Shown in pieces: positions 1-64,000 of a DNA stretch of 64,000 nt. Source of the DNA: Lyngbya confervoides BDU141951. GTDB taxonomy: Bacteria; Cyanobacteriota; Cyanobacteriia; Thermosynechococcales; Thermosynechococcaceae. A program made the translations under genes and the position numbers. The stretch is taken from assembly GCF_000817775.3 (NCBI RefSeq), contig NZ_JTHE03000024.1, positions 1-64,000 of the forward strand, in the 5' to 3' direction. The stretch's first letter is position 1. Each line of letters opens with the position of its first letter. The notes under the pieces were generated by a model, which was not told the origin of the DNA, made no database searches, and saw nothing but the letters and a program-made list of their open reading frames with translations.

Positions 1-1072
1 CATCTCCCGCTCGAATGCCACCGCGATCGGCAGGAGAGTTGGCGAAGACCTTCGCCACCAACACCCCATGATCCTCCTGGACGCTCAGACCACTATTGGG
101 ATCACCGTTAATCTCTTGCTGAACTTGGGGCGTCAGGGTTACCAGTTGAATGCCCAGGTAGGCATGGTCAACCTTTCCCCGAGCAACAAGCTGCTGGGCA
201 ATTTGCTGAACCCGATCAATGGGAATCGCAAACCCCAGTCCTTGGGCACCTTGAATAATTGCAGTATTCATCCCGATCACCTCGCCGTTGCGGTTCAGCA
301 GTGGCCCCCCAGAATTGCCAGGGTTAATGGCCGCATCGGTTTGGATAAAATCCACCCGCTTATCGGGGATGCCCACTTCCCCGCTGGAACGGCCCGTGGC
401 GCTGATAATCCCCTCAGTCACGGTGTTGTCCAGCCCAAGGGGATTGCCAATGGCGATCGCCCATTCCCCAGGCTGCAGATTTTTAGACGTTCCCAGCTTC
501 ACAGTTGGCAAATTAGAGGCTGCAACTTTAACAATGGCCACATCGGTGACCGGATCAGATCCCAGCACCTTGCCCTGAAAACTGCGGCCATCCTTGAGGG
601 TCACCTGCACCGTATCTGCGCCCTCAACCACATGGGCGTTGGTGATGATTTGGCCCTCACTGTTCATAATGAAGCCGGATCCCAGCCCCCGCTGCACCTC
701 TTGATTGGGCGAGGTAGGAACCTGATTTCCAAAAAATTCCCGAAAGAAGGGGTCTTTAAAGATATCTGGCACCGGCTCGCTGACCGTACGCGAGGCATCA
801 ATGCGAACCACCGCGGGTCCCACCTGGTTGACAACCTGGGTAATGAAATTTGTCGCCGAGTCCTGAGGCGTTGGCTGGGGCGACAGCCCCAGGGTGGGCG
901 AGTTTTCTGCTGAATTTAGGGATCGATGCCACATCCAATAGCGACCCACCGTGGCCAGACTTGCCCCTATACATAAGCTTATTAAAACAAGCCCCAGTCG
1001 TCCCCAGGGCCGCCGCGACGGAGTAGGAGGACTGGAATGATGACCCATGGAAGATTCTGAGGAAGTTGTCAT
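1..1072 (-). CDS. HtrA/Deg-family trypsin-like serine protease (HhoA/HhoB-like), 3' end outside window
   Basis: Envelope quality-control protease of the S1C family. About 357 N-terminal codons are present; the gene runs off the left edge. The translation shows an N-terminal membrane anchor or signal (about residues 22-40), then a trypsin-like domain with a full triad: His in TNAHVV, Asp in DPVTDVAI and Ser in NPGNSGGPL. A PDZ domain begins near the window edge (AYLGIQL, VFANSPADRGGIRAGD). The ATG at 1072 is chosen because AGGAGA lies about 8 nt upstream; an in-frame ATG at 1090 has no such site. It is divergent from ftsH, and both are membrane-associated proteolysis genes. Which of HtrA, HhoA or HhoB it is cannot be decided without the C-terminus. 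Confidence 0.9.
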   Translation of the reverse strand, partial: MTTSSESSMGHHSSPPTPSRRPWGRLGLVLISLCIGASLATVGRYWMWHRSLNSAENSPTLGLSPQPTPQDSATNFITQVVNQVGPAVVRIDASRTVSEPVPDIFKDPFFREFFGNQVPTSPNQEVQRGLGSGFIMNSEGQIITNAHVVEGADTVQVTLKDGRSFQGKVLGSDPVTDVAIVKVAASNLPTVKLGTSKNLQPGEWAIAIGNPLGLDNTVTEGIISATGRSSGEVGIPDKRVDFIQTDAAINPGNSGGPLLNRNGEVIGMNTAIIQGAQGLGFAIPIDRVQQIAQQLVARGKVDHAYLGIQLVTLTPQVQQEINGDPNSGLSVQEDHGVLVAKVFANSPADRGGIRAGD

Positions 1073-1662
1073 GTGGAGTCTCCTTTCCATAACACCAGAG
1101 CGTAATAATCGAAAAAGCAATGCTGTTGTCAACTCAGATGGAATCACCGGACATCGAATTTGATCTACGGCGACTTTGCCTCAGACCACTAGAAGGGATA
1201 GTTCTGGGGTTCAAACCGATTCAGAGCATCGGGGCAGCTGTCGTTCTGAGACCAATAACCCCCCGAAACCAGCAGCAGCTTCTTGCATCATCTGGCGATG
1301 GAAGCAATCCCTCTGATAAATGGTCAAATCCTCCATATGCTTCTCCTACAGAAAACCAACCCTCTTCCAATCCATCCCCCTAGGGGGCGATAGGATTCAC
1401 TGTAGAAAAAGGTTGTGTCAATCTGATGAACGATTCGTGTCAGTTTAATCCGAGGCCATCGCCCGTTCCCCTCCATGCCCTCTAGCCCCTGCACCGGGTC
1501 GTCCAGTCGGACAGCCAGAGGGGTGGCACTAACTCCAAGGGGGAATCAGCTGTACCTTAACGGCCCAGGCAATCAGTGGTACAGTCAATTTCGTGGCGCC
1601 AGAAAGTTCAGTCACCCCTGACATCCACGACTTTTTTCAGAAGTCTAGAACGGAGGGAATAG
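1073..1662. other. Divergent intergenic region between the HtrA-like gene and ftsH
   Basis: About 590 bases with no convincing gene. It must hold the promoters of both divergent proteases. Two structural elements are visible: the perfect palindrome CCCCCTAGGGGG at 1376-1387, and an inverted repeat CTGTACC (1550-1556) with GGTACAG (1578-1584) separated by 21 nt in the ftsH leader. I do not recognise a known riboswitch or operator. An 87-codon open frame at 1120-1383 has low-complexity composition and is judged spurious. Confidence 0.5.
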
Positions 1663-3645
1663 ATGCCAATTGAAACCAATGGGGAGAATAGAAACGCCAA
1701 GCCCAATCCCAAACGTTTCGGGGGCACTCTCCTCTCGTTCCTGACCTTTTTGATTTTATTTAATCTTTTCCTGCTGCCGGCCTTGAGACCTGGTCCGAAG
1801 CGGGTTCCCTACAGTCAGTTTATTCAGCAGGTGCGCGCCGGGAAGGTGCGTCAAGCGCTCATTGAAACCAATGAAATCCGCTATCTGCTGAGGGCCGATC
1901 CGCCCAAGACTGGGACAAGTCCGCCCAATCAGATCAGCAGCACCACGGACCCGGAAGATCTCTACGTGACGGCCCCCATTCCCAGTGACATGGATTTGGT
2001 GCAGCTCCTGGAGGAAAAAAATGTCGAATTTGGGGCACCGCCCCCCGATCAGTGGGCCTGGCTGGGAACTTTATTGGGGTGGCTTGGGCCGCCCCTGGTT
2101 TTCATCGCCCTCTGGGCCTGGATTCTCAATCGATCAGGCGGCATGGGATCTGCAGCACTAACCGTGGGGAAAAGTAAAGCGCGCATCTATTCTGAGGGGG
2201 TGACCGGAGTGACCTTTCAAGATGTTGCTGGGGTTGATGAAGCCAAGGCCGAGCTAGAGGAAATTATCACCTTCTTGAAGCATCCGGATAAATACACCCG
2301 CCTTGGGGCTGTCATTCCCAAGGGGGTGCTCCTCGTCGGACCGCCGGGTACGGGGAAAACCCTGTTGGCCAAGGCGATCGCCGGAGAGGCGGGGGTTCCC
2401 TTCTTCAGCATCTCCGGCGCTGAATTTATCGAGCTATTTGTGGGGGTGGGAGCAGCCCGCGTCCGGGATCTGTTTATGCAAGCGAAACAGCAGGCCCCTT
2501 GCATTGTCTTTATTGATGAACTGGATGCCCTGGGCAAAACCCGTCGGAGCAGCAACTCCCTGGGGGGAAATGATGAACAGGAACAAACCCTGAATCAGCT
2601 GCTCACGGAAATGGATGGCTTTGAAGGAAACACCGGGGTGATTTTGGTGGCGGCCACCAATCGTCCTGAGGTACTGGATCCAGCACTCCTGCGTCCGGGT
2701 CGCTTTGACCGGCGTGTGGTGGTGGATCACCCGGATAAATCGGGCAGATTGGCAATTCTGCAGGTTCATGCCGCGAAGGTGCAGCTGTCATCGGAGGTTG
2801 ACCTCGGGGCGATCGCGGCTCAAACCCCTGGGTTCGCCGGGGCAGATCTCGCCAATTTAATCAACGAAGCGGCGCTGTTGGCGGCTCGCCAGGATCAAGA
2901 AACCGTGAGTATGGCCAACCTCAATGAAGCCATTGAGCGAGTCATTGCTGGACTAGAGCGCAAGTCTCGGATTCTCAATCCCAGTGAAAAAAAGATTGTG
3001 GCCTATCACGAAGTGGGCCATGCCATCATCGGATCCCTGATGCCGGGGGCCAGTCGGGTGCAGAAAATATCCATTGTGCCCCGAGGCGCAGGCGCACTGG
3101 GCTATACCCTGCAGCTTCCCGAAGAGGATCGCTTTCTCATGTCAGCCCCCGAAATTCGAGGTCGCCTGACGACGCTCTTGGGGGGGCGTTCCGCGGAGGA
3201 AGTGGTGTTTGGCCAGGTTTCCACCGGGGCCAGTGATGATATCCAAAAGGTAACGGATCTCGCAGAACGGATGGTCACGCTCTACGGCATGGATTCCAAA
3301 CTCAGGCCCATTGCCTTTGAAAAAACGCAGCAACAGTATCTGGAGGGACTACAAAATACAAGGCGGGTAATCAGCCCCACCGTGGCCGCGCAAATTGATC
3401 AAGAGGTGAACGCCATCATTGAATCGGCCCATCACATCGCCCAACAAATCCTGTGCACCAATCGTGACCTGCTAGAGACCATGGCTCAGTCCCTTTTGCA
3501 CCAGGAGATCCTGGAAGGAAAGCAGCTTCAGGATTATTTGGCACAGTCGAAATCCCCTGAGGATCTGGCGCCTTGGCTCCAAACTGGACAACTCCAGCAG
3601 CCCCCCCCCGCTGAACATCCCCAAGATCCCGGACCGGACCTCTAG
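1663..3645 (+). CDS. ftsH: FtsH ATP-dependent zinc metalloprotease
   Basis: Membrane-anchored AAA+ protease that degrades damaged membrane proteins (in cyanobacteria notably PSII subunits) and some soluble regulators. 660 aa. It has two membrane segments (about residues 24-41 and 133-155), Walker A GPPGTGKT (226-233), Walker B IVFIDELD (281-288), the second region of homology [21 protein letters not shown] (about 331-351), and the zinc site HEVGH (449-453) with a downstream Asp in STGASDDI. The ATG at 1663 follows GGAGGGA at a good distance. The inter-helix segment carries a Ser/Thr/Pro-rich stretch (about 84-97), and the tail is Pro/Gln rich. Cyanobacteria usually have several FtsH paralogues; which one this is cannot be told by eye. 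Confidence 0.96.
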
Positions 3646-3660
3646 TGAGCCCTGGACGGC

Positions 3661-3786
3661 TCAGGGTCTTTGCTCTAGGGCGTTATCCTGTTCCTCGGAC
3701 AGGGACTCCGGGAATAGCATCGCCAGGGTTTTCAGACTAATCCCCGTCAGAAAAACCAAGGAAATCAGCACTAAAAAAATCAGCAT
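3661..3786 (-). CDS. Small single-pass membrane protein, 41 aa
   Basis: A short reading frame in the gap between ftsH and the sensor-kinase gene. Its 41 residues begin MLIFLVLISLVFLTGISLKT, which gives one hydrophobic helix (about residues 2-26), followed by an acidic hydrophilic tail rich in Glu, Gln and Asp. AGGGGAAG lies about 8 nt before the ATG, a plausible ribosome-binding site. It resembles in shape the many tiny membrane subunits of cyanobacterial complexes, but I recognise no family. It could be an independent gene or chance; the clean helix plus charged tail favours a gene. It sits on the same strand as the downstream end of the histidine kinase gene. Confidence 0.45.
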   Translation of the reverse strand: MLIFLVLISLVFLTGISLKTLAMLFPESLSEEQDNALEQRP

Positions 3787-3876
3787 CGTCAAAGCTTCCC
3801 CTGATGAGGTACAAAAATTAGCCTAACGGGTTCATGTGACAGGGCTGTGTCATGGGTGTCACTGTTCTACTCACCG

Positions 3877-4983
3877 TTAAGGGCGGTGACGATCCGCTAA
3901 GGGCAGCGAGACTCTGAAGGTGCTGCCCTGACCCAATTGGCTCTGCACCGTGAGGGTCCCTCCCTGCAGCTCCACTAGCCGGCGGGTAATGGCCAGCCCT
4001 AACCCAGATCCCTGGGAGTGGGTCTGTTGGGCCTGGGGCGATCGCCAGAATCGATCAAAGACATGGGGCAAATCCTCAGGGGCTATGCCTGGCCCGGTGT
4101 CGCTGATGTCAATCCACAGACGATCCTGTTGCAGGCTGGGGGAAACGCTAATGCAGCCCTGTGTCGTGTAGCGAAGCGCATTCCCCATCAAATTGAGCAA
4201 AATTTGCTCCGTCCGATCGGGATCGGCCCAGGCTAGCGGTAACGCGGGGGGGATGTTCACGACTAAACGGGGGCTATTCTCGTCCAGTTGGGTGGCAAAC
4301 ACCTCTTGGACTTGCCGTAGCAGGCGAGCTAAATCCACCGCTTGAAAGTGGAGGGGCAGATGCCCCGTCTCCGCCTTGGACAGGGTTTGTAAATCCGCCA
4401 CCAGACGTTCCAATCGTCGCACCCGGTTCTGCAACTGATTAAACAGGAGCGGAGTGGGCGCAATGCGCTCATCGGCTAATTCTTCCAAATAGCCGCGCAG
4501 AATCGTGAGGGGAGTTCGCAACTCATGGGCCAGATCTCCAATCATTTCCTGGCGTTTTTGCTCCACTTGCTCCAAACTCAAGGCCATGCGGTTAAAGCTG
4601 CGACCCAGACGATTGATTTCAGGAATAGAACTGGCTGGAATCCGCGCCTCTAGGTTGCCCGAGGCAAAGGCCTGGGTGGTGTGTTCCATGTTGATTAACG
4701 GGGTGGTAATGCGTTTGGCGACCCAATAGCTGAGCAAGAGCGCCACAATGGCCCCCGTAAAAATAGACCATCCGGCACTGGCATGCCAGGCGATGGCAAA
4801 TCCCTCGATCAACACATCCTTAAGGGGCAAAATCTCGGTTTGATTCAGGACCAGATCTTCCAGATGATCGGCAAAATAGCGAAAGGCGGCGTAGCGATTA
4901 ATGACGATATAGCAGCTCAGGCTAAAAATCATCACCAGCAGGTGAGAAAGGAATAGCCGCGATCGCAACCCCATGTTGTTCAT
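3877..4983 (-). CDS. Two-component sensor histidine kinase (HAMP-HisKA-HATPase)
   Basis: Membrane histidine kinase, 368 aa, of the BaeS-like class. TM1 is at about 10-27 and TM2 at about 66-89, with a short periplasmic loop of about 40 residues, so there is little room for a classical sensor domain. HAMP covers about 90-142. HisKA has the phospho-acceptor His153 in DLAHELRTPLT. The HATPase_c domain shows the N box (NLMGNALRY), G1 (DTGPGIA) and G2 (GSGLGLAI). It lies 25 nt downstream of the OmpR-type regulator gene on the same strand and is almost certainly its cognate kinase. Stimulus unknown. An alternative in-frame start is the ATG at 4974. Confidence 0.93.
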   Translation of the reverse strand: MNNMGLRSRLFLSHLLVMIFSLSCYIVINRYAAFRYFADHLEDLVLNQTEILPLKDVLIEGFAIAWHASAGWSIFTGAIVALLLSYWVAKRITTPLINMEHTTQAFASGNLEARIPASSIPEINRLGRSFNRMALSLEQVEQKRQEMIGDLAHELRTPLTILRGYLEELADERIAPTPLLFNQLQNRVRRLERLVADLQTLSKAETGHLPLHFQAVDLARLLRQVQEVFATQLDENSPRLVVNIPPALPLAWADPDRTEQILLNLMGNALRYTTQGCISVSPSLQQDRLWIDISDTGPGIAPEDLPHVFDRFWRSPQAQQTHSQGSGLGLAITRRLVELQGGTLTVQSQLGQGSTFRVSLPLADRHRP

Positions 4984-5008
4984 CTTTGCGGGTACTCACT
5001 GCAACTTT

Positions 5009-5722
5009 TTATTCCTGGTCTTCAAATTTGTAGCCCACACCCTGCACAGTTTTGATAAACGTGGGTTTGGCTGGATTCGGCTCTATTTTTTTACGCAGGC
5101 GAGCGACTTGGGTATCCACCACGCGATCATCGCCATAAAAGTCATCTCCCCAAAGATTATCAATGAGCTGGGTCCGACTCCAGGCCCGCCCCGGATAACT
5201 CACAAAGGTTTCCAGCAGCTTAAATTCCAGGGTGGTCAATTCCAAGATTTCCGCCTCCTGTCCCGACAGATGACGTTGGGCAATATGCTGATCCAGGTTA
5301 ACCGTGAAGTGCGGAGTGCGATAAATCAGGGCAGCCGTGGGGTCATGGCGCAAACTGCGTCGCAAAAGGGCCCTCACTCGAGCCACCAGTTCTCGTGGGC
5401 TGAAGGGCTTCGTGAGGTAATCATCTGCCCCGGTGGATAGGCCAATAATTCGGTCCAGCTCCTCTGCACGAGCCGTTAACATCAGGATATAGGGATCCTT
5501 ACCCAGGGGCTGCTGGCGAATTCGGGTACAGATTTCCAGTCCGTCGATGCCCGGCAACATCAGATCCAAAATCACCAGATCCGGCTGTACGGTTTGAACC
5601 GATCTCAGGGCCTCCGCACCATCCCGACAGGTTTCACAAACAAATCCTTCAGTTTCAAGCAAGTTTTGTATCAATAGCGCAATCTCTCGCTCATCTTCGA
5701 TAATCAAAATGCTCGGTTTCAT
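5009..5722 (-). CDS. OmpR/PhoB-family response regulator
   Basis: DNA-binding response regulator, 237 aa from the chosen start. The receiver domain (about 1-120) has the acidic pair EDE near the N-terminus, the phospho-acceptor Asp53 in VILDLMLPG and the Lys of LTKPF. A winged-helix output domain (about 135-235) contains EFKLLETF, VDTQVARLRKKI and TVQGVGYKF. The frame stays open upstream to 5851, but that part overlaps the neighbouring gene's end and has no receiver homology, so the ATG at 5722 (MKPSILIIEDE) is the start. The upstream gap contains TACAAT, a fair -10-like box. Transcribed with the kinase gene that follows. Confidence 0.93.
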   Translation of the reverse strand: MKPSILIIEDEREIALLIQNLLETEGFVCETCRDGAEALRSVQTVQPDLVILDLMLPGIDGLEICTRIRQQPLGKDPYILMLTARAEELDRIIGLSTGADDYLTKPFSPRELVARVRALLRRSLRHDPTAALIYRTPHFTVNLDQHIAQRHLSGQEAEILELTTLEFKLLETFVSYPGRAWSRTQLIDNLWGDDFYGDDRVVDTQVARLRKKIEPNPAKPTFIKTVQGVGYKFEDQE

Positions 5723-5774
5723 GGAAGTTGTTGTCTTCACCTGCGTATGCTTTACCGCTCTATATTGTACTGGT

Positions 5775-6719
5775 TCAGCCCCGGCTCGCCGCCGAAGAGG
5801 GCGGGGACCCATGGGGTTGGACAGGATGGCCCACAAAGGATAGGGCATCACTCAGGTGCCGGTGAAAGAAGTTCCAGCCCACATCGGGACCGGAAAGGCC
5901 ATGTCCACCGGGGAAGACCGCCAGAACATGATCAATCTTGAGCTGATTCAAGGTTTGATGAAAACGGTGACTGGAGTGGCGGAAAAACGTATCTTCCCTA
6001 TTTTTGCCAGCGGCCAGATAAATCCGTAAACCCTGAAGATCTTGAGCAGGAAGTTGAGAAATAAACTGTTCCGGACTGTTGTGAGCACCGCTGGGATCGG
6101 TGAAGTAGCCACTGAGACTGAATAGCGTTTTGAAATGGTCAAGGTGGCGCAAGCCAATATTCACAGCGCCCCAGCCCCCAGAGGATATCCCCCCCATGGC
6201 CCATTGTTCTGGATCATGAGCTGTTCGGTAGCGACTCTTGACCACCTGCACAAGTTCAGTGCCGATTAGGGTTCCCACCTTGCCATTTGGGCCGTCAAAG
6301 TACTGTGGATCCCAGAGGGGGCTGGATCCTCGCCGATCGTTGCCGTCGGGCATAATCACAATCGAGGGAGGCAGTTTTTTCTGGCCGTAGAGCTGATGCA
6401 GCACCGATGCAATGGCGTATTTTTGATCGTAGGCTGTCACCCCATCGTGGCCCCCATGCAGCAGAAAGATCACCGGGTAGTTCTGCTGGGGATGTTGGGC
6501 ATAGCCGGGGGGCAAGATCACACCGTATTGGCGCAGGGTTCCCATGGCTTGACTTTGAAACGACTCCAGCTTGAAGTCCAGGCCCGGAATGGCTTGCCCC
6601 CCGATCGCATCAAGCTGGGGCGCCCCCGCGATAAACACGTAGCCATAGAGGGCGGATCCCGCTAGGATTGCTGGGCCCACGACACTCAGCCATAGGAGCC
6701 ATAGGCGTCTGTAGCGCAT
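5775..6719 (-). CDS. Secreted or membrane-anchored esterase (alpha/beta hydrolase, Esterase-D/feruloyl-esterase type)
   Basis: 314 aa. The N-terminus (RRLWLLWLSVVGPAILAGSA) is a signal peptide or anchor, so the enzyme probably acts outside the cytoplasm. The oxyanion region is FLLHGGHDG; the nucleophile is the Ser of GGISSGGWG; a catalytic His is likely in FPGGHGLSG. This fits the Pfam Esterase family (S-formylglutathione hydrolase, enterochelin esterase, antigen 85). The ATG at 6719 is preferred because GGAGAAG precedes it and because the longer frame to 6845 would overlap the PepSY-helix gene. Substrate unknown. It lies downstream of that gene on the same strand and may be cotranscribed. 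Confidence 0.82.
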   Translation of the reverse strand: MRYRRLWLLWLSVVGPAILAGSALYGYVFIAGAPQLDAIGGQAIPGLDFKLESFQSQAMGTLRQYGVILPPGYAQHPQQNYPVIFLLHGGHDGVTAYDQKYAIASVLHQLYGQKKLPPSIVIMPDGNDRRGSSPLWDPQYFDGPNGKVGTLIGTELVQVVKSRYRTAHDPEQWAMGGISSGGWGAVNIGLRHLDHFKTLFSLSGYFTDPSGAHNSPEQFISQLPAQDLQGLRIYLAAGKNREDTFFRHSSHRFHQTLNQLKIDHVLAVFPGGHGLSGPDVGWNFFHRHLSDALSFVGHPVQPHGSPPSSAASRG

Positions 6720-6765
6720 TGAAGACTTCTCCACCTGATTAGGAGCAACGCCAAAATTGGGAGAT

Positions 6766-7062
6766 TCAAGGACGAGCTTTGCGCCGACGCCCCGTTCTCC
6801 ACAGGGAAAATCCGGTGACTGCCAGCACAAGCAGCCCCAAAGCATTCAGAAAGGGATAAAGGATCTCTAAACGGATCGGCCCAAGGTTTCCCTTGTGCAG
6901 TTCTAGCAACCAATCAAATCCGCTGTCTTTGCCCAGAAGATCAACCATCTGGTAAACCGTGCCGGTTATTAAGGTGAGCAGAATTGGTCCCAGCAGGATT
7001 GGTGCTAACGTGCGATGGATCTGGCGCAATGAAATTGCGCGGGAGGAGGATTTGTGAGTCAT
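6766..7062 (-). CDS. PepSY-associated transmembrane helix protein
   Basis: 98 aa with two membrane helices (about 17-37 and 67-88) around a loop containing ELHKGNLGP, and a basic C-terminus (WRTGRRRKARP). The spacing, the conserved HKGN loop and the short length match the small PepSY-associated TM helix proteins of cyanobacteria, which resemble the core of larger PepSY_TM (iron-reductase-like) proteins. Function unknown. The conserved His residues could bind haem or metal, but that is inference. It probably heads a transcript that continues into the esterase gene 46 nt downstream. Confidence 0.65.
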   Translation of the reverse strand: MTHKSSSRAISLRQIHRTLAPILLGPILLTLITGTVYQMVDLLGKDSGFDWLLELHKGNLGPIRLEILYPFLNALGLLVLAVTGFSLWRTGRRRKARP

Positions 7063-7456
7063 GCAGGGATGGGCCTATTACCCTCGATCAAAAGAATGGG
7101 GAGCGATCGCGTCTATTACGATGTCCTTTACAACACACGATGACTGGATGCATCCTCAGTGTTGAGGATCGAGGTGACCTGAGTGTGACAATCTGGTGTC
7201 ATTTCCAAGAGTCACGCCGTTAACCTTTGGCAAGAACGATTCTAAATCTAGCCGAGGGGGGATCTGGGAGGTCAAGCTCATTGGGGTAGGGATCACGGAA
7301 AATCGCTACAATAAAGCGGTCTTGGCCGATGCCCCTGGGAGCGCCAGCATTCCATGGGCGATGAGCTGCACGGCGATCGCCAAGGGAAAGAGGACTAGAG
7401 AATCGGCGAGATATCGGCGATAATTAGCATAGAGATAGCGCGTGGAGGTCAGAAAA
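7063..7456. other. Intergenic region, no gene seen
   Basis: About 390 bases between a leftward and a rightward gene, so both promoters should lie here. A HIP1 octamer is at 7103-7110. A small hairpin CCTCAGTGTTGAGG sits near 7154. A 75-codon open frame at 7196-7423 lacks a ribosome-binding site and protein-like composition. I see no RNA gene or riboswitch. Confidence 0.4.
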
Positions 7457-7858
7457 ATGATCACTCTATCGCTTCCCGTACAAATTATTGCCCTCTGGAC
7501 GGTTTTTCTATTCGGGCTTGTCTTTCACACTCAGCTGGCCTTGATGCCCTTGCTATATGGCGTAGAGGTGGCCATTCCTCGCTACCAGGGCAAAACGCCA
7601 ATCTCTCATCTGTGGGGAATGCTGGGCTTCTTCGTCGTCCCCATGGTCATGATTGTGCTCACGGCCCTCAACACTTCTTGGATCTATCGCATAATCCATT
7701 TGGGCGTCACGGTGATCTATTCCATTCTAAATTTCCTGCACGTTGCTCTGGATCTGAAGGTTCAGCCCATCGAATGGTACCAAATTGCTCTGGTTGCCAC
7801 GATGTTCATCGTGGGCCTGGGATTGAACGGGTTAGCAGTCCTCTGGATTTTGCAGTAA
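7457..7858 (+). CDS. Four-helix integral membrane protein, unknown function
   Basis: 133 aa from the ATG at 7457, which is preceded by GGAGG at 8 nt; the in-frame GTG at 7442 overlaps that site and is rejected. Four hydrophobic segments cover almost the whole chain (about 5-31, 48-70, 75-95 and 105-131). I do not recognise the family. Its 3' end overlaps the 3' end of the convergent znuB-like gene by 53 nt, so the two coding regions share sequence in opposite strands. Confidence 0.7.
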   Translation: MITLSLPVQIIALWTVFLFGLVFHTQLALMPLLYGVEVAIPRYQGKTPISHLWGMLGFFVVPMVMIVLTALNTSWIYRIIHLGVTVIYSILNFLHVALDLKVQPIEWYQIALVATMFIVGLGLNGLAVLWILQ

Positions 7859-8666
7859 GGGGGCGGGAAAGGACTGGCGAAAGGAGCAAGGTGATCAGGT
7901 AAACACTGCCCGACACCAGAATGATGGTGGCCCCTGAGGTGAGATTGAGGGTAAAGGAAAGCCAGAGCCCACCAGTGGTGAAGATAACCCCTAAAAGACT
8001 GGCCACAACCATCATCCACTTCATATTTTTTACAAACTGCCCACTAATCGCCGCGGGCATAGTGAGCAGGGCAATCACCATGATCAAGCCAACCACGCGC
8101 ATCATCATCACCACCGTGAGCGCAATTAAGCACAGTAGGGTGATGTAAATGGTTTTGACGGGGACATTCATGACCGTGGCAAACATTTCATCAAAGGAAA
8201 TGGCTAACAGTTCTTTATAAAAGAGAGACACTAAGGTCACAATGATGCCGTCTAAAATCAACATGATCCAGAGATCCTGGGTGGGAACAGCTAATATGCT
8301 CCCAAACAGGTAACTCATCAGGTCGGCCTTATAGCCGCTGGTAAGATCCACCAGGACAATCCCAATTGCCATGCCAATCGCCCAAATGACGCCGATGATC
8401 GTGTCGGTTCGCTGGCGAGTTTGGAGTTGCACGACGCCCATTGCTAGCGCAGCGCCAATACTAAAAATCACGGCCCCCAGCACAGGATTAAACCGAAAGA
8501 AATACCCCAGACCAATACCTCCGTAGGCGGCATGGGCAATGCCGCCGCTCACGAAGACAATCCGGTTGATCACCACAAAGGTGCCCACAATCCCACAGGC
8601 AATGCTGACCAGCACTCCCGCCAGCAGAGCATTACGCATAAAGTCAAACTGTAAGGCCTCAATCAT
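7806..8666 (-). CDS. znuB: Zinc/manganese ABC transporter permease (ABC-3 family)
   Basis: 286 aa membrane permease with about eight or nine helices, matching the ABC-3 family (ZnuB, MntB, SitC/D). The N-terminus contains the typical FMRNALLAGVLVSIACGIVG and the family segment RVVGLIMVIALLTMPAA. It overlaps the ATPase gene by 8 nt (stop within the start region), a sign of translational coupling in the order substrate-binding protein, ATPase, permease. Zinc versus manganese cannot be settled from sequence; the symbol is given by family resemblance. Confidence 0.85.
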   Translation of the reverse strand: MIEALQFDFMRNALLAGVLVSIACGIVGTFVVINRIVFVSGGIAHAAYGGIGLGYFFRFNPVLGAVIFSIGAALAMGVVQLQTRQRTDTIIGVIWAIGMAIGIVLVDLTSGYKADLMSYLFGSILAVPTQDLWIMLILDGIIVTLVSLFYKELLAISFDEMFATVMNVPVKTIYITLLCLIALTVVMMMRVVGLIMVIALLTMPAAISGQFVKNMKWMMVVASLLGVIFTTGGLWLSFTLNLTSGATIILVSGSVYLITLLLSPVLSRPLTAKSRGLLTRSIPGPR

Positions 8667-9471
8667 CGCTTATTTCTTCACTGAGGTGTTTTGGAAAAAC
8701 TCGGTGCGGCACCCCATGGGCAATGAGATCAACCGGACATTGGTAGACCATCTCCAACATTTCAGAGGTGATATGGTCGTCCCCGTGGTAGTACAACGTC
8801 CGATTCAGACAGCCAACGGTCTTGACACAGGCAGCGATCGCACCAATGTCGTGGGAAATCATTAAGATGGTGATGCGCTCATTCAGGGTTTTTAACAGAT
8901 CATAGATATGCGTTTCCATCTGAGGGTCAATGCTCGCCAAAGGCTCATCCAGGAGCAAAATCTGGGGCTCCGTTGCCAGGGCTCGCGCAATGTAGACTCG
9001 CTTTCGTTGCCCCCCAGATAGCGTGCCCACCGCCCGATTTTTTAAATGCAGCAAATCTACGCTCTGGAGGGCAAGGGAAACCTGCTGCGCATCCTGGCGA
9101 GTATAGCGCTGGAGTATTGAACGGTGACCCAATCGGCCCATCATCACAACATCCCAAGCCGTCACCGGAAAAGCGCGATCGCAATCAACCTGCTGGGGCA
9201 CATAGCCCACATAGCGACGGCCTTGACGCACCGCGCAATCCATAATCTCAACCGTGCCTTGCCAGGGCGCTAACAATCCCAGCAACACCTTAAAGAAGGT
9301 GGTCTTGCCCCCGCCATTCGGACCGATTAAGCCAATGAAATCCCCCTGCTTTACGGTTAAGTTGACCGCTTCGAGAACGGGTTGGTGGTCATACCCGGCC
9401 CAGAGCCCCTGAACCCGGATGACCACGGGTTGCCGATCGGTGCGTTGCTGAGGGATGTGAGCCTGCTGCAT
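8659..9471 (-). CDS. znuC: Zinc/manganese ABC transporter ATP-binding protein
   Basis: 270 aa ABC ATPase that energises metal import. Walker A is GPNGGGKT (50-57) with Gly in place of the usual Ser, a common variant in this subfamily. The signature is LSGGQRKRVYIARAL, Walker B is ILLLDEPLASID and the switch His is in MISHDIGAI. Located 44 nt downstream of the binding-protein gene and overlapping the permease gene by 8 nt, it forms a three-gene import operon. Confidence 0.9.
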   Translation of the reverse strand: MQQAHIPQQRTDRQPVVIRVQGLWAGYDHQPVLEAVNLTVKQGDFIGLIGPNGGGKTTFFKVLLGLLAPWQGTVEIMDCAVRQGRRYVGYVPQQVDCDRAFPVTAWDVVMMGRLGHRSILQRYTRQDAQQVSLALQSVDLLHLKNRAVGTLSGGQRKRVYIARALATEPQILLLDEPLASIDPQMETHIYDLLKTLNERITILMISHDIGAIAACVKTVGCLNRTLYYHGDDHITSEMLEMVYQCPVDLIAHGVPHRVFPKHLSEEISDD

Positions 9472-9515
9472 TGCGTCAAAAAGGAAGCCAGAGGGGATTC
9501 AGGGCCAGAACAGCT

Positions 9516-10439
9516 TCAGAGTTCCTCAGAAAATGTCTCTGCCACCTGCTGTAAATTATCTATCCAATCATAGGCCAGGGGATCAATGAGTAAAACCTTC
9601 CCGCCAATTTCCTGGGCAATCGTCTTCGAAGCCCGCTGGCTAAATTGTGGGGAGGCAAAGACCACCTTGATGTGGTGTTGCTTTGCAAAGCGAACAAGAT
9701 TTGCAAGTTCTGCCGCACTGGGTTCCTCTCCCCCCACCTCAACTGCAAACATTTGTAACTGATAGTCTCGCGCAAAGTAGCCCCAAGCCGGATGAACCAC
9801 CAGAACGCGGCGGTTTTTAAGATTTTTTAAGCGGGTTCGGATGGTTTGGTCCAGCCGATCGATATCTTGCCCTAGAACCTGAAAATTTTGTTGAAACTGA
9901 GCCGATTCTGGGGGGCGCAGTTGGGATAGGGTGTCATAGATGACCTGGACTTGTTTTTTAGCCAATTGGGGCGATAACCAAATATGGGGGTCGACATTGT
10001 CCTTGGCAGCCTGCCCCTGGGGTGCAAGGGGCGAAGGCTCGGCTGAATAGATGGGCGTGGGTAGGGGCAAGCGCTGAATTCCGCTGGTTGTGTCTACCAC
10101 CTTCATCCTGGGGTTAATCGCCCTGAAGCGATCCATCCAGGCCTCTTCAAAACCAATGTGGATTTGGAAGTAGGCATCGGCCCGACTCATCACCCTCAAC
10201 TGGGCCGGGCTGGGTTCGTAGGTATGGGGCTCGGTGCCCGCAGGAACCATTGTTTCCACCTTCACGGCCGCTCCCCCAATTCGGTTAACCCAGTAAGCCT
10301 GGGGCGGAATACTCACCATCACCTCAGCAGTGGTGGGGGACTGAGGCAGTTTGGCAGGTGCCCGACAGCCCGCGATCGCGCCGGAGCCGAGGAGGCATAG
10401 CAAGATTCCCAACATCCAGGATGTTTTGAGTCTATCCAT
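9516..10439 (-). CDS. znuA: Metal ABC transporter substrate-binding lipoprotein (ZnuA/TroA family)
   Basis: 307 aa from the ATG at 10439. The N-terminus is a lipoprotein signal (hydrophobic stretch ending in AIAGC). Likely metal ligands of the cluster A-I fold are His in GTEPHTYEP, His in VDPHIWLSP, His in VVHPAWGYF and Asp in LLIDPLAYDW. It lacks the His-rich loop found in many ZnuA proteins, so manganese or another divalent metal stays possible. The longer frame to 10484 would overlap the upstream small gene and put extra residues ahead of the signal peptide, so it is rejected. Confidence 0.88.
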   Translation of the reverse strand: MDRLKTSWMLGILLCLLGSGAIAGCRAPAKLPQSPTTAEVMVSIPPQAYWVNRIGGAAVKVETMVPAGTEPHTYEPSPAQLRVMSRADAYFQIHIGFEEAWMDRFRAINPRMKVVDTTSGIQRLPLPTPIYSAEPSPLAPQGQAAKDNVDPHIWLSPQLAKKQVQVIYDTLSQLRPPESAQFQQNFQVLGQDIDRLDQTIRTRLKNLKNRRVLVVHPAWGYFARDYQLQMFAVEVGGEEPSAAELANLVRFAKQHHIKVVFASPQFSQRASKTIAQEIGGKVLLIDPLAYDWIDNLQQVAETFSEEL

Positions 10440-10473
10440 TGATATCCAAGCCAATTCACGCAGACCGGAACCC

Positions 10474-10779
10474 TCACTCCCCACCGAACCGATATTCTCG
10501 CATCAATCGCGACAGTCGGGCCAGAACCTGATCGACCTCTGCAACAGTTTGGGACTCAAGCCCCAGCGCCAGCAAGTCGGGGCCGAATTCACCGGCATCT
10601 CCGAGTTTCAAAATCATCCCCAGGTCTTGAGCGCCCGCAAGCACAGCCGGGAGAGGACTGGGTTCGTCCACTTCAAAATCGAAAGGGATCCTGAAAGAGA
10701 TCTCGGACTCCTGTTCCGGAATCTCCTCAACACGGACTCCCTTTGTTCCGATCACCGAGACACTCGTGAGGTTGCTCAT
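10474..10779 (-). CDS. Hypothetical protein at the head of the metal-import operon
   Basis: 101 aa, acidic (EEIPEQESEISF, FDFEVDEPS) with a predicted helical C-terminus (VDQVLARLSRLMREY). No family recognised. It ends 34 nt before the znuA-like start on the same strand, so it is probably cotranscribed. The frame stays open upstream of the ATG for about 20 more codons (to a TAA near 10838) without another ATG, GTG or TTG, so 10779 is the best start though no clear ribosome-binding site is seen. Confidence 0.45.
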   Translation of the reverse strand: MSNLTSVSVIGTKGVRVEEIPEQESEISFRIPFDFEVDEPSPLPAVLAGAQDLGMILKLGDAGEFGPDLLALGLESQTVAEVDQVLARLSRLMREYRFGGE

Positions 10780-11105
10780 GACCGTGATATCATGGGTTTG
10801 AAGCTCATGAGTGACCAGTTGTTCGTCTTCATGGCCTTATCCTCCGAAACAGAAATGAACTGGAGTCGCCCTGGCACTAATATATATTTATATACTCATA
10901 TAAAGGAATGATCGTAGCATTTCTCAATCTCTGCTAGGTCGCCAAGCTGGAGAGGAAAAAGCCAGGGATTATAGAGGCAAAGCTCCATTGCAACTCCACC
11001 ACTCCAGGGAGTAAACCTCTCTCGGGGTGAGTCCGTGCAAGCAGAGAATTGAATTTGGAGTCAGAAAGAGACAATCAGGGAAGAAACGCGAAGGGAAGAA
11101 CCCAG
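10780..11105. promoter_or_regulatory. Divergent regulatory region with an A/T-rich island
   Basis: This gap separates the leftward metal-import operon from the rightward usp gene. It contains a conspicuous run of alternating A and T at about 10879-10909 (TATATATTTATATACTCATA), far richer in A+T than its surroundings, which probably holds -10 elements and may hold an operator. I could not match it confidently to a Zur box, which would be the expected repressor site if this is a zinc operon. Confidence 0.4.
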
Positions 11106-11588
11106 ATGTTTGCCAAACTATTAGTCGCCATGGATCATTCTCCCCGAGGAGAAGCGCTGTTCCAGAAAGGCTTGGCGCTGGCCAAACTCCACCAAGCCGA
11201 TCTCATGCTCTTGCATGTGCTCAGCAGCGAAGAAGAGGGAAGTCCAGTTCCCATTCCCGCTGGCGCAGACAATATGTACTGGTCTCCTGGACTCGACTTC
11301 AATACCGAAATTTGGCGGCAGGAATGGGAAAATTATGAAAGCGAATGCGTGGAGAAACTGCGATCGCTTGCCCAGGAAGCGAAAAAATCCGGTGTTAACA
11401 GCGAATTTCGTCAAATTCTTGGCAATACAGGCCGCGTTATCTGCGAGTTTGCCCAGTCTTGGGGAGCCGACTTAATTCTAATTGGCAATCGCGGTCGTTC
11501 AGGTCTCAAGGAAATGGTTCTCGGTAGCGTCAGCAACTATGTGCTGCATCATGCCCTGTGTGATGTCCTCACCTTTAAGTCCTTATAA
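11106..11588 (+). CDS. Universal stress protein (UspA family)
   Basis: 160 aa cytoplasmic Usp domain protein. N-terminal strand KLLVAMDHSPRGEALF and the ATP-binding motif GNRGRSGLKEMVLGSVSNYV (G-x2-G-x9-G-S) near the C-terminus mark it as the nucleotide-binding class. The ATG at 11106 has AAGGGAAG upstream; the frame to 11049 is an extension without support. It converges on the P-type ATPase gene. Usp genes often neighbour ion transporters, which fits this block. Confidence 0.9.
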   Translation: MFAKLLVAMDHSPRGEALFQKGLALAKLHQADLMLLHVLSSEEEGSPVPIPAGADNMYWSPGLDFNTEIWRQEWENYESECVEKLRSLAQEAKKSGVNSEFRQILGNTGRVICEFAQSWGADLILIGNRGRSGLKEMVLGSVSNYVLHHALCDVLTFKSL

Positions 11589-11671
11589 ATTTTCCGCCAG
11601 CGCCCTTAGATCATCGCCAGGGGCGAGGCCATAACCCGGTCTTGCCAGGGCTGATCAACTTTACCTCAGCT

Positions 11672-14536
11672 TTATCTGACTGGATTCCTGGAGTTTATCT
11701 CCCCCGCAGCCCTGCGCGTAAACACAAATTTCCGCAGCTCCTCCAGTCCCAGCAGCAAAAAAGGCCACATGATCAGCATCCCCCATTGATCCAGCCGGAG
11801 GGGAGCAGTCCCAAAAATATTTTCCAGCGGGGCAAGATAAATAATGGCAAGGATAATCGTCCACTCAGAAACAATCCCGATCCAGATCAAGGGGTTACTA
11901 AAAAAGCCCATCCGAAAAATAGATCGACGCTCTGATCGACAGGCAAAAACATTTCCGTCTTGACAGGCCACAATGGTGGCCAGGGTCAAGGTTGTGGCCT
12001 GATGATAGATATTCAGAACCTGGGGATCCGCTTGATGCTGCAGAATTTGGGGGGTGATTGCCTGCAAATCGGCGAGGCCGTAGCCCTGCTGCTGCCAAAC
12101 CGCTAGAAACACCGCCATGCCAGCAAAGGCCTCGAGAGGCCCCAGAAATCCGTAGGCCCGAGCGAGTAAGGATCGATCCAGCAGCGGCTTGTGCTTGGCC
12201 CGCGGCGGCTGATTCATCGTTCCAGGTTCTGCAGCCTCTGCGCCCAGGGCCAGGGCGGGAACCATGTCGGTGCCCAGGTCGATGGCAAGAATTTGTAAAA
12301 TTACCAGGGCGGGAGGAATTTTCAGGATGACCATCAGCAAAAACGGCACAATTTCAGCCACATTAGAAGCCAAAATATAGGTCATAAATTTGCGGATATT
12401 CTGGTACACACTGCGTCCCTGCTCCACCGCACTGACGATGCTGGCAAAATTATCGTCTAAGAGCACGATATCAGCGGCTTCGCGGGCCACATCCGTGCCA
12501 TTGCGCCCCATGGCAATGCCAATGTTGGCCGCTTGCAGGGCAGGCGCATCGTTCACACCATCGCCCGTGACGGCCACCACCTGGCCCAGGCTTTTATAGG
12601 CTTCCACAATTCGCAGCTTTTGCTCTGGCATCACCCGCGCAAAAATAAGCCCCGGCCAGCGGTGGAGAATCTGGCGGAGCTGCGCATCGGAGAGATGGGA
12701 TAGTTCATGGCCAGTCACCACCCGCGCCTTACCCTGGACTAAACCAATATTGTTGGCGATCGCTGCGGCGGTTTTCCCATAGTCTCCGGTCACCATTGTG
12801 ACTGAGATGCCCGCCCGATGACAGTGGGCGATCGCCTCTGCCACCTCAGGACGCGGCGGGTCCATCATTGCTGTTAGCCCAATAAAAATCAGTTCCTGCT
12901 CTAAATCCTCTGGGGGTTGATCTAGAAGTTCCCGGTCACCTTTGCGGGCGGCAACCCCCAGGACGCGAAAGCCCTGATCGGCCCAGTGGTCGTTGGCCTG
13001 GGTAATCAAGGTACGTTCGGCCTCGCCCAAGGGCACCAGCTGGCCCGCCGCAAGCATCCACTGGCAATGATTTAAAACATCCAGAGGCGATCCCTTCGTA
13101 AAGCTTAAATAGGCGTGTTCATTGGGCCACAGCTCTGCCAGGTTCCAGTCCAGAACCACGGTCATCATGCGCCGATTGGAATCAAAGGGAACTTCCCGCA
13201 GTCGCGGCGATCGCTGCTGCAATTGTTCGCTTTCAAGACCAGCCTTGAGGGCCGCAACCAGCAGGGCCGCTTCGGTGGGATCTCCCACCTCCTGCCAATC
13301 GGAAATGGGCTTCACCTTGCCCTGCGCTGGCGAGGTGAGATGAATCAGTCTTGCATTGGAACACAGGGCACCGCCCACCAGCAGCAGTTTTGCCTGCAGT
13401 TGGGCATGGGAGTCTGCAGGCAGATCCACCTGCCCCACGGGACTATAGCCCACCCCCGTCACCGGAATGGATTGATTCGGAATCCACAGCGATCGCACCG
13501 TCATTTCATTTTGGGTCAGGGTCCCGGTCTTGTCTGTGCAGATGACTGAAGTGGCGCTGAGGGACTCAACCGCAGACAGACGCCGGACCAAGGCGTTGCG
13601 TTGGGCCATGCGCTGAACCGCGATGGCCAGCGACAGCGTCACCGTAGGCAGCAGCCCCTCCGGCACAAAGGCCACGATAATGCCAATGGCGAAGACAAAG
13701 CTCTCCTGAAAGTCCATCCCCACCAGAAACTGGGTTAACAGAAACACCAGCATCCCCATACTGATGGCCAAACCCGTAATAAAGCGCACGATCCGACTAA
13801 TCTGAAATTCCAGCGTGCTGGGCTCTCGCTTCACGGTAGTCGTCAAATGGGCCACATGGCCAAATTCTGTGCGGTTTCCGGTGGCGTAGACCACGGCCAA
13901 CCCTCGACCCGCCGCCACCGTAGAACCGGCAAAAACGAGATTCGACAGCTCAGCAGGCTGCACTTTTCCCCCAGAGGGCACCGTTCCCTGGGCCGCAATT
14001 GGATTGGCCTGCCGCGCCACCGGCAGGGATTCTCCGGTGAGGATGGAGGTATCCACGTAGAGCGCCTGCACCGAAATCAAGCGGGCATCGGCAGAAATTC
14101 GATCCCCCTCCTCCAGCTGGATTAAATCTCCCGGCACTAACTCTCGGGCTGGAACGATCCCCAGAACTCCCTCGCGGAACACCTTGGCCTGAGCAGGCAG
14201 CACATTCTTCAGAGCAGCAATGGCCCGTTCCGCCTGAAACTCCTGAGAAAAGCTGAACAGGGCATTAATCCAAATCACGGCCCAGATTGCCCATCCCAGT
14301 TCCGTCGCCCCGGAGATAAAGGCTAAAATCCCGGCCACCCACAGCAGCAGCGCCATGAAATGGGTGAGTTGATCTAAAAATCGCAGCAGGAGAGGACGGC
14401 GGGGCGGATCGGGGAGTTCATTCGGCCCATTCTCAATCAGGCGCTGCTGAACCTCCTGGGGCGCAAGGCCCTGAGGTGAGCTGGATAGGGACGAAAAAAC
14501 GGCTTCGGTTTCCAGAGACCAGATGGGCGGCAGCAT
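11672..14536 (-). CDS. P-type cation-transporting ATPase, P2 class resembling Na,K-ATPase alpha subunit
   Basis: 954 aa ion pump. It has the actuator motif LTGES (about 167-171), the phosphorylated Asp335 in ICTDKTGTLTQNE and the hinge VTGDGVNDAPAL. Membrane helix 4 carries VPEGLLPTVT (291-300), and helices 5-6 carry YILASNVAEIVPFL and AIDLGTDMVPALALGAE, which echo PEGLLATVT and CIDLGTDMVPAISLAYE of animal Na,K/H,K-ATPases (P2C) rather than the Ca-pump versions. The ion is therefore plausibly Na+ or K+, but this is inference. GAGGGAGA lies a few nt before the ATG at 14536. It converges with the usp gene. Confidence 0.9.
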   Translation of the reverse strand: MLPPIWSLETEAVFSSLSSSPQGLAPQEVQQRLIENGPNELPDPPRRPLLLRFLDQLTHFMALLLWVAGILAFISGATELGWAIWAVIWINALFSFSQEFQAERAIAALKNVLPAQAKVFREGVLGIVPARELVPGDLIQLEEGDRISADARLISVQALYVDTSILTGESLPVARQANPIAAQGTVPSGGKVQPAELSNLVFAGSTVAAGRGLAVVYATGNRTEFGHVAHLTTTVKREPSTLEFQISRIVRFITGLAISMGMLVFLLTQFLVGMDFQESFVFAIGIIVAFVPEGLLPTVTLSLAIAVQRMAQRNALVRRLSAVESLSATSVICTDKTGTLTQNEMTVRSLWIPNQSIPVTGVGYSPVGQVDLPADSHAQLQAKLLLVGGALCSNARLIHLTSPAQGKVKPISDWQEVGDPTEAALLVAALKAGLESEQLQQRSPRLREVPFDSNRRMMTVVLDWNLAELWPNEHAYLSFTKGSPLDVLNHCQWMLAAGQLVPLGEAERTLITQANDHWADQGFRVLGVAARKGDRELLDQPPEDLEQELIFIGLTAMMDPPRPEVAEAIAHCHRAGISVTMVTGDYGKTAAAIANNIGLVQGKARVVTGHELSHLSDAQLRQILHRWPGLIFARVMPEQKLRIVEAYKSLGQVVAVTGDGVNDAPALQAANIGIAMGRNGTDVAREAADIVLLDDNFASIVSAVEQGRSVYQNIRKFMTYILASNVAEIVPFLLMVILKIPPALVILQILAIDLGTDMVPALALGAEAAEPGTMNQPPRAKHKPLLDRSLLARAYGFLGPLEAFAGMAVFLAVWQQQGYGLADLQAITPQILQHQADPQVLNIYHQATTLTLATIVACQDGNVFACRSERRSIFRMGFFSNPLIWIGIVSEWTIILAIIYLAPLENIFGTAPLRLDQWGMLIMWPFLLLGLEELRKFVFTRRAAGEINSRNPVR

Positions 14537-14978
14537 AGATCTCCCTCTCTAGCAGCGAACTCCAGGGTAGACGGATAGACTGAGACGATGGACTGGAGAG
14601 GGCTTGAATAGGGTGAACGGATCCGGGGAACCCCAGTTTTTCTCCAGGATGGGATTACTGTAGCTGAATCCAAGAGGGGGAAAAACAGCGATCGCCCAGA
14701 TCTTCACAAATCTCTAGTACAGCACTTTTAGTCCGGCGCTTTAAACGCTGGGCATCCCCCGAAGGGGGCAAGGGCAACCGGTTGGGTCCGGTTCAATCTC
14801 CCTCGAAGTAGGGATGATCCGGGAGGGCGATCCGCACGGTCGATGAATCGGGAAGATCCCCAGGATCCCCATCAATCCTGGCGGGGCCTCGATTAAGATA
14901 AGGAATGGTCTATCCTTGCCGAAGAGAGGCCCCCTGGCGCAAGAGACGGACAGATGCCCCCAAGGTGTGAGGTTAGAG
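14537..14978. other. Intergenic region with several inverted repeats upstream of the DUF4010 gene
   Basis: Divergent region of about 440 bases. Between about 14750 and 14940 it holds a series of short hairpins, including CCCCCGAAGGGGG near 14757 and AACCGGTTGGGTCCGGTT near 14776, followed by further G/C-rich repeats. No tRNA or known riboswitch is recognised. It may be a structured leader of the downstream membrane-protein gene. Confidence 0.35.
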
Positions 14979-16253
14979 ATGCCCTCTGATGTCTTGCAGT
15001 TAATTCCCCTGGAAGCCTTCAAGTTAATAACCGTCTTGTTTTTGTCCTTCCTGATTGGGCTGGAGCGCGAAGAACATAAGCTGAGCAAGGGGTTTGCCTT
15101 TGGAGGTGTGCGCACCTATCCCCTCATTGGCTTGCTCGGCTACAGTATTGCCTTCCTCTCCCAGCGTCAGGCTCTCCCCATTGCCTTGGGATTAGCGGTG
15201 ATTGCGGGCTTTATGATGCTCTCCTATTGGCATAAGATGACCACCGCGCAACGGGTGGGATTGACCTCGGAGATGGCGGGTTTAACCACCTATATCGTCG
15301 GAGCTTTGGTCTATTATGAACACTTTTGGATTGCCTCTTCCCTGGCGATCGCCAGCTTGATCTTGCTGGAGCTGAAATCTTTTTTAGAAACCCTGGCCCG
15401 GCGGTTTTCCGAGACCGATATCCTCAATTTCACGAAGTTTCTATTCTTGACCATCGTAATCCTGCCGATTCTGCCGGATCAGGTCCTAACCCCGTTTGCC
15501 CTTAATCCCTTTAAAACCTGGCTGGTGGTCGTTGCCGTCAGCGCCATTTCCTACGGCAGCTATCTCCTGCAGCGCTTTGTCCAGGGAAGACGCACCATTT
15601 CCTTGGTTGCATTGCTGGGAGGCGCCTACTCCTCCACCGTGACCACGGTCGCCCTGGCCAAGCGAGCCAGTGTCGACTCCCGCCACTGGGCCAGCTACAC
15701 CGGCGGCATTTTGATTGCCTCGGGCATCATGTACTGGCGTCTAATGGTCCTGTTGAGAATCTTTAATGCCAACCTAGCCGCAAACTTGAGCGCTCCCTTC
15801 CTGGGGTTGGGAGCCATGGGCCTGGTGAGCGGATTGGGCATCTCGCTGCGGCGACCGGCCATCTCCGATCCCGAGGTTGTGGAGGCCCCTCCCCCCCAGG
15901 GCAATCCCCTGGAACTGAAGGCTGCCTTTAGTTTCGCCGCTCTATTCATTGGCATTACGATGATTGCCAAATATGTCATTCAGTATTTCGGCAACAGCGG
16001 TGTCTACACCCTGGCCGTTATCATGGGGGTCACCGATGTTGACCCCTTTATCTTAAGTTTGACCCAGACCGGAGGCCATTCCATTCCAGGGGGGGTTGCG
16101 AGTGCCGCGATTGTGATTGCCGCCGCCAGTAACAACCTCGTTAAAGGGGTCTACGCCCTCATCTTTGGCGATCGCCAAACGGGGCGCCGGAGTTTGGCGG
16201 GGCTGGTGATCTTCAGTCTCCTCGGACTGTTACCCTTGCTCGGCCTCTTGTAG
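14979..16253 (+). CDS. MgtC/DUF4010 family membrane protein
   Basis: 424 aa polytopic protein. The N-terminal part has the MgtC/SapB-like signature FLIGLEREEHK and GGVRTYPLIGLLGY, and the C-terminal half matches DUF4010 (about ten to twelve helices overall). MgtC-type proteins affect Mg2+ and phosphate homeostasis and ATPase activity in other bacteria; the role of DUF4010 proteins is not established. The ATG at 14979 (MPSDVLQLI) is chosen over the open frame from 14916 because GAGG precedes it and the extension is not hydrophobic or conserved-looking. It precedes the APC permease gene by about 60 nt. Confidence 0.8.
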   Translation: MPSDVLQLIPLEAFKLITVLFLSFLIGLEREEHKLSKGFAFGGVRTYPLIGLLGYSIAFLSQRQALPIALGLAVIAGFMMLSYWHKMTTAQRVGLTSEMAGLTTYIVGALVYYEHFWIASSLAIASLILLELKSFLETLARRFSETDILNFTKFLFLTIVILPILPDQVLTPFALNPFKTWLVVVAVSAISYGSYLLQRFVQGRRTISLVALLGGAYSSTVTTVALAKRASVDSRHWASYTGGILIASGIMYWRLMVLLRIFNANLAANLSAPFLGLGAMGLVSGLGISLRRPAISDPEVVEAPPPQGNPLELKAAFSFAALFIGITMIAKYVIQYFGNSGVYTLAVIMGVTDVDPFILSLTQTGGHSIPGGVASAAIVIAAASNNLVKGVYALIFGDRQTGRRSLAGLVIFSLLGLLPLLGLL

Positions 16254-16315
16254 AGAGATCCGCTTATGTTTCAGATTATTTTAGAAATATCCAACCCAGA
16301 TTAAAAATAGACGGT

Positions 16316-17620
16316 ATGACTCAGCATCAGATGGGGTTTTGGTCGGTGGTCGCGGTGGGAATCGGCGGCATGGTCGGAGGCGGCATTTTTGCCGTTCTGG
16401 GATTAGCGGTCAAGGTCACCCAAGGAGGCGCGCCCCTTGCCTTTGGTCTGGCCGGCATCCTGGCCCTATTCACAGCCTACTCCTACGCAAACCTCTCCGT
16501 CAGCTTCCCCAGCCGTGGCGGCACCGTGATCTTCTTTAATCGGGCCTTTGGCACGGGGCTATTTACCGGCGGCATGAATATTCTCCTGTGGCTGAGCTAC
16601 ATTGTGATGCTCTCTCTCTATGCCTCTGCCTTTGGCAGCTATGGCGCAACCTTTTTTCCAGAGTCCTTTCAAGGCTGGGCTAAACATCTGCTGATCAGCG
16701 GGATTATTGTGGCGATTACAGGACTCAATCTCCTCAGCGCGGATTTGGTGGGGCGAGCTGAGCGCTGGATTGTGATCTTCAAGCTGGTCATCCTGACCCT
16801 ATTTGTGGGCATGGGATGTCAGGGAATCCAGGGTAAATCTATTCAACCCGACACCTGGGCCTCACCTCTGGCATTGGTCGCCGGCGGAATGTTAATTTTT
16901 TTGGCCTATGAAGGCTTTGAGCTGATTGCCAATGCCGCAGAGGATGTGAAAGATCCCGGTCGAATCCTGCCGCGGGCCTACTATACCGCCGTAGGATTTG
17001 TCCTGATTCTCTACGTCCTCATTGCAATGATTACGGTGGGAACCCTCTCGCTCTCGGAAATTCAGGCAGCCCATGAGTATGCCCTCGCCGCCGCGGCAAA
17101 ACCCTTTCTGGGCCCTGAGGGCTTTACCTTAATTGCGATCGCGGCGATGCTGTCTACAGCCTCTGCTATCAATGCCACGCTCTATGGCACCTCGCGACTG
17201 AGCTACATGATTGCCAAGTCTGGCGAGTTGCCTAAAATTCTCGAAAAGAAAGTTTGGAACCAGCCCATTGAGGGACTTTTAATCACCAGCACCCTCACCT
17301 TGGTGATCGCAAATTTCTTTGATCTGTCGGGCATTTCCACCATGGGCAGTAGCGGATTTTTAATCATTTTTGCGGCGGTGAACTGGGCCAACGTCAAACT
17401 GCACTCACAGACCCGCAGTCATCGCTGGGTTTCGCTGATCGGCGCGATCGCCTCCATTGCCGCAGTGCTTGTTCTCCTCGGGCAAACGGCCCAGACCCAA
17501 CCCCAAAACCTCTGGGTGGTGGTGATCATGGTGCTGACAGCCTTCACCCTTGAGTTGATCTACCGTGCCCTCAAGGGCCGGACTTTGCGACTGAATCAGC
17601 CCCCTAAGTCAGACCCCTAA
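16316..17620 (+). CDS. APC-superfamily amino acid/polyamine permease
   Basis: 434 aa with about twelve membrane helices. The first helix carries the APC glycine signature GIGGMVGGGIFAVLG. A second conserved segment is AYEGFELIANAAEDVKDP, the typical site between helices 5 and 7. Function is probably uptake or exchange of an amino acid or amine; the substrate is not predictable. Its last codons (PPKSDP) lie in the first unit of a 13-bp tandem repeat that continues past the stop. It probably belongs to one transcript with the DUF4010 gene. Confidence 0.85.
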   Translation: MTQHQMGFWSVVAVGIGGMVGGGIFAVLGLAVKVTQGGAPLAFGLAGILALFTAYSYANLSVSFPSRGGTVIFFNRAFGTGLFTGGMNILLWLSYIVMLSLYASAFGSYGATFFPESFQGWAKHLLISGIIVAITGLNLLSADLVGRAERWIVIFKLVILTLFVGMGCQGIQGKSIQPDTWASPLALVAGGMLIFLAYEGFELIANAAEDVKDPGRILPRAYYTAVGFVLILYVLIAMITVGTLSLSEIQAAHEYALAAAAKPFLGPEGFTLIAIAAMLSTASAINATLYGTSRLSYMIAKSGELPKILEKKVWNQPIEGLLITSTLTLVIANFFDLSGISTMGSSGFLIIFAAVNWANVKLHSQTRSHRWVSLIGAIASIAAVLVLLGQTAQTQPQNLWVVVIMVLTAFTLELIYRALKGRTLRLNQPPKSDP

Positions 17621-17665
17621 ATCAAACCCCTAAGTCAGACCCCTAAGTCAGACCCCTAAATCAGC
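17601..17665. repeat. 13-bp tandem repeat, five units
   Basis: Five adjacent copies of CCCCTAAGTCAGA and close variants (CCCCTAAATCAAA, CCCCTAAATCAGC) at 17601, 17614, 17627, 17640 and 17653. The array begins inside the last codons of the APC permease gene and runs 45 nt past its stop. Because each unit contains TAA, a shift of one unit would leave the protein end almost unchanged. It probably arose by slippage. Confidence 0.9.
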
Positions 17666-17741
17666 CCAGAGGTCCCCTGAAAACCGAATGAATAGGGAAC
17701 CCCCCGTCTTGATATGAATGCAATGAATCGTTGGGGTATTC

Positions 17742-20700
17742 TTAGGCCCTCATCGAGGTGAAACAGGTTGAAATATGACTCAACAGAGTTTCTAAATCGA
17801 AGGGTTTCGCCAAAAAAGAGCTGGCACCCGCAGCCAGGGCGGTTGCCTCATGGGTTGGAACACCGCTGAGGGCCACAATATAAACGGCGGGGTCCATGGC
17901 CTTCAGGCGACGGATCAAGGTAAAACCATCCATATTCGGCATCATCAGATCGCTCAGAACCAGCTGAATTTCTGACCGATGCTGCTGGTATTGTTCTAGG
18001 GCTTCTACACCATCTTGTGCCAGCAAGGTGCGGTAATGGTGGCTTTCGAGAAAGGATTGTAGCATCATGCGCACGATTTCCTCATCTTCCACCACTAACA
18101 CCAAGGCCTCGTGAGTTTCTGACATCAACGCCGGGGAAAGACCTGCCAAGTCGGAGTCCGGGACGCTGTCCTCCATCTGCGGAAAATACACTTTAAACTG
18201 AGTTCCCTGGCCCACCTGACTGACAACTTGCACAAACCCCTGATTTGCCTTGACCAGACTGCGCACCGTGGCCAGACCTAAGCCAGTGCCCTGTCCCGGA
18301 GGTTTGGTGGTAAAGAAGGGATCAAACATTCGCTCCTGGACCTCGGGCGTAATCCCCGTCCCGGTATCAGTCACAGTGATCAGGGCATAGCGGCCCACCC
18401 GAGCATCCAGCGTTTGAGCCGCCATGGCCTCATCTACCCAGACATTCTGGGCGGAAATGCCCAAAGTGCCGCCGTTGGGCATGGCATCGCGCGCATTCAC
18501 ATAGAGATTCATAACAATCTGGTGTAGATAGGTGGGGTCAGCCAGCACCTTGCCCAGAGCGGGCTGAGTGGCCCCTGCGGTAGGAATCTCAACCTGTATC
18601 TCGATGGATTTCGGAAAGCTTTGCTGCACAATCTTGATTTCTTCTTGCAGGAGAGCGGCCAAATTCACCGCGGTTTGCTGGCCCTGGCTGGCCCGTGTAA
18701 CTGACAAAATTTGTTTAACCAGGTTCGCTCCTCGCTTGGCGCTGGATTCGATAATTTGCAACTGTTCTATCCCCCTGGCATCCAATCCCCGCTGCGTCAT
18801 CTGCAGCACTTGAGTCATGCCCAGAATAGGGGTGAGCATATTGTTGAGGTCGTGGGCAATGCCGCCCGCCAGAATACCCAAGCTTTCTAGGCGTTGGGCC
18901 TGATAAAACTGAGCCTCCAGATTTTTCTTTTCGGTGATATCGGTGGAGATACCGCAGAGGGCGTAGGGAGTTCCGGTGGCATCAGACAGGGGAAATTTGA
19001 CGGTAATGAAGCTGTGGATGCCATCGGGCAAGGGCAACGTGTCCTCAATTTGCAGCAGTTGACCGGTTTCTAAAACAGCTCGATTTTGGGTGGCAAACCG
19101 ATCGGCCATCTCCGGGGGCCACACCTCCTGCAACCCTTTGCCCACCAGATCCTGGGCCGAGATGGACAGCAGGGCGGCATAGCTGTGATTCACGAGCAGG
19201 TGTCTATTTTGATGATCGAGCAGGTAGATAACCGCCGGAGAGTGATCCAAAATGGCTTGGAGCCGCTGTTCGCTCTCTCGCAGCGCCTGTTCAGCCTGCT
19301 TGCGTTCTGTAATATCTTCGTGGGTACTGACGTAACCGACGATTTCTCCGGCTGTGGATTGAATGGAGGCTACATGGGCAGAAATCCAGCGGATTTCTCC
19401 CTGGGGCGTGAGTAACCGAAATTCAGGCAGGCGATCGCTGTCCCCCTTCAGCACCCTTTCCCAAATCACCCCCAGCCTGTGCCGATCTTCCGGGTGAACG
19501 GCTTGCAGCCAACCGTTCCCCAGACAATCTTTTAGGCTGAGCCCCGAGAGTGCTAACCAGCAGGGATTGACATACAGGCAAATCCCATCGGCATTGGTCT
19601 GACAGATGCCAATGGGAGCCGCTGCGCTCAGGGAGCGAAAGCGCGCTTCGCTGGCTTCCAGAACTGCCTGCATATGCTGCCGGGCAGAGAGTTCATCGCG
19701 CGTTTGTTCGTAGAGTTCTGACTGCTGACTGGCAATTCCCACCTGGATCGCCAGGCGCTGCAGAAGTTCAATTTCAGCCGGTTCCCACTGGCGAGGAGCG
19801 TCACACTGGTGGGTGATCAGCAACCCCCACAGATCATGACCTAGCAAAATCGGCACGGCCAAACTCGCCTTCACCTGAAACTGCTGTAATAGATCAACAT
19901 AGCAGGGCTCTAGACCCGGCTGGTTGATATCCCGCAAGATGGAAACGTGCCCCTGAAGATAGGGCTGGATAAACTGGTCTGCGAAGCAGGGGTCATCAAT
20001 GGTGGTGGATTGCAGAGCAGGCCATTGTTTGCCTACCGATTCCATGATCACATCGCCCTTCCAGTCTGGGCGGAAACGAAAGATCACAACGCGATCGCAC
20101 GCTAGCCATTCTCGGACCCGCTCCACAGTGCAATGGAGAACCTGATCTAACTCCAGGGACTGGCGAATTTCCTGGGCAATATCAACCAGCAGTTGCTCCT
20201 GGCGGATCTTCTGTTGTAAAGCCAGTTCAGCCTGTTTGCGATCGCTAATATGAATCCCCACCGTGGTCACCTGCCAGCAAGCAGCCGCCTCATCCCACTG
20301 GGAGGTCAGGGTTTCGGAAATCCAGCGCACGCTATCGGTTTTATCCCGGAAGCGGTACTCAATCGTGAAGCTCTGCTCGGCAAAAATCCGCTCAAAGGCG
20401 GGCATGATCACCGTTTCCACATCTTCCGGCAGCACCCGCGATCGCCAGAGTTCCTGGTCTCCGATGATTTCAGCCTGAGAGTAGCCGTAAACACTCTCAC
20501 AGCCCAGGGAAATGAGTTTGTGAACGTAGGTGCCATCGGCATAGGCAGCCAGCTCACCAATGGCCACGCCCACATTGTCAAGAATGCGGCTGAGTTGGGC
20601 CTCGGATTGATACAGAGCGGCTTCGGCCTGTTTGCGATCGGCATCTAGTCGTTTCCATTGGCTAGTCTCCAAGACAGTGCCCACCAGTCGATCAATCTTG

Positions 20701-21896
20701 CCTGCAGCATCACGCACCGGTGAGAGGGTGGTGAGGAACCAGACGGGGCGATCTTGATAGACAAAATGATTCTCGAAGACCATGCAGTGATTCGCCTGCA
20801 CACACTGCTGATAGTGCTGGCGAAATCGGGAACCGATTTCGGGGCCAAACACCTCCTCAGGAGTTTTCCCTTGCACATCTACCAGGGCAATGCCGGTCAT
20901 CTCCTGAGCCGCGCGGTTGTGACTCACATAGCGAAAATCTCCCGTTTCGGCCACCGCCACCACAAAAATAGGCTGCGCTGCCCCATCGTAAATGCTGCGC
21001 AAAAAGGCTTCCCGCTGGCTTAACTCCGCCGTTCGTTCTGCTATCCGATCCGTGAGTTTCTCCTGCACAGCCTGCAGTTCCTGATTTTTCTGCTGCAGTT
21101 CTGCCTGCGTCGCGTGAAGCTGTGCCAAGGTTTGTCGCAACTCTTCGTTGACAGCCTTCAGTTCCGCCATCTGCAGCGTGGCGGCGGACTGCTCCGGCGG
21201 GGAAAACGCCTTGTCTCCATAGAGAGGATTCAGGCGATAGCCCTGGCGATGCAAGGTTTTGATAAAGTCCTCCGGTGCCCCGGCGGCTTTTAGCTTTTTA
21301 CGCAACTTCTTGAGATGGGTGCGTACCGTTTCATTGCCAGGAGCCTCCAGAGCACTCCAGCCTTGTTCCACAATGGTGCGAGCATTCAAAATATTGGGGG
21401 CATGGCGGAGCAACACCTCCAGCAGGCTATATTCCTTCGGGGTTAGCTGCAACAGCGTTGCCCCATAGCTCACCTGCAAACGACTGGGGTCCAGGGACAG
21501 AGATCCCCATCGCAGGACCGGAAAAGCTTGCAACGCACCCCGACGCAGCAGAGACTGGATGCGAGCCAGTAATTCCTCCGCATCAAAGGGTTTAGTCAAA
21601 TAGTCATCGGCTCCAGCATTGAGAGCAGTCGCCTTCGCCTTGGCCTCCGCCTCCTGTCCAGTCAAGAGCAGAATCGGGCTTTGTATCCCGCTGGTGCGCA
21701 GCTGCTGACAGAGTCTGACGCCGTCCATTCGGGGCAACCCAATATCCAGCAGCATCAGATCGTAGCGATAGGCCTCAGCCATTTCCAACCCCGCTAGGCC
21801 ATCGGCCGCAACGTCCACTGAGTAGTGACAGCTCACCAGTAACGCCTCAATGGCCTGGGCTACAGGGGCTTCGTCTTCCACCACCAAAATTCTCAT
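17742..21896 (-). CDS. Giant hybrid: DNA-binding response regulator fused to PAS/cyanobacteriochrome-GAF histidine kinase with C-terminal receiver
   Basis: 1384 aa. Order: receiver 1 (1-118, Asp51 in LMLLDIGLP, Lys102); OmpR-type winged helix (about 128-224); coiled coil (about 240-292); PAS (about 297-415); PAS (about 432-555); GAF (about 565-735); PAS (about 745-865); PAS (about 877-990); HisKA with His1015 in GGIAHDLNN; HATPase with [10 protein letters not shown] (1134-1143) and GTGLGLAT; receiver 2 with Asp1316 in LVLSDLMMP. The GAF contains a D-x-C-F motif (Cys637) and a second Cys at 665, exactly 28 residues later, as in DXCF cyanobacteriochromes, and the region [16 protein letters not shown] typical of phytochrome-like GAFs. 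No membrane segment, so cytoplasmic. The ATG at 21896 (MRILVVEDE) is used; a GTG at 21905 is the alternative. The N-terminal half alone would be a complete response regulator. Confidence 0.93.
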
Positions 21897-22170
21897 GACC
21901 TCCACCCTGTGAATGATGAGCGGCCTGTTTAATCCTATTATCGGCCTTCACAACATCTTCACGAAAACCGCTCCATAATTCTTATCGATGCTACAGCCGG
22001 TGCGTCCCTCTGGTGAACCCAGCCTCTCTAAGGGCGATCTAGAGGGACTGTACGGCTGTAATCTGCCCAAAACAAAGAAAATGAACCCCCTTACCCTGGA
22101 GTGATTGCCCTGGAGTCATTTTAATCGTTACCACGGCCAAGAACTTGATGGGGGGGTTCAGGAGTTAGAG

Positions 22171-22401
22171 ATGCCCTTACCGGAAGATATTCTCTGTTGC
22201 TATACCAATGACACAGACCAATGTCATATTATTCGCATTTCAAATATTCCTTGCTGGTTCTTTGAAAGAGCCGTTTTTCCGGGAAAATCCGTATTCTTTA
22301 GGACTTTCTCCCATGCTCGTCTTGAAGTTCATACCGGAGGAATGAGTAGCTCAATCCTGTCAGATATCATTCCCTGCGATCGCCTTGCAACAAGCAATTA
22401 A
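22171..22401 (+). CDS. DUF1830 family protein
   Basis: 76 aa. The core CCYTN, IRISNIPCWFFERAVFPG and LEVHTGGMSSSILSDIIPC matches the cyanobacterium-specific DUF1830 family (function unknown). The ATG at 22171 has AGGAG 7 nt upstream; the open frame further upstream to 22105 is ignored. It has three Cys and no signal peptide. It stands alone, about 275 bases from the giant kinase gene, on the opposite strand. Confidence 0.85.
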   Translation: MPLPEDILCCYTNDTDQCHIIRISNIPCWFFERAVFPGKSVFFRTFSHARLEVHTGGMSSSILSDIIPCDRLATSN

Positions 22402-22507
22402 ATCCGCAGCCGGTTCAGGCGATCTAGCCCCTTTTTGTCCTTCAATTAACTGCATCCTAGGAACAAAGAGATCATGGATAGATTCTGATTCCTCAAAGAG
22501 CCCCTTT

Positions 22508-22537
22508 CAGTAAGCACAAAATCAGTAAGCACAAAAT
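22508..22537. repeat. 15-bp perfect tandem duplication
   Basis: Two exact adjacent copies of CAGTAAGCACAAAAT (22508-22522 and 22523-22537) in the A/T-rich gap upstream of the DUF1816 gene. The rest of the gap (22402-22644) shows only A/T-rich promoter-like sequence such as TAATAGAGTTATAGAATCC near 22598. Confidence 0.9.
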
Positions 22538-22644
22538 ATAAGCAGGTTACATCGAACTAGATCCAGTTACTCACAGTTTCTTCACAGAAAAAATAAATAA
22601 TAGAGTTATAGAATCCAATAATTCATGAACCTTGGGGGTATATC

Positions 22645-22980
22645 ATGCTGAATAGGGACTGTCCAGCAACAATAGATTTGGCTTGGTGGATGCAGATTGA
22701 GACCCGAAATCCGGTCGCAATTTACTACTTTGGTCCCTTCGAAGATCAAATTCAGGCTGAAGCATCAAAATACGCCTACATATCAGACCTGGAGGCAGAA
22801 AATGCCAGCATTCTCTGTGCAAAGGCTGTTTTCTGTCAGCCTCGACAGCTGACTATATACCAAGATGACCTCAATATTCACGACCTGGAACAAGCATCTT
22901 TCTGGCTATTCATGAATTTGCTGGACGAACCTGAAGATCGAGGCCTGCATCAGGAAGAGCGCGAAGCCCTCACCTTCTAG
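22645..22980 (+). CDS. DUF1816 family protein
   Basis: 111 aa. The pattern AWWMQIETRNPVAIYYFGPF, AYISDLEAENA and PRQLTIY fits DUF1816, a small cyanobacterial family with some likeness to the CpcD/linker fold and found near phycobilisome or stress genes in some genomes; its function is unknown. It is followed after about 30 nt by a hairpin, GGGATCG (23012-23018) with CGATCCC (23026-23032), without a T tract. Confidence 0.8.
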   Translation: MLNRDCPATIDLAWWMQIETRNPVAIYYFGPFEDQIQAEASKYAYISDLEAENASILCAKAVFCQPRQLTIYQDDLNIHDLEQASFWLFMNLLDEPEDRGLHQEEREALTF

Positions 22981-23195
22981 CAGCGAGGAAGCAAACCCAG
23001 CCTTTGCATAGGGGATCGAGCGAGGCGATCCCTGGTGTCTCAGAGGAGGTTCAAAGGACTCACAGAGCCCAGGATTGAACTTGATCTTGCGGCCCGATGT
23101 GCTTGACGAAACTGTCACGACTTGGACACAGCGGTGTCACACCCGATGTCTACCGTTAAGCCTGTTAAAAAGTATCCAGTTTGGAGATCAAGGCA

Positions 23196-23414
23196 ATGAA
23201 CCTCTCCTCCTCAACAAAAGGATCTTCTCTGATTGTATTGCTCATGAGCTTTGGATTACTGAGTAACCCAACCATCGCAGCAGTGAATGCCGAAGAGATT
23301 CTCCAGCCTGAAGCAGAAACTTCAAGCCAGTCCGTCCCCCCAGCCACGAAGGATCTAATCAAGGCAGATATGGCCTATATCAAGGCCATGAAACTCCGAC
23401 TAGAAAGAGACTAG
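23196..23414 (+). CDS. Small secreted protein, unknown
   Basis: 72 aa from the ATG at 23196. Residues about 9-28 form a signal peptide (SSLIVLLMSFGLLSNPTIAA) with a likely cleavage after TIAA or VNA, leaving a mature peptide of about 40 residues that is acidic at the start and basic at the end (YIKAMKLRLERD). GGAG and AAGG lie upstream. No family recognised. Its stop is one base from the end of the convergent aldo/keto reductase gene. Confidence 0.5.
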   Translation: MNLSSSTKGSSLIVLLMSFGLLSNPTIAAVNAEEILQPEAETSSQSVPPATKDLIKADMAYIKAMKLRLERD

Positions 23415-23415
23415 G

Positions 23416-24372
23416 TCAAACCAAAATCTGAGCCAAATGCGCTACTTCCGCAGGGCTCAGTTGCCAACCCAAAGCCCCAGCATTTTGGGCCGCCTGCTTG
23501 GCATTTTTTGCCCCTGGAATTGGAACCAGGTTGCCCTGGGCGATCAACCAGTTCAGAGCAACCTGGGCCGGGGTGCGGTCGTATTTTGCGCCAATATCTG
23601 TCATGGCCTGAATCAGGGGCTCAATCCGGCGCAGATAGCTCGCCTGAAACTTAGGGCTGAGGCTGCGCGCTCCAGTGGGTTGCTTCGGCGCATCAGCGGT
23701 ATATTTCCCCGTCAATAACCCTTGAGCCAGGGGACTGTAGGCTAAAATCGTCACCCCCAGATCCCGCGCGGCGGCTAATACACCATTGGTTTCAATGTTG
23801 CGATGCAGCAGCGAATATTGCATCTGGTTCACCGCCAAGGGGACCCCCTGATCGGCCAGGAAGCGATGGGCTGCGCGCATCTGGGCTGCGGAATAGTTAC
23901 TCACCCCCACAGCCTGAATGCGGCCTTTCTGAACCTCCTGCGCTAGGGCCTGCATCAGCGATCGCTGGCTCAGAAAAAAGCTAAAGGGCCAGTGAATCTG
24001 GTAAAGGGCAATGGAAGTAACCTGAAGTCGATCCAGGCTTGCACTCAGGGCCTGCGCCACGGAACGGGCCGAAAAGCGCCAGGGAACGGGGAAATATTTA
24101 GTGGCCACGCTCACCGGCTGATCTTGCTCCTGCATGAATCGCCCCAGCAGCGTTTCCGACTTGCCCAGGCCATACACCTCCGCCGTGTCAAAAAAGTTCA
24201 CCCCTGCCGCGATCGCAGCCTGGAACGCCTGCCTCACCTCCTCCTCGCCGTAGTCTTTGCCGTATTGCCAGAACAAAGAGTCTCCCCAGGCCCAGGTTCC
24301 GATTCCCAGGGCGGGAACAGTTGGCCCAGCGGGACCCAGTTGCACCGTTTGAGCAGAGGTCAGAGAAGTCAT
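23416..24372 (-). CDS. Aldo/keto reductase
   Basis: 318 aa NAD(P)H-dependent oxidoreductase with a TIM-barrel fold. The catalytic tetrad is visible: Asp and Tyr in FFDTAEVYGLGKSE, Lys in VATKYFP and His in YQIHWP. The C-terminal cofactor region has IPGAKNAKQAAQNAG. The sequence is close to the plant and cyanobacterial pyridoxal-reductase-like or YhdN-like AKRs; the physiological substrate is not predictable. No operon partner is obvious. Confidence 0.92.
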   Translation of the reverse strand: MTSLTSAQTVQLGPAGPTVPALGIGTWAWGDSLFWQYGKDYGEEEVRQAFQAAIAAGVNFFDTAEVYGLGKSETLLGRFMQEQDQPVSVATKYFPVPWRFSARSVAQALSASLDRLQVTSIALYQIHWPFSFFLSQRSLMQALAQEVQKGRIQAVGVSNYSAAQMRAAHRFLADQGVPLAVNQMQYSLLHRNIETNGVLAAARDLGVTILAYSPLAQGLLTGKYTADAPKQPTGARSLSPKFQASYLRRIEPLIQAMTDIGAKYDRTPAQVALNWLIAQGNLVPIPGAKNAKQAAQNAGALGWQLSPAEVAHLAQILV

Positions 24373-24482
24373 AGAATCGCACCCGTTGCAGGTTTTGCCA
24401 CTGAATATTGTTTTCCCACCTTAACGCTTGTTTTCAGGTTGTGGGGTTGGTCTTCATTCCCTTTGCCCCCCCGTTCAGAACC

Positions 24483-25043
24483 TCAAAGCAAATGGGGACG
24501 CGATTTCCACTGGGTTTGGGTGAGACGATAGAGGCAGTGCTCGCGGAGGATATGGCCAGGGGGAACATTGGGATGCTCGAAGGTTTCCGGGTCGCGGATC
24601 ATGCCTAGACGCTCCATCACCGCCTGCGATCGCCAATTCAATAAACTGGTAAAAGACACCACCTCCGGGATCTGTAGATCTTCGAAGGCAAAGTTCAGGG
24701 ATGCCTGGGCCGCTTCAGTGGCATACCCTTTCCCCCAGTAGGGCCTTGCCAGTCGCCAGCCCACTTCGACGCAGGGTTTGCAGGGTAGATCTGCGGCGGG
24801 GATATGCAGCCCCACATAGCCAATAAAGGGAACCCGGCGGGGAAGTTCAACGGCCCAAAATCCCCAGCCTCGCACGGTCATGAGCCGTTCACAGCGATCG
24901 GCCAGGGCGTCGCTCTCCTGGCGCGTGAGGGGAGCAGGGAAATATCGCATCACCTCTGGATCCGCATTGAGGGCCGCAAAATAGGGGCGATCGCCGGGCT
25001 GCCACTGGCGCAACAGCAGACGGGCGGTAACAAGGGCAGTCAT
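24483..25043 (-). CDS. GNAT-family N-acetyltransferase (RimJ/RimL type)
   Basis: 186 aa. RimJ-like features: start MTALVTARLLLRQWQ, the strand WGFWAVEL, EVGWRLARPYWGKGYATEA (acetyl-CoA binding motif A, Q/R-x-x-G-x-G/A as RPYWGKGYA) and the C-terminal VMERLGMIRDPE. Likely substrate is an amino group of a protein or small molecule. The ATG at 25043 abuts a 15-bp tandem repeat; the frame stays open through the repeat to 25409, adding reiterated YFPAV/YFSAV pentapeptides, but the upstream part does not look like protein. No ribosome-binding site is evident at 25043. Confidence 0.82.
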   Translation of the reverse strand: MTALVTARLLLRQWQPGDRPYFAALNADPEVMRYFPAPLTRQESDALADRCERLMTVRGWGFWAVELPRRVPFIGYVGLHIPAADLPCKPCVEVGWRLARPYWGKGYATEAAQASLNFAFEDLQIPEVVSFTSLLNWRSQAVMERLGMIRDPETFEHPNVPPGHILREHCLYRLTQTQWKSRPHLL

Positions 25044-25118
25044 TGCAGGGAAATAAATTGCAGGGAAATAAACTGCAGAGAAATAAACTGCAGGGAAATA
25101 AACTGCAGAGAAATAAAG
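25044..25118. repeat. 15-bp tandem repeat, five units, abutting the GNAT start codon
   Basis: Five adjacent 15-bp units, TGCAGGGAAATAAAC and variants (G/A at the sixth base, T/C/G at the last), starting at 25044, 25059, 25074, 25089 and 25104. Fifteen is a multiple of three, so all units keep the reading frame of the acetyltransferase gene, where they would encode YF(P/S)A(V/I). The array occupies the place where a ribosome-binding site should be. Confidence 0.92.
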
Positions 25119-25400
25119 GGTGAACGTTGATCTTGATCCTAGGACGATCAAGCCAAAAGCGCCGCCAAATGGCGACGCTTTCACGGGAGGATCAGACCGT
25201 TTAGCCCTGGGGAACAAAGTTGAAAAAGTCTCTTCGGGGAGAGGGGCATCCTTGCCACAGGCGGGTTTAGGATCGCTCGTTTGCGTCTTATCCTTTCGGA
25301 ATAAGTTGCCTTTATCGGAGACTGGCGAAGGGCTAATCTTTTTGGGGGGAAGTAGCCCAACGCCTTTTATCCTAAGGGGTATGAAAGCATCTGTCTTCCG
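25119..25400. other. Non-coding 5' region of the GNAT gene with a strong hairpin
   Basis: A hairpin at 25156-25181 has arms AAAGCGCCGCC and GGCGACGCTTT (10 of 11 pairs, loop AAAT). On the minus strand it is followed by TTTTGG, so it may be a weak terminator or a leader structure. A further inverted repeat GGGCTA/TAGCCC spans about 25328-25356. No gene is supported here. Confidence 0.45.
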
Positions 25401-25426
25401 AAAAACCACGGATTGGCAGCCAATCC
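25401..25426 (-). terminator. Probable rho-independent terminator of the RND efflux operon
   Basis: Read on the minus strand: GGATTGG, loop CTG, CCAATCC, four bases, then TTTTT. The stem is 7 bp and perfect. It lies about 120 nt past the stop of the RND transporter gene, the last gene of its operon. Confidence 0.55.
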
Positions 25427-25543
25427 ACCGGGTTGGAATTGGAGCACGCCCTAGGTAAATTTACGGAGAGATTCAGAACACTGAGGAGATTAGGCCCCCT
25501 GGGAATCGGGCAAGCGGGAGTCCAGAGGGAAGAAAGGGATCAC

Positions 25544-28500
25544 TCAAAGGGTGCGTCGCTGGGTGGCAACGGCCTCAGAAGCAGGTCGGGTTGCGGCCAC
25601 CCAATCCTCAGACTCCAATCCGTCTCCAGTTCCATTCTGAGAATCCGGCGGTGGCGATGGCGGACGGAGGCGGGATTCCGCTGACTTAATCACAATGTAA
25701 AGCACAGGCGCCACAAATAGACTCAGAATCGTGGCAATGCACATCCCCCCCACAATTGCAGTGCCCAAGGACTGGCGCGCTGCCGCCCCTGGCCCGGTGG
25801 CAAAAAAGAGCGGCATGGCCCCAATCACCGTCGACAGCGCCGTCATTAAGATCGGGCGCAGTCTCTCCTTAGCCGCCTCAATCACCGCGGGAATAATCTT
25901 CATGCCGCGATCGCGCTGCTGATTGGCAAACTCCACGATCAAGATGGCATTTTTACTGGCAATGCCAATCAGCATCACAAAGCCAATTTGGGTATAGACA
26001 TCGTTGGCAATTCCCCGCAGGACCAAGGCCAAGAGCGCCCCCAACATCGCCAGGGGAACGGTCAACATGATAATCAAGGGATCCACGTAGCTCTCATACT
26101 GGGCCGCCAGGGTCAAAAACACAAAGACAATCCCCAGGGCAAAAACAATCACGCCTTGACTGCCCGACTCAATCTCCTCTAGGGATAAACCCGACCATTC
26201 AAACCCAAAGCCTCGCGGCAAAGTTTCCCTAGCCACTGCTTCCATGGCAGCGATCGCCTGGCCTGAACTCTGCCCCGGAGCCGCCGCGCCGTTAATCTCA
26301 ATGGCCCGCGAGAGATTGTAATGATTAATAATCGATGGACCACTGGTTTGGGTGACGCTCACCAGACTGCTGAGGGGAATCATCTGTCCTGTCTGCGATC
26401 GCACGTAGAGCTGTCGAATATCCTCGGGATTGGATCGAAACGCTTGGTCCGCCTGAACATAGACCCGATAGGTGCGCTGAAACTGATTAAAGTCATTGAC
26501 GTAGGTGGACCCCAGAAAAATCCGCAGGGTATCAAAAATATCCGCAATGGACACCTGAAGGGCACTGGCCTTGGCGCGATCCACCGTCACGGAAATTTGG
26601 GGGGTGTTGGCACTAAAGTTGGGGCGCAACCGCTGTAGAACCGGATTTTGGGGAGTGGGATAGGTGCTCGCCCGTCCCATGAATTCTCCCAGGGTTTGCC
26701 CCATCACCTCGAAGCCCAACCCGACCCGATCTTGCAGATAAAACTCGAAGCCCCCTATGCTGCCCACTCCATTAATCGCTGGGGGGGCAAAGGGAATGAC
26801 CGTGGCCTCCTGAATCCCCATGAGCTTGGGAAACAAACGCTCAATCACCGCGGCAGCCGATCCCTGGGGACCGGGTCGCTGATCCCAGGGCTTCAGGGTT
26901 GAAAAGATAATTCCGTTGTTGGGGGTCGATCCGCTGAAGCTAAATCCGCCCACGGCAAAAATATTCTGGATCTCCGACTCTTCCTTGAGAATAGCCTCCG
27001 CCTGTTGGAGAACGCTTTCAGTGTAGTTCAGAGAGACCCCCTCTGGGCCTTGCACAATGGTGATGAAGTAACCTTGATCCTCCTCGGGCAGAAAGGCCCG
27101 CGGGACAAAGTTATACAGCCCATAGGTGAGCACCAAGGCCACCGCAAACCCAGCCAAGACCAGGCTGCGATGCCGGGTGATGTAGGCCACCGAAACGCCA
27201 TAGGTTTGGCGGGCCCGATTAATCAATCCGTTAATGGCGTTAAAAAACCAGTGGTTGGGTGTCTGCCCCTGACGCAGCAGCAGCGCGGAAAGGGTTGGGG
27301 TCAAGGTGATGGCATTGAAGGTGGAAACGGTAATGGCGCAGGCAATGGTGAGGGCAAACTGCTGGTAGAGCTGGCCTGCGGTTCCTGGCAAAAAGGCCAC
27401 CGGCACAAATACGGTCACCAACACAATCGAGGTGGCAATCACCGCGCCCAGCAAATCGTCCATGGAGGCGATCGCCGCCGCCACGGGCTGCATGCCCTCT
27501 TCCTGAATGCGACGGGTAATATCCTCCACAATCACGATGGCATCATCCACCACCAGTCCCGTGGCGAGGGTGAGGCCAAACAGGGTCAGGGTGTTAATGG
27601 AAAAGTCCAGGAGCTTAATAAAAATAAAGGTGCCCACCAGGGCCACGGGAATGGCAATTGAGGCAATCAGGGCCGATCGCCAGTTTTGCAGAAACAGATA
27701 AATAATGACGATCACCAGCACAATGGCCAGCAACAGCGAAGTAATCACCTCCCTGGTCCCGGCCTCAATGAAGCGGGTAGTGTCAAAGGCAATGTCGTAT
27801 TTCACGCCGGGGGGAAAGCTGGCCGACAGGGTTTCAATTTCGGCCCGAACGGCGTTGGCCACATCCAGGGCATTGCTGCCGATCTGCTGCTGAATCCCCA
27901 GTCCCACGCCCCGGCGTGAAACGCGATCGCTGGCCATAAACCGGAGCAAGGATCCATAGTTTTCCGCGCCTAGCTCAGCCCGTCCCACATCACGCAGCTT
28001 GGTCAAGGTGCCATCTTCAGCGGTGCGGATCACCAGTTCATTAAACTCGGCGGCATCTTCTAATCGCCCCAGAGCCGTCACGGAATATTGATATTGCTGG
28101 TTGGCATCCACGGGCGGCTGACCCACTTGCCCAGCCCCCACTTGTAGATTCTGAGCTTGCAAGGCCGCCACCACATCCTGGGGTGTCAAGCTTCGACTGG
28201 CCAGACGATTGGGATCGAGCCAGACGCGCATGGCATATTTCCGCTCACCAAAAATGCGCACATCATCGACTCCCTGAATCCGGCGCAGGGAATCAACTAG
28301 ATAGAGGTCGGCATAGTTACTTAAATAGACATCGTCGTAGCGATCCTGTCCAGCCTCATCGGCTTCCGCGTAGAGTCCAATGGCCAACAAAAAGTTACTG
28401 TTGGATTTATTCACCCGCACCCCAGTTTGTGTCACAGGACCGGGCAGACGCGAAAGCACACTGGACACCCGATTCTGCACGTCGACAGCGGCAAGATCTT

Positions 28501-28810
28501 GATCGCTCCCGAGATCAAAGGTGAGATTAATATTGCTGGTGCCATCATTGGCGCTGGTGGACTTCACGTAGCGAACGCCTTCGAGTCCATTCAACTCCCG
28601 CTCTAGGATATTGGTGACCGTGGTCTCCACCACCTCCGCATTGGCCCCCACATAGTTGGCATTGACAGAAACCTGGGGCGGGGTAATGTTGGGATATTGG
28701 GCCACAGGGAGGGTGGGAATAGCGGCCAGGCCCAAAAGGGTCACAATGATGGAGCAGACCGTCGCGAACACGGGCCGCTTGATGAAGAAATTAGCGACGG
28801 AGAGAATCAT
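25544..28810 (-). CDS. RND multidrug efflux transporter, HAE1 (AcrB/MexB) family
   Basis: 1088 aa inner-membrane pump. N-terminal FFIKRPVFATVCSIIVTLLG, the proton-relay segment GLVVDDAIVIVEDITRR in helix 4, GIASKNAILIVEFANQQ (with the conserved Lys) in helix 10, and two large periplasmic loops identify the hydrophobe/amphiphile efflux class. Substrates would be hydrophobic or amphiphilic toxins. The start overlaps the stop of the fusion-protein gene by 4 nt (ATGA), giving translational coupling. No TolC-type outer-membrane gene is nearby, so the third component must be encoded elsewhere. Confidence 0.96.
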   Translation of the reverse strand: MILSVANFFIKRPVFATVCSIIVTLLGLAAIPTLPVAQYPNITPPQVSVNANYVGANAEVVETTVTNILERELNGLEGVRYVKSTSANDGTSNINLTFDLGSDQDLAAVDVQNRVSSVLSRLPGPVTQTGVRVNKSNSNFLLAIGLYAEADEAGQDRYDDVYLSNYADLYLVDSLRRIQGVDDVRIFGERKYAMRVWLDPNRLASRSLTPQDVVAALQAQNLQVGAGQVGQPPVDANQQYQYSVTALGRLEDAAEFNELVIRTAEDGTLTKLRDVGRAELGAENYGSLLRFMASDRVSRRGVGLGIQQQIGSNALDVANAVRAEIETLSASFPPGVKYDIAFDTTRFIEAGTREVITSLLLAIVLVIVIIYLFLQNWRSALIASIAIPVALVGTFIFIKLLDFSINTLTLFGLTLATGLVVDDAIVIVEDITRRIQEEGMQPVAAAIASMDDLLGAVIATSIVLVTVFVPVAFLPGTAGQLYQQFALTIACAITVSTFNAITLTPTLSALLLRQGQTPNHWFFNAINGLINRARQTYGVSVAYITRHRSLVLAGFAVALVLTYGLYNFVPRAFLPEEDQGYFITIVQGPEGVSLNYTESVLQQAEAILKEESEIQNIFAVGGFSFSGSTPNNGIIFSTLKPWDQRPGPQGSAAAVIERLFPKLMGIQEATVIPFAPPAINGVGSIGGFEFYLQDRVGLGFEVMGQTLGEFMGRASTYPTPQNPVLQRLRPNFSANTPQISVTVDRAKASALQVSIADIFDTLRIFLGSTYVNDFNQFQRTYRVYVQADQAFRSNPEDIRQLYVRSQTGQMIPLSSLVSVTQTSGPSIINHYNLSRAIEINGAAAPGQSSGQAIAAMEAVARETLPRGFGFEWSGLSLEEIESGSQGVIVFALGIVFVFLTLAAQYESYVDPLIIMLTVPLAMLGALLALVLRGIANDVYTQIGFVMLIGIASKNAILIVEFANQQRDRGMKIIPAVIEAAKERLRPILMTALSTVIGAMPLFFATGPGAAARQSLGTAIVGGMCIATILSLFVAPVLYIVIKSAESRLRPPSPPPDSQNGTGDGLESEDWVAATRPASEAVATQRRTL

Positions 28811-30267
28811 GGGTTGGCTTGAATGGGGGCGCAGTTTTGCAATTGCAATAGCCCAGAGGTCACGATGCGTTCACTCGGATTGAGGCCTGCGGACACCTCC
28901 TGGGCATTGCCCACAATGGCCCCCAGATCCACGGGCTTTTGCACCGCAACGAGCTGATCGGGCGCGGGCGGAGGGCCTTGTTGCTCAGCTTGGCAGCTAG
29001 ACTCGCCGTAGGGCTGGGCCACAAAGACAAAGTTCTTCCCTGCCAAACGACTGATGGCCGTGGTGGGAACCAGCACCCCGCGGCGACTCTCCCAGATAAT
29101 TCGGGCCGTAATAAATTGGTTGGTCCGCAGTTGTCCGCCCACATTGCTAAAGTTGGCCTTCACCTGCACCGACTGGGTCTGGGGATTGACATTGGGGGAA
29201 ATAAACGACACCTGGCCGCTTTTTAAAACCTTGCCCTGGTTATCGATCAGCTGCACCGGCAGGTTTAAAGCCAGCCGCGCCGCATCTTCCTGGGGAATGT
29301 CAATATTGACCTCCAGCATCTGATTCTGGGTCAGATCCAACAAAGCCGTTGAGGAGGCCACCAGATCTCCGACCTTGGCGTTGATTTCCCCAACAACTCC
29401 GGTAATTGGCGCGACGACCGTGTAATACTTCAGCTGGGCCTGCGCCTGGTTGGCAGCGGCAATGGCCGTTTCTCGCTGCTGGCGAGTGCGCATCACATTG
29501 GCCTGGGCGCGGGCAATGGTGGCCGCCTGGGCGCTGATCTGGGCCTTAATTTCAGCCAGGCTAGCGCGGGCCTGATTCCAGGCCGATTCCTTCTCTTGCA
29601 GACTCTGTAAACTGGTGGCTCCCTGGGCTTGGAGTTGACGAAAGCGGTCGTACTCCTGGCGCTTAAACTGCAGATCCGCCTCCCGCGACGCCTGGGTGGC
29701 CCTGAGAACCTCTAGGTCGCGGCGGGCACTCTCTAGTTCGGCATTGGCAGCAGCAATTTCGGCGTTGGCCGTATTGATTGCAGCCTGGCTTCCCGCCACC
29801 TGAGCCTCCTGTTCCGTGGCATCTAGGCGCAGCAGAGGTTCATTGGCCTCAACGCGATCGCCTGGGCGCACGTAGATCTGACTGACCCGCCCGCTGGCCT
29901 GGGGCTGAATTTGCAGGGATTTGCGCGATCCTAAATTCGCCACGTAGTCGGTGCTATCTTGCACTGGTCGAAGGGTAGGCTGGGCCAGCGAGACCCGCAT
30001 GGGGCCAAACCCAGGGGGAGCCCCGCCTTGGGTCAGGGGCGCTACAACGCGACCGTACAATAGCCAGGCAATTCCGCCAAGACCCAGTAGCCCCAGGATC
30101 AGATACAGCCATCGGCGGCCGGGGGCTGAGGAATCTTGATCGGACGACTGAGGGCTTTCAAAATCGTCCGATCTGGTGATAGCGGTATCTGCAGGGATGG
30201 GTTCAGCGGATGAGGCCTCTAGCGGCGGATCGTAGGTGGGATGGGGAGGATTTCGAGGAGGATTCAT
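28807..30267 (-). CDS. RND efflux periplasmic adaptor (membrane fusion protein)
   Basis: 486 aa. A cytoplasmic Pro/Ser-rich N-terminus (about 1-48) precedes one membrane helix (about 52-70). It then has a lipoyl half-motif (GRVSQIYVRPGDRVEANEPLL), a long Ala/Gln-rich coiled-coil hairpin (about 155-270), the second lipoyl half and beta-barrel (YYTVVAPITGVVGEINAKVGDLV) and a membrane-proximal domain. It joins the RND pump to an outer-membrane channel. It lies 55 nt downstream of the padR-like gene. A 14-bp duplication includes its start codon. Confidence 0.93.
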   Translation of the reverse strand: MNPPRNPPHPTYDPPLEASSAEPIPADTAITRSDDFESPQSSDQDSSAPGRRWLYLILGLLGLGGIAWLLYGRVVAPLTQGGAPPGFGPMRVSLAQPTLRPVQDSTDYVANLGSRKSLQIQPQASGRVSQIYVRPGDRVEANEPLLRLDATEQEAQVAGSQAAINTANAEIAAANAELESARRDLEVLRATQASREADLQFKRQEYDRFRQLQAQGATSLQSLQEKESAWNQARASLAEIKAQISAQAATIARAQANVMRTRQQRETAIAAANQAQAQLKYYTVVAPITGVVGEINAKVGDLVASSTALLDLTQNQMLEVNIDIPQEDAARLALNLPVQLIDNQGKVLKSGQVSFISPNVNPQTQSVQVKANFSNVGGQLRTNQFITARIIWESRRGVLVPTTAISRLAGKNFVFVAQPYGESSCQAEQQGPPPAPDQLVAVQKPVDLGAIVGNAQEVSAGLNPSERIVTSGLLQLQNCAPIQANP

Positions 30268-30291
30268 GGCAGGGGACTCATGGCAGGGGAC
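30264..30291. repeat. 14-bp tandem duplication over the adaptor start codon
   Basis: Two exact copies of TCATGGCAGGGGAC (30264-30277 and 30278-30291) followed by a partial third (TCACGGC). On the minus strand this gives two ATG codons 14 nt apart. The upstream ATG opens a five-codon frame (MSPLP) whose TGA overlaps the adaptor ATG as ATGA. Confidence 0.85.
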
Positions 30292-30322
30292 TCACGGCAT
30301 TCGCATCTGACCCATCGGGCCG

Positions 30323-30871
30323 CTAGGGAGTGACAGAGGGACCCGTCATCAGGGATTGTTCTCGGGACAAAAGGGTCTGTAGCCATTGCTGTTCATCACA
30401 TAACATCTCCATTCCGCGCTGAACAGCTTGGGATTGGTAAACATCTAGGGGGCCCAGGGGCAAAGGCTTAGAGCGCAATAACTGCTCACGCTCCCAGCAT
30501 TGGGCCAGCCGATGCTGAATGAGCGCAATTCGCTCGCTGGGATCTAACTCCGCAAAAAAGAAGGCTTTGATCATGAATCTCGCCCGACTGTTAACCCAGC
30601 TTTCGTTGGGGGTTTGCAGCATCCGCGATCGCCACCGCTCATGCCCCTGCGCGGTGGTGCGATAAATGATCCGGCTTGAGGCTTCCGGTCGTTCAGAGGT
30701 GGAGGAGAGGGTGGTAATCAGCCCCTGCCGCTCCAGACGACGCAGGAGGGGGTAGATCGCTCCATAATTCACGCTAATACAGGACCCCATGAACAACTCC
30801 AGCATTTTGGTGAGTTGATATCCATGCAGCGCCTCTTTTTGCAGTAACCCAAGGGTGGCTAGCTCCAGCAT
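30323..30871 (-). CDS. PadR-family transcriptional regulator
   Basis: 182 aa. An N-terminal PadR winged helix (LATLGLLQKEALHGYQLTK, INYGAIYPLLRRLERQGLI-type core, here VNYGAIYPLLRRLERQGLI) is followed by a C-terminal helical Vir_act_alpha_C-like domain (about 95-175). PadR proteins are usually repressors released by small hydrophobic ligands. As the first gene of the transcript with the RND adaptor and pump, it most likely controls its own operon, as in other padR-efflux units. Confidence 0.9.
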   Translation of the reverse strand: MLELATLGLLQKEALHGYQLTKMLELFMGSCISVNYGAIYPLLRRLERQGLITTLSSTSERPEASSRIIYRTTAQGHERWRSRMLQTPNESWVNSRARFMIKAFFFAELDPSERIALIQHRLAQCWEREQLLRSKPLPLGPLDVYQSQAVQRGMEMLCDEQQWLQTLLSREQSLMTGPSVTP

Positions 30872-30912
30872 GTATCAGGCTGATATATCAAACAAATGCT
30901 CATACCTTAACG

Positions 30913-31083
30913 CTAGGCTGAAGCGTTTTGCAATCTCTCGCGATCCCCCTTTAGATAGAGATTTTCTAGGAGAGTTTCTCTGGTTTCCTGGTCCCTGAGG
31001 CGCTGAATCTGTTGAACCCAGCGCCTGCACCGTCGATTTTCTCCCCCGAGAGCCCGATCAGAGGCAAACCTTACCAGGCAGTG
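30913..31083 (-). other. Protein-like open frame without a normal start codon (possible small gene or remnant)
   Basis: Between the MAPEG gene stop and the padR promoter, one minus frame reads like protein: CRRWVQQIQRLRDQETRE then LLENLYLKGDRERLQNASA and a TAG at 30913. It is strongly helical with balanced codon use. Upstream it continues into the antisense-free overlap with the 3' end of the MAPEG gene, in another frame, with no ATG, GTG or TTG near. It may start at a CTG (about 31083) or be the tail of a decayed gene. Confidence 0.3.
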
Positions 31084-31475
31084 GTTACCGTCATCACCAG
31101 TAGCTGCACCAAACTCCAGCCCAGAAGCACCATGGCGCTTAAGGAGGCGATGGCAAACCCCGGCCCACGCTTCTCCGCCGCTTGATAATAGCCCCAGGCG
31201 TAAAGAATGCGGCCCACAATCCAAATGCCCCCTAAAATGGCCCCGATCAGGGGGCTAACGTAGAGTGAAAATATCCAGAGCAGGGGCAAGAACAAAATAA
31301 GCTGCTCCAGGGTATTTTGCTGCACCCGCACAACCCGTTCAAAATTGGGGTCACCACTCATTTGGGGGACGGGAACCCCATACTTGGCCCGCGCTCGACC
31401 CACATTAATGGTCAAGACAAAATAGAGCAGCAGACTGAGCACTGTGACCAGCGCAGTTAAGGGAAGAGAAGCCAT
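31071..31475 (-). CDS. MAPEG family membrane protein
   Basis: 134 aa with four helices. The core RARAKYGVPVPQMSGDPNFERVVRVQQNTLEQL has the MAPEG hallmark (N-x-x-E-x-x-x-x-Q-N-x-x-E) and is followed by AYAWGYYQAAEKRGPGF-like sequence (here LYAWGYYQAAEKRGPGF). MAPEG proteins conjugate glutathione to lipophilic compounds or reduce peroxides. The ATG at 31475 is chosen; the frame to 31535 would add an unlikely polar prefix. Proximity to an efflux operon could suggest detoxification, but it has its own promoter region. Confidence 0.88.
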   Translation of the reverse strand: MASLPLTALVTVLSLLLYFVLTINVGRARAKYGVPVPQMSGDPNFERVVRVQQNTLEQLILFLPLLWIFSLYVSPLIGAILGGIWIVGRILYAWGYYQAAEKRGPGFAIASLSAMVLLGWSLVQLLVMTVTTAW

Positions 31476-31652
31476 GGCAAGCAAAAAGCAAGAGTACCGA
31501 ACTATTATGCCTAGATTGTGTCCTGACTTTCCCAACCCCTCCCCGTCATTGCGCCCCCTCCCGCATCAAGGGGAACCTTTTGGATCACGCTGGAGCCCTG
31601 GCCTTGGCCTGACCTGGCTTGGCGATGGATTCTTCCTCCTGAGCTAGAGGGC

Positions 31653-32855
31653 CTATTCCGGAGATTGCTGTTGCCTCAAGGCAGTCACCAGGCAAAGACT
31701 GAAGCCACAGCCCGCTGCCACAAAAAAGATGCCTTCCTGGACCATGGCCCAAGCAGGTCCAAACAGAGCTGGCGAGAGAAACTGGCCCAGGGAGGAAATT
31801 CCGGTCCCTAGGCCTAGCAGGACCGTTTGCTGGGCAGTGGGTGCATAGGTGGAGAGCCGGTCATACAGATTGGGCATGACAATGCCAAAGCCAATCCCAA
31901 AGGGAAGGGCACTGACCACAATCAGGGTGGGCGTCAATACCAAGGGAATGGTGAACAGGGATAGAGACATCAGGAAAAACCCCAGGGCAATGGCTGTTCT
32001 GGCACCTAGCCAATGGGCTAGTTTGGTTGCGCCAAAGGCAGAGACCACCGCAGCCCCAATGGCGCGGGTAGCCAAGACTGTGCCATTAATCAAGGGAGGA
32101 GCGTTCATCGCCGCCTTGAGGTATAGCGGCGCATAGACCACCACCACGTAAAACAGGGCAGAGGCCAGGGCCAAGGCCAAAAAAATGGCGATCACGCCGC
32201 GCCTTTGCACCAGATTCACCAGGGCCGCGTTGTTCTTGAGATCCCCATTCAGGGGATGGAGGGCAGCCGGAACCTGAAGAAACAGCAAGGCCGCGATCGC
32301 CACCGGGAGCGCTGTGCCATGGAGCCAAAACGCATAGCGCCAGTTTTGAGATCCGACCCAGCCTCCCAAAAGGGGGAAAAATACCGTGGAGCTGGCCAGG
32401 GCACTGGTGACGTACCCCATCATCTTGGTGCGGGCTGATCCGTGGTAAAGGCTGCTCAAGACCCCAATACTGACCGCCGCAATGCCGCCACTGGCAAAAC
32501 CGACCATGGCCCGGCACAAAAACATGGTCCCAAAGTGCTGACTCCAGGATCCTAAGACCCCAAATAGGGCATAGCCAACCAGAGACCCCACTAGGACGCG
32601 TCGATGGCCCAACCGTCCGGCAGCCAGACCCAGCAGGGGGGTGGCCAAGGCCAGGGTTAGGGTGTGGATGCTCACCAGCCATCCCGCCCACCAGGGACTG
32701 ACCTTTAAAGTATCAATGACCTCGGGAAACACGGGCGCCACCATCGATCCCGCGGCACTGCTCAAGGCCCCTGAGGCCAACAGAACAGCCAGCTGCGTCC
32801 AGGAGGGGCGCTCCCGACCCACGCAGGTGAACTCGGGGATCTGTGAATTCGCCAT
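31653..32855 (-). CDS. Major facilitator superfamily transporter
   Basis: 400 aa, about twelve helices. The loop 2-3 motif appears as GRLGHRRVLVGSLVGYALFG, and the N-terminal half resembles drug/H+ antiporters (DHA1; FPEVIDTLKVSPWWAGWLVS). The substrate is not predictable. The ATG at 32855 (MANSQIPEF) is used; a GTG at 32870 lies directly downstream of GGGAGG but with too little spacing. It is divergent from the dioxygenase gene. Confidence 0.87.
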   Translation of the reverse strand: MANSQIPEFTCVGRERPSWTQLAVLLASGALSSAAGSMVAPVFPEVIDTLKVSPWWAGWLVSIHTLTLALATPLLGLAAGRLGHRRVLVGSLVGYALFGVLGSWSQHFGTMFLCRAMVGFASGGIAAVSIGVLSSLYHGSARTKMMGYVTSALASSTVFFPLLGGWVGSQNWRYAFWLHGTALPVAIAALLFLQVPAALHPLNGDLKNNAALVNLVQRRGVIAIFLALALASALFYVVVVYAPLYLKAAMNAPPLINGTVLATRAIGAAVVSAFGATKLAHWLGARTAIALGFFLMSLSLFTIPLVLTPTLIVVSALPFGIGFGIVMPNLYDRLSTYAPTAQQTVLLGLGTGISSLGQFLSPALFGPAWAMVQEGIFFVAAGCGFSLCLVTALRQQQSPE

Positions 32856-33060
32856 GCCTTTCCCCAACACCTCCCATTCTTGGAGATCACACTATCAACC
32901 CTTCCGGAAGAAAACGCAACCTTGTCTAAATCGAGGCAGGACCCATGCCAGGGGGGAGCGGTCATGCCATAATGCAAAGGGCAAAAAGGCCCCAGGCCCA
33001 GCGGACTCCCACGATAGGGTTCCAATCTCAACTCTTGATCCCAAGGAGGAATTTCACCGG

Positions 33061-33813
33061 ATGAAGGACGGCGTTCAATTTGTCATTAATTCTCCGATCA
33101 TGCGCCGCTTGATTGATGCCGTTCCGGATTATTCACTGGTCGGAGATGCAGCCTGCTTTAGTCCCGATCAATTTCCTTGGGCTGCCACCCTAGAGGCCAA
33201 TTGGAAAACCATTCGGGAGGAGCTCGATCAGATTTTGGCCCATACCGATGCCCTCCCCAACTTTCAGGACATCATGCCTCGCCAGGAGCGTATCAGCAAA
33301 GATGACGGCTGGAAAACTTACTTTTTCTGCGCCTTCGGCTATGTTGCTCAAAAAAACTGCGATCGCTGTCCCCAGACCTGGAAACTGCTCCAGGAAGTCC
33401 CAGGGCTAAAATCTGCATTTTTTTCAATTCTGGCACCGGGCAAGCATATCCCCCGACACACGGGAAAACACAAGGGCATTATTCGCTATCATCTGGCGCT
33501 GAAGGTTCCCGAACCGCGCCAAAACTGCCGCATTCAAATTGGCGATCATCTCCGTCACTGGGACGAGGGAAAAAGCCTCATTTTTGACGATACCTTTCCC
33601 CATGAAGTTTGGAACGAAACCGACGGCTATCGCGTGGTGTTGTTTGCCGATATTGCCCGGCCGCTCCGGTTTCCCCTGTCCTGGATTAACGCCCTGATTT
33701 TTCAAGCCCTGCGGTTTTCCCCCCTCGTGCAGTCGGCCAAACAAAACCATGCCGCCTGGGAGCAGCGCTTTGATTCTGCCCAGGGACAGGCCCCGGCCTC
33801 GTCCTCCTCCTAG
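33061..33813 (+). CDS. Aspartyl/asparaginyl beta-hydroxylase-like 2-oxoglutarate dioxygenase
   Basis: 250 aa. The Asp_Arg_Hydrox fold is shown by FFSILAPGKHIPRHTGKHKG with the first iron ligand His133, RYHLALKVP, FDDTFPHEVWNET with the second ligand His181, and Arg191 as likely 2-oxoglutarate anchor. Such enzymes hydroxylate Asp or Asn side chains or lipid moieties; LpxO-type lipid A hydroxylases share the fold. The ATG at 33061 follows AAGGAGG. The open frame back to 32641 overlaps the divergent MFS gene and is rejected. A membrane-associating C-terminus (PLSWINALIFQAL) is notable. Confidence 0.88.
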   Translation: MKDGVQFVINSPIMRRLIDAVPDYSLVGDAACFSPDQFPWAATLEANWKTIREELDQILAHTDALPNFQDIMPRQERISKDDGWKTYFFCAFGYVAQKNCDRCPQTWKLLQEVPGLKSAFFSILAPGKHIPRHTGKHKGIIRYHLALKVPEPRQNCRIQIGDHLRHWDEGKSLIFDDTFPHEVWNETDGYRVVLFADIARPLRFPLSWINALIFQALRFSPLVQSAKQNHAAWEQRFDSAQGQAPASSSS

Positions 33814-34029
33814 CCCCAGGCAGGCGAGGAACCCGTTGAACCCGGCCTTCTAAGTTTGAGTCGTCAAGGCACCCTGCCCCTGCGATCCATAGACCCACAG
33901 ATTTCTGGAGTGAGGGCCGTCATTATTCTTTTCTCTCCCTTTCCTGGCTTTATGTCGGAAGTCCTGTTCTTCAGGCTAGGATATCTTTCAACAGATTGTT
34001 CCACGTTCTCCAGGGTTCCCCAGGGTGCC

Positions 34030-36648
34030 ATGACGGACTTCCGACAACTTGACAGCCAGGCGGACCCCTCCCATTCTGCCTCTCAGATGACCGATCAACA
34101 GCCGCCGTCTACGCCGCCTCATGTTCCCCACGTTGACCAATTGCCCTGCGTTCTTTTCTCCCGCAGCGTGGAGGAGACCTGGCCCATGGAATATCTCAGT
34201 GCTGGCTGTGAGCGCCTCACCGGATTTACCCCACAAGAACTGCTGGCGGGGGATTTGCTGACCTACAATGCCCTGATTCACGAAGATGATTTTTTAGCCC
34301 TGGCGACCCTGCTCCATGTGCTGCGATCGCAGCCCGATCCCTACCAAATTGAATATCGTCTCAGACACCGCAATAACGATCAGCGCTGGGTTCTCGAACA
34401 GGGTCAGGCGGTCCTGGACCCCACCCGTCAGCTGCTAGCCCTAGAGGGGGTGCTGACCGATATTACTGAGACCAAAAAGGCCCAGGAACAGCTCCAGTTT
34501 GACGCCTTTTACGATCAGCTGACCACCTTACCCAATCGATCTCTATTCATGGATCGCCTGGAGCGGGTCCTAAAGCGCACCAAGCGCCGTCCTGACTACT
34601 GCTTTGCCGTCTTCTTTTTAGATCTCGATCGCTTCAAAGTGATTAACGACAGCCTCGGTCACCGTGCCGGCGATGAGTTGCTGGCCTCCGTAGCCAAGCG
34701 TCTCAAGGACTGCATCCGCCCCGGCGATACCGTCGCCCGACTGGGAGGAGATGAATTTACCATGCTGGTGGACGACATCAACGATATGGAGGATGTCAAT
34801 CAGATTAGTGAACGGGTATTAGAGCAGATGCGCCATCCCTTTGTCCTGGAGGGGCGCGATATTTACACCTCCACCAGCATTGGCATTGCCCTGAGTTCAA
34901 TTGGCTACAACCAGCCCGATGAAATGCTTCGCGATGCTGACATTGCCCTTTACCAAGCTAAAGCCCAGGGCAAGGCCCGGTTTGCAATTTTCAATCCCGG
35001 TATGCATATCCACGCAGTGGCGCGTTTACAGCTGGAAAATGATCTGCAAACCGCCCTGGCCCAACAGCAACTGCGCCTGTACTATCAACCGGTGGTGTCC
35101 CTGGAAACAGGACGGGTTGACGGCCTGGAAGTTTTTGTCTACTGGCAACATCCCGAACGAGGGTTGGTCGGTCCGGCTGAATTTATTCCGGTCGCCGAGG
35201 AAAACGGCACCATGATTGCCATTGGCCAGTGGGTCCTGCGCGAATCCCTGCAGCAGGTCAAGCTCTGGCATCAAACCTTTCCAGCCGATCCGCCCCTATT
35301 CATGAGCGTGAACCTTTCGGCATCGGAGGTGATCCATCGGGAGTTTGTCGACACGGTCCAGCAGATTCTGTCCCAAACGCAGATTCCGCCCCACTGCTTA
35401 AAACTAGAGGTGGCGGAGAAGACCTTCATTGAAGATCCCGAGGTCATTGCTCACCACCTTCAACAGCTGCGCACCCTGGGGGTCAAGGTGTGCATTGACG
35501 ACTTCGGGACGGGATATTCCGCCCTCAGCGCCCTTAAGCAGTATCCCGTGGACGTGATTAAAATTGATCGGTCCTTTGTGAGTCGCTTAGACCACAAGGA
35601 AAACCTGGAAATTGTTCGCTCGGTGATTCATCTTGCCAGCAGCTTAGAGTTCCAGGTGGTGGCCGAGGGAATTGAAAGCGTGACGCAGCTGGCCCAGCTG
35701 CGCGCTCTGGGCTGTGAATGGGGTCAGGGCTACTGCCTGGCCAGGCCCCTTGAAAGTCGACTCGTGGAAACCTGCCTACTCCAAGAGCCCACCGGAGAGT
35801 TGACCTCCTCTGTGTCGGTGGTGCTCCCTCGGCTGCTGGTTCACAGCAGTACCGGGCAGTATCATCTGTTGCTGGTGGGGCAAACCTCTTGGACCCTAGG
35901 ACGCAGTCAAGAGAGCTCAATTTTTCTGTCGGACCGGATGGTGTCCCGCGAGCACGCCATTCTGCTGCAGCTGGCCCGCACGGGCGATTTTTTCTTTGTG
36001 GATCTGGGCAGTCGCAATGGTTCCTTTCTCAATGGCACGCGGATTGAGATGCCCGTCCGCCTCAAGGAGGGCGATCGCCTCAAAATTGGGAAAACGGAGC
36101 TGGAGTATCGGGAACTGACCCGGTCCAACGCCTCGGAGGGCTCAGATTTCCCCTATAAGCTGGTGCTCATGCATCAAAACTACAACTTACAGGGGGAAGT
36201 CTGGCGGGAAATCTTAATTTCCCAGGGGGTCTCCGTCATCTGGCACACCGATGATGGAGACATGCTAGACGTGCTAGAACAGCTAGACACAGCCGGCGAT
36301 AAGCTACCCGATGTATTACTGCTGGAGATCAGTGAGCTCAAGCCCGATCCAGCGGCCTTTTTAGAGCGGCTGCAGCAACGCTATCGCCAGTTAAAAGTCA
36401 TCCTCACCAGCGGCCGCGCCAGCGAGATTCCTCCAGATCAAGAGCAGTGGGCACGAGACCAGGGGGCGATCGCGCTACTGCCGGGGTTCAACTTTCGGGG
36501 CAATGACCTCACCACCAACAGCGCCGATATTGCCGATAAGGTGCAGGTGCTGCTGGATCAAATTGACTGTTATCCCTCTAGGCCTCGACTCCTGGAATCA
36601 GCCTACGTGGCACTGCAGATTGTCATTCGTAACGAAACCCTTTATTGA
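34030..36648 (+). CDS. PAS-GGDEF-EAL-FHA-pseudoreceiver cyclic-di-GMP signalling protein
   Basis: 872 aa, no membrane segment. PAS (about 38-150); GGDEF domain (about 155-325) with intact GGDEF at 239-243 and the product-inhibition site RPGD at 230-233; EAL domain (about 333-580) where EAL reads EVF (367-369) but CIDDFGTGYS, VIKIDRSF and VVAEGIES remain; FHA domain (about 610-690) with TLGRSQESS, MVSREHA and SRNGSFLNG; and a C-terminal receiver-like fold (about 705-835) whose phospho-acceptor position reads LLLEIS (Glu in place of Asp). It probably makes, and perhaps degrades, cyclic di-GMP, and binds a phosphothreonine partner. The ATG at 34030 is chosen because upstream residues are not PAS-like. 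Confidence 0.9.
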   Translation: MTDFRQLDSQADPSHSASQMTDQQPPSTPPHVPHVDQLPCVLFSRSVEETWPMEYLSAGCERLTGFTPQELLAGDLLTYNALIHEDDFLALATLLHVLRSQPDPYQIEYRLRHRNNDQRWVLEQGQAVLDPTRQLLALEGVLTDITETKKAQEQLQFDAFYDQLTTLPNRSLFMDRLERVLKRTKRRPDYCFAVFFLDLDRFKVINDSLGHRAGDELLASVAKRLKDCIRPGDTVARLGGDEFTMLVDDINDMEDVNQISERVLEQMRHPFVLEGRDIYTSTSIGIALSSIGYNQPDEMLRDADIALYQAKAQGKARFAIFNPGMHIHAVARLQLENDLQTALAQQQLRLYYQPVVSLETGRVDGLEVFVYWQHPERGLVGPAEFIPVAEENGTMIAIGQWVLRESLQQVKLWHQTFPADPPLFMSVNLSASEVIHREFVDTVQQILSQTQIPPHCLKLEVAEKTFIEDPEVIAHHLQQLRTLGVKVCIDDFGTGYSALSALKQYPVDVIKIDRSFVSRLDHKENLEIVRSVIHLASSLEFQVVAEGIESVTQLAQLRALGCEWGQGYCLARPLESRLVETCLLQEPTGELTSSVSVVLPRLLVHSSTGQYHLLLVGQTSWTLGRSQESSIFLSDRMVSREHAILLQLARTGDFFFVDLGSRNGSFLNGTRIEMPVRLKEGDRLKIGKTELEYRELTRSNASEGSDFPYKLVLMHQNYNLQGEVWREILISQGVSVIWHTDDGDMLDVLEQLDTAGDKLPDVLLLEISELKPDPAAFLERLQQRYRQLKVILTSGRASEIPPDQEQWARDQGAIALLPGFNFRGNDLTTNSADIADKVQVLLDQIDCYPSRPRLLESAYVALQIVIRNETLY

Positions 36649-36656
36649 GGCACGCC

Positions 36657-38426
36657 ATGCCATCTCAGCAGATTCTTCGAACGCAGGTCCTGGTGGTGGG
36701 GGGTGGAACCGGAGGAACCGCCGCGGCCATCCAGGCGGCGCGTCAGGGCGTCGAAACCATCCTGGTCAGTGAGGGGCCTTGGCTAGGGGGCATGCTCACC
36801 TCAGCCGGGGTTTGTGCTCCCGACGGCAATGAGCTAACGGCCTTTCAAACAGGATTGTGGGGATCCTTCCTGAGGGCAATCCTGGACCGCGAACCAAGCG
36901 GGGTGGACCATGGCTGGGTTAGTTTTTTTACCTATCAACCCCACACCGGAGCCAGTATCTTTGCCGACTGGGTGGCTCAGCTTCCTCATTTACAATGGAT
37001 TCAGGGCTACGAGCCCCAGGCCGTATTCCGGGAGGGCGATCGCATCACTGGCGTAGCCTTTGACGGACTCAGCGTTTATGCGGACCTGACCCTGGATGGC
37101 ACCGAGCTGGGAGACCTTCTGGCCCTGGGAGAGGTCCCCCACCGACTGGGATGGGAGCTGCAATCGCAATGGCAAGAGCCCAGTGCCCCCCTGGAGGAAT
37201 CTCCCCTGACTCAGCGCTACCCGGTTCAGGCCCCCACCTGGGTGTTTTATCTGCAATCTGCTATGGACCCAGGGGCAGGCCGCGTCGCGCCGCCCTCAGG
37301 GCCTAGCCCCTTCCAGCAGGCTTTACAAGGCTACAGCCCCCATGCCTTTATCCAATACGGGGCGATTCCCCATCAGCGCTACATGATCAACTGGCCCCAG
37401 CACGGCAATGACTACGCCCAGGGCGTCATCCGGCTCTTTGAATCGGCCCAACAACGCCAAGCGTTTTTGCGCGAAGCCCACGCCCACAGCCAGCAGTTTG
37501 CCCAGTTCCTCAGCCATCATCTAGAGCACCCCTACGAACTTGCGGATTCCCTCTTTCCCTCGCGGCCTGGACAGCTTGGCGGTGGGGCCTTTGCACTACA
37601 TCCCTACTATCGTGAAAGCCGACGACTGGTGGGAATGACAACCGTCATTGAACAAGATCTCCTGCCCCAGGGGGCGGTGGCGCCCCTGCCTCGCGATGAC
37701 ACGGGACAGGTGAGCGCCATTGCCATTGGCAACTATGCCAACGATCACCATTACCCCAGCGGAGACATCCCTCTCGCCCCCAAATCCATGCGCTGGGGAG
37801 GGCGCTGGACCGGCACAGCCTTCACCATTCCCTACGGGTCCCTCGTTCCCAAGGCGGTGGATGGGCTGCTGGTGTGCGAGAAAAATATTTCCGTCTCCCA
37901 CATGGCAAACGGCGCCACCCGCCTGCAGCCCCTGGTGCTCGGCATAGGTCAGGCCGCTGGCATGGCCGCTGCCCTGGCAGTGCAGCAAGGAATTCAACCC
38001 CGCGCCCTCAAGGTGCGATCGCTGCAAAACGCTCTTCTCAACGATGCCCTGGCCCCGGCGGCAGTGGTGCCGTTTTACAATTTAGCCCCCCACCATCCCG
38101 ACTGGAAGCAGCGTCAGATCGAGGTCCTGGAGGACCCCAGCCGCTATCCCGCCACGGGCAATTGCCCAGACTTGCCGCCCTGCTCCCCACGGCTGGGCAA
38201 GGCCGAGCAGCAGCGCCTCCACACCGTTCAAGGACGCTTCGAGCGCTGCGGCCCCAATCACTATCAGATCCATCTGGATCCTCCGGGGCAGACTCCCTGG
38301 AGTCTGGTCACCCTCCACGCCCAGGTTCATGATCAACTGCAGAGCCTGCCCAATCACGCCTCGATCCAGGTCCAGGGCTGGTTTAATCCAGCCGGCGGGT
38401 GGATTCGCGTCCATGCCCTGGACTAG
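36657..38426 (+). CDS. FAD-dependent oxidoreductase (PF12831 type)
   Basis: 589 aa. N-terminal dinucleotide-binding motif VLVVGGGTGGTAAAIQAARQ, then EGPWLGGMLTSAGV and the C-terminal FAD segment MANGATRLQPLVLGIGQAAGMAAALAVQ. This matches the FAD_oxidored family; substrates are not known for most members. GAGG lies 6 nt before the ATG, within the end of the GGDEF/EAL gene, so the two genes are probably cotranscribed. The C-terminal about 80 residues form an extra domain (RCGPNHYQIHLDPPGQTPWS). The 3' end overlaps ispE by 4 nt tail to tail. Confidence 0.85.
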   Translation: MPSQQILRTQVLVVGGGTGGTAAAIQAARQGVETILVSEGPWLGGMLTSAGVCAPDGNELTAFQTGLWGSFLRAILDREPSGVDHGWVSFFTYQPHTGASIFADWVAQLPHLQWIQGYEPQAVFREGDRITGVAFDGLSVYADLTLDGTELGDLLALGEVPHRLGWELQSQWQEPSAPLEESPLTQRYPVQAPTWVFYLQSAMDPGAGRVAPPSGPSPFQQALQGYSPHAFIQYGAIPHQRYMINWPQHGNDYAQGVIRLFESAQQRQAFLREAHAHSQQFAQFLSHHLEHPYELADSLFPSRPGQLGGGAFALHPYYRESRRLVGMTTVIEQDLLPQGAVAPLPRDDTGQVSAIAIGNYANDHHYPSGDIPLAPKSMRWGGRWTGTAFTIPYGSLVPKAVDGLLVCEKNISVSHMANGATRLQPLVLGIGQAAGMAAALAVQQGIQPRALKVRSLQNALLNDALAPAAVVPFYNLAPHHPDWKQRQIEVLEDPSRYPATGNCPDLPPCSPRLGKAEQQRLHTVQGRFERCGPNHYQIHLDPPGQTPWSLVTLHAQVHDQLQSLPNHASIQVQGWFNPAGGWIRVHALD

Positions 38427-39361
38427 ACAGGCTCCAGCACTGAGATACCGAACCGACAAAACTGGGTCACCCAGCATTGCAGGTCCGCATCGGCAATGGC
38501 GGCTTGGACCTGCTGGGCCAAGGCTTGGGCCTCCGCCTGGGTCTGGGTCAGGGCAAAAACCGTTGGCCCGGATCCGGACATCAGACAGCCCAGGGGCTGA
38601 TGCTTCAGGAACGTCTCCTTCAGCCTTGCCACCCTAGGCAACTCATCCAAGACCGCCCTTTCAAGATCATTGTGGAGGCATTGCCCAATCTGCACATAAT
38701 CCTGGGCCTGCATGGCCTTAAGCAAGGGTACAGAGGGACCCTGACGTCGCCGCACCTCCTGGGCCTCTGGGCTGTTCGCGTAGCAATCTGCAAACCGAGT
38801 CCGATAGGTTTGGTAGGCCCAAGGCGTGGACACCGAGAGACTGTCGTACTTGGCCAACACCGCATAGCACTGATCTAGATCGGCTAGGGGCGAGAGCTCT
38901 TCCCCTCGCCCCAGGGCCAGTTTGGTCCCGCCACCCACGCAAAAGGGCACATCCGAGCCCAGCTGAGCGGCATAGTATTCCAGCTCCGCCTGGGTTAGCC
39001 CCAGGTTCCACATCAGATCCAGCCCCACCAGAGTGGCAGCACCATCGGTGGACCCGCCCGCCAACCCGGCTCCAATGGGAATCCGCTTCTGAATTTGAAT
39101 CTCCACACCGCCATGGCCAGGGTATTGCTGCTGCATCAGCCGGGCCGCCTTATACGCCAAATTGCTGGAGTCCGTGGGCACCATCGGATGATCACAGCGC
39201 ACGATAATGCGATCCCCGGCTAGAGGGGTGATCTTCACCTCATCGGCTAAATCCACGCTCTGCATCACCATCACCAGTTCGTGGTAGCCGTCCGGGCGAT
39301 CGCCAATCACCTCCAAGAGCAGATTAATTTTTGCCGGAGCCAGAAGAGTGTAGGACTGCAT
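38423..39361 (-). CDS. ispE: 4-diphosphocytidyl-2-C-methyl-D-erythritol kinase
   Basis: 312 aa GHMP kinase of the MEP isoprenoid pathway; it phosphorylates CDP-methylerythritol at the 2-hydroxyl. Visible motifs: LLAPAKINLLLEV, DGYHEL, the ATP loop PIGAGLAGGSTDGAA and the third GHMP motif CLMSGSGPTVFAL. The ATG at 39361 (MQSYTLLAPAK) is the family start; the longer frame overlaps rsmA. It follows rsmA by 85 nt, an arrangement common in cyanobacteria. Confidence 0.95.
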   Translation of the reverse strand: MQSYTLLAPAKINLLLEVIGDRPDGYHELVMVMQSVDLADEVKITPLAGDRIIVRCDHPMVPTDSSNLAYKAARLMQQQYPGHGGVEIQIQKRIPIGAGLAGGSTDGAATLVGLDLMWNLGLTQAELEYYAAQLGSDVPFCVGGGTKLALGRGEELSPLADLDQCYAVLAKYDSLSVSTPWAYQTYRTRFADCYANSPEAQEVRRRQGPSVPLLKAMQAQDYVQIGQCLHNDLERAVLDELPRVARLKETFLKHQPLGCLMSGSGPTVFALTQTQAEAQALAQQVQAAIADADLQCWVTQFCRFGISVLEPV

Positions 39362-39446
39362 AGGCAAGGGGCGCAGCAACAGCAAGGAAGAACCATTGCC
39401 CACTGTAGCAGTGGAGATCCCCTTTGCTGACGAACCACGGCGAAAA

Positions 39447-40292
39447 TTAAGATTCCGCGCCCCCCTCCATGGCACGAGCGGGAGCGGGTAAGCGTCGGCT
39501 CAGCTCAATCCACTGATCCAGGCCCAGATCTTCGGCCCTTACCTCCGGGGAGATCTGCATTGAAACCAGGGCAGCAGTGATTTGATCTTTGGTGAACATT
39601 GCCCCCAGGGTATTGCGCAGCATTTTGCGGCGAGTACTAAATCCCTGTTTAACTAAGGTTCGCATCCAGCGCGGTTGGGGAGCCGGATGAGGATAGGGGC
39701 GCGGAGTGAGGCGAATCACGGCTGACTCCACCTGGGGAGGCGGCTTAAAGGCCGAGGGAGGGACCGGGAAAAGCACCTCGCAATGGGCCAGGTACTGCAC
39801 CCGCACCGATAGGGCCCCAAAGGCCTTCGATCCAGGCACCGCTGCAATTCGCTGGGCAACTTCGTTTTGCACCAGCAGCACAATGACCTCCAGGCTTTTT
39901 TCCAAAGGGCGATCGATCGGACCCAGAAGCTTTTCAAGAATCGGCCCGGTAATGTTGTAGGGAATGTTAGCCACCACCTTATTGATCTCGGAAAACACCG
40001 GATCGGCCTGCATCCCCACAAAGGGAAGATGCAGAAAATCGGCCTCCACCAGCTCAAAGCGCGGATGACCCTGGAAATGCTTGCGGAGATAACCACACAG
40101 ATCCCGGTCAATTTCCACTGAAACCACTTTTCCCGCCTGGGCCAGCAGACGCTCGGTGAGCACCCCCTTACCCGGGCCGATCTCCAACACGTGATCCCCA
40201 GCGGACAAATGCGCCGCCTGGGCGATCTGATCAAGGACCGTCGCACTCTGGAGCCAATGCTGGCCAAATCGTTTTCTCGGGCGGGGTTTCAT
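39447..40292 (-). CDS. rsmA: 16S rRNA dimethyladenosine transferase
   Basis: 281 aa (KsgA). It dimethylates two adjacent adenosines near the 3' end of 16S rRNA. N-terminal RKRFGQHWL, SAM motif I VLEIGPGKGVLTE, and the catalytic motif IV NIPYNITGPI are intact. It begins at the ATG at 40292, divergent from the DUF1825 gene, and is transcribed with ispE. Confidence 0.95.
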   Translation of the reverse strand: MKPRPRKRFGQHWLQSATVLDQIAQAAHLSAGDHVLEIGPGKGVLTERLLAQAGKVVSVEIDRDLCGYLRKHFQGHPRFELVEADFLHLPFVGMQADPVFSEINKVVANIPYNITGPILEKLLGPIDRPLEKSLEVIVLLVQNEVAQRIAAVPGSKAFGALSVRVQYLAHCEVLFPVPPSAFKPPPQVESAVIRLTPRPYPHPAPQPRWMRTLVKQGFSTRRKMLRNTLGAMFTKDQITAALVSMQISPEVRAEDLGLDQWIELSRRLPAPARAMEGGAES

Positions 40293-40513
40293 GGAGGTCT
40301 ATTGTCCTATTTCGGTTTTCCCTAATTCATCTTTCCTAGGCTGGAATAAGGTCTAGAGCTACCATAGGGCTAGAGTCTTAAACTCCATTGAGGCCAGAGA
40401 TGGCGCTGAGGACTGGGCAGGGTGGGGCGCCCCTTCATTGAGGCAAATCGCCTGCATCGGTAGAAAAGCCATCGCCAAAATTTATCCTTCCTTCGCTACC
40501 ATTGAAAACCACC

Positions 40514-40837
40514 ATGGGATTTTTCGAGTCAGACATTGTGCAACAAGAGGCCAAAAGCTTGTTCGAAGACTACCAGTCTTTGACCCAGCTGGGTAGCGAA
40601 TACGGTAAATTTGACCGTGAGGGGAAAGTCATTTTTATCCAGAAAATGGAGGAGATGATGGATCGCTATCGAGTCTTTATGAAGCGATTTGAGCTCTCCG
40701 ATGATTTTATGGCCAAGATGACGGTGGAACAGCTCAAGACCCAGCTGGGCCAGTTTGGCATGACCCCGCAGCAAATGTTTGAGCAAATGAACCAGACCCT
40801 GGAGCGCATGAAGCGGGAAGTGGAGACAGACCGTTGA
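40514..40837 (+). CDS. DUF1825 family protein
   Basis: 107 aa, all-helical, starting MGFFESDIVQQEAKSLF and containing EKMEEMMDRYRVFMKRFELSDD-like sequence (here QKMEEMMDRYRVFMKRFELS). This is the cyanobacterium-specific DUF1825 family, function unknown. The ATG at 40514 is used instead of the in-frame TTG at 40502. Its TGA overlaps the TTG start of the aminotransferase gene (TTGA), so the two are probably coupled. Confidence 0.88.
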   Translation: MGFFESDIVQQEAKSLFEDYQSLTQLGSEYGKFDREGKVIFIQKMEEMMDRYRVFMKRFELSDDFMAKMTVEQLKTQLGQFGMTPQQMFEQMNQTLERMKREVETDR

Positions 40838-41685
40838 CTATTTTGACCAATCTTGACGGCCTTATTGCCCCCACAGCCTCCGTTTCTGTCCTGGACCGGG
40901 GCTTTCTCTACGGCGACAGCGTTTATGAAGTGGTGAGAACTTACAAGGGCCAACTCTTTGGCCTGGATCCGCATCTGCGCCGACTGCGTGCATCGGCAGA
41001 CTATTTGTATCTGGAGATTCCCTGGAGCGATCGCCATATTCGCCATGAAGTTGAAAGAACCCTGGCGCAAGCAGATTGGCCTGAATCCTATGTTCGAATT
41101 GTAGTCACGCGCGGAACCGAGTCAAAAATTAGCCTGCAGCCGAGTCCCGCCCTTGAGCCGAGTCTACTGATTATTCTCAGTGCCATTGACCCCACGCCCA
41201 CCCTGTCCCAGACAGGCGTGAACTTGGTGATTCCCGATCGTCTGCGCAATGATCAACGAGCCCTATCGCCGAAGGCCAAAACCGGCAATTATCTAAACAA
41301 TATTCTGGCCCTGCTGGAGGCCCAGCAGCAGGGAGCAGACGATGCCCTGCTGCTGAACGGGGCGGGTCTGATTACGGAAGCAACCACCAGTAATCTGTGG
41401 GTTATTCGGGACGGCAGGGTGATCACACCCGATGACGACGTCGGAATTTTACAGGGCATCACCCGAGACTATATCTTCCAAATTCTAGAGCAGCACCATA
41501 TCCCCCACCAAAAGGCCCACCTGAGGCCCTCGGACCTCGAAGGCATAGAGGAGGCGTTTCTCAGCTCCTCCGTGCGTCTGATTATGCCGATCCGATCCAT
41601 TGATCAAAGGCCACTGCCCCACTGCCCAGGTCCAATGACCCAAAAAATTTGGGATGAATTTCTGACCCTGATGGACCCCACTTAA
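40834..41685 (+). CDS. Class IV PLP aminotransferase (branched-chain / D-amino-acid / ADC-lyase group)
   Basis: 283 aa. VSVLDRGFLYGDSVYEVVRTY at the N-terminus, PLP lysine in PKAKTGNYLNN and the conserved Glu in LITEATTSNLW place it in the fold-type IV family. It could act on branched-chain amino acids, D-alanine or aminodeoxychorismate; I cannot choose. The start is a TTG that overlaps the DUF1825 stop; no ATG is available at the expected place, and the residues after TTG fit the family N-terminus. Confidence 0.85.
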   Translation: MTILTNLDGLIAPTASVSVLDRGFLYGDSVYEVVRTYKGQLFGLDPHLRRLRASADYLYLEIPWSDRHIRHEVERTLAQADWPESYVRIVVTRGTESKISLQPSPALEPSLLIILSAIDPTPTLSQTGVNLVIPDRLRNDQRALSPKAKTGNYLNNILALLEAQQQGADDALLLNGAGLITEATTSNLWVIRDGRVITPDDDVGILQGITRDYIFQILEQHHIPHQKAHLRPSDLEGIEEAFLSSSVRLIMPIRSIDQRPLPHCPGPMTQKIWDEFLTLMDPT

Positions 41686-41750
41686 TCTCTCCCACTGCAT
41701 CTTTTCCCACTGAATTTTTTAGGATCTCTCTGAGAATCTTGAATCCTCCC

Positions 41751-43478
41751 TCAATTTCGGCTGCCCTCTGGCGGGGGCTGGGTGAAAACGAGGGGACCCG
41801 GCTGGCTAGCTTGGGGTGGGTTAGTCCCGGAGTCAAGCACCGGGTTAAGAACAGGGGGCAGGCCTCCAGAGAGTATACTCAGGGGTAAGGGGGGCTGGCT
41901 GAGAACCGCCCCATAGCCTGAGGATAAAAATGGCTGGTAGCTTTCAATTCCGCTTAAGTGACGGTTCATAAAGGCCAATCCCAGGGCTTTGAGATAGTCC
42001 TGAGCAATATCGGGACGTCGTCCCCAAAAGGCCTCTAGCTGAGGAATATTGCCCTCCTCCTCGGCCTCGGGGACTTGAATCAGGGAAAAATGCGTGCCGG
42101 CGTTGATCAACACAAAGTATTTCTGCGGCGTGGTCAGCCAGCTAAAGGGTCTGACCTGCTCAGGCACCAGGGGAGCAACGGTGTCGGCACTCCCGCCAAC
42201 AATCATGGTGGGAATGGCAATATCACTCAGGCCCTGCGGCCCAAAGAGACTACTGCCGATGGGGTTCATCGCAATCACGCTCTTGATACGGGGGTCTGCG
42301 AGCTGATAGTCCTGCACTGGAATCCGCAGGTTCAGGCACTGCAGCAGCAGCGAAAGATTAAAGGTGTCATCGAGATTGACGGCACAGTCCCTTGAAAGCT
42401 GATTAAAGTCCAGCTTTGCTCCCGCTAGAGCCAGGGCAGTGTAGCCCCCGAAGGACTGGCCCATCACCGCGACCCGATTAAAGTCAAGGCGCCCCGCAAG
42501 ATCGGGGGTGTTGGTCGAGAGCTGCTCTAGCTGATCCAGGGTAAAACTGATGTCCAGAGGTCGATCCAGAAATTCCATGCGATCAATCACATCGTTGGCT
42601 TGACCGCTGAGCAAGGCCTCTAGCTGGGCTTTGTTACTGCCCGGATGCTCGGGCACAACCACCACATAGCCCCAGGAGGCAAGATGCTCCGCCAGATAAA
42701 CAAAGCTGGTGCGATCGGAGTTCAGACCGTGGGAAATGACCACCATGGGGCGCGCAGTGGCCTGATCCAGGACAGGAAGATAGAGATCCACCGGAAAGGA
42801 TCGCGATCGCCCCGTGTAGTCCAGGCGTTTCTTGCTGTTATCGGTCAGGGGCAAGGAGATTCGGCGCCAGCGTTCCGGACCAGGCCGGGCCAGATCCAGG
42901 GTCCAGGACTCCGATAGGCTTACCTCTGCCTTGCCAGCCTCGGATTCAATGGCGGTAACCACCTGGTTGGTCTGCGCTACGAGCCCTTGCACCTCTTCAA
43001 ACAGGGCCAGCCCAGTCCTGAGATCCACATGAATGCCCTGGGTCGGATACTGCTTGAGGACGTTGAGAGCGGTGAGGCCCTCCTCCTGCGCAGCCGCTAA
43101 AATCAACGCCGACCGGAGGGCAAAGAATCCCCCCTGACCTGACTTAGGCTGCACCACCTCAGAAATTCGCCGGAGAAGGCGCTCACCAATGGGCGTGTAT
43201 AAAAATTGGGAAATCGTGAGCGGGTCTAAATCGACTCGCTCACGCAGTCCACTGCGCACTTGCTCTAGCTGGCCACGCTTAAAGAAGCGGCCATAGGTGA
43301 TTAAGTTATCGGTGTAGCGCCCTTCACGCACAAATATCTCCAGAGCCTCTATGGAAATGGATCGCTCAAACAGAGAATAGGACGCATAGATGCGCTCAGC
43401 GGCATGGACAGGACGCAGAGCGGCGCAAGCCAGCAATACCCCAAGGGCGCTTAGCCCTCGCCGGTAAACATGTTTCAT
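41751..43478 (-). CDS. Secreted alpha/beta hydrolase with N-terminal DUF1400 domain (copy 1)
   Basis: 575 aa. A signal peptide (GLSALGVLLACAALRPVHAA) precedes a DUF1400 domain (about 27-165, with YTPIGERLLRRI and LRSALILAAAQEEGLT). The hydrolase domain has the oxyanion region VVISHGLNSDRTSFVYLAEH, the nucleophile in VMGQSFGGYTAL, a candidate acid in MIVGGSADTVAPL and the His of NAGTHFSLI. The C-terminus is Pro-rich. It is most like platelet-activating-factor acetylhydrolase or dienelactone-hydrolase-type enzymes; substrate unknown. The adjacent upstream gene is a paralogue, so this pair is a tandem duplication. Confidence 0.88.
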   Translation of the reverse strand: MKHVYRRGLSALGVLLACAALRPVHAAERIYASYSLFERSISIEALEIFVREGRYTDNLITYGRFFKRGQLEQVRSGLRERVDLDPLTISQFLYTPIGERLLRRISEVVQPKSGQGGFFALRSALILAAAQEEGLTALNVLKQYPTQGIHVDLRTGLALFEEVQGLVAQTNQVVTAIESEAGKAEVSLSESWTLDLARPGPERWRRISLPLTDNSKKRLDYTGRSRSFPVDLYLPVLDQATARPMVVISHGLNSDRTSFVYLAEHLASWGYVVVVPEHPGSNKAQLEALLSGQANDVIDRMEFLDRPLDISFTLDQLEQLSTNTPDLAGRLDFNRVAVMGQSFGGYTALALAGAKLDFNQLSRDCAVNLDDTFNLSLLLQCLNLRIPVQDYQLADPRIKSVIAMNPIGSSLFGPQGLSDIAIPTMIVGGSADTVAPLVPEQVRPFSWLTTPQKYFVLINAGTHFSLIQVPEAEEEGNIPQLEAFWGRRPDIAQDYLKALGLAFMNRHLSGIESYQPFLSSGYGAVLSQPPLPLSILSGGLPPVLNPVLDSGTNPPQASQPGPLVFTQPPPEGSRN

Positions 43479-43579
43479 GAGGGTTGAAATGGCAGGACAG
43501 TGAAGGGAAACACAAAGCTTTGCTTCAATCAGGGGAGAGCGATCAGGTTTGATCGGTGACGGTATCTGGATCTGTGACC

Positions 43580-45319
43580 CTATTTTACATGAGTCAATGA
43601 ATATTCCTTCTGGGGGCGAATTGTGACGCCAAACACCGAAAGATCAGGCTGATTGAGCGACTTAACCGTGACTGGCAGAGAAAAGACCGGTGGGTTGGAT
43701 TGCACAGGCAAATAGGTTGCAAAAAAACTTAGCGCGATCGCCCTAAGGACGACTCGGGTCTTGCGACTGATGGTCTCTGGACTACCGGCGGGACCATTGA
43801 GGAGGGCATCCTGGGCAGAGAGATCGCCGATACTGGAAAAATGATTTGCCTGATCAAGGAGCAGCAAATGCTGGTGAGGACTGGACAGCTGTTGAAAGGC
43901 GGCCCACTGTTCCTGGGCTAGGGGGGCAATGTAGTCTGTGCCGCCTGCCACCATCAGCAGGGGAATTTGAATGTTTTCCAGTCCGGTCGGGCCAAACAGC
44001 GCACTGGAAATCGGATTGACCACCATCACGGCCTTCACGCGAGGTTCGGATAACTTAGGCAGGGGGACAGAGATGGCAGCAGCTTGGCATTGCAGGAGCA
44101 GCGACGGGTTAAACGCCTGCAGGGAACCTTGTTGGCAGGTTTGCCGCAGTTGGGGCAAATCCAGCTGTCCCCCGGCGTTGACTAGGGCGGTATAACCTCC
44201 AAAGGAATGTCCGATGATGCCCACCTGGTTCAGATTAAGACGCCCCTTCAGCTGCGGATCAAGGTGACTTCGACGGGTCAATTCATCCAAAATAAACTGG
44301 ATGTCCAACGGACGATCAATAAACTCCTGGGGACGAGAGATCTCGCTCAGTTCGCTCTTGAGGAGCGCCCGCCAATAGGCAACGGAACTCCCTAAATGCT
44401 CGGGAATGATCACCGCGTAGCCATAGGAAGCCAGGTGTTCGGCTAGATAGGTGTGGGAGGTTCGACCTGCACCCAGACCATGGGAGAGAATGAGGACAGG
44501 GGCCGGGTCACCCCGATGGGGCAGGTAGAGATCCAATGGCAATGACCGGACGCTGCCCGAAAATTGCAGGCGCTCAGAACTCGAGTCTTGCAGTTGTAGA
44601 CTTCTCGTTTGCCAGCGAAACGGGCCTACCTGAGTTAAGGCTTGCACCTGGGAAGGGAGCAGGGGTCGGATCGAGGCCGTTGCGTCCAGGGATCGCTGCT
44701 TAATTTCCTGCTTAACCTGCTGCTGATCCGCAGTTGCTCTCTGCAGCAGCTTGAACAGTCGCAGTCCTTCCTGCACGTCAACACGAACTCCCGCTGCCGG
44801 GAAGTGACGCAGTAGCCCCAATAGCGTGATGGATTCCTCCTGAGCCGCCGTCAAAATGATGGCGGTGCGCAGGGCAATCACGGAGTCCATTTCAGGTGCA
44901 TCGGCCTGCACGAGCTGGCTGAGATCTTCTAGAAATCGATATCCACTCGAGGTGGATAGGAACCGGGCCAGCACCTGGGGAGGAATGTGCAGAGACTGGT
45001 TCAAGGTGCGCCGTAAATCCTCAAGTTGGGTAGGATTGAGTCCTCGGAGGTAGGAGTTTAACAGCGGCGATCGCTCCCCCTTGGTGGCGTAGGCTTCCAG
45101 ATCGGCCACGGGCAGCTCTAAACTCAAAAAGGAATATTGAACCCGCAGGGTGTCTGCGGCCTTGAGGGGGAGCGCCACCTGCAAAGCCAGCAGGATGGAC
45201 ATAAGACCGGATCGAATCCCCAAGCTTGGCCGTGACAGGACGGTTCCGGGGAACCCGATCCCCCGTCTCCTTGGCATGGAGTTCCCCCGCATCGGGGGTA
45301 GAGCGCGCCAGCTATTCAT
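43580..45319 (-). CDS. Secreted alpha/beta hydrolase with N-terminal DUF1400 domain (copy 2)
   Basis: 579 aa, same layout as the downstream paralogue: signal sequence (about 38-56), DUF1400 (YSFLSLELPVADLEAYA, LRTAIILTAAQEESIT), then the hydrolase domain with LSHGLGAGRTSHTYLAEHLA, IIGHSFGGYTAL and NQANHFSSI-type His (here DQANHFSSI). The start is uncertain: ATG 45319 gives an arginine-rich lead of about 35 residues before the signal; ATG at about 45274 or 45202 would give shorter leads. The two copies differ in the residue before the nucleophile (GQS versus GHS) and in their C-termini. Confidence 0.86.
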   Translation of the reverse strand: MNSWRALPPMRGNSMPRRRGIGFPGTVLSRPSLGIRSGLMSILLALQVALPLKAADTLRVQYSFLSLELPVADLEAYATKGERSPLLNSYLRGLNPTQLEDLRRTLNQSLHIPPQVLARFLSTSSGYRFLEDLSQLVQADAPEMDSVIALRTAIILTAAQEESITLLGLLRHFPAAGVRVDVQEGLRLFKLLQRATADQQQVKQEIKQRSLDATASIRPLLPSQVQALTQVGPFRWQTRSLQLQDSSSERLQFSGSVRSLPLDLYLPHRGDPAPVLILSHGLGAGRTSHTYLAEHLASYGYAVIIPEHLGSSVAYWRALLKSELSEISRPQEFIDRPLDIQFILDELTRRSHLDPQLKGRLNLNQVGIIGHSFGGYTALVNAGGQLDLPQLRQTCQQGSLQAFNPSLLLQCQAAAISVPLPKLSEPRVKAVMVVNPISSALFGPTGLENIQIPLLMVAGGTDYIAPLAQEQWAAFQQLSSPHQHLLLLDQANHFSSIGDLSAQDALLNGPAGSPETISRKTRVVLRAIALSFFATYLPVQSNPPVFSLPVTVKSLNQPDLSVFGVTIRPQKEYSLTHVK

Positions 45320-45461
45320 CAAGATTCCAGTTCAATCCAGAGCGATCGCCTGAGTTGATGCTAGCAAACCCCAGGAACCCGCGAGTCAACCCCCTGCGCT
45401 TTGCTGAATTATTGCCGCCGCAATCCAGTTCTCAGGCCGGGACAACCCATGGGGCCATCAT

Positions 45462-45641
45462 CTATTGGACCACCTGTTCCACTGACCGGTCCAGGGCCGC
45501 TCCACAGATCTCCGATGCACCCTCTAGGAGCGTGGCATCGACCCGATCGCGATCCAGGGGAGGCGGGGTGAGGGGCATCCGTTGCAGGTGGGGTTGATGG
45601 ATCGGCACGGGCTGGGGCAAGGTAAACAGCTGAGCTTGCAT
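45462..45641 (-). CDS. Small hypothetical protein, second part of an in-frame pair
   Basis: 59 aa (MQAQLFTLPQPVPIHQPHLQ..., ending RSVEQVVQ). It is Pro/Gln rich in the first half and acidic in the second. The ATG follows immediately after the TAG of the upstream 69-residue frame and is in the same reading frame, so the two together look like one frame of about 129 codons with a single TAG inside. No family is recognised. It could be a separate coupled gene or the 3' part of a broken one. Confidence 0.5.
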   Translation of the reverse strand: MQAQLFTLPQPVPIHQPHLQRMPLTPPPLDRDRVDATLLEGASEICGAALDRSVEQVVQ

Positions 45642-45851
45642 CTATTCAGCCACCGCCTCAGGCGCGGGACCAAGCGCCTTGATCAAAGCCGCGTAGCGAT
45701 CTTGCACCGCAGTCGGAACCTCCTCGGGCCAGGTTTCTAAGGTTTCATACCGCCAGATCCAGGGCCAAGAGGCTAATTGCTTTTGCAGCTGATCGATGAG
45801 GCGAATCAGAGTGGGCTGAAGGCGTAAGGCAAGGCCATGCTGCCGGGTCAC
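45642..45851 (-). CDS. Small hypothetical protein, first part of an in-frame pair
   Basis: 69 aa, start GTG at 45851 (a TGA lies in frame 12 nt upstream, so no longer version exists). Helical and amphipathic: LQPTLIRLIDQLQKQLASWP, then WRYETLETWPEEVPT. It looks like a real small protein, unrecognised. Its TAG is followed at once by the ATG of the next frame. It is divergent from thiC. Confidence 0.5.
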   Translation of the reverse strand: MTRQHGLALRLQPTLIRLIDQLQKQLASWPWIWRYETLETWPEEVPTAVQDRYAALIKALGPAPEAVAE

Positions 45852-45970
45852 CCGGCTGGTTCATGAATTAAGTTTCATCGACGGATACGATTTGTTGCAT
45901 TCCCCTAAGATTACTAGAGCTGTCCCCGGAGAAGCAGATGTTCTTTAAAACAAAGTGGTAGGATTCAAAA

Positions 45971-47444
<1,474 letters not shown>

Positions 47445-47506
47445 GAGGGGGCACTCCAGCCCAATCTCTGAGAAACCAACTTACGGTGGCTTGGACAACG
47501 AAGCCC

Positions 47507-49654
47507 CTAGGAGGCCATTCGTGCCTGTATGGGGTTAGGTTGCGTGGGACCGGTGGGGGCAGGCTGACCCTGGAGACGGCCCTGGAGCAGGGCCGTTGCC
47601 CGGTGGGCCGTTAAGGGGTGATCAAACAGGTAGCCCTGCCCCTGGGGACAGCCAATTTCCCTGAGGATGTCTGCCTGGAGATGGGTTTCAATGCCCTCGG
47701 CAATGACCCCCATGTTTAAACTCTGGGCGATCGCCAAAATAGCCCGGATCACTTCGGGGTTATCGTGGCGGTGTCGGATTTGTTGCACAAAGGACTGGTC
47801 AATTTTAAGGTAATCGATGGGAAGCTGATGCAGATAGCTCAGCGAGGAATAGCCCGTGCCAAAGTCATCCATGCAAATTTGCATCTGGTTCTGTTTAAGG
47901 GCTAGAAGCTGATCCCGCGCAATTTGGGTGTTTTCAAGGATGGTGCTCTCTGTAATTTCGAGCTTAATCTGGTTAGGCTGGACCCCAGACTGGGCTAAAA
48001 TTTGCTGAATATGTCCGGCAAAGTTGGGCTGGCTTACCTGTTGACTAGACAGGTTAACCGTCACAAACAGGGGCAGCGGCGATCCCTCCAGGGTATTCCA
48101 ATACTGCATCTGAGTACAGGCCTGCTGAAGCACCCAATTTCCCAAGGTCAAAATTTGCCCCGTTTCCTCGGCAATGGGAATGAAGAGATGGGGAGGAATC
48201 AACCCCCGCTGGGGGTGATTCCAGCGCAGCAGGGCTTCAAATCCCAAAATCCGCTGGGTGCGTAAACAAACAATGGGTTGATACTTCAGCTCAAACTCTT
48301 GCTGGGCAATAGCGCGCTGCAGGTCCACCTCTAGCTGCAGCCGCTGCTCAGCGCGGGCCTGCATCTCTGCCGTGAACAGGGCATAGCTGGGCTGACTGCG
48401 GGCTTTGGCCTGGTACATGGCAATGTCAGCCCGGCGCAAATAATCCTCCGCGCTCAGGGGGCAGTGATCGCTCAGGGCAATTCCAATGCTGGCCCGGGGA
48501 TAAAATACCTGATCATCCAGGTGAATGGGAAGCGCCAGCACCTGTAATATCCGCTGTGCAGTTTCAGTGGCGTCCTCCCGTCGGGTCACCTTCTTGAGGA
48601 GCACAATAAACTCGTCTCCCCCCAGCCGAGCCACCGTATCCTCGGGACGCAGCGCCTGGGAAAGCCGATGAGCGATCGCCCTGAGGAGCTGATCACCAGC
48701 CCGATGGCCCAGGCTATCGTTCACCAGCTTAAAGCGATCTAAATCGAGGAATAAAACTGCAAAGGCATCGCTGGCGCCTCTCCGGTACTTCGCAATTGCC
48801 TCCGTCAACTGGTCCAACAGGAGCGTGCGGTTGGGCAACCCCGTCAGGGGGTCATGGAGCGCATCAAACAAAAGCTGAGCCTGGGCCCTGCGGCGCTCCG
48901 TAATATCCGTCATGGACCCGGCAATTCGATAAAGTTCACCCCGATAGTCCCGCAGCGCCATCCCCCGACAGAGCACCCAGAGATACTGGCCGTTTTTGTG
49001 CCGAATCCGATGCTCCATCTCTAGCTGCTCTAGCCGACCCTGGCGATAGTGATCCAGGGTGAGTTGAAACTTGTCTAAATCCTCAGGATGAATTCGCTCC
49101 AGCCAGTCTTCGAGGGTATTGCCCATCTCGTGAGGATCTAGGCCCAGCATCGATTGCCAGCGTTCCGAGAAATACAGGGTTCGCGTTTGAAAGTCCCAGT
49201 CCCAAATACCATCATTGGCCGCTTTAATCACCAGAGCATAGCGCTCTTGGGTTTTTTGCAGCACCGTTTCGGCCTCCTGCTGGGCCGTTAAATCCGTGGC
49301 AAAGGCCACGCTGTACTCTCGCTGCCCCATCCTCAGGTAATGGGCCGTAACCTGCACCGGCAGCAGTTCTCCCGACCGGGACCGATGGCAAGAGGCAAAG
49401 CTGAGGCAACCTGAGGCGGTGAGCTTTTGCCAATAACTCCCCCAGGTTAGGGGAGAAGCATTGGGGTCAATATCAAACACGGACAACTTTTCCAACGCCG
49501 CCTGGGTATAGCCGAGGAGTTGACAGGCTGCTTGATTGACGCGGAAGATGCGAGCGTCCTGCTGAATCCATAGAACAGAAACAACGGTGTGCTCAAAGGA
49601 AAAATCCGCAAGCTGAAGGGCCTCTTGAGGCGTTAATGGGGTGGATTGAATCAT
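47507..49654 (-). CDS. PAS-PAS-GGDEF-EAL cyclic-di-GMP signalling protein
   Basis: 715 aa, soluble. PAS1 (about 15-125), PAS2 with PAC (about 135-255, ending SMTDITERRRAQ), GGDEF domain (about 262-430) with ARLGGDEF and the inhibition site RPED five residues before it, and an EAL domain (about 440-690) with intact GFEALLRWNHP, MDDFGTGYSSL, YLKIDQSF and VIAEGIETH. Both synthesis and breakdown of cyclic di-GMP are possible. The ATG at 49654 is used; an upstream TTG at 49672 is in frame. The gene converges with thiC. Confidence 0.93.
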   Translation of the reverse strand: MIQSTPLTPQEALQLADFSFEHTVVSVLWIQQDARIFRVNQAACQLLGYTQAALEKLSVFDIDPNASPLTWGSYWQKLTASGCLSFASCHRSRSGELLPVQVTAHYLRMGQREYSVAFATDLTAQQEAETVLQKTQERYALVIKAANDGIWDWDFQTRTLYFSERWQSMLGLDPHEMGNTLEDWLERIHPEDLDKFQLTLDHYRQGRLEQLEMEHRIRHKNGQYLWVLCRGMALRDYRGELYRIAGSMTDITERRRAQAQLLFDALHDPLTGLPNRTLLLDQLTEAIAKYRRGASDAFAVLFLDLDRFKLVNDSLGHRAGDQLLRAIAHRLSQALRPEDTVARLGGDEFIVLLKKVTRREDATETAQRILQVLALPIHLDDQVFYPRASIGIALSDHCPLSAEDYLRRADIAMYQAKARSQPSYALFTAEMQARAEQRLQLEVDLQRAIAQQEFELKYQPIVCLRTQRILGFEALLRWNHPQRGLIPPHLFIPIAEETGQILTLGNWVLQQACTQMQYWNTLEGSPLPLFVTVNLSSQQVSQPNFAGHIQQILAQSGVQPNQIKLEITESTILENTQIARDQLLALKQNQMQICMDDFGTGYSSLSYLHQLPIDYLKIDQSFVQQIRHRHDNPEVIRAILAIAQSLNMGVIAEGIETHLQADILREIGCPQGQGYLFDHPLTAHRATALLQGRLQGQPAPTGPTQPNPIQARMAS

Positions 49655-49823
49655 TGACTGCAATGATAACAAGTGCGGTCCTTAGAATCCGAACTTCCCC
49701 CCAGAGACAGATTGTTATTCTACTTAAATGTACAGGAATTTCAGGGCTTCTGTGATCCGTAAATTCCCGGAATCTTCCCCACACCGGCTGCAGGCCCTGA
49801 CCCAGGGGCAAATATGGAGGGAT

Positions 49824-51002
49824 CTAGCATAGATTTGCCTGAATCTGCTGATAGAGCGCCTCGATTTCCGATTCCAGGGTTAGGTAATGTACGCAGGCCC
49901 TGATGCAGTTTGGGAACTTAATCAAACGCAGCAGAAAACCTTGATCCTCTAGCTGATGCACAAATTGGAAATGATCCACCCCCTCTAGCTGAAAGGAAAC
50001 CAACCCAGAGTCGGGCGCACAGGGCAGTAAGCAGTTTACGCCAGGGATGGATTGCAACCTATCCCAAAGCTGTTGGGCCAGCATCTTGATGCGCTCATAG
50101 CGATCTTGAGGCGACAGCAGCGCGCCATGTAGCTTAAGGGCCCTCTGCAAACCGACCCCCAGGGGAAAGGCTGAGGTCGCGACTTCAAAGCGGCGCCCGT
50201 CAGGATACCAGCGGGTGGGACGTCCCTGGGCATCCGTAGGACCGGATCGCCACCCCAGATAGGTGGGCTCAAACTGATCCAGGCTGGCAGGTGGAATATA
50301 CAGTCCCCCCAGCCCGTCGGGACCACACCACCATTTATGGCCGGTAAAGGCATAGGCATCCACCTCCAGAGATCCCAACGAAGGGGGCAGCATTCCCACC
50401 GATTGGGCCGCATCCACCACAATTAAAAGGTTCGGATTGGCCACTCGGCAGGCAGCGGCAATCTGCTGAACTGGCAGAACCTCTCCGGTATTCCAAAGCA
50501 CGTGACTGAAGGCAACGACTCGGGTTTGGGGTTGGACCTGTGCGGCCAGAGTCGCAACGAGGGTCCCCTCTCGCAAGGGCGCCAGGATTGGGCAGATGTC
50601 CACCTGCACTCCAAAGCGATGGCCCAACTGCCGCCCAATGGCCATGACCGTAGGATGCTCGCAATCGGAGAGAAGCAGGCGATCGCCCGGCTGCCAGTTG
50701 CAACCCCACAGGGCAATATTGCCCCCCCCCGAAACAGACTCAGTTAGGGAAAGGGTCTCAGGAGGAACCAATAGCTCGGCGGCCATGGCCTGGCGAGTAT
50801 TTTCCACCTGATCACTCACCCAGCCATTGGCCTGACTGGAAAACGGCCCGACGCGCTGGAGATACTGATAGGCGCGCACCATCTCATCTAAGGCAGGTTG
50901 GGGGAGCGGGCCTTGACCGCCAAAATTAAAGTAATAGTTATGGCCCAGGGCAGGAAACTGTTCACGGTGGGCCAGGAGTTGTACGGGAGACAATACATCC
51001 AT
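49824..51002 (-). CDS. Class V PLP aminotransferase (cysteine desulfurase / isopenicillin N epimerase-like)
   Basis: 392 aa. Fold-type I PLP enzyme with LTESVSGGGNIALWG, VVDAAQSVG (PLP Asp) and the Schiff-base lysine in FTGHKWWCGPDGLGG. The Cys-containing loop of true NifS/SufS is not apparent, so the activity may be lyase, epimerase or transaminase. The ATG at 51002 (MDVLSPVQLL) is chosen; an ATG at 51029 in the same frame would overlap the glycosidase stop by about 20 nt. It is the last gene of the rbfA operon. Confidence 0.85.
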   Translation of the reverse strand: MDVLSPVQLLAHREQFPALGHNYYFNFGGQGPLPQPALDEMVRAYQYLQRVGPFSSQANGWVSDQVENTRQAMAAELLVPPETLSLTESVSGGGNIALWGCNWQPGDRLLLSDCEHPTVMAIGRQLGHRFGVQVDICPILAPLREGTLVATLAAQVQPQTRVVAFSHVLWNTGEVLPVQQIAAACRVANPNLLIVVDAAQSVGMLPPSLGSLEVDAYAFTGHKWWCGPDGLGGLYIPPASLDQFEPTYLGWRSGPTDAQGRPTRWYPDGRRFEVATSAFPLGVGLQRALKLHGALLSPQDRYERIKMLAQQLWDRLQSIPGVNCLLPCAPDSGLVSFQLEGVDHFQFVHQLEDQGFLLRLIKFPNCIRACVHYLTLESEIEALYQQIQANLC

Positions 51003-51009
51003 CTTGAGT

Positions 51010-52650
51010 TTAGTTGCCGGTAAGGTCATGGGAAGCCAAGGGCGGCAAAAGCGCCTCTAACACCAATTGCTGCGCCAGAGGCATTTGGCCATAGGAAAAT
51101 CCGTAGGGCAGGGTCTCAGGCAGCTGGGGGAAGAACTCCGCCAGCAGATCGGGACTGCCGTAGATCACCAAGGCTTCCAGGCACTGGCGACGCAATAATT
51201 GGTTAAACCAATGGCGCGCAGAGTCTTGCAGCCCTGCCGAGCCGCAAAAGGAATTGCCGCGCACAAACAGTTGCAAAATGGTCGGCCAAGCAGCCTGACG
51301 ATCTTGTTCCAGCTCTAGATCCAGACCGTGGGCATCAATCATCTGCACCTCGTAGCCCTGGGATTGCAAATGGGCCACCGCAGGGGCCTGCGGGTGCAAA
51401 AAGTCGCACTCTAGCAGGGAATCCACCACAATAACGGTGCGGCCGGGCTGGGCGGACCGAGAGATCTGCCCCCGGCACTGATTGGAGTCACGCAGCAGAT
51501 CGCGGATAACCTGGAGGCACTGGGGCTGCGCGATCGCCTCCAGGTCAATGGGGGAAGGCATCTGCTGCTCCCAAGCGTGGGGGTGCAATGCGGAGTCCGC
51601 ACCGAAGGTGGTGATTTTTTGCTTGGTGCGCCAAATTCGTTCTAGCGACGCTTGAATGCGCTCGGCAGCAATGCGTCCGGTTTCCACCGCATCACACAGG
51701 GCCGCGATCGCCCCTGGCGGATCGGCAGGCATCATCAACAGGTCTGCGCCGGCCTCAATGGCCAAAACCGCCGCCTCATTGGGACCATAGGGGTGGGCAA
51801 TGGCGCCCATCACCAGGGCATCGGTCACAATCAGGCCCTCAAACCCCAGATCCTGACGCAGGAGTCGGGTCAAAATTCGGTCCGAAAGGGTGGCCGGATA
51901 AATCCGATCCAGGGCAGGAATCCGCAGGTGTGCGCTCATGATGCTATCCACCTGCGCAGCGATCGCCGCTTGAAAGGGCGGAATTTCCACCTGAAACAGG
52001 CGATGGCGAGGGTGGGGAAGCTCCGGTAGCTGCAGCGGGGACTCAATGACGGTGTCCCCATGGCCGGGGAAATGCTTAGCCGTGGTGATGATGCGATGCT
52101 GCTGAGCGCCCTGAATATAGGCGGTGGCCAGATCAGCAACGATCTGAGGGTGATCGCTAAAGGCCTGCACATTCATCACTGGATTGTGGGGATTGTGGGG
52201 GACATTCACCACCGGCGCAATCACCCAGTTCAGACCAATGGCCAGAGCCTCTTGAGCCGTAAAGCTCCCCATTTGGCGGGCGTAGAACTTGGCCTTGGCT
52301 AAATCTCGTTGTGCAATGGCGCCCAGAGCCATGGGAGGGGGGAACCAGCTAGCACCTGAAAACCGTTGCCCCACCCCCTCTTCAACATCTGCGGCCAGCA
52401 GCAGCGGAATTTTGGCCCAATCTTGTAGCTCCTGAGTCCGCAGAGCCAACTCTCCCGCACTGGCTCCCAGAAGGATGACACCCCCCACCCCCAAATCCTG
52501 AAGCCAGTGCTTCAAGGTGGCCGCCGGGGGTTCCCAACTGGGATAGCGAATTTGATGGTCGAACAGATAGCCAGAGGCGCGCACCACCATGAGCTGGGCT
52601 ACCTGCTCAGCAAGGGTCAGGTGGCTCAGATCGGGCAAAAGATGCTTCAC
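51010..52650 (-). CDS. Glycoside hydrolase family 3 beta-N-acetylhexosaminidase (NagZ-like) with C-terminal domain
   Basis: 546 aa. The N-terminal GH3 barrel contains AKHFPGHGDT (catalytic His loop of NagZ) and IVTDALVMGAI (nucleophile Asp). The C-terminal about 170 residues form the second GH3 domain, so the protein is longer than the one-domain enterobacterial NagZ and more like Gram-positive forms. It probably removes GlcNAc from peptidoglycan fragments. The start is a GTG at 52650 that overlaps, as GTGA, the stop of an eight-codon upstream frame. It lies 156 nt downstream of rbfA. Confidence 0.88.
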   Translation of the reverse strand: MKHLLPDLSHLTLAEQVAQLMVVRASGYLFDHQIRYPSWEPPAATLKHWLQDLGVGGVILLGASAGELALRTQELQDWAKIPLLLAADVEEGVGQRFSGASWFPPPMALGAIAQRDLAKAKFYARQMGSFTAQEALAIGLNWVIAPVVNVPHNPHNPVMNVQAFSDHPQIVADLATAYIQGAQQHRIITTAKHFPGHGDTVIESPLQLPELPHPRHRLFQVEIPPFQAAIAAQVDSIMSAHLRIPALDRIYPATLSDRILTRLLRQDLGFEGLIVTDALVMGAIAHPYGPNEAAVLAIEAGADLLMMPADPPGAIAALCDAVETGRIAAERIQASLERIWRTKQKITTFGADSALHPHAWEQQMPSPIDLEAIAQPQCLQVIRDLLRDSNQCRGQISRSAQPGRTVIVVDSLLECDFLHPQAPAVAHLQSQGYEVQMIDAHGLDLELEQDRQAAWPTILQLFVRGNSFCGSAGLQDSARHWFNQLLRRQCLEALVIYGSPDLLAEFFPQLPETLPYGFSYGQMPLAQQLVLEALLPPLASHDLTGN

Positions 52651-52806
52651 GTTGGCTCACGTTGGGTCAACATCAAACTCATCCTCCACCCGTGGCTTTG
52701 CCCCTCCAAACCCAAGCGCTGCTTTAAACCGGTTCCAAACATATCGCAACCTATGGAAGTCGCCCTTGGGAAGTGCGCAGACCCAGCACAAACCACGGCG
52801 CGAGTG

Positions 52807-53187
52807 TCAATCCAGACTAAAGTCTGCCACCTTTTTCTCCCGGCTGAGCTGATTGAGTAAGGACAGGACCTGGGTTCCCTCTTCAATTCCCCGATCTTCA
52901 ATAAAGGAAATTTCCGGGGTGCGGCGCAGCCGAATTCGATGCCCCAGTTCTCGCCGCACGAATCCCTTTGCCGCCTTGAGGCCTTCCATCGTGATCTGCC
53001 GGGCTTCCTCCGAGCCATAGACACTGACAAAAATTTTGGCATGCTGAAGGTCACCAGACACATCCACATTGGTGACACTCACCATTCCTGTTCCGACCCG
53101 CTCATCTTTAATTCCCTGTAGCAGCATTAGACTCACTTCTCGCTTAATCATCTCGGCAACGCGCGAGACTCGACGTCCGGTAGCCAT
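52807..53187 (-). CDS. rbfA: 30S ribosome-binding factor A
   Basis: 126 aa KH-like protein that helps process 16S rRNA and mature the 30S subunit, important in cold. Family features: [39 protein letters not shown] and [18 protein letters not shown]. It is preceded by the DUF751 gene and followed by the NagZ-like gene, an order seen in many cyanobacteria. Confidence 0.95.
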
Positions 53188-53243
53188 AGGTTCACCTCTC
53201 CTGCAACGGAATAAATGGGGGTCGTTTCCGCCCTGAGCTTAGT

Positions 53244-53444
53244 CTATACCGATAATCCCAGCATCGCCTTGAGGGTAAAGGTTAGAAACATAATCCCGCT
53301 GAGCACAATCCCCACCAGCGCAATGGCAGTGGTGGGTCGCTTTAACAGGGGCACCAGCGGCTCAATGAAGTTCCAGAAGACCCCGACGGTCAAGGCAATG
53401 AGATAGCGAGGATATCGAAGAACGTTTTCAAAAAACTCTTGCAT
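53244..53444 (-). CDS. DUF751 family small membrane protein (Ycf33-like)
   Basis: 66 aa with two helices. The pattern FFENVLRYPRYLIALTVGVFWN and PLLKRPTTAIALVG matches DUF751, a cyanobacterial and plastid family of unknown function. It begins at the ATG at 53444 and ends 56 nt before rbfA. Confidence 0.88.
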   Translation of the reverse strand: MQEFFENVLRYPRYLIALTVGVFWNFIEPLVPLLKRPTTAIALVGIVLSGIMFLTFTLKAMLGLSV

Positions 53445-53539
53445 GATAAAACTTAAACGCCAACAGGAATAGCGTTTTATAAATGCTGACGCTGTTTATC
53501 CTAAGGCATCGGCGGGGGGGAGTGCCAAAACCAGTGGCC

Positions 53540-54544
53540 CTATTCCACCGCCTGGGCGCGATCGCCCACCTTGAATCCGCGGCCTGCCAAAATTTTACCC
53601 ACCGAGGACCGAGGCTGAACCTCCACCAGCTGCACCCGACCGATGGGCTGGGTTTAGCGGCGCAGAAGCTGTCCGGTGACCGGATCTTTCACCTCCTTGA
53701 CCACGCGAAGTACCGCAAGAATCATGCCGGGACGGAATCCATGTTCTCCCCCTTTATTGAGAATCAACTGTGAGCTGGTCACATCGGCCACTAGCATTCC
53801 GGCGGTGGGCAGAACCGCTGGCAAAGCTTCTAATTTGGGGGAAAGGGCCGCAATTTCCTTCACCACGTTGTCCACCGCCTGCTCAGCCGCAGCGCCCAGC
53901 AGGCGATCGCGGCTACTCGATTCAGAGGTGGTGGTCACGCCCAAAATACTTTCCCCGGCGGACTCACTCGAGACCTCTCCTAAACCTTCAAAGGCTCCGA
54001 GAATTTCCCCCGTGGCAGTGCTGACCAGGCGAGTGGTGATCTGAACCGCCGCGGTTTCCTGCTTGCGACCTTTCCCAAAGATACTGCCGATGGAAAACCC
54101 CTTTTTCTTTTCTTCGACATAAAACCGGGTAATGGAGCCAAAGATGACGGCATCAACCCCCAGCAGCCGCCCAATCTGGACGGCTGTGCTGGGCTCGACT
54201 CGACCGCTCTGGCCAAAGTTTTGCTCAGCTAAAATTTTATTCACCTGGCTGCGCTCAATCATCACGTAGGTGCCATCTTGAACCATTTTGTTCGTCAACA
54301 GGTTGCTAATGCCCTTAGAGGCCCCATTATTTTCAAACAGCCCCAGGGCAAACCCGGTTTCACTCACGCTGGCAAAATCAAAGTCCAGAACCGCAATCCG
54401 TCGATTTCCCTTCACCTTAATTTGTTCGACGCCAAGATCCGAGGCCAGGGACTGGGCAGCAGAGAAGGTCGGTAGGCTTCCAGACACAATCAAAACTGAA
54501 GAGAATAGAGCGATCGCCAGTAATCCTTTCTGTTTAGAAGACAT
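53540..54544 (-). pseudogene. CsgG-family lipoprotein-like gene interrupted by an in-frame TAA
   Basis: The open part (53654-54544, 296 aa) has a signal sequence (LLAIALFSSVLIVSG), then a CsgG-type domain (IAVLDFDFASVSETGF, YVMIERSQVNKILAEQNF, VDAVIFGSITRFYV) and a C-terminal region (LILNKGGEHGFRPGMILAVLRVVKEVKDP). A TAA at 53654-53656 stops it, but the same frame continues for 37 more codons to a TAG at 53540: QPIGRVQLVEVQPRSSVGKI, then LAGRGFKVGDRAQAVE. That tail is the expected end of this repeat-like C-terminal domain. Either a recent nonsense mutation, a sequencing error, or readthrough. No Cys lipobox is seen. CsgG proteins form outer-membrane secretion pores or sense envelope state. 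Confidence 0.8.
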
Positions 54545-54770
54545 AGCGGTACTTACCTGTATTTATAGCCAGATTTTTTATCACTATACCGATAGCAGAA
54601 AAATTTACATACGTTTTTTTAGGGGGCCCCTGCCTCACAATCATGAAACCGGTGCTGTCCGCAACTGCTCCAGTTCCGGGCAAGTGCTTACCGCTTCGGT
54701 CCGAGGGATCGCAGCCACAATCTGGGCTAGAATACCCAGGCAATTAAATTTGGCTGGGAGCCATAGCCGG

Positions 54771-55613
54771 ATGCGTTGGCAACGGGGACGTAGAAGCCTA
54801 AACATTGAGGATCGCCGTGGAATAGGGGGACCGGCCGTTGCCGCAGGGGGAGGGATAGGGGGATTCATTCTGGTGCTGGTCGCGATGTTGCTGGGCATCG
54901 ACCCCAGCTTTATCCTGCCGCAAGGAGGGCCGCCCCCCGCCGTTCCCCCTCCATCTGTGGGAGATCAACACGAAGCGCTGGTTGATTTTGTCTCCGTGGT
55001 GCTAGCCGATACGGAGGACACCTGGAAACCGCTGTTCCAAGAGATAGGTCGGCCATACCAAGAACCTAAACTGGTGCTATTTCGCAACCAGGTGAACTCG
55101 GCCTGTGGGTTGGCCCAGGCCGCTGTGGGTCCCTTTTACTGTCCGGCCGATCAAAAAGTGTATATTGACCTGTCCTTTTATCAAGAATTGCGCACCCGTC
55201 ACAACGCGCCTGGAGACTTTGCCCAGGCCTATGTCATTGCCCACGAAATTGGCCACCATGTGCAAACCCTGCTAGGCATCTCTCAACAGGTGCAGCGGGC
55301 AAAGGGTCGGGTGAATCAGCGCGACGCCAATCAACTGTCAGTGCGCCAGGAACTCCAAGCCGACTGCTATGCAGGGATCTGGGCCCACCACGCTGACCGA
55401 GCCAGAAATATCCTGGAGGCCGGGGACATCGAAGAAGCTCTCAAGGCCGCCAGTCAAATTGGGGATGACACCCTCCAAAAACAAGCCCAGGGTTACGTGG
55501 TTCCCGACAGCTTTACCCATGGATCCTCAGCCCAGCGAGTTCGCTGGTTTAAACGGGGGCTGCAAACAGGTGAAATGAATCAGTGCGATACCTTTAGTCC
55601 CCCCCAAGTGTAA
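54771..55613 (+). CDS. Neutral zinc metallopeptidase (YpfJ / PF04228 family)
   Basis: 280 aa. The N-terminus MRWQRGRRSLNIEDRRG, a membrane helix (about 26-43), a Pro-rich linker (about 48-63) and then the catalytic domain with NSACGLAQAAVGPFYCPADQ, HEIGHH (His158, Glu159, His162) and ELQADCYAG identify the putative neutral zinc metallopeptidase family. Two Cys (112, 124) may form a disulfide outside the cytoplasm. GGGAG precedes the ATG at 54771; the open frame back to 54288 is an artefact crossing the divergent promoter region. Function in vivo unknown. Confidence 0.9.
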   Translation: MRWQRGRRSLNIEDRRGIGGPAVAAGGGIGGFILVLVAMLLGIDPSFILPQGGPPPAVPPPSVGDQHEALVDFVSVVLADTEDTWKPLFQEIGRPYQEPKLVLFRNQVNSACGLAQAAVGPFYCPADQKVYIDLSFYQELRTRHNAPGDFAQAYVIAHEIGHHVQTLLGISQQVQRAKGRVNQRDANQLSVRQELQADCYAGIWAHHADRARNILEAGDIEEALKAASQIGDDTLQKQAQGYVVPDSFTHGSSAQRVRWFKRGLQTGEMNQCDTFSPPQV

Positions 55614-55647
55614 ATCTCCCTAAATGTAAGTCCCTTCCAGTACAGGT

Positions 55648-56541
55648 ATGCCCATGAGCCCCCTTGGCGAGTTTGCCGCGATTACCGCAGCCTTCATCTG
55701 GGCCGGTGCTTCGGTGATCTATGCCCGACTGGGTCAGACGTTTGCACCCATGGGGCTGAACTTTGCCAAGGGAGCCATCGCGGTGATCCTGCTGCTACTG
55801 ACTCCCCCCCTATGGCAGCAGGACTGGGCCAGCGTGGAATTACAGCCCGTAGCGCTCCTAGCCCTGAGTGGGGCACTGGGAGTGGGGGTGGGCGATACGC
55901 TGTTCTTTGAAACCCTCAAGGCCCTTGGGCCACGGCGTACCCTATTGCTGGAGGCCCTGGCCCCCGCCGTGACCGCGGCCCTGGCCTGGCTGTTTCTACA
56001 AGAAGCCCTCCCTGCGATCGCCTGTGCTGGGATAATGCTGACGCTGCTGGGAATAGCCTGGGTCATTCGAGAGCGCACACCAGAGGGAACCCATGACCCC
56101 CACCTCCGTCGCGGTTTGACCTTGGGATTGGGATCCGCCCTGACCAATTCCACCGGGGCTCTTTTGGCAAGGGCAGCCCTTACTGACACCGCTATTGATC
56201 CCGAGCTAGCCGCTCTGGTGCGAATAGGGGCAGGCCTAGTGCTCCTGATCAGCTGGGGGCTGGGACGAGGTCTGATGCTGAAATGGTGTCGAACAATTTT
56301 TCTCAGTCCCCAGGTTAAGGCCCTATGTTTAGCCGCCTTTGGGGGAACCTATCTGGGCATTTGGCTGCAGCAGGTGGGCTATAAATATGCTCCTGCAGGC
56401 ATTGCCCAAACCTTGCTGGCTACCAGCCCCCTGTTTATTTTGCCCATCACCCTTGCCCAGGGAGAGCGGGTCAGTCCTCGCGCCTGGCTCGGTGCCATGG
56501 TCTGCGTTGCTGGGGTTGCCACCTTATTTTTAGCCCGCTGA
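55648..56541 (+). CDS. EamA/DMT-superfamily transporter
   Basis: 297 aa with ten predicted helices in two EamA repeats (ITAAFIWAGASVIYARLG; AALVRIGAGLVLLISWG). Drug/metabolite transporter family, probably an exporter; substrate unknown. ATG codons at 55648 and 55654 are both possible. It lies 34 nt downstream of the metallopeptidase gene on the same strand. Confidence 0.88.
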   Translation: MPMSPLGEFAAITAAFIWAGASVIYARLGQTFAPMGLNFAKGAIAVILLLLTPPLWQQDWASVELQPVALLALSGALGVGVGDTLFFETLKALGPRRTLLLEALAPAVTAALAWLFLQEALPAIACAGIMLTLLGIAWVIRERTPEGTHDPHLRRGLTLGLGSALTNSTGALLARAALTDTAIDPELAALVRIGAGLVLLISWGLGRGLMLKWCRTIFLSPQVKALCLAAFGGTYLGIWLQQVGYKYAPAGIAQTLLATSPLFILPITLAQGERVSPRAWLGAMVCVAGVATLFLAR

Positions 56542-56686
56542 GGGCCTTTGGCTCTGTCCCCAAATTGGCACAGGGATTTTTACCGAGTGATTCAGATCCC
56601 CATCTGGAACATACATTGGGGACAACAAAGGGGTATCCGCGATTCGGTACACTCAAGGGGCTGAGTATCTGATTGCTTGAATTCCC

Positions 56687-57880
56687 ATGACTGACTCCAA
56701 TGCTGTCAGCGCCGCCGTCGCTAAGCTCTACGACACCTATCCCTTCCCACCGGAACCCTTTCTAGACGAGCCCCCCCCTGGCTATAACTGGCGCTGGAAT
56801 TGGATCTCGGCCTTTAACTTCTGCGCTGGGTACAAGCCGGAGCGCCAGGATATCAACATTCTAGATGCAGGCTGCGGATCAGGCGTGAGCACCGAATATC
56901 TGGTGCACCTCAACCCCCAAGCCCAGGTAACAGGCATTGACCTGAGTGGCGGTGCCCTTGAGGTTGCCAGGGAACGCTGCCAGCGATCTGGGGCCGATCG
57001 CGTCCAGTTCCGCCATCTGAGTCTCTTTGATGTGGATCAGCTTCCAGGGGAATTTGATTTAATCAATTGCGTAGGGGTGCTGCACCACACCGCCGATCCC
57101 AAAGGGGGAATCCAGGCCCTGGCGCAGAAGCTTGCCCCTGGTGGGCTGCTGCATATTTTTGTGTACGGGGAGCTAGGCCGCTGGGAGATTAAGCTAATGC
57201 AGGAAGCCATTGCCCTCCTCCAAGGCGATCGCCGTGGGGACTACACCGATGGGGTGCAGCTTGGACGCCAGCTGTTTCAAGCCCTACCAGATCACAGCGC
57301 CCTCGTGCGGCGCGAGAAGGAACGCTGGGCCTTAGAAAACCAGCGCGATGAATGCTTTGCTGATATGTACGTTCATCCCCAGGAAATTGACTACAATATC
57401 CGAACCGTCTTTGAGCTGATTGCCGCCTCGGGCCTCTCCTTCCTGGGATTCTCAAACCCCCATCTCTGGAGCCTCGATCGCCTTGTGGGTCAGGCCCCCC
57501 ATCTCATGGAGCGAGCCAAGGATCTCTCGGAGTTAGACTATTATCGTTTGGTGGAAATCCTCGATCCGGGGTCTATCTCCCACTATGAGTTTTTTCTGGC
57601 CAAGCCACCCTTTGAGCGTGAAGACTGGACCGAGGATGCCAGGCTCCTAGAGGCGACCGCCGAGCTGAATCCCTGCAATTCAGGTTGGCCTAGCCAATCC
57701 TTCTTTAACTATGATTACCAGCTAATCAAGATTGACCCGGCGCAGTTCAAGTTTATGAAGGCCTGTGAGGCGGCCCCCAATGCTAAGATCGAGCAGCTCA
57801 TCGAAGAAACCCAGTTTTCCCTTTCGCAGGTACGTTCCCTCCTGGATCAGCAGATCATTATCCTGTCTCGTCCCCACTGA
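56687..57880 (+). CDS. SAM-dependent methyltransferase
   Basis: 397 aa. N-terminal AKLYDTYPFPPEPF, motif I NILDAGCGSGVSTEYL (about 58-73), acidic end of strand 2 in TGIDLSGGAL, and motif post-II LINCVGVLHHTADP. The C-terminal about 200 residues form an extra domain (NIRTVFELIAASGLSF, PHLWSLDRLVG). It resembles the cyanobacterial class I methyltransferases with a YDTYPFPP lead, whose substrates are unknown. No operon partner. Confidence 0.87.
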   Translation: MTDSNAVSAAVAKLYDTYPFPPEPFLDEPPPGYNWRWNWISAFNFCAGYKPERQDINILDAGCGSGVSTEYLVHLNPQAQVTGIDLSGGALEVARERCQRSGADRVQFRHLSLFDVDQLPGEFDLINCVGVLHHTADPKGGIQALAQKLAPGGLLHIFVYGELGRWEIKLMQEAIALLQGDRRGDYTDGVQLGRQLFQALPDHSALVRREKERWALENQRDECFADMYVHPQEIDYNIRTVFELIAASGLSFLGFSNPHLWSLDRLVGQAPHLMERAKDLSELDYYRLVEILDPGSISHYEFFLAKPPFEREDWTEDARLLEATAELNPCNSGWPSQSFFNYDYQLIKIDPAQFKFMKACEAAPNAKIEQLIEETQFSLSQVRSLLDQQIIILSRPH

Positions 57881-57919
57881 TCGCCCTGAGGAGGGGTCGC
57901 AATGTGACCCGTTAATCTG

Positions 57920-57937
57920 TTAACATTTGTTTACATT
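57920..57937 (+). promoter_or_regulatory. Candidate HLR1 (RpaB-binding) element
   Basis: TTAACATT, two bases (TG), TTTACATT. The HLR1 consensus for the cyanobacterial regulator RpaB is two direct copies of (G/T)TTACA(T/A)(T/A) separated by two bases. The second copy fits fully and the first differs at one position. It lies about 128 nt before the SDR gene start, within a larger 10-bp repeat TGTTAACATT / TGTTTACATT. It suggests light- or redox-dependent control of the SDR-folE-pdxJ group. Confidence 0.45.
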
Positions 57938-58064
57938 GTGGTGAGGGTTGTCCCCTTGCCGATCTGAGTTGCGGCTGAGCGTTGACTGTGAGCAGGAAGT
58001 GTTGGGGAATGCCCTTACTTCATCCGCAGGTTAAAGTTGTTTCGTAGAGGCTTAAAATCGGTAC

Positions 58065-58790
58065 ATGACCCGAGTTAAAGGGCAAAGTGCTTTAATTACT
58101 GGAGCCAGTCGGGGGATTGGTCGAGCCAGTGCCATAGCCTTTGCAAAAGCCGGCTATCGGATTGGGCTCATCAGCAGAAACCAGTCCGCCCTTGAGGCCG
58201 TTGCCCAGGAAATCCACCATCTAGGGGGTGAGGCAGTGGTCATGGCGATGGATTTGACGGAGGTCTCGCAAATTCCACAGCGGCTCACGGCGTTTCAAGC
58301 AGAACTGGGAGAGGTTGAGGTGCTGGTTAATAATGCTGGCATGGCCTACACCGGGGCGCTAGCAGAGATGCCCCTGGAACAATGGCAACAGCTGATGACC
58401 TTAAACCTAACCAGTGTGTTTCAGTGCATTCAAAGCATTTTGCCGCAGATGCGCCATCGTCAACGCGGCACCATTGTCAACGTCATTTCTGTGGCAGGGA
58501 AGCAAGCCTTTCCAGATTGGGGTGCATACTGCGCCAGTAAATTTGGACTGATGGGATTGACCAAGTCCTTAGCCCAGGAAGAGCGGACCCATGGCATTCG
58601 CGTGATTGCATTTTGCCCTGGCGCCGTTAATACACCGCTCTGGGACACCGACACGGTAGATGCAGACTTTGACCGTGCCGCCATGCTTACGCCCTCGGAT
58701 GTAGCGCAGGCAATGGTCCAGACGGTTACCCTTCCCCACCATGCTGTGGTGGAAGAAATTGTGCTCATGCCCAATGCCGGAACCTTTTAA
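58065..58790 (+). CDS. Short-chain dehydrogenase/reductase
   Basis: 241 aa Rossmann enzyme with TGASRGIG (12-19), NNAG (89-92), Ser142 and the Y-x3-K pair Tyr155/Lys159 in YCASKFG. Close in outline to 3-oxoacyl-ACP reductase-like or sepiapterin-reductase-like SDRs. Placed directly upstream of folE, a pterin gene, a pteridine-reducing role is a reasonable guess but not shown. An ATG at 58065 is used. Confidence 0.9.
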   Translation: MTRVKGQSALITGASRGIGRASAIAFAKAGYRIGLISRNQSALEAVAQEIHHLGGEAVVMAMDLTEVSQIPQRLTAFQAELGEVEVLVNNAGMAYTGALAEMPLEQWQQLMTLNLTSVFQCIQSILPQMRHRQRGTIVNVISVAGKQAFPDWGAYCASKFGLMGLTKSLAQEERTHGIRVIAFCPGAVNTPLWDTDTVDADFDRAAMLTPSDVAQAMVQTVTLPHHAVVEEIVLMPNAGTF

Positions 58791-58849
58791 AGGATCCAAT
58801 TCGCCTTGATTTGGCGCTGTCCATATTCACATAAACCTATCCTTTCCTT

Positions 58850-59503
58850 ATGTCTACTGTTTCCATGAACACCACCTCCAGTCTTAACGGGGCAGGACTA
58901 GCCGAGCAGCTCTTGGAGTCAAATCGGCCCGTTCCTGAACTGGAGGACATGGCGGCGGCGGTTGAGAAAATTCTCCTCGGGGTTGGCGAAGATCCAGAGC
59001 GGGAGGGTCTTTTGAAGACGCCCATGCGCGTGGCCAAAGCGATGAAATTTTTAACCAGTGGCTACGACCAATCCTTAGAAAAACTCATTAACGGTGCCAT
59101 CTTTGATGAGGATCACAACGAGATGGTGCTGGTTAGAGACATTGATGTGTTCAGTCTTTGTGAACACCACATGTTGCCATTCATGGGGAAGGCTCACGTG
59201 GCCTACATTCCCAATCGTAAGGTCATTGGTCTGAGTAAACTTGCCCGCATTGTTGAGATGTTCTCCCGGCGATTGCAGGTGCAGGAGCGACTGACCCGCC
59301 AAGTGGCCGAGGCCATTCAGGAAGCCCTAGATCCCCAAGGGGTGGCCGTGGTGATGGAGGCCAGCCATATGTGTATGGTCATGCGCGGAGTTCAAAAGCC
59401 AGGGTCTTGGACCGTAACGAGCTCGATGGTGGGCGTGTTTCAGGATAGTCAAAAAACCAGAGAGGAGTTTTTAAACTTGATCCGCCACCAGTCTAATTTT
59501 TAA
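58850..59503 (+). CDS. folE: GTP cyclohydrolase I
   Basis: 217 aa. First step of folate and tetrahydropterin synthesis (GTP to dihydroneopterin triphosphate). Zinc ligands and active site are visible: Cys and His in [20 protein letters not shown] and the second Cys in [16 protein letters not shown]. The N-terminal about 30 residues are variable. A second ATG at 58865 is also in frame. Its stop is followed 18 nt later by the pdxJ GTG. Confidence 0.96.
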
Positions 59504-59521
59504 GTGCAAGAGAGAAGAACC

Positions 59522-60241
59522 GTGCCAACTCTAGGGGTCAATATTGATCACGTTGCCACTATTCGTCAGGCGCGCCAGACCGTGGAACCCGATCCTGTCG
59601 GGGCCGCGGTACTAGCAGAGCTAGGGGGGGCAGATGGAATTACGGTCCACCTGCGCGAAGATCGTCGGCACATTCAAGATCGCGATGTGCGCTTACTCCG
59701 GGAAACTGTCCGCACCCACCTCAATTTGGAAATGGCGGCAACCGCGGAAATGTTGGCCATTGCCCTCGAGATTCAGCCAGACTATGTGACCCTGGTTCCA
59801 GAACGTCGCGAAGAGATTACCACGGAGGGCGGCCTTGATGTCGCTGGCCAGCTTGATAACTTGATCCAAGTGGTCACCCAGCTTCAAGGAGCGGGGATTC
59901 CCGTGAGCCTGTTTGTCGATGCAGCCTCCGACCAGATCAAGGCCTGCGCTGCCACCGAGGCAAAATTTATTGAGCTGCACACTGGGGCCTATGCAGAGGC
60001 CCAAAGCGAAGTGGCAATTGCCCGCGAATTGGAAGTTTTGGCCCAGGGCTGCACCCTAGCGCAGAAGTTAGGCCTGCGGGTGAATGCCGGTCATGGCCTT
60101 ACCTACTGGAACGTTTACCCCGTGGCTCAACTGCCAGGGATGGAAGAACTGAACATCGGCCATACCATCGTGAGCCGCGCAGTGCTGGTGGGCCTAGAGC
60201 GGGCCGTTCGGGAAATGAAAGCCGCCATCCGTGGCGGCTAA
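59522..60241 (+). CDS. pdxJ: Pyridoxine 5'-phosphate synthase
   Basis: 239 aa. Last step of the DXP-dependent vitamin B6 pathway. [47 protein letters not shown] and [12 protein letters not shown] are typical. The start is GTG at 59522 ([12 protein letters not shown]), which gives the normal family length; the frame back to the GTG at 59504 is less likely. Probably cotranscribed with folE. Confidence 0.96.
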
Positions 60242-60250
60242 AGCTAGCGG

Positions 60251-60508
60251 CTAAATCGCCTGATCCTCATCAGGGGAAAAGGGATTTTCTCCAATCCGCA
60301 GGTGCTTCTTAGATTGCTTTAAACTTTTCCACAGATTTTTGATCTGGGCATAGGACTCCTCAGGCGTAATCTTGCCATTGGATTCCAAGCTAGAGATGTA
60401 CACTACTTGATAGGCAAATTCCTGCAGATTTGCGTTAAAGACCAGGTTTTCTGGCTTAACGGCACCGCGATATCGCTGATAGGGTCTTAAAAATTCGGAT
60501 GCTGACAT
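60251..60508 (-). CDS. Conserved cyanobacterial protein (DUF7219-like)
   Basis: 85 aa, helical. FLRPYQRYRGAVKPENLVFN, LQEFAYQVVYISSLESNGKI and NLWKSLKQSKKHLRIGENP are the kind of sequence found in a small conserved cyanobacterial family (I believe DUF7219). Function unknown. It converges with pdxJ with only nine bases between the stops. Confidence 0.75.
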   Translation of the reverse strand: MSASEFLRPYQRYRGAVKPENLVFNANLQEFAYQVVYISSLESNGKITPEESYAQIKNLWKSLKQSKKHLRIGENPFSPDEDQAI

Positions 60509-60910
60509 CGCTCTATCCCTTGTCTAGTTTCCTAGTGTCTAGTTTCCTTGGTCTGGCGTGATTCTCTAGCGGTAAGCCGTTTATTGCATTAGGGTTCCCG
60601 CGAGCCGAGTCGGTCTTCTCTGAATCCTATCAATCTTATCTAATCTTAACTGGCCCCACTCTAGCCTCTGCCTGAAGTATTATCATCTCCTAACGATCCG
60701 GACCCCAGCTAGCGGAAAATGCAGCGATCGGAGGAGAGCTGATAGATCAATTGGCCAGTATGTCGGAGGGAAACATCCTTGCAAAACCGGTGAGGCATGG
60801 TAATCTTTGTGGGATTATGGGGTGAAACGCCTCCCCTGGGTCCAATCGAGCCAAGAAAGGGAAATGCGCCCAAACCTCTTTGCTGTTGCCCCTTGCCCTA
60901 GCCTGAATCA
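60509..60910. other. Divergent intergenic region with a 15-bp tandem duplication
   Basis: About 400 bases between the DUF7219-like gene and smc. It starts with two adjacent 15-bp units TGTCTAGTTTCCTAG / TGTCTAGTTTCCTTG (60521-60535 and 60536-60550, 14 of 15 identical). No gene or known RNA element is recognised; the region presumably holds both promoters. Confidence 0.6.
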
Positions 60911-63900
60911 GTGTACGTTAAACAGCTGGAACTGACCAACTTTAAATCCTTTGGGGGAACCACAGCCGTACCCACCCTCAAGGGGTTTACGGTCATTTCG
61001 GGTCCCAACGGATCTGGGAAGTCCAATCTGCTTGATGCCATGCTGTTTGCCCTGGGGTTGTCGGGTTCGAAGGGCATGCGGGCTGAGCGACTGCCGGACC
61101 TGGTCAACCACAGCCAGGTTAAGCGCGGCCATTCGGTGGTGGAAACAAAGGTCACCGTTAGCTTTGCCCTGGAGCAGTCTGATCTAGACACCCTCGGCGA
61201 TGACGCCCAGGACTATATTGCTCCCCCTTCAGCCCCCGCTGAGGCGGAGCCTCCCTCCAGGACGGGAGGAAGTGCGGCAGGGGCCACAACGGCGACCGAG
61301 GCGGATACGGTCAAGCTTTTGGAGGTTACGGCTCCCCAGCAGAGCGGACCTGAATGGCGCGTGACGCGTCGGCTGCGGGTGACAAAGCAAGGAACCTATA
61401 CCTCCACCTACGCCATGAATGATCAGCCCTGCACCCTGAGCGAGCTGCATCAGCATTTGAGTCGCCTGCGCATTTATCCGGAGGGCTACAATGTTGTGCT
61501 CCAGGGGGATGTCACTGGCATTATCACCATGAATCCGCGGCAGCGGCGAGAAATTATTGATGAGCTGGCGGGAGTAGCGGATTTTGACCGGAAGATTCTC
61601 CAGGCACGTGACAAGTTAGAGGGCGTCCGGGAGCAAGAGGAGCGCTTCCGCATTGTGGAACAGGAACTGGTGGAGCAGCGCGATCGCCTGGCTCGCGATC
61701 GCCTTAAGGCGGAAAAATATCGGCAACTGCGCGCTGAACTCCATGCAAAACAGCAGTGGGAAGGCGTCCTCGCCCATCGACATCTGGGCACCCAAATTGA
61801 GGCCTTAACCCAAACCCTTAGATCAGAGGCGACCCAGCAGACGGCTTTACAAACCCAAATCCAAAGCATGGATCAAGAGGTCACGAGGCTGACGGATCAG
61901 CTACGGGTGTTAAATGAGAGTGTGAAGGCCCTGGGCGAGGAAGATCAGCTCAAAATCCAGGGCAAAATCGCCCAATCAGAGGCCGAGCTTCGGCAGCTGG
62001 AGCGGCAATACGAGATGGTCCACCAGAATTTACAGGGCTACCATGCAAAGGTCGAGAACCTAGAGCAGCAAATCCTGGGCCACCGGCAGCAGATTACCCA
62101 GCAGCAAACTGCTGCGCAGCAGGTCGAAGGGGAAGAAATTCAGCAGCTAACCCAGGCCAAAATGAAGGCTGAACAGGCCCTGGAGGAAATTCGCCGCGAG
62201 TCTCAACATCTCGCCAGTTCTGCCGATGCCTGGGTTCAGCAACAGTCGCAGCTGCGCCAGCAGATCGATCAGCAGCGGGCCAACCTAGATCCCCTGCGAT
62301 CGCAGCAGGTTCAGCTCCAGGAGCGCCGAGAGCAGATCGATCGGCAGCAGCAGGCCCAAAGCATTGAACTCCAGGGCACCGAAGCTGGCATTCAGACCCA
62401 GCAGCTACAGCTGACGGAGATTCAGGCAGAGGTACAAGAATCCCTGACCCGGATCCAGTCCCTGGCCGAGGCCGTGGCACAGATCGATCAAGAGGTCACG
62501 ACCCATCAGCAAACCCTCGAGCGACTTGTCCAAGAACAGCGCGATAAGCAGCGTCAGCTTGATCGACTAGAGGCCCAGGATCAGGCGCAGCAAGAGGCCC
62601 AGGGCACCTTCGCCAGTCAGGCCATCCTGAATGCCAAAATTCCGGGGGTCTGTGGCCTAGTGGCCAATCTGGGACGGGTGGAAAAGCCCTATCAGGTGGC
62701 GTTGGAAATTGCCGCAGGGGCCAGGTTAGGTCATCTGGTGGTGGAAGACGATCAAGTGGCGGCAGCGGGAATTGAGCTGCTGAAGGCACAGCGGGCGGGC
62801 CGGGCCACCTTCTTACCCCTGAATAAGCTGAAACATCCCAAGGACCTGCCAGAATTGGGATATATAGCTGGATCTGTCGGCTACGCCTTAGATCTGATTG
62901 ATTTTGAACATCGCTATGCGGCGGTCTTTGCCTACGTCTTGGGGAACACGGTGGTCTTTGACTCTCTAACCAGCGCCCGACGCCACCTGGGTCGATTCCG
63001 GATGGTGACTCTGGACGGGGATCTCCTGGAACCTAGCGGCGCCATGACCGGCGGAAGCCGCAGTCAGCGATCCTCCCTGAAGTTCGGCACCGCAGCCGTG
63101 GGGGAATCTCGTGAGCTTCAGGCCTTGCGCCTTCGTCTGACCGAGATTGATCAGTTAATAGAACCTCTAGAGCAAGCCTTAGCCAAGGGTCAAGCGCAGT
63201 TGCGAGAGCGCACCCAGCAGCTGGGGGCAGAGCGTCAGAGGCATCGAGAGGCCCAGATTCGATCTGAGCAGCTTGAGGCAGATTTAACGAAGCTTCTTCA
63301 GCGGCGCCATCAGCTTCAAGATCAGGTGCAAACCTACGCCCAGGATGCCTCAGCAGCAACGCAGCGGTTGCTGGAACTAGAGGAATCGTTGCCCCAGCAA
63401 GAAACGGCGCTGTCCCAACTGCAAGCCCAATTGGCAGAGTTGGAACAATCCCAGGCCCACGGCGAATGGCAAACCCTCCAATCCCGCCTGCGCCGCCAGG
63501 AGACGCAGGTGGCAGAACGGGAGGCGGCGCTACGGGAGGCCCAGCAGCGGCTACAAATTCTGGGCAACGAATGCGATCGCTTCCGTGAGCGGATTAGCCT
63601 GGGTGAACAGGAAATTCAAGCGACCCAGCAACAAATTGCCCAGGCGCAAGCCGATCAGCACCACACGTTAGAAAAACAACAGGATTTGGAAGAATCGCTG
63701 CTGAAGCTGCGCTTGATCCTGGAGGAGTTAGAGGAAAAAATAGGCGCCCAGCGCCAGGCTCGCGATGCCAAGGAACAGCAGCTGCGCGATCGCAGCGACG
63801 CAAAACAGCAGTTAGCCTGGCAGCGAGAGAAACTGGTGGAGGCCATCGCGGTCCATCAAGGCCAATTAACGCAGCTGCAGGCACAGCACCAGGCCCTAGA

Positions 63901-64000
63901 ATCTGAACTGCCCGATCCCCTGCCCGAGATTCCAGAGTCCTTAGGTCTGGAAGAACTGAAGGATCAGCTGAAGCAACTGCAGCAGCGACTAGAGGCAATG
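60911..64000 (+). CDS. smc: Chromosome segregation protein SMC, 3' end outside window
   Basis: 1030 codons are present and the frame is still open at the window edge. The start is GTG at 60911 (VYVKQLELTNFKSFGG). Walker A is GPNGSGKSN near residue 37. It is followed by a long coiled coil, the hinge (about 575-720, with IPGVCGLVANLG and SGAMTGGSRS) and the returning coiled coil. The ABC signature and Walker B lie beyond the edge. An insertion of low-complexity Ala/Pro/Ser/Thr sequence (about 100-135) sits in the N-terminal head, as in some cyanobacterial SMCs. It organises and condenses the chromosome as a dimer with ScpA/ScpB. Confidence 0.95.
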   Translation, partial: MYVKQLELTNFKSFGGTTAVPTLKGFTVISGPNGSGKSNLLDAMLFALGLSGSKGMRAERLPDLVNHSQVKRGHSVVETKVTVSFALEQSDLDTLGDDAQDYIAPPSAPAEAEPPSRTGGSAAGATTATEADTVKLLEVTAPQQSGPEWRVTRRLRVTKQGTYTSTYAMNDQPCTLSELHQHLSRLRIYPEGYNVVLQGDVTGIITMNPRQRREIIDELAGVADFDRKILQARDKLEGVREQEERFRIVEQELVEQRDRLARDRLKAEKYRQLRAELHAKQQWEGVLAHRHLGTQIEALTQTLRSEATQQTALQTQIQSMDQEVTRLTDQLRVLNESVKALGEEDQLKIQGKIAQSEAELRQLERQYEMVHQNLQGYHAKVENLEQQILGHRQQITQQQTAAQQVEGEEIQQLTQAKMKAEQALEEIRRESQHLASSADAWVQQQSQLRQQIDQQRANLDPLRSQQVQLQERREQIDRQQQAQSIELQGTEAGIQTQQLQLTEIQAEVQESLTRIQSLAEAVAQIDQEVTTHQQTLERLVQEQRDKQRQLDRLEAQDQAQQEAQGTFASQAILNAKIPGVCGLVANLGRVEKPYQVALEIAAGARLGHLVVEDDQVAAAGIELLKAQRAGRATFLPLNKLKHPKDLPELGYIAGSVGYALDLIDFEHRYAAVFAYVLGNTVVFDSLTSARRHLGRFRMVTLDGDLLEPSGAMTGGSRSQRSSLKFGTAAVGESRELQALRLRLTEIDQLIEPLEQALAKGQAQLRERTQQLGAERQRHREAQIRSEQLEADLTKLLQRRHQLQDQVQTYAQDASAATQRLLELEESLPQQETALSQLQAQLAELEQSQAHGEWQTLQSRLRRQETQVAEREAALREAQQRLQILGNECDRFRERISLGEQEIQATQQQIAQAQADQHHTLEKQQDLEESLLKLRLILEELEEKIGAQRQARDAKEQQLRDRSDAKQQLAWQREKLVEAIAVHQGQLTQLQAQHQALESELPDPLPEIPESLGLEELKDQLKQLQQRLEAM

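Follow-up and report, generated by a model that had tools for sequence, protein, structure and literature searches.

A DXCF cyanobacteriochrome GAF domain in a hybrid kinase fused to an OmpR-type response regulator in Lyngbya confervoides

The 64,000-nucleotide stretch of Lyngbya confervoides BDU141951 DNA analysed here (the window) encodes a protein in which, as judged from its predicted domains, a hybrid sensor kinase is joined to an OmpR-type response regulator. Its GAF domain is a genuine DXCF cyanobacteriochrome (CBCR) and, taken by itself, an unremarkable light sensor; the more interesting feature is the fused DNA-binding part. We consider it probable that the protein is a DXCF photoreceptor controlling a hybrid kinase. 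We propose only tentatively that this single polypeptide is a complete blue/green light-to-gene switch, which having its own OmpR-type receiver would need no separate response regulator.

The gene and its domains are listed in Table 1. The protein has 1384 residues when read from the ATG at 21896, the start favored by the N-termini of relatives, or 1387 residues from the upstream GTG at 21905; ATG numbering is used below. Pfam matches and inspection of individual residues showed that the key residues are intact throughout: the HisKA histidine, the ATPase boxes, the aspartates of both receivers and the winged helix. The N-terminal receiver retains its phospho-acceptor Asp51 (21746-21744) together with Thr79 and Lys102. 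The Pfam scan detected neither an HPt domain in the chain nor a PHY domain attached to the GAF domain.

Table 1 Features of the sensor kinase gene in window coordinates
Feature	Position	Strand	Basis
Whole gene, REC-wHTH-PAS-PAS-GAF-PAS-PAS-HisKA-HATPase-REC hybrid sensor kinase	17742..21905	-	Translation; Pfam scan; end-to-end relative L070
N-terminal receiver, OmpR-type	21555..21890	-	Pfam Response_reg, residues 6-117
Winged-helix DNA-binding domain (Trans_reg_C)	21231..21452	-	Pfam 4.3e-18, residues 152-225; RppA/RpaB-type similarity
PAS 1	20661..21008	-	Pfam PAS families; approximate limits
PAS 2	20226..20597	-	Pfam PAS families; approximate limits
DXCF cyanobacteriochrome GAF domain	19692..20204	-	Pfam GAF, residues 585-725 (8.9e-22); PDB matches; tree; fold
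DXCF motif with second Cys, D635-P636-C637-F638	19983..19994	-	Translation; conserved in 45 relatives
Cys665, canonical bilin cysteine	19902..19904	-	Translation; invariant alignment column
Tyr666, directly after canonical Cys	19899..19901	-	His in most, Tyr in about one-third of dual-Cys relatives
PAS 3	19311..19643	-	Pfam PAS, residues 755-865
PAS 4	18924..19250	-	Pfam PAS_4, residues 886-994
HisKA dimerisation/phosphotransfer domain, His1015 in GGIAHDLNN	18681..18872	-	Pfam 4.7e-08
HATPase_c kinase domain, N and G2 boxes intact	18177..18539	-	Pfam 3.9e-21
C-terminal receiver, Asp1316 and Lys1364 kept	17772..18104	-	Second Pfam Response_reg stretch

The relatives used for comparison were 80 loci from named genomes plus further GAF domains from the family. 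Among the 80 loci only L070, from Synechococcales cyanobacterium C42_A2020_086, shares the arrangement of the window protein. The two proteins align end to end with 51% identity over 1220 aligned residues (receiver 64%, winged helix 55%, GAF 52% and kinase 61%), and both have the DPCF motif and a Cys-Tyr pair; the L070 chain, REC-wHTH-PAS-GAF-PAS-PAS-HK-REC, differs in having one PAS fewer before the GAF domain. We know of no experimental work on L070. No full-length relative was found at 1e-190 in the 28 other genomes of the family, and no plasmid relatives were found. Beside the GAF relatives L045-L048, L051, L053 and L054 no separate winged-helix gene was found, although several of these contigs end close by.

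When 386 cyanobacterial genomes were searched with the winged-helix to PAS stretch, many such winged helices were found to lie in reading frames of 800-1900 residues. Twenty loci (L156-L175) were taken for their long frames, one of them from the window's own genome, and all 20 proved to be REC-wHTH...HK fusions. Like the window protein these have an OmpR-type regulator ahead of the kinase; unlike it, none of the 20 has a recognised CBCR GAF domain, and in most of them another receiver follows the winged helix. Fusions of OmpR-type regulators to kinases are common in cyanobacteria; among the loci sampled, just one other with a CBCR GAF domain, L070, was found. The L. confervoides genome itself carries a second REC-wHTH-REC...HK fusion (L163:1-4401, contig C63), which lacks a CBCR GAF domain.

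In the CcaS/CcaR and RcaE/RcaF/RcaC systems a CBCR kinase acts through an OmpR-type DNA-binding regulator, the components being separate proteins, whereas the window protein is one chain. The open-licence literature searched contained no characterised example of a DXCF CBCR and a fused OmpR-type regulator in one chain.

The domain order suggests how such a protein might work. The GAF domain sits between two PAS pairs, ahead of a complete HisKA-HATPase module, and its state would set the kinase activity. The phosphoryl group would then pass, inside the dimer, from His1015 to Asp51 in the N-terminal receiver that the chain itself carries, and phosphorylation of Asp51 would alter DNA binding according to light color, while the C-terminal receiver (Asp1316) would modulate the signal or drain phosphate. 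As the chain has no HPt domain, direct transfer from His1015 to Asp51 is the simplest route. We infer both this route and the existence of target genes, and we judge the proposal that the sensor controls its own N-terminal receiver to be closely balanced, tilting slightly against. Somewhat unlikely is the alternative that the photoreceptor works, with the kinase signaling to separate response regulators and the REC-wHTH portion being phosphorylated by another kinase. Such an arrangement would fit the presence of N-terminal receivers in many cyanobacterial hybrid kinases and the lack of HPt domains linking the modules, but L070 has kept the same REC-wHTH, GAF, kinase and REC chain (its receiver is 64% and its kinase 61% identical to that of the window protein), which speaks against this alternative.

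Translation bore out the Asp-Pro-Cys-Phe motif of the original prediction, with Cys637 (codon 19988-19986) and Cys665 (codon 19904-19902) exactly 28 residues apart; the same residues are numbered 640 and 668 from the upstream GTG. Two GAF stretches, of 10 and 16 residues, were also found in the translation. In an alignment of 45 relatives the canonical Cys and the Asp, Cys and Phe of the DXCF motif are either fully or more than 90% conserved, the Cys665 column being invariant in the 45 sequences, and the window GAF domain retains the His that is conserved in the LLIxHQC strand. At other conserved positions it has Ser678 instead of Asn, Ala680 instead of Val and Thr695 instead of Ala. IDDPCF lies where extended red/green (XRG) CBCRs have WXDXXL, and the alignment showed that this motif, which together with the lack of a DXCF Cys marks the XRG lineage, is absent from the window GAF domain. 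The comparison with TePixJ called for by the original prediction gave orthologues with C494 and C522, an identical 28-residue spacing. TePixJ (PDB 4fof, 3vv4, 4glq) also shares the fold and the DXCF motif of the window GAF domain, and differs in its Cys-His pair, its chemotaxis-type output and in being only 36% identical.

Sequence, fold and phylogeny agreed on the family. The leading PDB sequence matches are GAF domains of the phytochrome superfamily, nearly all of them cyanobacteriochromes (6oap, 3e-46; NpR6012g4, 6bhn, 5e-37; TePixJ, 5e-34). An AlphaFold2 model of the GAF domain built from 45 window and locus sequences (mean pLDDT 88) gave TM values of 0.92 with AnPixJ (3w2z), 0.90 with 6oap and 0.83 with TePixJ in its blue form (4fof); across the solved CBCR GAF domains, TePixJ included, identity is 30-46% and TM about 0.8-0.9. 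In a maximum-likelihood tree of 114 rows, the backbone of which is poorly resolved, the window GAF domain falls inside the cyanobacteriochromes, the placement that the original prediction had asked to see, and groups with L045, L046, L047, L048, L051 and L070; a six-row inner group within this group has support of 100/96. All seven members have a second Cys and a Cys-Tyr pair, six with DPCF and one with DPCL. The end branch of the window GAF domain is long (0.46 versus 0.15 for its nearest neighbor). We consider it very likely that the GAF domain is a DXCF CBCR carrying a covalent bilin.

Several relatives depart from the motif. L045:793-3984, of CBS-GAF-PAS-PAS-HK-REC layout, has DPCL in place of DPCF followed by Cys-Tyr, and is thus a dual-Cys GAF domain without the Phe of the motif. 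In three CBCR GAF domains (L013:851-1354, L040:771-1277 and L052:5001-5510) D-P-T-F replaces D-P-C-F, so that the second Cys is Thr, with Cys-Tyr present. In the GAF domain at L095:4426-4911 the second Cys is present (DPCL) and the canonical one is replaced by Phe (T-F-H-R), possibly leaving a bilin site that relies on the second Cys only.

The chemistry of DXCF domains, with phycoviolobilin (PVB) and a labile second thioether, has been summarised (PMC11284453). From it we infer the chromophore, colors and direction of switching of the window protein. Phycocyanobilin (PCB) would be attached covalently through Cys665 and most likely isomerised to PVB, and in the dark a second thioether, linking Cys637 to the bilin C10, would give a blue-absorbing 15Z state. 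Blue light would isomerise the 15,16 bond and the second thioether would break, to give a 15E photoproduct absorbing in the green or possibly the teal. The blue/green type named in the original prediction is supported by homology, tree, fold and the bilin pathway of the genome, and we lean toward a dark state that absorbs blue and a photoproduct that absorbs green. A teal photoproduct appears less likely than a green one: of the two trapped-twist positions, which we located in our alignment by our reading of PMC5240096, the helix-4 position is Phe673 and the strand-2 position is Val, and having Phe at only one of the two argues mildly against the teal trapped-twist type.

The original prediction had singled out the Tyr following Cys665 as odd, His being usual, and as a possible sign of altered tuning. 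His is indeed the majority residue, but Tyr is frequent: in our set, which is biased toward relatives of the window and includes several near-identical Thermosynechococcus rows, the dual-Cys rows comprise 63 with Cys-His and 34 with Cys-Tyr, the window counted, and the thinned set used for the tree has 64 and 28, respectively. On the tree there are at least 16 switches between His and Tyr, a count that includes one for the engineered miRFP row. The Thermosynechococcus-group orthologues of SesA (Tlr0924), which we take to be of that genus, read Cys499...Cys527-Tyr with RXXD at 676; the canonical Cys of SesA itself is at position 527. As in the window, these orthologues (L176-L178) have the second Cys in DPCF, the canonical Cys 28 residues later and then Tyr; SesA differs in its diguanylate cyclase output, and the orthologue GAF domain is only 42% identical. 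A second case is the GAF domain of L016 and L025, which from their size and GGDEF-EAL motifs we assume to be SesB-type (Tlr1999, blue/teal) proteins of Thermosynechococcus: it has D-S-C-F and Cys-Tyr and is 44% identical to that of the window, and it differs in its c-di-GMP output and in falling in a separate clade of the tree. The Cys499 and RXXD positions used for the SesA/Tlr0924 match are published (PMC4067208, PMC5871770), as is the cysteine numbering with which the SesA and TePixJ orthologues were compared (PMC4067208, PMC6955287). Tlr0924 has an ordinary blue/green photocycle, and the preparation that was studied contained about 80% PVB (PMC4067208). As Cys-Tyr is frequent, recurs on the tree and is present in this blue/green lineage, Tyr666 is an ordinary natural variant and by itself no sign of altered function; the suggestion that it marks altered tuning found no support. 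We had considered miRFP670nano as a natural Cys-Tyr precedent and rejected it, because its Tyr is the laboratory-selected H87Y, which stacks on biliverdin (PMC6336887). As that Tyr touches the chromophore, Tyr666 may nevertheless contribute modest tuning.

These data also bear on a reading we regard as unlikely, in which the DXCF domain keeps its PCB, with little or no conversion to PVB, or is unusually tuned with the aid of Tyr666, to give a yellow/orange or teal photoproduct. PVB content and photoproduct color do vary among DXCF GAF domains (PMC5240096, PMC11284453), and the stacking of Tyr on biliverdin in miRFP670nano (PMC6336887) and the Phe at the helix-4 position would each be in keeping with it. 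However, the Cys-Tyr of the SesA/Tlr0924 orthologues, together with the blue/green photocycle and high PVB content of Tlr0924 (PMC4067208), speaks against unusual tuning, and the Val at strand-2 in our alignment mildly against teal.

The genome encodes PcyA, phycocyanobilin:ferredoxin oxidoreductase (327.8 bits, NCBIfam cut-off 206), and two heme oxygenases. Hence, phycocyanobilin should be available. With this pathway added to homology, tree and fold, the DXCF CBCR membership claimed in the original prediction stands. Two PHY-containing proteins show that the genome has phytochromes too. It is very improbable that photoactivity has gone from the GAF domain, through absence of a bilin or a dead pocket, leaving it a purely structural linker while the PAS domains do the sensing: the long branch and the few departures from conserved residues would suit such a loss, but the domain keeps its two cysteines, the LLIxHQC His and the Asp and Phe of the DXCF motif, the entire sub-clade retains both cysteines and the bilin pathway is present. 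Although GAF domains occur in large numbers and have many kinds of ligand, and of the 11 GAF matches in the genome only that of the window has D-x-C-F, an ordinary non-photosensory GAF domain with cysteines placed by chance is ruled out for practical purposes by the PDB matches, the fold and the tree, which put the domain among CBCRs and apart from the other GAF domains of the genome.

The neighbors of the sensor gene encode an amino-acid permease, an MgtC/DUF4010 protein, a DUF1816 protein, an aldo/keto reductase and RND efflux components, and none of these neighboring genes indicates a target. The DUF1816 gene (22645-22980) is upstream of the sensor gene and divergent from it. Genes for an AcrB-type RND efflux pump, an HlyD-type adaptor and a PadR-type regulator lie in a row at 25544-30871 on the reverse strand. 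At 25044-25117 a 15-base unit is repeated in tandem (4.9 copies) within the 5' part of the frame for a GNAT acetyltransferase (24483-25409); the gene probably starts downstream of this array.

The window thus adds one more DXCF CBCR, and the Cys-Tyr pair is seen to be a common natural variant, found also in the lineage of a well-studied blue/green sensor. The protein also unites bilin sensing, kinase and OmpR-type DNA-binding modules in a single chain, an arrangement kept in a second cyanobacterium. If the proposed signaling is correct, it would serve as a compact switch for controlling transcription by light, and would provide a test of how a kinase signals to the receiver of its own chain.
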